Part shown: one piece after another, positions 1 to 35,713 of the stretch | How the letters are laid out: each line of letters begins with the position of its first letter | Numbering within the stretch: position 1 is the stretch's first letter | Assembly (NCBI GenBank): GCA_001823055.1 | Contig: MHTH01000013.1 | Coordinates: forward strand, 1 to 35,713 | DNA: 35,713 bases | Direction: 5' to 3' | Origin: Candidatus Vogelbacteria bacterium RIFOXYB1_FULL_42_16 | Lineage (GTDB): Bacteria > Patescibacteriota > Minisyncoccia > Phycocordibacterales > XYD1-FULL-46-19 | Notes under the pieces: generated by a model | Seen by the model: the letters and a program-made list of their open reading frames with translations, nothing else | What the model was told of the DNA's origin: nothing | Database searches by the model: none | Position numbers and translations under genes: made by a program

Positions 1-7248: not shown

Positions 7249-7362
7249 CTATCGGAACATGAAGGGTAGGGAATAGAGAGCCACCATGCTCAAAATTACC
7301 AAAACGCCGACGATCGCCGAAACAATCCGCAAGATTTTCTTATGTTTGCTCTGAAGTAACAT
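7249..7362 (-). CDS. Small single-pass membrane protein (37 aa)
   Basis: Too short for the ORF track. It translates as MLLQSKHKKILRIVSAIVGV and continues with one hydrophobic helix to LPFMFR: a basic N-terminus then about 22 hydrophobic residues (Ile10 to Leu32). The basic-then-hydrophobic layout and a good -10 (TATACT about 6 bp before the ATG region, minus strand) support a real gene. It is divergent from the FtsB-like gene with start codons only 12 bp apart. Function unknown; similar tiny KxxKxL-type membrane peptides occur in CPR genomes, to my recollection. Confidence 0.55.
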   Translation of the reverse strand: MLLQSKHKKILRIVSAIVGVLVILSMVALYSLPFMFR

Positions 7363-7374
7363 CAGTTGTAGTAT

Positions 7375-7755
7375 ATGATTGTGGCGGAAAATTTTCAAGT
7401 CAGAAGAGGGAATAAGAAATGGCTTTATTTTTTAGCTTTGCTTCTGTTGATTGCCAATGGTTTTTTGTTTCGGGGAGTCTGGCGTTTATACCAAAAAAGT
7501 CAGATTGCCAGTAACAATTATTTGTCAGCCAAGGAGCGGTTGGATAAATTAGAGGTTCGGAAAAATTTTCTTCAGGGGCAACTGGCCGAGCTCAAAACTG
7601 AACAAGGTTTGGAAAAGCAGATTCGCAATAGCTTCTCGGTGGTGAAGGCTGGCGAGAAAATGGTCGTGATCGTCGATAGTCCGGATCAGGCGACCACTTC
7701 GATCGATAAAGGTAACCCGTTGTGGCGGGCGATCAAATCGATTTTTGGCAGATAA
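7375..7755 (+). CDS. Septum formation initiator (FtsB/DivIC-like)
   Basis: A 126-aa bitopic protein. A basic N-terminus (RRGNKKW) precedes a single membrane helix at about residues 17-36, then a coiled coil at about 40-78 (SAKERLDKLEVRKNFLQGQLAELK) and the short family block EKQIRNSFSVVKAGEKMVVIVD. This is the FtsB/DivIC layout (PF04977). Such proteins link the FtsQ/L complex to septal cell-wall enzymes, so it would work with FtsA and FtsZ encoded later in the window. The C-terminal tail is poorly conserved. Confidence 0.85.
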   Translation: MIVAENFQVRRGNKKWLYFLALLLLIANGFLFRGVWRLYQKSQIASNNYLSAKERLDKLEVRKNFLQGQLAELKTEQGLEKQIRNSFSVVKAGEKMVVIVDSPDQATTSIDKGNPLWRAIKSIFGR

Positions 7756-7801
7756 TTTTTTAGCCAGTCATTTTAAAAATAATATGGCTAGTTAAAAATA
7801 T

Positions 7802-7986
7802 GCGAGTATGGTTTAGTTTGCCCTCTCATTTTTTTTAAATTATGCGGAATTGGTTTAGTGGTAGAACATGTGCTTCCCAAGCATAGGGCACGGGTTCGAT
7901 TCCCGTATTCCGCACCAAAAACTTGTTAGGGTGAATAGAATGCGACCTTACCAAGGTTGAGACAGGTGTTCGATCCCCTTACTCGC
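7802..7986 (+). pseudogene. Split tRNA-Gly-like pseudogene enclosing the intact tRNA-Gly
   Basis: The 5' part GCGAGTATGGTTTAGT (7802-7817) and 3' part at about 7927-7986, ending in TACTCGC, have perfectly complementary acceptor strands (GCGAGTA with TACTCGC). The 3' part holds an anticodon arm CGACC-TTACCAA-GGTTG, giving anticodon ACC (Gly), and a T arm with a mismatch. The halves are separated in the D-loop region by about 110 bp carrying the complete tRNA-Gly(CCC). A34 in a bacterial tRNA-Gly is not expected, so this is almost certainly dead. Confidence 0.65.
7844..7917 (+). tRNA. tRNA-Gly (CCC)
   Basis: The acceptor GCGGAAT pairs with ATTCCGC, followed by discriminator A and an encoded CCA (7915-7917). 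Anticodon loop TTCCCAA gives CCC (7876-7878), reading GGG. The T arm CGGGTTCGATTCCCG is intact. It is the only tRNA of the window with an encoded CCA, and it sits inside the split tRNA-Gly pseudogene. Confidence 0.93.
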
Positions 7987-7987
7987 A

Positions 7988-8040
7988 CACGGGTTCGATT
8001 TTTACCTGTCCGAAGCGGAAGCAGAGGCAGGTCCGTATTT
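7988..8040 (+). pseudogene. tRNA-Gly 3' fragment interrupted by a hairpin
   Basis: CACGGGTTCGATT (7988-8000) and CCGTATT (8033-8039) copy the T arm and acceptor side of the intact tRNA-Gly(CCC). They are separated by about 30 bp made of an imperfect hairpin whose ends are ACCTG and CAGGT (8004-8032). The interruption falls in the T loop. Confidence 0.6.
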
Positions 8041-8067
8041 TGTGTAATGCAACACTTTTATTTACAG

Positions 8068-8123
8068 CTGTCAAAACTATACCAAATATACACGATCGTG
8101 TATATTTGGTATAGTTTTGACAG
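8068..8123. repeat. 56-bp perfect palindrome upstream of the RNHCP gene
   Basis: CTGTCAAAACTATACCAAAT and the rest of a 28-bp arm are followed immediately by the exact complement, centred on CGATCG, with no loop. It is AT-rich and not followed by a T-run on either strand. It lies about 45 bp before the RNHCP start, so it may be an operator, a cruciform or an element end. Confidence 0.85.
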
Positions 8124-8169
8124 AAAATTTTTATACGGTACATTTTTAAGGTTAAAATTTAAATAGAAT

Positions 8170-8466
8170 ATGTCTAAAAATTTTATTAAAAACAAAGAAG
8201 ATTTTACTTGCCTCAATTGCGGAGCCGAGGTGATTGGCAATGGTTACACTAATCATTGCCCGAAATGTTTGTGGAGTCAGCATGTCGATAATTTGCCCGG
8301 CGATCGGGCTAACAGTTGTTGTGGTCTCATGGAGCCAATCGGAATTGAAAAAGAGGGCCAAGATCACGACTTAGTTCATCGCTGTCAAAAATGTGGTCTG
8401 ATCAAGAAAAATAAGACGATCAGAGATGATGATATTGGTAGTTACTTAACGGGTATGTTAAAATGA
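8170..8466 (+). CDS. RNHCP domain protein
   Basis: A 98-aa protein with the RNHCP domain (PF12647), a small zinc-ribbon-like module of unknown function. The motif is FTCLNCGAEVIGNGYTNHCP, then KCLWSQHVDNLPGDRAN, then CCGLMEPIGI and HRCQKCGLIKKNK. Three CxxC-type cysteine pairs and the NHCP element are conserved, so metal binding is likely. The name comes from a conserved R-NHCP signature, not a known reaction. It is followed by a start-codon-associated repeat and the glutaredoxin gene on the same strand. The upstream leader contains a 56-bp palindrome. Confidence 0.85.
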   Translation: MSKNFIKNKEDFTCLNCGAEVIGNGYTNHCPKCLWSQHVDNLPGDRANSCCGLMEPIGIEKEGQDHDLVHRCQKCGLIKKNKTIRDDDIGSYLTGMLK

Positions 8467-8486
8467 AAAATATTTTGAGGATGAAT

Positions 8487-8602
8487 CCCGTTTAGAGGCC
8501 GCGATCGCTGTCTATTTATGGGTAGTGTCGTCAAAAGTTTGTTTTATCAGTTATAAATTTAAAACAGAAAACGGTCATTGATCGCGATCTGCCTCTAACG
8601 GG
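8487..8602 (+). mobile_element. Start-codon-associated inverted-repeat element, copy 2
   Basis: A 116-bp non-coding element with ends CCCGTTTAGAGGC and GCCTCTAACGGG, flanked by ATGAAT (8481-8486) and ATGAAA (8603-8608), a 5-of-6 target duplication. The right copy is the start of the glutaredoxin gene; the left copy is preceded by TTGAGG, probably that gene's original ribosome-binding site, now 120 bp away. Relative to copy 1, two stem positions changed on both arms (A:T to G:C), which keeps the pairing. Confidence 0.75.
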
Positions 8603-8839
8603 ATGAAAAAAGTTACTATTTATACCGCCTCAACTTGTCATTTTTGTCACATGGCCAAGGATTTTTTTAGAGAAAAAGGGGTGGCATTTGAGGAATTTGA
8701 TGTTGGTGTTGATGTCGCCAAGCGTCAGGAGATGATGCAAAAAAGTGGTCAAATGGGCGTGCCAGTCATTGTGATTGACAATAAAGAAGTGATTATCGGT
8801 TTCAACCAACCTTTGATTTCTCAATTGTTGGGGATTTAG
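8603..8839 (+). CDS. Glutaredoxin-like thiol-disulfide oxidoreductase
   Basis: A 78-aa thioredoxin-fold protein. The redox centre is CHFC (residues 12-15, in TASTCHFCHMAKDFF), the cis-proline loop is GVPVIVID, and the C-terminal helix follows IGFNQ. The length and sequence fit the glutaredoxin/NrdH group that reduces protein or ribonucleotide-reductase disulfides. NrdH-type proteins take electrons from thioredoxin reductase, and a TrxB-like gene is present at 22327-23253. The ATG is the right target duplication of the upstream repeat element, so the gene's leader is now the element itself. Confidence 0.9.
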   Translation: MKKVTIYTASTCHFCHMAKDFFREKGVAFEEFDVGVDVAKRQEMMQKSGQMGVPVIVIDNKEVIIGFNQPLISQLLGI

Positions 8840-8848
8840 TTTTTTTGA

Positions 8849-8886
8849 AAATCGCCCCGCCCTCACTCGTGAGGGCGGGGCGATTT
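8849..8886 (+). terminator. Strong GC-rich hairpin after the glutaredoxin gene
   Basis: An 18-bp stem AAATCGCCCCGCCCTCAC pairs perfectly with its complement around a TC loop. It lies 10 bp after the stop codon. Confidence 0.8.
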
Positions 8887-8922
8887 CTAGTTGAATAATT
8901 TTATGCTAAGTTATTATCATTA

Positions 8923-8995
8923 CCCCTCGTAGTTCAATGGATCAGAACAACCCCGTCCTAAGGGGTAGATATAGGTTCGACTCCTGTCGGGGGGA
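8923..8995 (+). tRNA. tRNA-Arg (CCT)
   Basis: Acceptor CCCCTCG pairs with CGGGGGG (one G-U), discriminator A, no encoded CCA. The anticodon loop GTCCTAA in stem ACCCC/GGGGT gives CCT (8957-8959), reading AGG. T arm AGGTTCGACTCCT is normal. Confidence 0.92.
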
Positions 8996-9015
8996 CAAAG
9001 TCTAATTTAATTTGC

Positions 9016-9021
9016 TATAAT
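9016..9021 (+). promoter_or_regulatory. -10 box of a probably leaderless gene
   Basis: A perfect TATAAT lies 8 bp before the ATG at 9030, so transcription should begin at or next to the start codon. No good -35 is visible. Confidence 0.5.
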
Positions 9022-9029
9022 TTATTTAT

Positions 9030-9281
9030 ATGGACAATCAAAATCTTGACCAAAAAGTCGAAGCGATAAAAAGTTTAGCTGAGGAGAATAATAAAATCTT
9101 GCGGAGAATGAAGCGGTCAATGCAATTGGCCAGATTTTTTAGTGTTTTGAAATGGGTGGTGGTTATTGGCGGGACAGTGGGAATTTACTATTACTTTCAA
9201 CCAATAGTCAACCAGTTACTCGATACTTACAGTCAACTATTGGGTGGTCTAGGCGGAGTGCCAAAATTGCCAAATATTTAG
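9030..9281 (+). CDS. Small coiled-coil membrane protein
   Basis: An 83-aa protein. Residues 5-30 form an amphipathic, coiled-coil-prone helix (QKVEAIKSLAEENNKILRRM), followed by basic residues and one membrane helix at about 38-57 (FSVLKWVVVIGGTVGIYYYF), then a glycine-rich tail. No enzyme motif is present and I do not recognise a named family. The -10 box is 8 bp from the ATG, suggesting a leaderless message. Its stop overlaps the stop of the convergent HNH gene by 4 bp. Confidence 0.75.
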   Translation: MDNQNLDQKVEAIKSLAEENNKILRRMKRSMQLARFFSVLKWVVVIGGTVGIYYYFQPIVNQLLDTYSQLLGGLGGVPKLPNI

Positions 9282-9652
9282 AATTCTAAATTTTTTCCTT
9301 TATAGGCGTCTGCTTCATCGATGAATTTTTTGCTAACTTTTGTGCTATGAACCGTTGCATGGCAGTTGGAACACAAAAGAATGCATTTTTGTAGTTCTTT
9401 TTTTATAAATTCCCATTTTTTGTTAGCCACATTGCCAATAATAAAATCTTTTTCTTGTGGTTTTAGATGGTGAAATTCAAAGGCTGCTTGATCACCTTTC
9501 CAGCCACAATATTGGCATTTTCCTCCTAAAAATTTAACGGCCGCAGCTTTGGCACGGTATCTTCTGATTTTGGTATTACACACGCCACAACGAGCACGAC
9601 CTTTTTTATGATAATACTTAAATTCTTTATTGCATAATCTACACAGGATCAT
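9278..9652 (-). CDS. HNH endonuclease
   Basis: A 124-aa nuclease of the HNH superfamily with two zinc-binding modules. N-terminal CRLCNKEF...CGVCN is a zinc ribbon; the catalytic core is CQYCGWKG...FEFHHLKP...CILLCSNCHATVH, giving the His-His, Asn-Cys-His layout of HNH. Such stand-alone genes cut DNA and are often mobile or phage-derived. There is no methylase or intron next to it, so its role is unknown. It sits between a small membrane protein and tRNA-Phe and converges on the former with overlapping stop codons. Confidence 0.88.
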   Translation of the reverse strand: MILCRLCNKEFKYYHKKGRARCGVCNTKIRRYRAKAAAVKFLGGKCQYCGWKGDQAAFEFHHLKPQEKDFIIGNVANKKWEFIKKELQKCILLCSNCHATVHSTKVSKKFIDEADAYKGKNLEF

Positions 9653-9744
9653 ATCATCTAGTATAGCATCTAATGTTCTACCAAAACATAGTAAAGTGTT
9701 GAAAAATGACTTGTTTCTTGTTATTATTCAATAATTATTTATTT

Positions 9745-9818
9745 GCCCAGGTAGCTCAGTTGGCTAGAGCATTTCGCTGAAGACGAAGGGGTCGCCGGTT
9801 CGAGCCCGGCCCTGGGCA
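9745..9818 (+). tRNA. tRNA-Phe (GAA)
   Basis: Acceptor GCCCAGG pairs with CCTGGGC, discriminator A, no encoded CCA. The anticodon loop CTGAAGA gives GAA (9779-9781). D arm GCTCAGTTGGCTAGAGC and T arm GCCGGTTCGAGCCCGGC are complete. Confidence 0.95.
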
Positions 9819-9819
9819 C

Positions 9820-9867
9820 ATCACCTAAAAATCCGTTTACCAGCTGGTAAACGGATTTTTAGGTGAT
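9820..9867. terminator. Bidirectional terminator between tRNA-Phe and hsp20
   Basis: A 48-bp perfect palindrome centred on CAGCTG; the arms contain AAAAATCCGTTTACC. The A/T-rich stretches serve as U-tracts on both strands. It begins 2 bp after the tRNA and ends at the hsp20 stop. Confidence 0.8.
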
Positions 9868-9869
9868 TA

Positions 9870-10349
9870 TCAAATCGTGCGGATTTTGACCTTTTGGGTG
9901 CGATTCTTGTCGATTCTCGGTAATTTAATGGTCAATAGGCCGTGTTTTTCAAAGGCTTCGACATTGTCAGGATCAACTTCCGCCGGTAGGCTGATGGTGC
10001 GAGCAAAAGAGCCCCAGTATAGTTCCTTGGTGTGATAATTGTTACCAACTGTTTCCGTCTGTCTTTCTCGTCGGCCTTCGATAGTGATCGACTCGCGGGC
10101 AATATCAATATTGATATTTTCTGGCTTGACGCCGGCAATCATGGTTTGGACGATAATTTCATTTGGTTTTTCGTAGACATCAATCGCGAGTTCACCGACT
10201 TCTTCTTCTGATTTTTCCAGCCAATCATCATCGTGAGAAATTATTTTAGTCCCGTATTGGCTGTCATCAACAATACTGTCATCATCAGAGACAGAAATAC
10301 TGCCGGTGATGCGTTCAAAAAACGATCTTTTGTCTTTATTGCCGAACAT
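9870..10349 (-). CDS. Small heat shock protein Hsp20
   Basis: A 159-aa ATP-independent chaperone of the alpha-crystallin family (PF00011). Residues about 50-150 form the beta-sandwich: ELAIDVYEKPNEIIVQTMIAGVKPENI, ITIEGRRERQ, and SFARTISLPAEVDPDNVEA followed by GLLTIKLPR. The N-terminal 45 residues are acidic and serine-rich, and the C-terminus lacks a clear IxI motif (it ends KVKIRTI, which may serve). It holds unfolding proteins in the cytoplasm. The gene is alone between a bidirectional terminator and the PrsW-like gene. Confidence 0.93.
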   Translation of the reverse strand: MFGNKDKRSFFERITGSISVSDDDSIVDDSQYGTKIISHDDDWLEKSEEEVGELAIDVYEKPNEIIVQTMIAGVKPENINIDIARESITIEGRRERQTETVGNNYHTKELYWGSFARTISLPAEVDPDNVEAFEKHGLLTIKLPRIDKNRTQKVKIRTI

Positions 10350-10381
10350 ATTTAAAAATTATTTAAAATTACTGATCAAAA

Positions 10382-11119
10382 TTAAAAATTTGGCTTGACT
10401 CGTTTGGCGAGCTCAAAGAGAAAGAGAATAATGAGGACAAAAATCCAAAGAACAAACATAATCGGCAACATCATTTGTCCACCACTAATAATTATAAGAA
10501 AATTAAAGGCGGTATGCAAGGCAATAGCCAAGATTACGCCACTAAAAATAGTTAGCCATTTCTGAAGAGATTTTTTATAGAAAGTTAAAGCCCAAGTGGC
10601 GCCGATTAGTGCCGAGCAAACTGTATGGAGAATCGTTGAACCTAAAAAGCGTAGTCCTCCAGTGAATAAAAAGACGCCAAAAGTTTCTTGTTGAGACAAA
10701 GAATTGATTAAGAACAAAAGATTTTCCATACTGGCAAAACCGAGAGCGACCGTGATCATATAGATCATGGCATCGATTGGCTCGTCTAGGTGGCGATTGC
10801 GTCCGATAATAAAAGCGATAGCGCTAAATTTAACCAGTTCTTCGATCACTGCCATATTGATGAAAGGTAGAGTCGACAGCCAGCCAATCCAACCGCTTAT
10901 CTCTAAAGACGGCGATTCAAATAGTTTTTCTAAAAAAAAGGCCACAAAGACAGCAACCAAACCAAGAGTAAAAGTATAAAGAATCAGGCTTTTAGGTTCG
11001 GGATTTTTATGATCTTCCCATAGCCAAAACAATAACCATAAAATCACTGGCAAAAAACCGGTGACAAAAGCCAAAAGAATCATTTGTGGGTCAATCGTTG
11101 CTAGAGTGGTACTAGTCAT
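10382..11119 (-). CDS. PrsW-family intramembrane protease
   Basis: An approximately 245-aa polytopic membrane protein with the PrsW (PF13367) motifs: EELVKFSA (EExxK), GFASMENLLFL (ExxEN type) and HTVCSALIGATWAL (catalytic-type histidine), spread over seven or eight hydrophobic segments. PrsW in Bacillus cleaves an anti-sigma factor; other members have unknown substrates. Start: I prefer the ATG at 11119, overlapping the valS stop by 8 bp, over the ATG at 11140 of the ORF track, because the shorter form starts just before the first membrane helix. Translational coupling to valS is likely. Confidence 0.85.
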   Translation of the reverse strand: MTSTTLATIDPQMILLAFVTGFLPVILWLLFWLWEDHKNPEPKSLILYTFTLGLVAVFVAFFLEKLFESPSLEISGWIGWLSTLPFINMAVIEELVKFSAIAFIIGRNRHLDEPIDAMIYMITVALGFASMENLLFLINSLSQQETFGVFLFTGGLRFLGSTILHTVCSALIGATWALTFYKKSLQKWLTIFSGVILAIALHTAFNFLIIISGGQMMLPIMFVLWIFVLIILFLFELAKRVKPNF

Positions 11120-13229
11120 TTTGGTGAGGCCAATCTTCAACTATTAATAATGAACTGGTGGTGGAAAATTTACCGATCTGCCATAATTCTTCGGTCACAA
11201 AAGGCATAAAAGGATGAAGCAGTTTAAGAGTTTGACCTAAAATCAGACGCAGGGTTTGTCGACGGGTATCGGCGACTTCACCTGGTGTGGCCAAAATCGC
11301 TTTGCTTTCCTCGATAATTTCGTCAGCCAGACGATGCCAAGCATAATGATAAATTTTTTCACCTGCTAAATAAAAACGATAATTTTCCAAATCATTTGTC
11401 ACAGCGGTCGCTAACTCGTTAAACTCTTTCAATAAGTTGGCTTCGGTCGGCGTTTCGTTGTCTGTCGGAGCATAACTTAAAATAAATCGACTGATATTCC
11501 AGAGTTTATTGGAAAAATGTTTGTAAGCTTTGATTTTATCCTCGGCTAGAGCCATGGCTGTGCCGGGAGTATTACCAATCACCAACGCCATGCGGAGAGC
11601 GTCGGCGCCGTATTTATTGACAATCTCGATCGGGTTAATAACATTGCCTTTACTCTTGCTCATTTTGAGGCCTTGGCCGTCGCGAACCATACCGTGCAGA
11701 TAAACAGTATGAAAAGGAATTTGATTGGTGCGATAGAGACCGAGCATAATCATGCGGGCGACCCAAAAAAAGAGAATATCGGCACCGGTTTCCATCACAG
11801 CGGTCGGATAAAAATTTTTATAATCTTTGTTTTCCGGATAACCGAGAGTGGCAAAAGGCCATTGGCCGGACGAAAACCAAGTATCAAAAGTGTCTGGATC
11901 TTGGACTAACTCACTGCCACATTGGCCGCAAGTAGTTTTTTTGTTTTCCAGATCAGGTACACCAAAATCGCATTTAGGACAAATTTTAGCCGGAATTTGA
12001 ATCCCCCAAGCGATTTGGCGAGAGATATTCCAATCACGGATATTGTCCAACCAATTAGTAAATATTTTTTTTGAGAAATCGGGAATAATTTTTATGTCGC
12101 CATCGTAAACTGCCTTCAGAGCTGGTTTGGCTAATGGTTCCATTTTGACAAACCATTGGGGAATGACTCTTGGCTCCAAAACCCGTCCACATTTATAGCA
12201 GGCAATGACATTGTGTTCGTAAGGTTCTTCTTTGATCAGCAAGCCAAGCTCTTTTAAATCGGCAACGACCGTGGTCCGCGCTTCGTCGACTTTCAGGCCG
12301 GTATATTTGCCGGTCTTGTCGTTGAGTTTGCCAAATTGATCGATGACTTCGATGGCGGGGAGATTGTGTCGCTTGGCCAAATCAAAGTCGTTTTGGTCGT
12401 GAGCGGGCGTAATTTTCAGAGCGCCAGTGCCAAAATCTTTTTCTACGATTGGATCAGCAACGACTTTTAATTTCATTGAACCGATCGGCGTTTGAACTTC
12501 AATGTCTTGATCGATATATTGCTGGTAGCGTTCATCATCTGGGTTGACCGCTACCGCTACATCGCCAAACATGGTTTCGGGACGGACAGTGGCGACGACC
12601 AATGGTCCGTATTGTAGATAATAAAGTTTGTCGATCCGAGTCTCGGTGCTTGTTTCCAGATCAGACAGAGAAGTTTGATGTTTAGTGCACCAGTTGACCA
12701 AACGCTTGCCCCGATAAATCAAATCATCGTCATAGAGTTGTTGAAAGGTGCCGTAAACTGTTTTGATGATCGCTGGATCGAGAGTAAATTTTTCTCTTGA
12801 CCAATCACAGGAAGCACCGAGAGCTTTTAGCTCCGCTTCCATATATTTTTTATTTTCTAGCGTAAAAGCCATAATCTCGTCGTATAGTTTTTGGCGATCC
12901 ATGCCAAAACGAGACCGGCCTTCTTTTTCCAATTTCTTTTCGTAGACCACTTGGGTTTCAAAGCCGGCATGATCGGCGCCCGGTAGCCACAGAGTTTTAA
13001 AGCCTCGCATCCGCTTGTAGCGAATCATCAAATCTTCAATCGTGACAAAGAGGGCGTGACCGGCGTGGAGATGGCCGTTGGCGTTGGGCGGAGGCATAAT
13101 GATGGTGAAAGGTTTGGAACGGTCACCAGATAGGTTTTCTGGCTGAAAAAAACCGCTCTCTTGCCAGAGATCGTAGATTCTTGATTCAGTGTCAGCTGGA
13201 TTGTAGGGTTTTTCCAGTTTTGGGTCCAT
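11112..13229 (-). CDS. valS: Valyl-tRNA synthetase
   Basis: A 705-aa class I aminoacyl-tRNA synthetase that charges tRNA-Val. The HIGH-type motif is in PPPNANGHLHAGHAL (about 48-60) and the KMSKS motif in GLKMSKSKGNV. The CP1 editing domain is present (VATVRPETMFGDVAVAV, GTGALKITPAHDQND), and two CxxC pairs (CPKC, CGQC) form a zinc site before DTFDTWFSSGQWPF. The anticodon-binding domain ends at LIVEDWP. It is about 170-250 residues shorter than typical ValS and lacks the C-terminal coiled-coil arm, as expected for reduced genomes. Its cognate tRNA-Val lies nearby at 14617-14690. Confidence 0.96.
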   Translation of the reverse strand: MDPKLEKPYNPADTESRIYDLWQESGFFQPENLSGDRSKPFTIIMPPPNANGHLHAGHALFVTIEDLMIRYKRMRGFKTLWLPGADHAGFETQVVYEKKLEKEGRSRFGMDRQKLYDEIMAFTLENKKYMEAELKALGASCDWSREKFTLDPAIIKTVYGTFQQLYDDDLIYRGKRLVNWCTKHQTSLSDLETSTETRIDKLYYLQYGPLVVATVRPETMFGDVAVAVNPDDERYQQYIDQDIEVQTPIGSMKLKVVADPIVEKDFGTGALKITPAHDQNDFDLAKRHNLPAIEVIDQFGKLNDKTGKYTGLKVDEARTTVVADLKELGLLIKEEPYEHNVIACYKCGRVLEPRVIPQWFVKMEPLAKPALKAVYDGDIKIIPDFSKKIFTNWLDNIRDWNISRQIAWGIQIPAKICPKCDFGVPDLENKKTTCGQCGSELVQDPDTFDTWFSSGQWPFATLGYPENKDYKNFYPTAVMETGADILFFWVARMIMLGLYRTNQIPFHTVYLHGMVRDGQGLKMSKSKGNVINPIEIVNKYGADALRMALVIGNTPGTAMALAEDKIKAYKHFSNKLWNISRFILSYAPTDNETPTEANLLKEFNELATAVTNDLENYRFYLAGEKIYHYAWHRLADEIIEESKAILATPGEVADTRRQTLRLILGQTLKLLHPFMPFVTEELWQIGKFSTTSSLLIVEDWPHQND

Positions 13230-13255
13230 TTAGACCATATTAGCAAAGAAAAGTG

Positions 13256-13396
13256 GTTATTTCAAAACTTTTTACTCGGCACAACATTTTAAGGGTACGG
13301 ATTTTTCGAAGCTTGAAAAATCCTGAAGTTTTCGCGTCGACACGCTCAAAACCCCCTTAAAATGTTGTGCCTCGTAATTCAAAGTTTTGAAATAAC
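13256..13396 (+). repeat. Covarying structured element, copy A
   Basis: Core AGGGTACGGATTTTTCG followed by a 9-bp hairpin (HP1, 13299-13323), then a second hairpin (HP2, 13328-13352; GTTTT..CGT-CGAC-ACG..AAAAC). The core is enclosed by a proximal arm (CGGCACAACATTTTAAGGG with its complement) and a distal arm GTTATTTCAAAACTTT with AAAGTTTTGAAATAAC, separated by an internal loop. It lies between tsaD (stop 3 bp away) and valS, with the core antisense to both. Other copies: 21440-21575, 29896-30043 (minus), 31393-31528. Confidence 0.8.
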
Positions 13397-13398
13397 AT

Positions 13399-14559
13399 TT
13401 AGTTTCCAAGCTTTAGATTCCCGTCAGCTTTGATTTTACCAATCGTTGGGAGTTTAGCTTTAACTGTCAATTTTAAGTAACCAGCGCCAGCGATCATGGT
13501 GGCGTTGTCGCCAGTTAGATTTTGGTCGGGGAGAATGAGTAAGATTTTTTGGTCAGTGTTAGTGACAGTCTTAGTAAAAGCCTCGCGAATGGCGCGGTTG
13601 GCGATGACACCACCACCGACGATGATCGACTTGGTGCCGTATTTTTTAGCAGCCGACATTGTTTTAGCGACAACGACTTCGGCGGCTGCGTCTTCAAATT
13701 CTTTAGCGATAGATGCTTTTTGCTCGGAGGAAAGGTCGCCCAATTTTTTAATGAGATAAAGAACGGCGGTTTTTAGACCAGAAAAAGAAAAATCAAAATC
13801 ACCGGAGTGGAGCATGGGGCGTGGTAGTTTGATCTCATCTCTTTTTTTACCAATTTCTGCCAGTTTGGAGATTTCTGGTCCGCCTGGGTATGGTAGATCG
13901 AGGAGGCGAGCAACTTTATCGAAAGCTTCACCGACGGCATCGTCGCGAGTATGACCAATGGCTTGGTAGTCACGCCATTTTTTAACTAAAACCAATTCGG
14001 TATGCCCTCCCGAAATGATGACTCCCACTGCCGGAAAAGAAATTTTTATTACTTTCTTATTTAAAAGTGGGGCAATTAAATGTCCTTCGAGATGATTGGT
14101 TGGCACGACTGGAATATCCCAGAGCAAGCTTAGGGCTTGGGCAAAATTTATTCCCACCCACAGGGCTGGTTCAAGGCCGGGTCCCGAAGTGACAGCGATG
14201 GCGTCAATTTTTGGCGCTGGTATGTCCACGATCTGATCAAAAAAAGCAGTTCTTAACTCAGGCTCTCTTTCGAGAATTTTTTCTAGTTTTCTAGCTTGCC
14301 CCGTGGCGAGCCCATCAGCGAGTTTTACGGGGTTTTTTGAAGTCGAATTTAGCGCCTCAATTAATAGGGGCACTAAATTCTTGCCGTGCTCTCTTTTGGC
14401 GAGCATTGGCACTACACCGCCGAATTCGCGGTGAAGTTCGATCTGAGAAGAAACTAATTGGGTCAAGACCGAAAAAACCGGTTTAGTTAAACCGCCCTTG
14501 GCCTCAACGATACTGATAGCCGTTTCGTCACAACTGGTTTCTATGGCTAGAATTTTCAT
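13399..14559 (-). CDS. tsaD: tRNA threonylcarbamoyladenosine transferase TsaD
   Basis: A 386-aa ASKHA-fold enzyme that, with TsaB and TsaE, installs threonylcarbamoyl on A37 of tRNAs reading ANN codons. The start MKILAIETSCDETA is the family N-terminus, so 14559 is chosen over 14592. TNHLEGHLIAP supplies the metal-binding HxxxH, and IIVGGGVIANRAIREAF and GDNATMIAGAG are further family blocks. Relative to the usual protein there is an extra segment of about 45 residues between REHGKNLVPL and the TSGPGLEPALWVG block. On the minus strand TATAGT lies 9 bp before the ATG, so the transcript may be leaderless. No tsaB or tsaE gene is visible here. Confidence 0.95.
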   Translation of the reverse strand: MKILAIETSCDETAISIVEAKGGLTKPVFSVLTQLVSSQIELHREFGGVVPMLAKREHGKNLVPLLIEALNSTSKNPVKLADGLATGQARKLEKILEREPELRTAFFDQIVDIPAPKIDAIAVTSGPGLEPALWVGINFAQALSLLWDIPVVPTNHLEGHLIAPLLNKKVIKISFPAVGVIISGGHTELVLVKKWRDYQAIGHTRDDAVGEAFDKVARLLDLPYPGGPEISKLAEIGKKRDEIKLPRPMLHSGDFDFSFSGLKTAVLYLIKKLGDLSSEQKASIAKEFEDAAAEVVVAKTMSAAKKYGTKSIIVGGGVIANRAIREAFTKTVTNTDQKILLILPDQNLTGDNATMIAGAGYLKLTVKAKLPTIGKIKADGNLKLGN

Positions 14560-14616
14560 AATGGGACTATAACAAAAAATGACCCAAAACAAAAACCACT
14601 TTAAAAGCAGTTTTTG

Positions 14617-14690
14617 TGGGCCTGTGCAGATTTGAACTGCAGACCTTTACAATGTCAATGTAACGCTCTAACCAGCTGAGCTACAGGCCC
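14617..14690 (-). tRNA. tRNA-Val (GAC)
   Basis: On the minus strand GGGCCTG pairs with CAGGCCC, discriminator A, no encoded CCA. The anticodon loop TTGACAT in stem TTACA/TGTAA gives GAC (plus-strand 14654-14656). The first ten bases of the tRNA are also the last codons and stop of the endonuclease-like gene at 14681-15373. An imperfect A/T-rich hairpin (about 14591-14615) follows and may terminate it. Confidence 0.94.
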
Positions 14691-15373
14691 ATATTTTCAA
14701 TAATTTTCTGACAAAACTTTCTGCTAATGTATACTAATTTTCGTTGTATTGCAACGTTACCACAATCAATTACGCAGACACCTTTATAGTGAGAGTAAGT
14801 TTTTGTTTTTATCGTTCTTTTATCTATCGATACTTTCCTAAATCTTTTAATCGGCACTTTTAACTCTCTTGACCAGTATTTTTTCATTAATTCCGGATTT
14901 TGATCTGCTCGCAAATGTAAATAAAAAGAAATCGAATCTATTTTTAGGTTGTATAAATTTTGTATTGATTTTAGAAATAATTTTAAAATCAATGGGTCAG
15001 AATTACCCATGCTTGTTTTTGTTCCGGCCTTTGTACCCTCTCCAAGATAAAGCATGGCTAAACTTAATTCCAAAATCTCATCATTTATAAGTATTTTATT
15101 GAGAGTTTTTTCTGCTTCGATTTCAGCAACTAATATTCTGTCAGCTTTTTGTTTATTGTGCCACTTTACCGCACCTTTTCTGGCTTTGATTAAAGCTTTT
15201 TGATGTTTTTGTTCGAGGATCTTTTTTTGCGATTTTTTCAGCTCAATATTTTTAAACCAACCGCTCAAAGTTGAGCGGGGAATTTTTAATTCCGATTCAA
15301 TATCTCTGATTGATCTACCCTGTTTTCTTAATTTAACGGCTTTGTCCTTATACTCGAACCACTTTGACTTCAT
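14681..15373 (-). CDS. HTH plus LAGLIDADG-like endonuclease (probable)
   Basis: A 230-aa protein. Residues 5-45 are a resolvase-type helix-turn-helix (AVKLRKQGRSIRDIESELKI, PRSTLSGWFKNIEL), then a basic helical linker, then a domain starting LSLAMLYLGEGTK, which resembles the LAGLIDADG helix with an acidic residue at the end, followed by DPLILKLFLKSIQ and ISFYLHLRADQN. This arrangement fits homing-endonuclease-like genes seen in CPR genomes. Its stop codon lies inside tRNA-Val, with the last sense codons being the tRNA's first bases. TATAAT sits about 6 bp upstream of the ATG on the minus strand, so it is likely leaderless. Function is inferred and moderate in certainty. Confidence 0.7.
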   Translation of the reverse strand: MKSKWFEYKDKAVKLRKQGRSIRDIESELKIPRSTLSGWFKNIELKKSQKKILEQKHQKALIKARKGAVKWHNKQKADRILVAEIEAEKTLNKILINDEILELSLAMLYLGEGTKAGTKTSMGNSDPLILKLFLKSIQNLYNLKIDSISFYLHLRADQNPELMKKYWSRELKVPIKRFRKVSIDKRTIKTKTYSHYKGVCVIDCGNVAIQRKLVYISRKFCQKIIENMGL

Positions 15374-15424
15374 GTATAAATTATACTATCTATGGTTCGA
15401 ATATTGTATAGAAAAAGGGGATAA

Positions 15425-16021
15425 CTATGATCGTCTTTTTCTCCACCAGAACCAGATCGCGACAGCTACCATTCCCACAACAACAATGATGTCCATATAG
15501 TTTCCATATTCTTTGATTATTTCCCAATTTTGTCCCAGATAATAGCCGATGATGGCCAGAAGATCATTCCACAAAAAAGCACCGATGGCGGTATAGATGA
15601 CAAATTTTCCTAGGTTCATCTTTCCGATCCCGGCTGGAATAGAAATCAGATGTCGGACGATCGGAATAAAACGACTGAAAAAAACCGCCTTCTCGCCACT
15701 GCGAGCAAAAAATTCTTCCGTCTTTTTCAGGTGTTCTTCATTGAGCAATAAATAATGACCGAAACGCAAAACCAGTCTCCGACCGCCATAATATCCGAGC
15801 CAGTAGGAAAACAGTGAACCGATCAGACTGCCAACCATACTCCACCAAGCAATACCAAGCAGAGTCATTTCTCCCGAATACCACAAAAAGCCGGCAAAGG
15901 GCATAATCGCTTCGCTGGGAATCGGGAAGATCATGCTTTCCAGTGCCATAGCAAAAACTAGTCCCGGGTAGCCAGTGACTGCGAGAATGGCAGTAATGTA
16001 GTCGACGATGATGGTGGTCAT
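15425..16021 (-). CDS. DedA-family membrane protein
   Basis: A 198-aa polytopic protein of the DedA/SNARE-associated (VTT) family. Family blocks are FAMALESMIFPIPSEAIMPFAGFL (re-entrant loop with acidic residue and Pro), GSLIGSLFSYWLGYYGGRRLV and FFSRFIPIVRHLISIPAGIGKMNLGKF with the conserved Arg in SRFIPIVR. It ends in a membrane helix and a basic tail. DedA proteins act as lipid scramblases or transporters (for example of undecaprenyl phosphate), needed for envelope integrity. It is a single gene with a non-coding stretch before tRNA-Glu. Confidence 0.93.
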   Translation of the reverse strand: MTTIIVDYITAILAVTGYPGLVFAMALESMIFPIPSEAIMPFAGFLWYSGEMTLLGIAWWSMVGSLIGSLFSYWLGYYGGRRLVLRFGHYLLLNEEHLKKTEEFFARSGEKAVFFSRFIPIVRHLISIPAGIGKMNLGKFVIYTAIGAFLWNDLLAIIGYYLGQNWEIIKEYGNYMDIIVVVGMVAVAIWFWWRKRRS

Positions 16022-16104
16022 ATTAAAGATTATGATAGCATTTAATCAGATTAAAGTGGAATAATAAATTTGCGTTTCGCACTCATAATTTATGTGGTCC
16101 ACCT

Positions 16105-16156
16105 TCACATCATAGAGAAAAGAGCGCACTGCTGCGCTCTTTTCTCTATGATGTGA
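16105..16156 (-). terminator. Hairpin after tRNA-Glu
   Basis: Two 24-bp perfectly complementary arms (TCACATCATAGAGAAAAGAG...) around a 4-base loop CTGC. The right arm covers the last three bases of tRNA-Glu, so the hairpin competes with the acceptor stem end. It probably terminates the tRNA transcript. Confidence 0.7.
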
Positions 16157-16225
16157 CCTTACCGGGAATCGAACCCGGATTTACGCCGTGAAAGGGCGCT
16201 GTCCTAACCGTTAGACGATAAGGCC
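16154..16225 (-). tRNA. tRNA-Glu (TTC)
   Basis: On the minus strand GGCCTTA pairs with TAAGGTC, discriminator A, no encoded CCA. The anticodon loop CTTTCAC in stem GCGCC/GGCGT gives TTC. T arm CCGGGTTCGATTCCCGG is complete. Confidence 0.94.
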
Positions 16226-16239
16226 AAATATTCTATTGT

Positions 16240-16287
16240 CTTTCCTTTGCCGTTACCTGCCTGCCTGCAGGCAGGAATGATAAGGCC
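16240..16287 (-). pseudogene. tRNA-Glu 5' fragment interrupted by a GC palindrome
   Basis: On the minus strand GGCCTTATC (16287-16279) copies the first nine bases of the neighbouring tRNA-Glu, then a 20-bp insert of CCTG/CAGG palindrome (16275-16256), then TAACGG continuing as in the intact D arm (TAACGGTTAGGA). The insert is in the D-loop side. The predicted ORF at 16233-16601 translates this palindrome as PAGRQV and is not a gene. Confidence 0.5.
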
Positions 16288-16357
16288 GAAAAACATAAAA
16301 ATCCTAACATTTTTTTGAAAAAATGCCAAGAAAGTGTTAGGATTTGCTTGTCTTCAC

Positions 16358-16444
16358 GGAGGCGTGGCTGAGTGGTTGAAGGCACCGCATTCGAAACGCG
16401 GCAGGGGTGAAAGCCCCTCGGGGGTTCAAATCCTCCCGCCTCCG
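16358..16444 (+). tRNA. tRNA-Ser (CGA)
   Basis: An 87-nt class II tRNA: GGAGGCG pairs with CGCCTCC, discriminator G, no encoded CCA. The anticodon loop TTCGAAA gives CGA, reading UCG. The long variable arm AGGGGTGAAAGCCCCT is present, and the T arm is GGGGGTTCAAATCCTCC. Confidence 0.94.
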
Positions 16445-16450
16445 CACTAG

Positions 16451-16497
16451 CTATTTTTAATATATCGAAAACATGAAGATATATTAAAAATGGATAG
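16451..16497 (+). terminator. AT-rich hairpin after tRNA-Ser
   Basis: CTATTTTTAATATATC pairs with GATATATTAAAAAT(G)GATAG around a GAAAACATGAA loop, 6 bp after the tRNA. No T-run follows, so it could be a processing structure or an element end rather than a terminator. Confidence 0.5.
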
Positions 16498-16506
16498 CGG
16501 TTTTGT

Positions 16507-16641
16507 GGCAGGGGATTTGAAGGGCACAGGTTCAAACAAGCGAAGCTTGAGAACCGAGCCGGGGTCGAGAGTACTTTATATTTTGCGAGTAACCGAAGCA
16601 AAATATTTAGTAACTCGTGACCAAATCCTCCCGCCTCCGCC
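16507..16641 (+). pseudogene. tRNA-Ser 3' remnant interrupted by hairpins
   Basis: GGCAGGGG and AGGTTCAAA (16528-16536) followed much later by CAAATCCTCCCGCCTCCGC (16622-16640) copy the variable-arm and T-arm side of the intact tRNA-Ser. The interruption at the T loop contains two hairpins: GGTTC..CAAGCgaaGCTTG..GAACC and ATATTTTGC...GCAAAATAT. Confidence 0.55.
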
Positions 16642-16684
16642 AGATTTGCAACTTTGAACCTAAGTAGAATAAGGGTTTTTTAGG

Positions 16685-17476
16685 CTATTCAAGTCTTTTA
16701 CCGACTTGCTTCATTTTTGTATCAATCTCCGAGTAAAGATCTTTTCCTGCTTCCTCAAATACCGTGAGTAAATCTTCATAAGTATTTTTTCCTCCTAATA
16801 AATCCCAAAATTCTGCGCCAACGAGCACTTCTATTTTTAAATCAAATAATCCTTGAAGTGTCCACCGTTCATATGGTTGTGGTTCATAGGGGTTATAAGG
16901 GATAGCTACAATAGTTTTGATTTTCACTTTCGGGTCGATACTTCCACGCATCGCTACCCAATCAAGAAGTTGTTTCTTGATTCCTGTAAATTCATTGATA
17001 TTTGGCTTTGCAGATTTAATTTCAAAATAATTCTCTACCCCGTTCTTATCTATTACAAAAAGGTCGACACGCTTTTTAAGTTTATTCCCCATTTCTCCTT
17101 TTTGGGCCAAAGATATAATTTCTTTAACCTCCTTATCTTTATCGGGTTTCCGACTAGCCGATCTCAATTCTCTCATTATCGAATCAATTTTGAGAACAGC
17201 TTCACTACTTACAAAACCCTCAAATGTTTTAAATTGATCTTTTGCTTCTTTTGCATGAGGTAACGCAATCATTTGACCAACTTTTTCAAATATTGAAGTC
17301 CCGAGGGTTGTATTTACTGAATGAATAAAAGAAAACAAGGCCATCCGATCTTTACCCAAAAGGCGAAAATGAAATGGCATTGAATTTGTTTCAGGATCAT
17401 AACCCGCCAGCTTTGTTCTTATTTTTGAAATAAGGTATGTTTTAATTTCTTGTTTTTGTTCTTTGGATAGTGCCAT
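16685..17476 (-). CDS. TdeIII-type type II restriction endonuclease
   Basis: A 263-aa nuclease. The N-terminal part MPFHFRLLGKDRMALFSFIHS with NTTLGTSIFEKVGQMIA is what I know from the TdeIII family (PF09520). The probable PD-(D/E)xK centre is KKRVDLFVIDKNGVENYFEIKSAKPN, with Asp, then Glu-Ile-Lys. TdeIII-type enzymes cut GGNCC-like sites; specificity of this one is not established. It is translated just 3 bp after the methyltransferase gene in the order repressor, methylase, nuclease, a safe order for establishment. The gene is clearly more AT-rich than its core neighbours. Confidence 0.82.
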   Translation of the reverse strand: MALSKEQKQEIKTYLISKIRTKLAGYDPETNSMPFHFRLLGKDRMALFSFIHSVNTTLGTSIFEKVGQMIALPHAKEAKDQFKTFEGFVSSEAVLKIDSIMRELRSASRKPDKDKEVKEIISLAQKGEMGNKLKKRVDLFVIDKNGVENYFEIKSAKPNINEFTGIKKQLLDWVAMRGSIDPKVKIKTIVAIPYNPYEPQPYERWTLQGLFDLKIEVLVGAEFWDLLGGKNTYEDLLTVFEEAGKDLYSEIDTKMKQVGKRLE

Positions 17477-17479
17477 AAA

Positions 17480-19054
17480 TTATTTTGTCTTAAAATGAAA
17501 TATAATTTCTGAATAAGGATTTCTATCACGTTCTGTACGATTCAATACAGGTCTCTTAAACTGATTCACAATCTTCATCCCCGCTTTTTCTGCAATTTCT
17601 GGATAGAGATTATACTTATCATTTGCCACAAGAAAAATATCAAAATCTGCTTTGAGATATTGTTTGCAGTTGTTTAATACATCTGCAATCCCTTGTGTAT
17701 ATGATCGGCGAGCCTCCATTCCTTGTCCTTTGTACAGCGGGCCTATTTCTAAATCGTCTTTTCGTTTAAATCCGAGAAGATCGTAAGCATAAGCGTGTTG
17801 TTCATGATAGTCAATTTGTCCAACATAAGGAGGCGAGCAAAAAATACCTGTAATTTTTTGTTTTTTAAGAATTTTAGAAAACTCTGGGTTTTGTTTCTCT
17901 ATTTTTTCAAAAATATTTACAGCTCTTGAGTCTCCAGTTAAAACAGAATAATGGACAGGTTTACGTAATCTGTTAAATTCTCTGATTCTACTTAGAGTAT
18001 CAAGAGCATACCGGTTTAGCATGCTTGTTATAGAGAAAAGTGGTTTGCAGATTTTTTTGTGCTTATAGCAATAATAAGTCGTAAGTTGAGGTTCTTTAAG
18101 TGTTGCTAGGTCGCTATGTGTAGTTGCACGGCAGGATCTAATTGTTCTGCTCAGAATAAGCGCTAAGATTTTGCGAGTCTTAACATCCTTTTCTTGTTTT
18201 ATTGTTTGGAATACATGGTCAATCTCACGGCGAACATTATCCATGAACCAAACATCGAGAAAGGAATCAGACTTGTCCTGCTTTAGTTTAATTAAATATT
18301 TTTTGAGTAATTTTTGATAAATAGGTAAAAATTCTTTCTCTTTTTCTGTGGCAAATTTATTTTCATCAAATATTCCTTGATTAATTTTGTATTTGAAGTC
18401 ATACCCTGGAAAATTCACCGAGTTAAATTTGGAAAGTTCAGCTAGAAGTTCATTTTCAAAATCTTGAATTTTATTATCGTGCTCAAAAGAATCAAGCGAG
18501 ACAGTTAATTTCTTAATTGCTTTTTGTAAGTATTCGTCATCGTAGTGGGTAGCCTTACAACTTGAAATCATGCAGTTAAACTCCGAGACATCTATGCCGA
18601 TAGAATGAATACCCATCTCTAGTGATTGGATAATTGTTGTTCCTGAACCCAAGAATGGATCAAGAATAATATCGCAAGCTTTGAAATAAGCTTCCTTTTT
18701 AAAATCATCAGTGTGATTATCTATAAAATATTCAACAAGCTGCGGAATGTATTTGCCTTTATATGGGTGGAGTCGATGGACATGCTTTGTAGTATCTATT
18801 TCTCTTAAATTATCGAAAGAAAGAGCCCAATTTAAATCATCACCAAGATTTTTTTTCCAACTTACTTCGCGCTTACCGTTATATGAAGTGTAATACTTTT
18901 TTAAATCATTCAAATCAACCATAGTTGAGCCGTTCTCTCCATGTTTTTTTACCTTTCCATATTGGACAAGATAAGAAATATTTGTTGGCAAAACTTCTTT
19001 CTCAAGAAAGCTTGACGCCCATTTTGATGCTTCGGGGATTGTTACTAGAGACAT
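17480..19054 (-). CDS. DNA methyltransferase of the restriction-modification system
   Basis: A 524-aa S-adenosylmethionine-dependent DNA methylase. The SAM-binding motif DIILDPFLGSGTT lies near residue 130, followed by GIDVSEFNCMIS, and the catalytic SPPY motif (GIFCSPPYVGQIDYHEQH) near 410. SPPY is typical of N4-cytosine methylases, so m4C is likely. The HRLHPYKGKYIPQLVEYFI block is shared with other R-M methylases of this type. The N-terminal 50 residues look like a small DNA-binding helix bundle. It lies between the LexA-like repressor (40 bp upstream) and the nuclease (3 bp downstream), forming one operon. It protects host DNA from the nuclease. Confidence 0.88.
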   Translation of the reverse strand: MSLVTIPEASKWASSFLEKEVLPTNISYLVQYGKVKKHGENGSTMVDLNDLKKYYTSYNGKREVSWKKNLGDDLNWALSFDNLREIDTTKHVHRLHPYKGKYIPQLVEYFIDNHTDDFKKEAYFKACDIILDPFLGSGTTIIQSLEMGIHSIGIDVSEFNCMISSCKATHYDDEYLQKAIKKLTVSLDSFEHDNKIQDFENELLAELSKFNSVNFPGYDFKYKINQGIFDENKFATEKEKEFLPIYQKLLKKYLIKLKQDKSDSFLDVWFMDNVRREIDHVFQTIKQEKDVKTRKILALILSRTIRSCRATTHSDLATLKEPQLTTYYCYKHKKICKPLFSITSMLNRYALDTLSRIREFNRLRKPVHYSVLTGDSRAVNIFEKIEKQNPEFSKILKKQKITGIFCSPPYVGQIDYHEQHAYAYDLLGFKRKDDLEIGPLYKGQGMEARRSYTQGIADVLNNCKQYLKADFDIFLVANDKYNLYPEIAEKAGMKIVNQFKRPVLNRTERDRNPYSEIIFHFKTK

Positions 19055-19094
19055 AAATTATTATTTAAATGATAACATTTGCTTACAAAAAAGA

Positions 19095-19724
19095 CTAAAA
19101 ATCACTAATTGTCGCGACTATTTTTCCTTGAATCATAAAATCCTCTGTAAGAATAATTGGTTTGTGTTTTTTATTTTTAGATTTTGGTTTTAGTAATACG
19201 ACATCTGTTCTTTTCTCAAATTCTTTAATTGTGGCGTCATCATCAATCAAAGCTACAACGGTGTCTCCATTTTCTGCTGTATTTTGTTGTCTCACTAATA
19301 CCAAATCACCATCATTAATATTTTTTAGGTTCATTGAATCTCCGACCGCTCTAAGCAAAAAATATTTATGCGATGGTTTTGCTAGTTGAATAGAGACAGG
19401 GATCATTGTTTCTATGTTTTGTTCTGCTAAAAATGGTGCTCCACAGGGGGCGCTTCCCACAAGAGGGATGTCGACTGTTCGAGCGTGAGCATCACTTACT
19501 CGCAGATCTTTAATAAGTTTTATTTTCCCATCTTGTTTCGTGAGATAACCAGCATCAACAAGTTTGTCAATTATAAGCATTACAGAATAAGTAGATTTGT
19601 AACCCAATGTCTGCATGAGTTGGCGAGTCGAAGGAGCTGTTCCAAAGTGAACAACGGAGTTTCGGATGGCTTTCACAGTAGCCAATTCTTTTTTATTCAA
19701 GTCAACTTGTTTTGTATTGGTCAT
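19095..19724 (-). CDS. LexA-like self-cleaving repressor
   Basis: About 209 aa from MTNTKQVD; the longer ORF start (19775) would run through the promoter, so 19724 is used. Residues 8-72 are a LexA-type winged HTH (KELATVKAIRNSVVHFGTAPSTRQLMQTLGYKS). The C-terminal S24 peptidase has Ser130 in GDSMNLKN and Lys167 in TIKEFEKR, 37 apart as in LexA (119/156). The scissile region VGSAPCGAPF has Cys94-Gly95, the pair cut in UmuD, instead of LexA's Ala-Gly. It heads the R-M operon and is divergent from four small genes, so it probably represses both until RecA-stimulated cleavage. It may be a prophage-type repressor rather than the cell's SOS LexA. Confidence 0.85.
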   Translation of the reverse strand: MTNTKQVDLNKKELATVKAIRNSVVHFGTAPSTRQLMQTLGYKSTYSVMLIIDKLVDAGYLTKQDGKIKLIKDLRVSDAHARTVDIPLVGSAPCGAPFLAEQNIETMIPVSIQLAKPSHKYFLLRAVGDSMNLKNINDGDLVLVRQQNTAENGDTVVALIDDDATIKEFEKRTDVVLLKPKSKNKKHKPIILTEDFMIQGKIVATISDF

Positions 19725-19726
19725 GG

Positions 19727-19751
19727 TGTACAATGGCGTACAAAGATTATA
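19727..19751. promoter_or_regulatory. Operator and promoter between the LexA-like and DUF1508-like genes
   Basis: Dyad TGTAC-AATGGC-GTACA (19727-19742) lies between and across the divergent start codons (19724 minus, 19733 plus), which are only 8 bp apart. A minus-strand TATAAT (19751-19746) sits just upstream, so the dyad falls at the repressor's transcription start, the classic position for autorepression. Confidence 0.55.
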
Positions 19752-20047
19752 GCTCAGACCACTACAAACTGTCAAACACTACTAATCCACAGGACGCCAA
19801 CGGTTCTAAAATTAAAATAAACAGTTGGGAAATACCAATTAAAATGCCTTATTTAAAAATTTGGAAGGACAAACAAAACATGTTCCGGCTTACCATGAGA
19901 GGAGCAAATAATGAAATTATTTTTACTACTGAGGGGTATGTTAATAAATCTACTGTAGTAAATGCTGTTCGTTTAATTAAGTTAACTAATGCGATGACTA
20001 GAGTGGTTGATCTTACTATGCCAAAAACTTTATTAGGGAATCGTTAA
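19733..20047 (+). CDS. DUF1508 (YegP)-like small protein
   Basis: 105 aa from MAYKDYSS; the longer ORF start at 19712 would overlap the divergent gene. Residues 40-95 (YLKIWKDKQNMFRLTMRGANNEIIFTTEGYVNKSTVVNAVRLIKLTNA) match the beta-beta-alpha unit of the DUF1508/YegP family: aromatic-x-x-Arg-Leu, Asn-x-x-Ile, a Tyr before the helix. Function of this family is unknown. It is the first of four same-strand genes, spaced 2-11 bp apart, under the shared operator with the LexA-like repressor. N-terminal 35 residues are disordered and polar. Confidence 0.65.
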   Translation: MAYKDYSSDHYKLSNTTNPQDANGSKIKINSWEIPIKMPYLKIWKDKQNMFRLTMRGANNEIIFTTEGYVNKSTVVNAVRLIKLTNAMTRVVDLTMPKTLLGNR

Positions 20048-20058
20048 TAAATTATATT

Positions 20059-20268
20059 ATGAATACACCAAAATACATAAGAAATGCTGGTAAGCCATGG
20101 TCTCCTCAAGAAGAGAAGAAACTTACCAAATTAGCAAGGGAAAATACTCCAACAAGAGTGATTGGTTTAAAACTCGGTAGGCCTGTGGGTGGGGTGAGAG
20201 GAAAAGCTCAAGAATTAGAAGTTAGTTTGAGGCCGACAAATCAATCTTCGTATAATAGAAGAAAATAA
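20059..20268 (+). CDS. Small SANT/Myb-like DNA-binding protein
   Basis: 69 aa. WSPQEEKKLTKLARENTPTRVIGLKLGRPVGGVRGKAQELEV is a single SANT/Myb-type three-helix motif: Trp at helix 1, an acidic start, and a recognition helix after GRPVGGVRGKA. Such short proteins occur on phages and plasmids as DNA-binding accessories. It is the second gene of the divergent operon, 11 bp after the DUF1508-like gene and 1 bp before the next. Target unknown. Confidence 0.7.
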   Translation: MNTPKYIRNAGKPWSPQEEKKLTKLARENTPTRVIGLKLGRPVGGVRGKAQELEVSLRPTNQSSYNRRK

Positions 20269-20269
20269 T

Positions 20270-20533
20270 ATGACTAATTTTGCTCCCAAACTTGAAGATT
20301 CAAAAGATGGGCAACTATGGCAATTGATAAATCAATCAAGTCCCCACTATGGTTCACTGGCTTCTGACGAGTTAACTAGACGCACATTAATAAAACTGGA
20401 AGAAACAATCAAAACTTTCAACGAGCAATCCTCGAAACAAACAGATAAATTAGTAGGCCTCACTTGGTGGATTGTTGGTTTAACAGTAGCGATGCTTATT
20501 GGACTTATTATTCAAATAATTTTAGCTCTATAG
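20270..20533 (+). CDS. Small coiled-coil/transmembrane protein 1
   Basis: 87 aa. A soluble N-terminal half with a predicted helix (LTRRTLIKLEETIKTFNEQSSKQTDKL) is followed by one C-terminal membrane helix (GLTWWIVGLTVAMLIGLIIQIILAL). It shares the block F-N-x-x-S-x-x-x-T-[DE]-K-x-x-GLT-x-WI with the next gene, so the two are distant paralogues. No signal peptide. I do not recognise a named family; similar two-gene arrangements occur near phage-like repressors. Function unknown. Confidence 0.7.
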   Translation: MTNFAPKLEDSKDGQLWQLINQSSPHYGSLASDELTRRTLIKLEETIKTFNEQSSKQTDKLVGLTWWIVGLTVAMLIGLIIQIILAL

Positions 20534-20538
20534 AAAAC

Positions 20539-20871
20539 ATGAACTCAAATCCATTTCCAGAGTTAGAAAAGTCAGAATGGGATACTGCACACGAGAGTGC
20601 TGCTCCAAGTGGTATGAAAGGTCTCACGAGAGCTATGCAATTGATGACAACAGGGATCGCAAACACTAGAAGTCAAATAGGGACGCAGGTAAATTATCTA
20701 AATAAGCGAATAGAAGATTTAAACTCCAGATTAGATCAATTTAATAAATCTTCTGAGTTGTTAACTGAAAAGGCTCTCGGTTTAACCAAGTGGATAATGG
20801 TAGCAACGGTCATATCTGCTGGAGCTACGGCAATTTTAGCAGTAGACATTTTAGTACGCTGGTTTCAATAA
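20539..20871 (+). CDS. Small coiled-coil/transmembrane protein 2
   Basis: 110 aa from MNSNPFPEL; the ORF track start at 20464 overlaps the previous gene out of frame. A coiled coil at about 45-75 (VNYLNKRIEDLNSRLDQFNK) leads into a single membrane helix at the C-terminus (GLTKWIMVATVISAGATAILAVDIL) followed by VRWFQ. It shares the pre-membrane block with protein 1, and starts 5 bp after it, so the pair may form a hetero-oligomer. Function unknown; not holin-like in number of membrane spans. Confidence 0.7.
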   Translation: MNSNPFPELEKSEWDTAHESAAPSGMKGLTRAMQLMTTGIANTRSQIGTQVNYLNKRIEDLNSRLDQFNKSSELLTEKALGLTKWIMVATVISAGATAILAVDILVRWFQ

Positions 20872-20883
20872 AGATCAGAATTT

Positions 20884-21057
20884 TTAAGAAATAGCATAAT
20901 CCACCATGTTCTGCCCTTTATCAGATTTCGGTTTCGGAATCTCAAACCATTCCGGATGAACTTTGTACATTGCCCTTAATTCTTGTATACTATTATCAAT
21001 ATCCTTGAATTTGAAACACTTTTTCGGTTCAAACTTCGGAACATCGCCTCCGCTAAA
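20884..21057 (-). pseudogene. Truncated minus-strand ORF remnant
   Basis: An open frame of 57 codons without a good start: FSGGDVPKFEPKKCFKF continuing to EWFEIPKPKSDKGQNM and VDYAIS, then TAA. It begins where the frame meets a TAG created by the palindrome at 21058-21092. The composition is protein-like (charged, aromatic WFE), so it is likely the 3' end of a gene cut off at the island boundary. I do not recognise it. Confidence 0.45.
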
Positions 21058-21092
21058 CTATTAAACCCCTGCCATTGGCAGGGGTTTAATAG
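21058..21092. terminator. Bidirectional hairpin at the right end of the island
   Basis: CTATTAAACCCCTGCCA and its complement flank one T. It lies downstream of the DUF5652-like gene (minus strand) and of the island's plus-strand operon, so it can terminate both. Confidence 0.75.
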
Positions 21093-21116
21093 TAGTTAAA
21101 CTAAATTTAAAATTCC

Positions 21117-21386
21117 TTACTTCTTTTTTCGGCGGACCAAGAAGTAATAAATTATATCTAATAAACCAATCGTGTTGATCACCAACAAGGCGATAAACCA
21201 CCACTTGTCACCATGACGAGCGGCTTTCCACAAAGCCAAACCTTTCCAGACCAATGTCCAGATGATTAAAGCGACTAAAAAAGTAGTCGCGCCGACGGCG
21301 CCAAATAACGCCGAGATGCCCCAGACTTCTGGTGGCATTTTGTCCAACCACGCGGGGCCGGAACTAAGAGCTAATAAGTTTTCCAT
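21117..21386 (-). CDS. DUF5652-like small membrane protein
   Basis: An 89-aa protein with two membrane helices. The second half WTLVWKGLALWKAARHGDKWWFIALLVINTIGLLDIIYYFLV is the pattern I know from DUF5652 proteins, common in Patescibacteria and some archaea: W-K-x-x-A-L-W-x-A-A-R, then the W-F-I-A-L-L-V-x-N-T-x-G helix. A charged KKK tail marks the cytoplasmic end. Function unknown; the conserved amphipathic block between the helices suggests an interaction surface. Single gene, minus strand. Confidence 0.8.
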   Translation of the reverse strand: MENLLALSSGPAWLDKMPPEVWGISALFGAVGATTFLVALIIWTLVWKGLALWKAARHGDKWWFIALLVINTIGLLDIIYYFLVRRKKK

Positions 21387-21439
21387 ATGTTTTAATTATA
21401 ACATTATGAAAATTGCTAACAATAAAAAATGTTGATATC

Positions 21440-21575
21440 TCAACTAAAAAACTTTTTACTCGACACCAACTTTTTAGGGTACGGATTTTTCGAAGCTTGA
21501 AAAATCCTGAAACGCTCGGCTCGACAGCCTCGCGACCCCCTAAAAAGTTGTGTCTTCGACAAGTTTTTTAGTTGA
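21440..21575 (+). repeat. Covarying structured element, copy B
   Basis: Same core as copy A (HP1 21483-21507). HP2 is GGCT-CGAC-AGCC (21518-21529). The proximal arm CAACTTTTTAGGG pairs with CCCTAAAAAGTTG, and the distal arm TCAACTAAAAAACTT pairs with AAGTTTTTTAGTTGA. The arms are specific to this copy. It lies in the divergent spacer before the ZIP gene. Confidence 0.8.
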
Positions 21576-21607
21576 TTTTTTTAAAAAGACGAGCAGAATA
21601 CAATCAT

Positions 21608-22330
21608 ATGCTTTTTATTATTGCTTTACTGACTTTGGTTTTTACTTTGCTTGGTGGTTGGTTGGCGTTACGTTTTAGTGATCGCTTGCATTTGGTCCTT
21701 GGTTTTTCGGCTGGGGCGGTGATCGCGGTAGCGTTTTTTGATTTATTGCCGGAGGCAATGGCACTCGGAGCTGTCTGGGGATCAGAAACCATTGCGATGA
21801 TTGTTGGCATGAGTTTTGTCGCTTATCTTTTTCTCGATCGCTTTGTTTTTTTCCATCCGCACACTGAAGAATATTGTCACAATGAAAAACATCAGGCGCG
21901 CAGTTGGCTGTCGGCGATCACTTTATCGATCCATAGTTTTTTGGATGGTCTTTTGGTCGGCCTATCTTTTCAAGTCTCGACTACTATTGGTTTGGTCGTC
22001 ACTTTGGCAGTTTTAGCGCATAAATTTTCCGATGGTTTGAGTTTGGTTGGTTTGACCCTTAAAAATGGCACTGATCGCCAAAAAGTCTGGGGCTGGTTGT
22101 GGTTGGATGCCATCGCGCCGGTCGTGGGGATCTTGGTGGCCGGGTTATTTTTTCTGTCTGAAACTTGGTTGGGGGCGGTGCTGGCGATTTTCTGTGGTTT
22201 CTTTTTATACCTCGGCGCTAGCGAATTGCTACCAGAAAGTCATCATGGTCACTCGACACGCTGGACGACGGTGGCCACTTTGGTGGGTTTCGGCCTGATT
22301 TTTATTTTGATAAAAATAATCGGCTCTTAG
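21608..22330 (+). CDS. ZIP-family divalent metal transporter
   Basis: About 240 aa from MLFIIALLTL. The ORF track start at 21572 would lie in the repeat, so the ATG at 21608 is used. Eight hydrophobic segments carry the ZIP signature: FSAGAVIAVAFFDLLPEA in TM2-3, HSFLDGLLVGLSF in TM4 (His-Asp metal site) and HKFSDGLSLVGL in TM5 (His-Asp). The cytosolic loop between TM3 and TM4 is HPHTEEYCHNEKHQ, histidine-rich as usual. It imports zinc, iron or manganese into the cytoplasm. The stop overlaps the convergent trxB-like stop by 4 bp. The leader contains the structured repeat. Confidence 0.92.
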   Translation: MLFIIALLTLVFTLLGGWLALRFSDRLHLVLGFSAGAVIAVAFFDLLPEAMALGAVWGSETIAMIVGMSFVAYLFLDRFVFFHPHTEEYCHNEKHQARSWLSAITLSIHSFLDGLLVGLSFQVSTTIGLVVTLAVLAHKFSDGLSLVGLTLKNGTDRQKVWGWLWLDAIAPVVGILVAGLFFLSETWLGAVLAIFCGFFLYLGASELLPESHHGHSTRWTTVATLVGFGLIFILIKIIGS

Positions 22331-23253
22331 CTGTTTTTTTGCAGAAAACTGTAAATATCTTCTACCGCTTTGATCGCATCGCCGGTGGCGATGTTGTTTT
22401 GATGATACAGACCATTAGTGCTATCACCAGCCGACCAAATGCCGACGGTGGAAGTCGTCTGGTGCTGATGATCTATCATGATGGCGCCGGTCGGGGTCAT
22501 ATCGACCAGACCTTTGACTAAATCGGTATTGGGTTCAAAACCGATTTCCACAAAGACGCCGGTCACTGGTTGCTCGATCGTTTCGCCGGTCTGGCTTTTT
22601 TTATAAGTAATCTGATTAACAAATTGCTCGCCTTTGATGGCGATGATTTCCACATCAGACAAGGCTTTGAATTTAGGATTTTTGAGCAGGCTATCAATCG
22701 TAATTTGTTCGGCGCGAAAAGTTGGACCGCTTTCTAGTAAGGTCACAGATCGACAATAGGCGAGCAGTTGGCTGGCGGTGTTAAAACCAGCATTACCACC
22801 GCCGATGACCACGACGTCTTGGTCAGAAAAGAGTGGTCCGTCGCAGGAAGCACAATAGGTGACACCTTTTTGGTCAAATTCTTTAGCGCCAGCGATAGTT
22901 AATTTGCGTCGACGACCGCCAGTAGCGATCAAGATTGTTTTGGTGGTGTAGAGATTGTTTTGGTTGGTTTTTATTTCAAACCCGTCAGCAATTTTGGTAA
23001 TCGCCACGGCCAAGTCGCCTTCTTTGATGGTCAAAATATCAGATTCGTAGGAACGAAGATGGTCTGTCAATTGTTTAGCCAAATCTTCACCACTGATTGA
23101 CCGGACGCCGATCCAGTTTTGAATTTCTGGCGAAACGGCCGATTGACCCTGAAAAAAATCGGACATAATAATAGTTTTTAATTTTTTGCGAGCGGAATAA
23201 ATGCCGGCAGAAACGCCAGCTGGACCGCCACCAATGATTGCGAGATCGTACAT
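22327..23253 (-). CDS. Thioredoxin reductase-like FAD/NAD(P) oxidoreductase
   Basis: A 308-aa flavoprotein of the TrxB family. The FAD-binding Rossmann motif is AIIGGGPAGVSAGIYSARK at the N-terminus; the redox-active disulfide is CASC (VTYCASCDGPLF); the NAD(P)-binding motif is VVVIGGGNAGFNTASQLL; the C-terminal FAD block is GIWSAGDST. It reduces thioredoxin- or glutaredoxin-like proteins using NAD(P)H and could serve the glutaredoxin at 8603. It is the last gene of the lepB-hisS-rpsU-ybeY-ftsA-ftsZ direction, 82 bp after ftsZ with a hairpin between. Confidence 0.9.
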   Translation of the reverse strand: MYDLAIIGGGPAGVSAGIYSARKKLKTIIMSDFFQGQSAVSPEIQNWIGVRSISGEDLAKQLTDHLRSYESDILTIKEGDLAVAITKIADGFEIKTNQNNLYTTKTILIATGGRRRKLTIAGAKEFDQKGVTYCASCDGPLFSDQDVVVIGGGNAGFNTASQLLAYCRSVTLLESGPTFRAEQITIDSLLKNPKFKALSDVEIIAIKGEQFVNQITYKKSQTGETIEQPVTGVFVEIGFEPNTDLVKGLVDMTPTGAIMIDHQHQTTSTVGIWSAGDSTNGLYHQNNIATGDAIKAVEDIYSFLQKNS

Positions 23254-23296
23254 TAATTTATAATTTTTTACTAATAAAATGAGATACGAATATTAC

Positions 23297-23331
23297 GCGA
23301 TACTAATGATACGAATCTACATTTGTATCGC
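23297..23331 (-). terminator. Hairpin after ftsZ
   Basis: GCGATAC-t-AATG and CATT-t-GTATCGC form an 11-bp stem with small bulges, directly after the ftsZ stop on the minus strand. No clear U-tract; may be a partial terminator between ftsZ and the trxB-like gene. Confidence 0.4.
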
Positions 23332-23335
23332 ACTA

Positions 23336-24541
23336 CTATTTTTTTGTCCGGCGTAGGAAAGCGGGAATGGATGACCAATCATCATCGGTGTCGGTAGTGT
23401 TCAGATCGTCGCTCTCTTCGATAATTCTGGGAGATTCCGGCGCGATTGCTCGTGGTCGGAAAAAAGATTCGCGATCGCGTTTGGGAGCGATGTCTTTTTC
23501 CTCGTCTTCTTTATTTTTCTGATCATTTTTTGTTTCGGTGGTCAGCCGATCGGCGTTGATAAACGTCGAGACGGTTTTTCTCCCACCTTCGGGGAAACCG
23601 CAAGCGATAACGGTAATTTTAACTTCATTTTTCTTTAATTTATTGTCCAAGATGGTGCCAAAAATAACTTTAGCATCGTTGTCGACTGATTCGGTGATGA
23701 TTTTGGCGGCGTCTTGGATTTCAAACATGGTCAGATCTTCACCCCCAGAGATGGTGAACAATACCCCCTTGGCGCCGTTGATCGACAGGTCGAGAAGCGG
23801 TGAGCTAATGGCGGCTTTGGCGGCTTCGATCGCGCGGTTTTCACCGGCAGCGACCCCAATACCCATCAGAGCCGAGCCAGAATTTTGCATAATGGCACGG
23901 ATGTCGGCAAAGTCGACGTTGATGACACCGGGCATGGTAATGGTGTTGGAGATACCTTCGACGGCTTGGCGGAGGATTTCATCACACATGGCAAAGGCCG
24001 AAGTGTGCTTGGTTTCTTTGTCGACGATACTCAAAATGCGATCGTTGGGGATAACCACAAAAGCGTCAACTTCTTTGCGTAGATCGTCCATGCCTTTTTC
24101 GGCAATGATCATGCGATTTTTACCTTCGAAGAAAAACGGTCGAGTAACGACAGCAATCGTTAGAGCGCCTTGATCTTTGGCGGTCTTGGCGATAATTGGC
24201 GCGGCACCAGTACCGGTGCCACCACCCAAACCGCAAGAGACAAAAACCATATCGGCGCCTTTGATGGCGTTTTGGATATCCTCCAAACTTTCTTCGGCAG
24301 CGCGTCGGCCGATTTCCGGATCCATACCCGTACCGAGACCGCGAGTCAGGTTTTTACCAATGTGGATTTTCTTTTCCGCTGGGGAGTGGTGGAGATGTTG
24401 AGCATCGGTATTCATGACAATAAACTCGACTCCGCGAGTGTCGCTTTTGACCATGTGGTTGATGGCATTGGTGCCCGAGCCACCCACGCCAATAACCTTG
24501 ATGCGAGCGAATGATTCTACTTCGGGGGTGATTTTTGGCAT
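23336..24541 (-). CDS. ftsZ: Cell division GTPase FtsZ
   Basis: A 401-aa tubulin homologue that forms the division ring. The N-terminal GTPase has [17 protein letters not shown] and the tubulin signature [10 protein letters not shown], then [10 protein letters not shown]. The T7 synergy-loop region is [12 protein letters not shown] charged linker of about 60 residues ([21 protein letters not shown]) leads to the conserved tail [13 protein letters not shown], the binding peptide for FtsA. It lies after ftsA with a terminator hairpin between, and the FtsB-like gene elsewhere in the window belongs to the same divisome. Confidence 0.97.
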
Positions 24542-24598
24542 AAATAAAAAGACAATTTAATGCCACTATCTTAGCATTTGACGAATAAAAGTCAAAAA

Positions 24599-24613
24599 CC
24601 GATTAAAAATCGG
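24599..24613 (-). terminator. Terminator between ftsA and ftsZ
   Basis: CCGATT-AAA-AATCGG, followed on the minus strand by TTTTTG, about 45 bp after the ftsA stop. It suggests ftsZ has its own promoter or is only partly cotranscribed with ftsA. Confidence 0.55.
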
Positions 24614-24655
24614 GGATAAGCTCAAAATATGTTGATTTTAAAGGCTAAAATTGGC

Positions 24656-25825
24656 CTAAGGCCACAGTTCTCTAAAGATGTTTTTGACGACAGAAAAAAC
24701 CATTGGAGTATGGTGACTTTTCTGCATCCCGCCCTTTTCGTTGTCTTCATCAATATCATACAAACATAACCCGTAAGCGACCGACCAGACTGATTCCTTG
24801 ATCTGATTTTTGGAATTGGTGGCAATTTCTGGACTGGAAATTTTGGCTGGCAATTTAAAATAATTTTTGGCCAATTCTTCGATATTACCAATGCCGGAAC
24901 CGCCACCGGTAATAACCACGCCGGCCGGCAAGAGGCCGGAACAACCGATCTTTTTCAGGTGGCCTTCGACGTATTCAAAAATATCCGACAAGCGAGCGTG
25001 AATAATATCGTCCAATTTTTTCTTGGCGATCGTGCCTTCGGCTTCACCGCGTTTGACACGCTCGGCATCTTCGAGAGGAATACGAAAACCGAGAGCGATA
25101 TCGTTGGTGATGTCGGTCGAGCCCAAAGGAAAGACTTGAATGGAGATTGGTAGATTTTCCTCGAAAACCGCAATCGAAGTGGTTTGCGAACCGATATTGA
25201 CTAAAACACAACCAGAAACTTTTTGCAGTTTTGATAAGACCGCGTAACTGGCGGCCAGTGGAGAAGCGACAATGTCATCAACAATGATGCCGGCTTCCTC
25301 GACGACTTTGATCAGATCGCGCAAGTGCTGGCTGGAACAAGTGACAAATAAAGTTTTGACTTCCAGTTTATTGCCTCGCAAACCTTCCACTCGCCCGAGG
25401 ACTTTTTTATTGTCCAGTTTGAAAGAAATGGGCAGACGATGGATGATGTTGCGATTGGTGGCATCGGGCAAAGTGGCTTCGGCCGATTCCATCGCCCGAG
25501 TAATTTCCAGTGAATTTATTTCGGCGTCCGGTCGAGAAACCGAAACCGAGCCGTCGATCAACTTTGATTCCAAAGTGGCTCCGCCGATTCCGAGCACAAC
25601 TTTTTTGATTTTTAATTTGGTGATCCTTTCGGCATCAGCTAGTGCCACTCGAACGCTTTCCAAAGTTTCTTCGGCGTTGATCACATAACCCCGACGCAGA
25701 CCGCGAGAATTTTTTTTGACTAAAGCTAAAACCGTCGGGAAATTGTCCCCGTTTTTATATTCGCACACGACGACTCGGAGTGAGGCCGTGCCGATATCCA
25801 GACCGGTGATGATTTGGCGTGACAT
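24656..25825 (-). CDS. ftsA: Cell division protein FtsA
   Basis: A 389-aa actin-like protein that anchors FtsZ to the membrane. ATP-fold blocks are GLDIGTASLRVVVCEYKNGD at the N-terminus, VLVNIGSQTTSIAVFEE in the middle and GVVITGGGSGIGNIEELA near the C-terminus. The SHS2 domain follows the first block. The C-terminal amphipathic helix (FSVVKNIFRELWP) is the membrane-targeting tip. The ATG at 25825 lies 71 bp inside the preceding ybeY frame, so translation of the two is likely coupled. Confidence 0.95.
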   Translation of the reverse strand: MSRQIITGLDIGTASLRVVVCEYKNGDNFPTVLALVKKNSRGLRRGYVINAEETLESVRVALADAERITKLKIKKVVLGIGGATLESKLIDGSVSVSRPDAEINSLEITRAMESAEATLPDATNRNIIHRLPISFKLDNKKVLGRVEGLRGNKLEVKTLFVTCSSQHLRDLIKVVEEAGIIVDDIVASPLAASYAVLSKLQKVSGCVLVNIGSQTTSIAVFEENLPISIQVFPLGSTDITNDIALGFRIPLEDAERVKRGEAEGTIAKKKLDDIIHARLSDIFEYVEGHLKKIGCSGLLPAGVVITGGGSGIGNIEELAKNYFKLPAKISSPEIATNSKNQIKESVWSVAYGLCLYDIDEDNEKGGMQKSHHTPMVFSVVKNIFRELWP

Positions 25826-26201
25826 TGATGCGAAAAAGCTGGAAGAAACGCTTTTCTTCTTTGACCATTATACTGCTATGACGCAAACCTTTCAAATGCA
25901 AACAACCGTGGATAAATAAAAAGAGCAAATGATTTTTAAAATCATGATCAAAATCCGGCGCTTCTTCTTTGGCGCGAACCAGATTGATTAAAATCTCGCC
26001 TTCTTTTTCGGTTAAGGGAAAACTTAAAACATTAGTGGGATAATCATGGTGACGATATTTTTTATTGATCGTTTGTATTTCTGCCGGTTCAACAAAAACT
26101 AGTCCCAATTCATATTTGGGACCCAATATTTTGTCGGCAATAGAAGCAAAAGGGAGTTTAGGAACTCGTTTTTGTTTAAGCCGATTTACGATAGAAAACA
26201 T
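25755..26201 (-). CDS. ybeY: Endoribonuclease YbeY (rRNA maturation)
   Basis: A 148-aa zinc metalloprotein of the YbeY/UPF0054 family. The metal-binding motif is HGCLHLKGLRHSS (HxxxHxxxxxH), preceded by YPTNVLSFPL. YbeY processes the 3' end of 16S rRNA and takes part in ribosome quality control. The start at 26201 overlaps the rpsU end by 26 bp. The last 24 residues are read out of frame from the first 71 bp of ftsA, an unusually long overlap. Sitting between bS21 and ftsA, it links ribosome biogenesis with division genes. Confidence 0.9.
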   Translation of the reverse strand: MFSIVNRLKQKRVPKLPFASIADKILGPKYELGLVFVEPAEIQTINKKYRHHDYPTNVLSFPLTEKEGEILINLVRAKEEAPDFDHDFKNHLLFLFIHGCLHLKGLRHSSIMVKEEKRFFQLFRINVTPNHHRSGYRHGLTPSRRVRI

Positions 26202-26421
26202 CTTTGATTTTGCCGAGTTTGCGCAAGCGTTCGGTTTGGGCGCGTTTGGTCAGGCGTTTCAGAGCGTCGAGTTTTTTCTTGAGCTCGGACTTGGTGCGTT
26301 CGGCGTATTGACTGCCACGGACTTTGCGTAAATTACCGGCGCCGGACACGCGTTTGGAAAAACGGCGCAATAAACTGGTGCTAGTCTCGTTGGCTCCTCG
26401 TTTAACTTCAATTTTAGTCAT
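26176..26421 (-). CDS. rpsU: Ribosomal protein bS21
   Basis: 81 aa, within the usual range for bacterial S21 of 55-90 residues. TKIEVKRGANETSTSLLRRFSKRVSGAGNLRKV carries the family start; the conserved helix is rich in arginine and lysine, with YAERTKSELKKKLDALKRLTKRAQ. It binds near the 16S 3' end at the platform and helps initiation on many bacterial mRNAs. It follows hisS by 20 bp and its 3' end overlaps ybeY. Assignment by sequence pattern and length is strong. Confidence 0.9.
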   Translation of the reverse strand: MTKIEVKRGANETSTSLLRRFSKRVSGAGNLRKVRGSQYAERTKSELKKKLDALKRLTKRAQTERLRKLGKIKDVFYRKSA

Positions 26422-26441
26422 AGTGCCAATATGCTAACACG

Positions 26442-27755
26442 CTAGAGGTTCTTTTTCAAGTATTCGGCCAGTTTATCGATTTTGACAGTGTATTGCGAAC
26501 GGTTATCCATATTGCGAACAATGACAGTACTCTCCAAAGCTTCTTTTTGGCCCAAAATAATGGCAAAAGGCACACCCGCTTTTTCAGCCAAGGCTAGTTG
26601 AACTGACAGGGAATCTTTGGCTAGCGACTGAGTAATCGATACTTTGGCTTTGCGCAAGATTTCGATGATTTCAAAACTTTTTTGCTTGGCGTCTTGGCTC
26701 AATTGGATAAAGAAGATTTTTGGTTTTTTAACAATTCGGGGGGTCAATTTGGCGTATTCTTCTTGCATCAAGACTCGGTCGACGCCGATCGCGCCACCGG
26801 TCGCCGGCACGTCTTTTTTGCCGGTCAGGACTTTGGCCAGATAGTCGTAACGACCACCGCCAGCTAGAGATAAGGTCGAATTGCTTTCCACCCCATCTTC
26901 GGCGACAGTTTTTTTATTACTAACGATTTCAAAAACAGTGCGAGAATAATAATCCAGACCGCGCACTAGATTGCTGTTGATTTCGTAAGAAATACCGAAC
27001 GAATCGAGATATTCCAAGACTTCTTTAAAATGTGCCTTACAGGGGGCGCATAAATAAGCGACTGATTCTGGCGCGTTTTGCTTGACCTCTTGGCAATGCG
27101 GATTTTTACAATCGAGCAAGCGCAAAGGATTGGTTTTCAAGCGTTCGCGACAATCGGCGCAGATACCTTTTAAATGTTTTTTGTAATAATTGACCAATTC
27201 CCGACGGTAAGAGTTGCGACAATCACTGTCGCCGATGCTGTTGATTTGGACCGAGATATCTTTCAGACCGGCCTCCTTTAAAATCGTATAGAGGATCATA
27301 ATGACCATGGCATCAGCTACACTTTTTTTGGTGCCGATGACTTCCAGATTGAATTGGTAGAATTGACGCCAGCGTCCTTTTTGCGGATTGTCATGACGAA
27401 AAACTGGTCCATAATTGAAAAGCATCACCGGTTGAGGCCAGCTTTGCATGCCGTGTTCGAAATAAGCGCGCATGACACCGGCAGTGGTTTCCGGTCGCAG
27501 GGCTAAATGATCACCACCTTTGGTTTTGATCGTGTACATTTCTTTGGTCACAATATCGGAATTTTCACCGACACTGCGATTGAAAAGTTCTTCTTTTTCC
27601 AACATGGTGGTCTCGATTGGTTGAAAACCGTAATACATGGAAATCTCGGCCGCTTTTTCCATAAAACCTTGGAGATGGAAAAAATCATTGCCGATCAAAT
27701 CGCGCATGCCCTTGGGTGACTTTAAGAGTTCTTCTTTATTTTTAGTTTTTTTCAT
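26442..27755 (-). CDS. hisS: Histidyl-tRNA synthetase
   Basis: A 437-aa class II synthetase. The ORF track start (27818) overlaps lepB, so the ATG at 27755 (MKKTKNKEELLKSPKGMRDL) is used. Motif 2 is FRHDNPQKGRWRQFYQFNLEVIG; histidine-specific blocks are LRPETTAGVMRAYFE and VRGLDYYSRTVFE; motif 3 is GGAIGVDRVL. A cysteine cluster (CADC, CKNPHC, CAPC) before the active site is a zinc-binding insertion seen in HisS of some groups. The C-terminal anticodon domain starts at KPKIFFIQL. It follows lepB by 25 bp in the same operon. Confidence 0.95.
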   Translation of the reverse strand: MKKTKNKEELLKSPKGMRDLIGNDFFHLQGFMEKAAEISMYYGFQPIETTMLEKEELFNRSVGENSDIVTKEMYTIKTKGGDHLALRPETTAGVMRAYFEHGMQSWPQPVMLFNYGPVFRHDNPQKGRWRQFYQFNLEVIGTKKSVADAMVIMILYTILKEAGLKDISVQINSIGDSDCRNSYRRELVNYYKKHLKGICADCRERLKTNPLRLLDCKNPHCQEVKQNAPESVAYLCAPCKAHFKEVLEYLDSFGISYEINSNLVRGLDYYSRTVFEIVSNKKTVAEDGVESNSTLSLAGGGRYDYLAKVLTGKKDVPATGGAIGVDRVLMQEEYAKLTPRIVKKPKIFFIQLSQDAKQKSFEIIEILRKAKVSITQSLAKDSLSVQLALAEKAGVPFAIILGQKEALESTVIVRNMDNRSQYTVKIDKLAEYLKKNL

Positions 27756-27780
27756 ATTAATTTTTGAAAATTTGGGCGGG

Positions 27781-28437
27781 TTAATTTGTTTGACTGAAAT
27801 TGCCGGGCATAAAACCAAGTTTAGTGGGCGGTAACAGGCGAAGCAAAGCTCGGCCCTTCATGAACTTCATTTTGACTGGTCCCCAGCGACGCGAATCATA
27901 GCTGACTTCACGGTTGTCGCCGATTAAAAAATATTCATCAGCTCCCAGTTTGGTCGGCATGGCTTCGGTCAAAGTTAGGCCGTTGGCATAAGGCTCATCC
28001 AAAATAAAAACTTGTCCAGTCGATTTGGTAATGGTGACTTGATTGTTTTTGATGCTGATTGTTTCGCCCGGTAGACCGATAATTCGTTTGATAAAAAACA
28101 TCGACGGACTTTTAGGATAGCGAAAAATTGCCACCTCGCCTCGCTTCGGTGAGCGGAGGTAATAAGACAATTCATCGACGATCAAATACTCTTTATCATG
28201 AAAAGTCGGGTCCATCGAGGCGCCGGAGACAATAAAGGGTTGAGCGATAAAAGTGCGAATAGGCAAAACAATCGCCGCGGTGATAACGGCAAATTTAACG
28301 ATTTCCCAAAAAGATAGTTTGGAGCTGGATTTTGCTTGCTCGCCTGAATTCGGTGTAGCTGAAGTTTGGCTGGAGGTGTTTTTGACGGTAGTTTGAGACG
28401 AATTTTCGCTTGATTGAGCGCTATTTTCAGGTTCCAT
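27781..28437 (-). CDS. lepB: Signal peptidase I
   Basis: A 218-aa membrane serine protease that removes signal peptides from exported proteins. A Ser/Thr/Gln-rich N-terminal tail of about 45 residues precedes one membrane helix (VKFAVITAAIVLPIRTFIA). The catalytic Ser is in FIVSGASMDPTF and the Lys in FFIKRIIGLPGETI; box D is EYFLIGDNREVSYDSRRWGPV. The tail is unusually long for a CPR enzyme. It is first in the minus-strand run leading to hisS and is divergent from pth. Confidence 0.95.
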   Translation of the reverse strand: MEPENSAQSSENSSQTTVKNTSSQTSATPNSGEQAKSSSKLSFWEIVKFAVITAAIVLPIRTFIAQPFIVSGASMDPTFHDKEYLIVDELSYYLRSPKRGEVAIFRYPKSPSMFFIKRIIGLPGETISIKNNQVTITKSTGQVFILDEPYANGLTLTEAMPTKLGADEYFLIGDNREVSYDSRRWGPVKMKFMKGRALLRLLPPTKLGFMPGNFSQTN

Positions 28438-28519
28438 GGAGTAATTTTACTATAGTTTTTGAGCTTGTGCAAATAAGGGTGTTTTGGCTGGTTTTGTCAT
28501 GTATGTTAAGCTTATTTAT

Positions 28520-29158
28520 ATGTCATATATTATTGTGGGTTTGGGAAATCCGGGTGAGGAATACGAAGCCACTCGGCATAATGCCGGGCGGATGGTAGTG
28601 GAGGCTTGGGCTAAAAAATATCAGGCCGAGGAAGATTTGAGCGACTGGAAATTTGATAAACTTTTGAATGCTCAAAAAAGCAGTGGTGAAGTTTTCCCCG
28701 AATTGTTGTCTGGTAAGAAAAATAAAAAAGGCGAAAAAGTATTGGCGCTTCTGCCGGAGACTTTTATGAATAATTCGGGCAAAGCTCTGCGTGATAAAAT
28801 AAAGGGGCCGAAAATGGCGGAGAAATTAGTAGTGGTGCATGATGATCTCGATTTGCCACTTGGTTCGATGAAAATTGTCTTCAATCGCGGTTCTGGTGGC
28901 CACAAGGGTCTAGAGTCGATTATCAAAGCGCTGAAAACGCAGGCTTTTGTCAGAGTGCGGTTGGGTGTGTGCCCAACGACGCCAACCGGTAAACTTAAAA
29001 AACCGGTGGGGGAGAAATTGATTGATTTTATTGTGGGTGAATTTAAACCGGATGAACTAAAAGTTTTTAAGAAAGTGACTAAACAAGCAGTGGAAGCGCT
29101 GGATTTGATTGTCGGTGAGGGGAGAGAAAAGGCCATGGGGGAAGTGAATAGTAGATGA
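28520..29158 (+). CDS. pth: Peptidyl-tRNA hydrolase
   Basis: 212 aa from MSYIIVGLGNPG; the ORF track start at 28484 is a TTG and less likely. Family blocks are IVGLGNPGEEYEATRHNAGRMV (catalytic His in TRHNAG), LLPETFMNNSGKAL and VVHDDLDLPLGSM (catalytic Asp region), and RGSGGHKGLESI. It has a short lysine-rich insertion (SGKKNKKGEKV). Pth frees tRNA from peptidyl-tRNAs dropped off the ribosome. The gene is divergent from lepB and followed by a short repeat-free spacer. Confidence 0.95.
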   Translation: MSYIIVGLGNPGEEYEATRHNAGRMVVEAWAKKYQAEEDLSDWKFDKLLNAQKSSGEVFPELLSGKKNKKGEKVLALLPETFMNNSGKALRDKIKGPKMAEKLVVVHDDLDLPLGSMKIVFNRGSGGHKGLESIIKALKTQAFVRVRLGVCPTTPTGKLKKPVGEKLIDFIVGEFKPDELKVFKKVTKQAVEALDLIVGEGREKAMGEVNSR

Positions 29159-29237
29159 TAGCTTTTAGGTTTTAGGTGATAGAAAAAAACGAGGATGACA
29201 ATACAAAATTTTAAAATTAAAAGTTAAAAATAAAAAT

Positions 29238-29777
29238 ATGAAAAAGATAATGATCGTTGCTGTCGTTATTGTGTTTGTTAGTGTTGGAGCTTACTTTTTT
29301 AAAGACAAAGAAAGTAAAAATAAATCAGAGATTTCTGTAGAAGTGACGAATGTGTCAAACGAACAATTAACAGATAATTGGAAAACTTTTATTAATTCTC
29401 ATGATGGGTATTCTTTTAAATATCCAGAAAAAATGGGATCACCAGTTATAAATGGATATTCGGAACTCAGTTCTTTTGGTTTTAAAATTTCCAGTGATTT
29501 TGCTGGAATGGCACCTAATTTTGCCACCATCTATATTTTTAATGGTTCGATAGATAAAGCTATTGCTTCGTATAAAAAAATCGATAGTAATGGTAGAATA
29601 TATAAGGGTACAGAAGATATTATCATCGGTGGTAAAAAGGGAAGAATATTAAATTGGACATTTTCTTCCGATAACTCTAAACTCATACGTTCTTCTTATT
29701 TTGTTGAGTATCAAACCGGAAAAACCCTAATGATATATGGATCTAAAGAATTTTTAACCACGATCAAGTTTTTGTGA
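29238..29777 (+). CDS. Anchored extracytoplasmic protein with a PsbP-like domain
   Basis: 179 aa. A short basic start (MKKIM) and a membrane helix (IVAVVIVFVSVGAYFF) lead to a linker and a domain beginning WKTFINSHDGYSFKYPEKMG, a pattern shared by many PsbP-like or uncharacterised surface proteins of CPR bacteria. The rest is beta-rich (FATIYIFNG, DIIIGGKKGRILNW). No catalytic motif is visible. The AT-rich sequence differs from its neighbours (pth, S1), suggesting acquisition. Function unknown. Confidence 0.7.
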   Translation: MKKIMIVAVVIVFVSVGAYFFKDKESKNKSEISVEVTNVSNEQLTDNWKTFINSHDGYSFKYPEKMGSPVINGYSELSSFGFKISSDFAGMAPNFATIYIFNGSIDKAIASYKKIDSNGRIYKGTEDIIIGGKKGRILNWTFSSDNSKLIRSSYFVEYQTGKTLMIYGSKEFLTTIKFL

Positions 29778-29850
29778 ATGTAAATTTTAAAGTTAAAAGT
29801 TGAAAATATAGATTAAAAATTTACATAAGTTAAACATATGGGGAGCTAAT

Positions 29851-29880
29851 CAAAAAATCCGCCAGTTGGCGGATTTTTTG
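29851..29880 (+). terminator. Terminator after the PsbP-like gene
   Basis: CAAAAAATCCGCCA and TGGCGGATTTTTTG pair perfectly around GT; the arm ends supply U-tracts on both strands. Confidence 0.8.
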
Positions 29881-29895
29881 AGGGTTAAACTTACA

Positions 29896-30043
29896 AATTT
29901 TGAATTACAAGAACTCGTTGAGGCAGAAACTTTTTAGGGGGTCGTGAGGTTGTCGAACCGAACGCTTCAGGATTTTTCAAGCTTCGAAAAATCCGTACCC
30001 TAAAAAGTTTGCTGGTGATAAAGAGTTTTTGCAATTCAAAATT
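29896..30043 (-). repeat. Covarying structured element, copy C
   Basis: Core on the minus strand. HP1 is at 29970-29994 and HP2 is GGTT-CGAC-AACC (29948-29959, read on minus). The proximal arm CTTTTTAGGG pairs with CCCTAAAAAG, and the distal arm AATTTTGAATT pairs with AATTCAAAATT. It lies directly after the S1 stop on the S1 transcript, sense orientation. Confidence 0.8.
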
Positions 30044-30048
30044 ATCAA

Positions 30049-31212
30049 TTATTTCCCTTCCTCCTTTTTTTCTCCCACTTCCGGCAGGGTAATCGCGCCG
30101 AAAGACAAAGTCATTTTCTGATTCCTGGGTTCGAACAAGTTGATGGTAAAAGTATAAGTCTTGCCTAGTTCCAAAGTTTTGCGCAATTCTTCTTCGGTTT
30201 TGAATTCGGAAATGTGAACCAAACCGGCTACGCCTTCTTCGATGCTAATCAACGCACCGTGTTTATTGTATTTAATCACGACCCCTTTGACAATTTCACC
30301 GCGTTTGTATTTCTTTTCCGCTTCGGACCATGGATTGGTCTTTAAGGCTTTGATCGACAGGGAAATCTTATCGTCTTTAATTTCAATAATTTTGGCCTTG
30401 ACCTTTTCGCCTACCTTGAAAACATCGCGCGGATTTTCGACTAGCGACCAATCGATTTCGGAAATGTGAACCAAGCCTTCCAAGCCATCTTCAACTTTAA
30501 TGAAGATACCGAAATCAACGGCGCCAGTCACTTCACCGTCGACAATGTCGCCGAGGGAATATTTTTCAATCAAAGTTTTCTTGGCTTTATTATCCTGATT
30601 TTTTTCCGAGAAAATTAATTTATTTTCGCGTGGGTCGGCGGTAATAATCGAGACTGATAACATTTTACCGACTAATTTTTTCAATTCATCGGCAATCTTG
30701 TCTTTATCACCATCGGTGACGCGCGGATAATGGTCGGCTTTTAGTTGAGAAGCGGGGATAAAACCGTCGATGCCTTGCCATTCCATAATCAAACCGCCCT
30801 TGTTGGCATCTTTGACCATAACATCAAAAACCGCTTTGCTTTTGATCGCTTTTTCGGCGTCACTCCAGACCAAGGCTTGCTTGGCTTCTTTTAGTGACAG
30901 CTCAAAATAGCCCTCCTCGCCTTCTAGAGCGACGACTTTGGCAGTTACCAAATCTCCGATATTAACCTTTTTTATGACATCGCGAGCGTTTAGATATTCG
31001 CGACCGAAAATAATACCAGTGCCAAAAGGAATGATTTCGACATACAAAGACATCTTTTCCTTGGCAATTACTCGACCTTCGACTAACGCTCCCACATCAG
31101 GCAGAGCGGAAGAATTCTTGGTGACTTCTTCCATGGTAGCGCGAACCGCGACTTTACCGACGCCACCGACCGCTTCCTCGTTTTCAATTTCTACTAATTT
31201 TTGATTATCCAT
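30049..31212 (-). CDS. rpsA: Ribosomal protein S1-like (four S1 domains)
   Basis: 387 aa from MDNQKLVEIENEEA; the ORF track start at 31224 is 12 bp upstream. Four S1/OB repeats can be traced: GALVEGRVIAKEKMSLYVEI, KAVFDVMVKDANKGGLIMEW, GDIVDGEVTGAVDFGIFIKVEDGLEGLVHISEIDW and GEIVKGVVIKYNKHGALISIEEGVAGLVHISEF. bS1 brings mRNAs to the 30S subunit, which matters where Shine-Dalgarno sequences are weak, as they are in this window. It is shorter than the six-domain E. coli protein, as in many Gram-positives and CPR. A 118-nt leader precedes it and the structured repeat copy C follows. Confidence 0.92.
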   Translation of the reverse strand: MDNQKLVEIENEEAVGGVGKVAVRATMEEVTKNSSALPDVGALVEGRVIAKEKMSLYVEIIPFGTGIIFGREYLNARDVIKKVNIGDLVTAKVVALEGEEGYFELSLKEAKQALVWSDAEKAIKSKAVFDVMVKDANKGGLIMEWQGIDGFIPASQLKADHYPRVTDGDKDKIADELKKLVGKMLSVSIITADPRENKLIFSEKNQDNKAKKTLIEKYSLGDIVDGEVTGAVDFGIFIKVEDGLEGLVHISEIDWSLVENPRDVFKVGEKVKAKIIEIKDDKISLSIKALKTNPWSEAEKKYKRGEIVKGVVIKYNKHGALISIEEGVAGLVHISEFKTEEELRKTLELGKTYTFTINLFEPRNQKMTLSFGAITLPEVGEKKEEGK

Positions 31213-31330
31213 AAAATAACACATTTAGCCCGTCTTTAGACGAACACTGGAGTCGATTTCAGGGCTTCGGAGAGGGCTTTTAAGGGCGCTTGATCCGGGC
31301 CGAGAGATTTTTCCCACAGTCCTTATAATG
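31213..31330 (-). promoter_or_regulatory. Structured 5' leader of the S1 gene
   Basis: From the minus-strand promoter (-35 TTGCAA 31364-31359, 16 bp, -10 TATACT 31342-31337) transcription would begin near 31330, giving a leader of about 118 nt. It contains the hairpin CGTC-TTTA-GACG near 31231-31242 and GC-rich blocks (GGCCCGGATC, AGCGCCC). S1 genes are often autoregulated through their leader. The 31213-31561 interval otherwise holds the divergent promoters and repeat copy D. Confidence 0.45.
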
Positions 31331-31358
31331 TGGTAGAGTATATAACGAAAAAAAGATT

Positions 31359-31386
31359 TTGCAAACCAAGGTTATTTTGGTATAAT
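31359..31386 (+). promoter_or_regulatory. Promoter of the MBL-gyrA unit, sharing its -35 with the S1 promoter
   Basis: TTGCAA (31359-31364), 16 bp, TATAAT (31381-31386). TTGCAA is its own reverse complement and also serves as -35 of the minus-strand promoter, whose TATACT is likewise 16 bp away. The expected plus-strand start, about 31393, is the first base of the repeat element D. Confidence 0.65.
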
Positions 31387-31392
31387 AAGGTA

Positions 31393-31528
31393 GAAAATAT
31401 GACAGTTTTCTCGCTGATCTAATTTTTAGGGTACGGATTTTTTGAAGCTTAAAAAATCCTGAAACGCTCGTTTCGTCAAACTCGCGACCCCCTAAAAATC
31501 AATCAGCTCAAAAATCTTTTCATTTTTC
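31393..31528 (+). repeat. Covarying structured element, copy D, in the 5' leader of the MBL gene
   Basis: Core HP1 at 31435-31459 has GGATTTTTT-GAAGCTT-AAAAAATCC, where the last pair is T:A instead of C:G. HP2 is GTTT-CGTC-AAAC (31470-31481). The proximal arm GCTGAT..ATTTTTAGGG pairs with CCCTAAAAAT..ATCAGC. A promoter lies directly upstream, so it is probably transcribed as the leader of the following genes. Confidence 0.8.
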
Positions 31529-31561
31529 TGCCAATTTAAAATTTACTTAATAGGGTAAACC

Positions 31562-32185
31562 ATGATCATCAATTATTTCGGACAGGCTTTTATCAAGGCG
31601 CAATTTGGCGACACGGTCGTGGCCTTTAATCCGGTCGCTAAAGAATCCGAGGCCAAGGTCACTCGTTTTGGCGCCGATTTGTGTCTGATTGCCTCTAATG
31701 TGCCGGAAGCCAATGGTCTGGATTCTGTTACCTATGCCAACAAAACGCCTTTTGTCATTGATGGTCCGGGCGAATATGAAAAAACTGGTATTTTTGTGCG
31801 GGGTATTGCCTCGGGCGGAGTTGATGGCTCGGTCAATACTATTTATACGATGACTTTGGATGGGATCAATATCTGTCATCTAGGTTTGCTAAAGGATCCC
31901 AAATTGCCGGATGAGGCCGTGGAAGATATTGGTTCAGTCGATATTCTTTTTGTGCCGATCGGCGGAGGTCAAGTTCTCGAGCCAAAAGAAGCGGCCAAGG
32001 TGGTCGCTGGTTTGGAGCCGAGCGTGATTGTGCCAGTGATGTATGACGACAATCCCGAAGCGCTAAAAATTTTTCTCAAAGAAGCCAGCGATGGCAAGGA
32101 AACAACTGTCGACAAATTGACCGTCAAACGCAAAGATTTGGATGGTAAAGTTGGTGAGGTTATAATCATCAAAGCCGATATCTAA
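31562..32185 (+). CDS. Metallo-beta-lactamase-fold protein, probably without the metal site
   Basis: A 207-aa protein of the UlaG-like MBL group. It begins MIINYFGQAFIKAQFGD like other members and keeps DGPGEYEKTGIFVRGI and the strand CHLGLL. The metal-binding HxHxDH is expected after ADLCLIAS; here the residues are NVPEAN, so the zinc ligands are lost, and the later ligand positions (DILFVPIGGG, VIVPVMY) lack His as well. It therefore looks catalytically inactive, perhaps a binding or structural protein. It is 5 bp before a small membrane protein and gyrA, in one unit. Confidence 0.8.
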   Translation: MIINYFGQAFIKAQFGDTVVAFNPVAKESEAKVTRFGADLCLIASNVPEANGLDSVTYANKTPFVIDGPGEYEKTGIFVRGIASGGVDGSVNTIYTMTLDGINICHLGLLKDPKLPDEAVEDIGSVDILFVPIGGGQVLEPKEAAKVVAGLEPSVIVPVMYDDNPEALKIFLKEASDGKETTVDKLTVKRKDLDGKVGEVIIIKADI

Positions 32186-32190
32186 TTTTT

Positions 32191-32493
32191 ATGAGTCTTC
32201 AAGAAACAATTATTCGTTGGCAAGGAAAAAATGACGCTGACAAAAAAAACTTGGCCGTTGGGCTGGCGATTTTTGGCACCGGATTGATTTTTATTGTTTG
32301 GGCGGTTTTTTTTATGATTGATATCAATCGCCCAGCTCCGGCGCCAGCACCAAAAGAAACGGCTCCAGTCGCGGTCATCGATCAAAGATCTACTTGGCAA
32401 AAGGTTTCCGAGGGTTTGACTGACACGACCGATTCAATTTTACACGGGGCAAGAGTTATGCTGGAAAGAACCGGTCTCTTTAAAAATAATTAA
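32191..32493 (+). CDS. Small membrane protein before gyrA
   Basis: 100 aa. A charged N-terminus ([12 protein letters not shown]) precedes one membrane helix ([23 protein letters not shown]), then a Pro/Ala-rich spacer ([14 protein letters not shown]) and a C-terminal amphipathic segment. No enzymatic motif; the spacer suggests an exposed tail. It is translated between the MBL protein and GyrA with gaps of 5 bp on both sides. I do not recognise a named family. Confidence 0.7.
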
Positions 32494-32498
32494 CGACT

Positions 32499-34982
32499 AT
32501 GGCTAAAAAAACAGATCAACCGGCAAAACCGGAAAAAATAGAGAAAATTTTCGCCGAGGGCGAAGAGCGGATTCAAGCGATCAATATTGTTTCGGAAATG
32601 CGCGAGTCCTATCTCGATTATTCTATGTCCGTCATTGTTGGTCGGGCCTTGCCTGATGTCCGCGATGGCTTGAAACCGGTTCATCGACGAATTTTGTTTT
32701 CCATGAATGAGCTCGGTTTGACCGCCAGCAGTAAATTTCGCAAATCAGCGACGGTAGTGGGCGATGTTTTAGGTAAATATCATCCTCATGGTGATTCGGC
32801 TTGTTATGATGCCATGGTCCGAATGGCTCAAGATTTTGCCATGCGTTACCCGCTAATTGCTGGCCAAGGAAATTTTGGTTCGATCGATGGGGATAGTGCG
32901 GCGGCGATGCGTTACACCGAAGCAAAAATGTCGCGCTTGTCGGCGGAATTGTTGCGCGATATTGAAAAAGAGACCGTTGATTTTACTCCCAACTATGATG
33001 GCACCAGACAAGAGCCGTCGGTTTTGCCGAGTGTCGTGCCCAACTTGCTTTTAAATGGTGCTATGGGCATTGCCGTCGGTATGGCCACCAAGATTCCTCC
33101 ACACAATTTGACCGAATTGATGGATGCTTTGGCACATTTAGCTGATCATCCGGAGGCGACCACTGAAGATTTATTGGCTTATGTTAAAGGTCCCGATTTT
33201 CCGACCGGTGGTTTGGTTTTTAATCAAGAAGATATTCGTCATGCTTATGCCACCGGTCGGGGTGGAGTGCTGATCAGAGGAGAAGCGGAAATTGTCGAAA
33301 ACAAAGCCGGCAATTTTCAGATCATCATTTCCTCGATTCCTTATCAGGTCAACAAATCGGAATTAATCGTCAAAATCGCTGATTTGGTGCGGGATAAAAA
33401 GATCGAAGGCATCCGCGACATTCGCGATGAATCGACTCGCGACATTCGCGTGGCCATTGATCTGAAAACTGGCGCTCATCCGCAGAAAATTTTAAATGCA
33501 TTATATAAACATACTGATCTGGAGACCACTTTCAATTACAACATGTTGACTTTGGTAGAAGGCGTACCAAAACTTTTACCTTTGCGTTCGATTTTGGAAG
33601 AATTTATCGGCCATCGGCAGGTGATCATCACTCGGCGGACTAAATACGATCTGCGTAAAGCCGAAGAACGGGCGCATATTTTGGAAGGCTTGAAAAAAGC
33701 CCTTGATCATATCGATGAGATTATCAAGCTGATTAAAAAATCCAAAGATACCGACGAAGCCAAAGCCAATTTGATGAAGACTTTCAAGTTTTCTGATTTG
33801 CAAGCCGTGGCCATTTTGGAAATGCGTTTGCAAAAACTGGCTGGCCTCGAACGTCAGAAAATCGAAGACGAATTGAAAGAAAAATTGGCTTTAATCAAAG
33901 ACTTGAAAGCAATCTTGGCTGATCCAAAAAAAGTGTTGGCCATCAGCAAACAGGAATTTTTGGAAATCAAGGAAAAATATGGCGATGCGCGTCGGACCAA
34001 AGTAATCAAAGGCGGAGCCAAAGAAATCAATCTGGAAGATCTGGTACCGGAAAAAGAAGATGTGCTAGTTTTGACCGCCGGCGGTTATATCAAACGCACC
34101 GATCCGAGCGAATATCGGGCTCAACGCCGAGGTGGAGTGGGCGTGATTGATTTGAATATGAAAGAAGAAGATTTCGTCACGACCTTACTGACCGCCAATA
34201 CTCACGACGACCTGCTTTTCTTCACCAATCGGGGTAAGGCTTACCAAATCAAAATGTATGATGTGCCAGAAGGCAAACGTGCGACTCGGGGCAAGTCAAT
34301 TATGAATTTTTTGTCGCTGACCGATGATGAAAAAGTGACTAGTATTTTACCGATGCCAAAAGTCTTGAAAGATGTGAAATTCTCGCTCTTGATGGTGACC
34401 AAAGACGGTGATGTCAAAAAAGTCTCGGCTGACAGTTTCCGAGATGTTCGCCGGAGTGGCATTATCGCTATTAAACTTGGTGATGGCGATTTGTTGTTGT
34501 CGGTTTGCGCGGTGGCCAAGGGCGACCAAATGATTTTGACCGCGCAATCGGGTCAATCGATTCGGTTTAAAGAGTCTGATGTGCGGGAAATGGGCCGAGC
34601 GGCCGGTGGCATTCGCGGTATGAAATTGAAAAAAGGCGATTTTATTGTCGGCGCCGATTGTATTCCGGCCTCTCTCAAAGAAGGTAGTTTGTTGGTGATG
34701 ACCGATACTGGCCACGGCAAGCGGACTCTGCTGAAAGAATTTAAAGATCAGAAGCGTGGTGGTTCGGGCGTCAAAGCGGTCAATATTACCAAGAAAACCG
34801 GTCCGCTAATGGTCAGTAAAGTCATTGATGGCACCCAACAGGAAATCATTGCCATTTCCAAGCAAGGTCAAATTATTCGCACCAACATCGACGAGATTCC
34901 GACTATTGGTCGAGCGACCCAAGGCGTGCGCATTATGAAATTGAAAGAAGGGGATGGGATTGCTTCGCTCACTTGTTTGTAA
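32499..34982 (+). CDS. gyrA: DNA gyrase subunit A
   Basis: An 827-aa type IIA topoisomerase subunit that cuts and rejoins DNA to introduce negative supercoils with GyrB. The N-terminal winged-helix and tower domains are marked by [39 protein letters not shown] (quinolone-resistance region, with Ser and Asp kept) and [12 protein letters not shown] with the catalytic Tyr near residue 140. The coiled coil is [21 protein letters not shown]. The C-terminal six-bladed domain carries the GyrA box as QRRGGVG, one residue away from the usual QRRGG[KR]G. gyrB is not in this window. Confidence 0.96.
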
Positions 34983-34994
34983 TAGAGATTAATA

Positions 34995-35032
34995 ATTCGC
35001 CCATATTTTTGCTTCGCAAAATGTGGGCGAAT
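34995..35032 (+). terminator. Hairpin after gyrA
   Basis: ATTCGCCCA-t-ATTTT-t-GC and GC-a-AAAT-g-TGGGCGAAT form an imperfect 16-bp stem around TTC, 12 bp after the stop codon. Confidence 0.65.
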
Positions 35033-35046
35033 GTTAGTTTTACACT

Positions 35047-35074
35047 TTGAGCTTTGAGTTTTGCACTGTATAAT
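35047..35074 (+). promoter_or_regulatory. Promoter of the methyltransferase gene (probably leaderless)
   Basis: TTGAGC (35047-35052), 16 bp, TATAAT (35069-35074). The ATG at 35081 is 6 bp after the -10, so transcription should start at or next to the start codon. Confidence 0.6.
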
Positions 35075-35080
35075 AAAATC

Positions 35081-35632
35081 ATGTCTTTTGCTGATCCTGA
35101 AAGTATCGTTGCCAATTTTGGTCTAGTGGCCGGTCAAGAGATCGCTGATTTTGGTTCGGGCATCGGTCCCTATGCTTTGGCTTGCGCTAAAATTGTCGGT
35201 CAAACCGGCAAGGTTTATGCGGTGGACATTCAAAAAGATATTTTAGAGCGCCTAAAAAACGATGCCCAAAAACTCGGTCTCAATAATGTTGAAATTATCT
35301 GGGGCGATATTGAAAGCGCTGGTGGTGTTAAATTGAAAGATGAATCACTCGATGCGATTATTTTAGCCAACGCTCTTTTTCAAGCCGAAGATAAAGTTGG
35401 AGTGGTCAAAGAAATGCATCGTCTATTGCGAACGCGTGGACGAGTCTTTCTGATCGATTGGCGAGATTCTTTCGGTGGTTTGGGTCCCAAGCCGACCGAT
35501 GTCTTGGTGCCAGAAAAAGCCGAAGAACTTTTTAGCACCAATGGTTTTGAAAAAATCAATTCATTGGCCGGCGAATTTTCGGCTGGCGATCATCATTATG
35601 GTCTAATTTTTTCTAAACACGGACAAATATGA
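35081..35632 (+). CDS. Class I SAM-dependent methyltransferase
   Basis: 183 aa from MSFADPESIVANFG; the ORF track start at 35054 lies in the promoter. The Rossmann motif I is IADFGSGIGPYALACA, motif II VYAVDIQKDILERL, the VEIIWGDIES acidic loop and DAIILANALFQAEDK. The closest general similarity is the UbiE/COQ5-like small-molecule methyltransferases and their RNA- or protein-modifying relatives; the substrate is not evident. The promoter reads directly into the ATG. The stop overlaps the start of the next gene (ATGA). Confidence 0.85.
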   Translation: MSFADPESIVANFGLVAGQEIADFGSGIGPYALACAKIVGQTGKVYAVDIQKDILERLKNDAQKLGLNNVEIIWGDIESAGGVKLKDESLDAIILANALFQAEDKVGVVKEMHRLLRTRGRVFLIDWRDSFGGLGPKPTDVLVPEKAEELFSTNGFEKINSLAGEFSAGDHHYGLIFSKHGQI

Positions 35633-35713
35633 AAAATCTAAATCCTTTTCAAGCGATTCTTTTAGTTGTCTTTGGCTTTGCCGCCATCATCGCCGTTTTA
35701 GTTTTTGGCGGTT
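35629..35713 (+). CDS. N-terminal part of a secreted or membrane protein (partial)
   Basis: ATG at 35629 overlaps the methyltransferase stop. The visible 28 residues MKNLNPFQAILLVVFGF and on contain a hydrophobic helix after a short basic start, i.e. a signal peptide or anchor. Similar starts occur in CPR extracellular solute-binding proteins, but this is too short to assign. Confidence 0.65.
   Translation, partial: MKNLNPFQAILLVVFGFAAIIAVLVFGG

Follow-up and report, generated by a model that had tools for sequence, protein, structure and literature searches.

A hairpin cassette with a tRNA-Gly gene in the D-loop of another tRNA-Gly gene: a putative MITE-like element that recurs in Patescibacteria

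How does an intact tRNA gene come to lie in the D-loop of a second tRNA gene, and what becomes of the gene that it interrupts? This question is raised by the tRNA-Gly locus of Candidatus Vogelbacteria bacterium RIFOXYB1_FULL_42_16, located in the 35,713-nucleotide stretch of DNA analysed here (the window). At positions 7802–7987 on the forward strand, a tRNA-Gly gene is interrupted in its D-loop by a 118-bp hairpin cassette (7818–7935), which was recognised by an exact match to the pattern TTGCCC...GGGTGAA and by folding. The 5′ part of the outer gene (7802–7817) consists of the acceptor strand GCGAGTA, TG and the D-arm GGTTTAGT; it was assigned by running ARAGORN on the joined flanks and is like the plain syntenic tRNA-Gly(CCC) of related genera. 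The cassette is ordered TTGCCC, 5′ arm, intact tRNA-Gly(CCC), 3′ arm, GGGTGAA, with 105 nt between the end motifs. The left motif, the 5′ arm and an AT-rich spacer occupy 7818–7843, followed by the inner tRNA-Gly(CCC) with an encoded CCA at 7844–7917 (Rfam tRNA, 70.9 bits) and by the 3′ arm and right motif at 7918–7935 (motif at 7929–7935). The 3′ part of the outer gene (7936–7987) then continues with TAGAAT, the anticodon loop TTACCAA (anticodon ACC), the T-arm, the acceptor strand TACTCGC and an A; the Rfam tRNA model scored it below threshold, at 16.8 bits (7931–7987). The inner gene was the only tRNA-Gly(CCC) detected in the genome.

A sequence-only reading of this locus had proposed a Gly(ACC) gene split in the D-loop around Gly(CCC), and when the flanks were joined without 7818–7935, ARAGORN did call a Gly(ACC). 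The two acceptor halves that it named are both present, at 7802–7808 and 7980–7986, but position 7986, given as the start of TACTCGC, is its end. It had also singled out Gly(CCC) as the only gene with an encoded CCA; this holds for the window, where CCA was found on no other tRNA, but not for the genome, where about 14 of 41 tRNAs encode it. As a control, we applied this deletion and joining to each of the 41 tRNAs that ARAGORN detected in the genome, using 26 x 20 trim lengths. Three nested genes, Gly(CCC), Arg(CCG) and Pro(GGG), were alone in giving a tRNA of the same isotype across the junction. At other trims, Pro(GGG) also produced numerous spurious calls, because the outer 5′ half already holds a whole D-arm and anticodon stem. 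At a fourth nested gene, Pro(CGG), the joins yielded only a spurious Ser, and one more match elsewhere was a neighbouring tRNA.

Directly downstream lies a further fragment (7988–8039), a remnant T-arm CACGGGTTCGATT...CCGTATT interrupted by a hairpin at about 8001–8032 (ACCTG...CAGGT), just as the T-arm copy split by a hairpin had been described before. It parallels the outermost 3′ half in another Vogelbacteria record (L037/L090), a Gly double nest in which two tRNA-Gly types are nested in the opposite order compared to the window. As the T-arm of an outermost shell, the fragment would match the second of these two types, and the doubly nested Vogelbacteria locus suggests that it is probably what is left of such a further tRNA-Gly shell. 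In the same Vogelbacteria record, the neighbouring tRNA-Arg(CCT) also lies within the halves of an Arg-like tRNA, with different hairpins (CCCGCCATAATCC...; L037:440-720, minus strand). Two other features of the window were recorded in this region: a perfect 28-bp inverted repeat with no loop (CTGTCAAAACTATACCAAATATACACGA and its complement) at 8068–8123, just 3′ of the nested tRNA, and an HNH endonuclease gene (PF01844) at 9278–9652 on the minus strand, with tRNA-Arg and tRNA-Phe genes on either side.

The genome carries three nested tRNAs besides Gly(CCC), namely Pro(GGG), Pro(CGG) and Arg(CCG). A genome-wide search with TTGCCC N(90–120) GGGTGAA gave five matches, while the reversed pattern, used as a control, gave none. 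The matches were the Gly locus of the window, Pro(GGG) and Arg(CCG), which are neighbours on C7, and a paralogous pair of ncRNA-like hairpins, one on C11 and the other on C12. Pro(CGG), also on C7, has the variant left end TTCGCCC, and the outer Pro gene around it contains extra hairpins, one of which is a cargo-free copy of the end motifs in reverse orientation (TTCACCCTATG...CATAGGGTAAA). Each of the four inner tRNAs is the sole detected gene for its anticodon. Reading of the genome covered the stretches around tRNAs and search matches. Intergenic DNA also contains three cargo-free hairpins of 144–151 bp with the family ends (C5, ~107.45k; C11, ~1.96k; C15, ~0.5k), two of which have 28 nt of their 5′ end in common. 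Copies of the family ends are thus dispersed over contigs C5, C7, C11, C12, C13 and C15; most tRNAs of the genome are without such arms. The earlier description of a tRNA within a tRNA with debris around it stands, but the locus is not a one-off mosaic: it is a hairpin cassette whose ends are conserved, present at four places in this genome and found elsewhere in the phylum.

Two kinds of structure in this genome deserve mention in their own right. The paralogous ncRNA-like hairpins (L020:1480-1660 and L021:1050-1225 on the minus strand; GGGTACGGATTTTC-CTTGCCCC...GGGGTGAACTTGAAAATCC...) carry the family end motif and a conserved TTGTCACGGTCGTAAA core, and no Rfam family matched them. A second family of palindromes, about 120 bp long and with about 15 copies, has the form ATGAA-TCCCGTTAGA...TCTAACGGG-ATGAA and was found at 8481–8607 of the window and on C1, C2, C5, C12, C14, C19 and C21 (L129-L147). 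Nearly all of its copies end exactly at an ATGAA start codon, for example in front of genes that read like dnaJ, murG, gltX, topA and those for ribosomal proteins L2, L3, L22 and L29, and several contain a short upstream ORF that ends at the right arm.

The syntenic place of the Gly locus in relatives was located through the downstream RNHCP gene. In seven genera of the family (G002, G005-G009, G011), a plain, cassette-free tRNA-Gly(CCC) lies beside the RNHCP gene, which represents the empty site. The outer gene of the window was 82–87% identical to the plain Gly genes of four of these genomes (G005, G006, G007 and G009), and the inner gene was closest to the plain gene of another, G008, at 90% identity. 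Judged by these identities, the outer gene is most likely of the ancestral type, its anticodon having changed from CCC to ACC, and the inner gene is most likely the replacement. At the Pro/Arg locus on C7, the counterpart of the neighbouring gene in relatives has no tRNA beside it.

About 20 tRNA-bearing cassettes with TTRCCC...GGGTGAA ends were found in total, all of them in Patescibacteria and including double and triple nests (the latter an Arg(TCT) in G235). An exact-pattern scan of 84,980 GTDB species genomes, whose counts keep the end motifs by construction, returned 47 matches, nine of them with an outer tRNA around an inner one. By label, these nine belong to Uhrbacteria (four), Yonathbacteria, Vogelbacteria, the Parcubacteria group, the Patescibacteria group and an unclassified MAG (one each), and the cassette arms of the unclassified MAG match those of the Patescibacteria group record. 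The 38 matches with no outer tRNA were used to judge the chance level of the scan; the tRNA-holding matches outside Patescibacteria had no outer tRNA around them and were taken as chance. In a sample of 380 genomes of the phylum, the strict pattern identified four carrier genomes and one chance match, which puts prevalence by strict ends at about 1% of species; the true value is certainly higher. With a flank pattern, G326, G338, G455 and a tRNA-free case in G510 were also recovered, and the cases beyond the nine GTDB nests are G235, G320, G326, G345, G455, G510 and partly G338. In the tRNA-free case (L154, ~1390-1515, minus strand), the D-loop of a Val gene holds a long, near-perfect hairpin with the family ends and an AT-rich, non-tRNA filling. 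With a covariance model (R1) that combines cassette and tRNA, the nested cases scored 93–126 bits and ordinary tRNAs mostly less than ~85 bits, but its searches were swamped by the latter. An assembly artefact was rejected, as independent MAGs show the same arrangement, some of them rated 100% complete (G320, G326). A viral origin was also rejected: no nested tRNA was detected in a scan of viral contigs, and matches to the cargo-free end were without a matching second arm. No description of such cassettes was found in the literature searched (nested tRNAs, CPR tRNA introns, Patescibacteria palindromic elements), and they form a recurrent, apparently undescribed class in this phylum.

The consensus of the elements is C-TTRCCC, a 5′ arm of ~10–14 nt, a spacer of 0–12 nt, a complete tRNA, the 3′ arm and GGGTGAA-G. 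The arm sequences vary between elements yet are complementary within each: the mean helix score was 8.36 for an element's own arms, compared to 2.98 (sd 0.38) when arms were swapped between elements, with a maximum of 4.73 in 5000 derangements. The arms also differ between cassettes of one genome, which are therefore not recent copies of one element. Some arms are common to cassettes with different cargo in different organisms, as for E14 Arg and KR11 Val (CCCCCACACCAAAT) and for G235 Arg and Uhr83 Pro (CCCCGTTAGA). The fixed ends could themselves pair, as C-G, U-A, U-A, a bulged G and R-U with R being G or A. The target was nearly always the D-loop at T-G-G, and otherwise the anticodon loop, in Pro (own genome, Uhr83) and Val (G345). 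The isotype of the cargo equalled that of the target wherever both were readable, with the sole exception of G455 (a Val in an Arg-like gene). In most D-loop cases the TGG of the canonical loop appears as C-TTRCCC...GGGTGAA-G, and nucleotides were therefore lost or gained.

The family ends recur around ~20 other nested tRNA genes across the phylum, which gives the cassette the look of a mobile hairpin. We favour, at a probability of about 0.6, a putative MITE-like element that enters the loops of tRNA genes and brings with it a substitute tRNA for the gene that it breaks. In the window, a short hairpin-ended cassette, in which fixed ends (TTRCCC...GGGTGAA) and two complementary arms enclose a complete tRNA gene, would have entered the D-loop of the ancestral tRNA-Gly(CCC). 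The cargo tRNA would then have become the functional gene, leaving the outer one to decay, here from CCC to ACC. Because the cargo tRNA offers a fresh D-loop, a next cassette could insert into it and build up matryoshka-like nests. The cassette may have moved as DNA, or via an RNA or single-stranded intermediate, with the help of a presumed enzyme. As for a MITE, conserved hairpin ends occur on both nested and cargo-free copies, the arms pair within elements, copies are dispersed at unrelated sites and the Gly site is empty in seven other genera. A clean target-site duplication was not seen; TG...TG can be read beside the ends, but with an extra CT and AA. In the stretches read, no transposase or recombinase could be tied to the ends, which counts against this reading. 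So does the near-constant match of isotypes, as it is not explained by random insertion, and the nucleotides missing or added at the junctions do not follow from the model either. The match may mean that the cargo rescues the gene that was broken, or that it arose locally.

That match is also what would be expected if the nests arose by local duplication or rearrangement without any mobile element, with tRNA genes of the same isotype copied into each other by hairpin template switching and the arms left as by-products. The long, nearly identical parts of the inner and outer genes in G326, G320 and G338 count against the mobile cassette and fit such a local event too, as does the mixed order of A-type and B-type genes at the Gly locus of two genera. 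However, a local event does not readily account for TTRCCC and GGGTGAA being constant across families and isotypes, for their presence on cargo-free hairpins away from tRNAs, or for arms held in common by cassettes with different tRNAs, and we consider this origin unlikely. The hairpin with its conserved ends could instead be an RNA structure with a function of its own, either in processing of the inner tRNA or as a protein-binding site, with the outer tRNA being only the historical site. The arms covary also in elements whose outer gene has decayed, which is consistent with such a role, as are the potential pairing of the ends, in which an R opposite U fits either G or A, and the family ends inside the ncRNA-like pair on C11 and C12. 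Yet most tRNAs of the genome and the plain Gly genes of relatives do without such arms, which makes this explanation improbable.

A true intron or split tRNA would place the conserved ends in a different light: RNase P and RNase Z would free the inner tRNA, the helix would hold the halves together, and a putative endonuclease and ligase would join them into a second working tRNA. The D-loop and the anticodon loop are classical intron sites, the ends adjoining the exons are conserved, the arms covary, and some joined outer genes have the full tRNA structure (own Arg(CCG), Parcubacteria Ala(GGC) and own Gly(ACC)). However, the tRNA-splicing endonuclease PF01974 was detected in none of seven carrier genomes, while the archaeal controls were detected, and RtcB was present in one of the seven (G326). 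At least about half of the outer genes are broken (about nine, often by further hairpins). Excision would also be imprecise in most D-loop cases, since a cut at TTRCCC...GGGTGAA leaves the loop one nucleotide short with G18 missing, and a cut at CCC...GGGTGAA usually leaves it two nucleotides too long. An exception was the anticodon loop of the own Pro(CGG), where the cut CCC...GGGTGAA yields the expected GATTCGGGTT. Splicing as a general account thus appears quite unlikely, and the functional split gene that the sequence-only reading had named as its alternative is disfavoured. A narrower version, in which the nearly well-formed outer genes of Arg(CCG) and Ala(GGC) are made functional by a novel bacterial RNA splicing that recognises the TTRCCC/GGGTGAA helix once the inner tRNA is excised, giving two tRNAs per nested gene, is very improbable.

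MITEs, REP/BIME and the Rickettsia palindromic elements are short, hairpin-forming, presumably non-autonomous, and dispersed in or near RNA genes. The cassette is likewise short, hairpin-forming and dispersed, but its hairpin encloses a complete tRNA gene, targets tRNA loops and ends in TTRCCC/GGGTGAA. ICEs, prophages and genomic islands also insert into tRNA genes and compensate with a carried sequence; they use an integrase, mostly target the 3′ half and rebuild the end of the gene they have entered. The cassette, in contrast, is ~115 bp long, lies in the D-loop or the anticodon loop, codes for no protein and brings along a complete second tRNA. The nests resemble archaeal tRNA introns and split tRNAs (bulge-helix-bulge, EndA) in that a helix joins the halves of an interrupted tRNA; they differ in that EndA is missing, many outer genes are broken, the helix has no bulge-helix-bulge and the two halves are separated by an entire tRNA. 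Group I introns interrupt bacterial tRNA genes as the cassette does, but the latter has only ~45 nt apart from the inner tRNA, and a group I intron was rejected, as no Rfam group I family matched at 7760–8180 with E up to 10. Elsewhere in the genome, the anticodon loop of a tRNA-Asn(GTT) missed by ARAGORN is interrupted by ~300 bp that resemble a group I intron (L002:2502-2850). Tagged REPs have been described (PMC3733652), as has a tRNA-Sec gene nested in selB (PMC8124441); the latter is likewise a tRNA gene within another gene, but its host is a protein gene and there is no hairpin cassette.

If the mobile, replacement-carrying hairpin is the correct reading, an element that breaks and at once replaces a tRNA gene could use essential, conserved genes as landing sites in bacteria whose genomes are among the smallest. 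This would also account for unusual tRNA sets, degenerate tRNA halves and overlooked tRNAs in the annotation of Patescibacteria, and the ~20 loci provide a concrete set for asking whether bacteria ever splice a nested tRNA.

Follow-up and report, generated by a model that had tools for sequence, protein, structure and literature searches.

The window, 35,713 nucleotides of contig MHTH01000013.1 from Candidatus Vogelbacteria bacterium RIFOXYB1_FULL_42_16, contains four copies (A–D) of a hairpin element, all located where a preliminary description of this DNA had placed them. The coordinates of all four copies cover the whole hairpin. Copy A (13256–13396, plus strand) lies in the gap between valS (11112–13229, minus) and the stop codon of tsaD (13399–14592, minus). 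Its head is composed of stem P1 (13283–13295/13354–13366) and hairpins HP1 (13299–13323) and HP2 (13329–13350). Copy B (21440–21575, plus strand) has an ORF on the minus strand at one side (21117–21386) and an ORF on the plus strand at the other (21572–22330). It contains P1 (21467–21479/21538–21550), HP1 (21483–21507) and HP2 (21513–21534), with outer arms at 21440–21466 and 21551–21575. Copy C (29896–30043, minus strand; model match 29922–30010) is located in the 3' region of rpsA (30049–31224, minus), between the rpsA stop codon and a perfect palindrome. Copy D (31389–31532, plus strand; model match 31419–31507) is located upstream of an ORF at 31562–32185 (plus). Copy D begins a few nucleotides past a promoter-like sequence, TTTGCA-17-TATAAT (31358–31386), so D may be the leading part of the transcript that runs downstream. 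Compared with dinucleotide shuffles, the folds of A, B, C and D had z-scores of −11.1, −8.9, −8.4 and −6.2, respectively. Re-reading of the sequence reproduced the HP2 stems and proximal arms first reported for the four copies, as well as the C:G to T:A change in HP1 of copy D.

The window also contains eight perfect palindromes with arms of 15–28 bp and a centre of 0–4 nt (341–379, 827–872, 8068–8123, 8849–8886, 9820–9867, 16105–16156, 21057–21093 and 29850–29881). Several of them are directly 3' of tRNA or RNase P RNA genes. Some are terminator-like, and those following tRNA genes have no T run. Their density was 22 per 100 kb in the window, about 1 in each of two relatives, G028 and G110 (congeners with about 89% DNA identity), and zero in 20 Markov controls.

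Structure, covariation and distribution of the element

In the 611-kb host genome, BLAST and covariance searches detected 12 full copies, along with one or two fragments; the four copies first described were real but represented only part of this set. The element is about 110–150 bp long. The conserved head carried by its arms of about 30 bp is built as a three-way junction; it includes two short hairpins (HP1 and HP2) and unpaired bases that are conserved. Several head classes were found, and all are built alike. A G-rich arm end is followed by ACGG-like junction bases and HP1 (loop GAAGCTT or TGCT); after a short linker come HP2, which has both a TC/TC loop and a loop resembling CGTC, and finally an arm end rich in C.

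Alignment of the 12 copies supported P1 (13 pairs counted), HP1 (11 pairs) and HP2 (3 + 4 pairs), with 98.4% of the cells paired. Both sides changed in 13 of the 31 pairs, and there were 37 double-change cells against a single one-sided change. The covariation score was 0.320, compared with 0.099 for shuffled alignments and at most 0.053 when the partners were slid by one to three columns, which removed the signal. HP2 proved larger than first described: the TC/TC internal loop divides it into an inner 4-bp stem and an outer 3-bp stem, and the outer stem also covaries (CGC/GCG, CGT/ACG, TTT/AAA). In a diverse alignment, 361 cells showed double changes and 4 showed one-sided changes; this alignment was fitted to the structure and is biased toward pairing, although not toward Watson–Crick over wobble pairs. 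The structure and its compensatory changes, as originally proposed, therefore hold across many genomes.

The outer arms are copy-specific. Beyond P1, the two arms of one element formed a median of 17 more Watson–Crick pairs (up to 43), whereas the left arm of one copy and the right arm of another formed a median of 0. Recent duplication of one copy, which the preliminary description had set against its own reading, thus does not account for the arms.

A model built from the 12 copies (R1) had matches in 20 of 80 relatives, each of which carried between one and 17 copies. A broader model built from 44 copies (R2) matched 175 of 397 genomes of the same order. When 380 genomes were drawn from the whole phylum, 18 had matches, 12 of which belonged to the same order; outside this order the element is rarely found in the phylum. 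Exact-pattern matches in named genomes were mostly from Parcubacteria-type bacteria (Nomura-, Yonath-, Yanofsky-, Vogelbacteria and others), with some records labelled merely Patescibacteria or uncultured bacterium. Rfam gave zero matches at both gathering and permissive thresholds. Phages and plasmids gave no match, nor did viral contigs searched with two exact patterns, and no description of the element was found in the open-access literature on Patescibacteria/CPR repeats. The earlier statement that no described element has this core is in agreement with these searches. The copies apparently constitute a large, widespread and undescribed repeat family between the genes of Parcubacteria-type bacteria with reduced genomes.

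Gene context and turnover of occupied sites

The element is inserted where genes are separated by short gaps, frequently right behind a stop codon; the median distance from stop codon to head was 24 nt. Divergent gaps hold 15 of 115 copies, and some copies are located between same-direction genes, for example before trmD-like genes. In line with what had been noted, the neighbouring genes do not dictate orientation, and both orientations relative to the genes occur. Within tandem gene pairs, however, head and genes shared a strand in 48 cases and did not in 27.

We compared 19 slots between G028 and G110, assigning classes by reading: 5 had the same head, 2 had it inverted, 7 carried a different class of head or hairpin, 1 had lost the head with the arms kept, 2 were clean empty sites and 2 were otherwise changed. 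The empty sites corresponded to the copy of L135, absent in G110, and the copy of L127, absent in G028; no pre-existing hairpin was seen at either. In G281, one copy is located downstream of a recombinase-like gene, where at least seven congeners have bare gaps of 13–26 bp with no palindrome and one congener bears a different hairpin. Copies C and D had no counterpart at the rpsA flanks in the eight family relatives that were read. Among the rpsA loci of 13 relatives, only L339 and, weakly, L331 gave a model match, about 1 kb from rpsA. Empty sites, whose existence in relatives the preliminary description had left to be checked, thus do occur. These results show that the family is mobile, and its layout is unusually modular.

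The unique outer stems in G281 had suggested insertion into pre-existing hairpins. This idea was rejected at the one G281 site tested because most congeners have bare gaps there.

About 14 of the 19 slots carry some head or hairpin in both congeners. Re-occupation of the same slots by different heads goes beyond simple random insertion, and the hairpin could have a job there. One such job would be that of a transcription terminator or mRNA 3'-end structure, for which the slots are kept. The jointly occupied slots and the short distance from stop codons fit this explanation; however, the host genome still has, downstream of copy C, a separate terminator-like palindrome (29850–29881), the eight relatives have ordinary terminators after rpsA, and copies also occur in divergent gaps and between same-direction genes. 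We regard a terminator function as quite improbable.

At L144:7164–7350 in G028, a class 3 element and one half of a class 1 element are neighbours, separated by a direct repeat of about 31 bp, and the same slot in G110 holds an intact class 1 element. In addition, L147 (near 10782–10927, G028) and L308 (G416) carry hairpins with different, larger or diverged heads in slots that hold ordinary heads in relatives, which suggests that there are more head classes than the model detects.

Probable DNA-level pairing, mobilisation and proposed arm copying

A structured RNA should tolerate G.U pairs, and one read from the head strand would be expected to have a G.U excess throughout. We counted mismatches on the head strand of 139 non-redundant elements. 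P1, HP2 and the outer arms together contained 122 A.C and 59 G.T mismatches, counts that are not independent, since the copies are related to one another; HP1, outside that sum, contained 9 A.C and 24 G.T. G.U was thus not preferred over other mismatches on the head strand, and the rarity of G.T relative to A.C points to pairing that is maintained at the DNA level, unlike that of a structural RNA. Read from the complementary strand, the same counts are a two-fold G.U excess. An excess of this size is small beside that of known structural RNAs, and the complementary strand may have a weak role as RNA or single-stranded DNA.

We weighed the possibility that the element is a structured RNA, either cis-regulatory or small, that has been copied to many places in the genome and whose fold is kept by selection on the transcript. 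The very strong covariation, the conserved unpaired bases, the promoter-like site just before copy D, the many copies right after stop codons and the lean toward the gene strand are consistent with it. The shortage of G.T, the inversion and swapping of heads at orthologous sites, the occurrence of both gene orientations and the lack of an Rfam match argue against it, and we consider it improbable.

Direct repeats of about 10 bp surround several copies in G061 (for example, CTTGACTTCC and TGGCTTTCGATA), and the G061 copies share the ends CTGTCCGGGG. Outside G061, direct repeats were not clearly above the control, and the two clean empty sites of G028 and G110 had none; target duplication was clear in G061 only. 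An end-pattern search of the G061 genome found no autonomous partner with the same ends: the matches were element copies, except for two chance-like ones with 3 mismatches. Two further places that looked like a longer element with these ends were element copies with a GC-rich hairpin nested in HP2.

These data bear on the view that the family is a classical MITE, in which a DDE transposase would act on the arms as its terminal inverted repeats, the head being cargo. In its favour, besides the repeats and common ends in G061, arms resembled each other more within a genus, even across head classes (7.9), than between genera (6.2) or after shuffling (6.3), with head-class labels that were set by simple patterns and are approximate. 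On the other hand, G061 has no other element with these ends, direct repeats are missing at the empty sites and in most genomes, and it is the head, not the ends, that is conserved across genera. A classical MITE is therefore unlikely in our judgement. ERIC and Correia/NEMIS are short, multi-copy intergenic inverted-repeat elements with strong predicted folds, some with target duplications. The present element resembles these in being intergenic and multi-copy, with a length of the order of 100–160 bp, terminal inverted repeats and no coding capacity. The same likeness extends to the bcr1–bcr3 repeats, which are MITE-like bacterial repeats (PMC3446304). It differs from all of them in having a three-way-junction head that is common to several genera, although its inverted repeats have next to nothing in common from one genus to another, and in that heads are inverted and exchanged at one site.

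REPINs and REP elements are short extragenic palindromic hairpins with compensatory changes that occur in clusters and are regarded as non-autonomous mobile DNA (PMC3116915, PMC3733652). The present family likewise consists of multi-copy extragenic hairpins; it shows compensatory changes, forms clusters and includes nested insertions, and it could be moved by a REP-associated tyrosine (Y1) transposase. Y1 genes were found in 55 of 80 relatives, including the host genome with three matches. However, Y1 matches were absent in the copy-rich genomes G281, G028, G033, G355 and G005 (95–99% complete), and G110 had only a sub-threshold match (E 0.06). Y1 transposase was thus rejected as a necessary partner; the Y1 family is the one whose co-occurrence with copy number was examined. 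In addition, REPINs conserve both ends (REPs, with a GTAG or CGTC tag) and vary in the middle, whereas here the tip is conserved, the arm ends vary and there is no conserved GTAG or CGTC end tag. Movement of a REPIN-like element by Y1 is accordingly not likely. Neither the Y1 searches in relatives nor the end-pattern search of G061 linked a transposase or recombinase to the family. The family is of the DNA type and works like REPINs and MITEs, yet it lacks conserved tagged ends, in several copy-rich genomes a cognate Y1 gene and, in G061, an autonomous partner.

Integron attC sites are recombination sites recognised by a folded single-strand structure with variable stems. By eye, the heads contain no conserved attC core motifs; the copies here are scattered in both orientations and show no cassette-array layout.

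Arm-to-arm copying is suggested by a few orthologous loci of G028 and G110. At L134/L114, both arms changed alike, including a change in length, and one unpaired difference was left. L139/L128 showed one coupled and one uncoupled change, L074/L131 one uncoupled change only, and L137/L121 neither kind. In E. coli, imperfect palindromes are known to be made perfect by template switching, which produces coupled multi-base changes at such sites (PMC7202029). The coupled arm changes between close species, together with the lack of wobble preference over A.C, are better explained by DNA-level copying of arms within a mobile element than by selection on RNA, and narrow the original proposal of "RNA or single-stranded DNA" to the DNA side.

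We therefore think it fairly probable that the family consists of small non-autonomous mobile DNA hairpins, MITE- or REPIN-like, in which copying from one arm to the other keeps the arms identical. The element would move when its folded head is recognised, as DNA, by a protein supplied in trans. Folding of the hairpin in single-stranded DNA would let one arm template the other, either by quasipalindrome template switching or by fold-back repair of the moving strand. Arms templated in this way would drift freely in sequence yet nearly always match, and their covariation would arise largely by mutation, not by selection on RNA. The small head stems, which covary while the loops and the TC/TC bases stay fixed, are probably maintained by selection as a structure to be recognised. 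A more specific version, doubtful but worth stating, is a modular element recognised by shape, in which a structure-specific recombinase inverts and exchanges heads on lineage-specific arms and fold-back copying rewrites the arms at each move, giving perfect covariation without selection for pairing. Such a mobilising enzyme, if it exists, would be new. Textbook-grade covariation that seemingly arises at the DNA level calls for caution in covariation-based RNA discovery, and comparison of sister species makes arm-to-arm copying measurable in this system.

Nested and tandem arrangements were also observed. A GC-rich hairpin repeat (like CCTGCCCGCCGAAGCCTCGGCGCAGGCGGG) is nested in HP2 at L087 (G006) and at L178 and L181 (G061), one palindromic repeat being inserted in another. 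At G006:C6:211660–211900 (L068), three elements, two of them reduced, lie in tandem within 250 bp.
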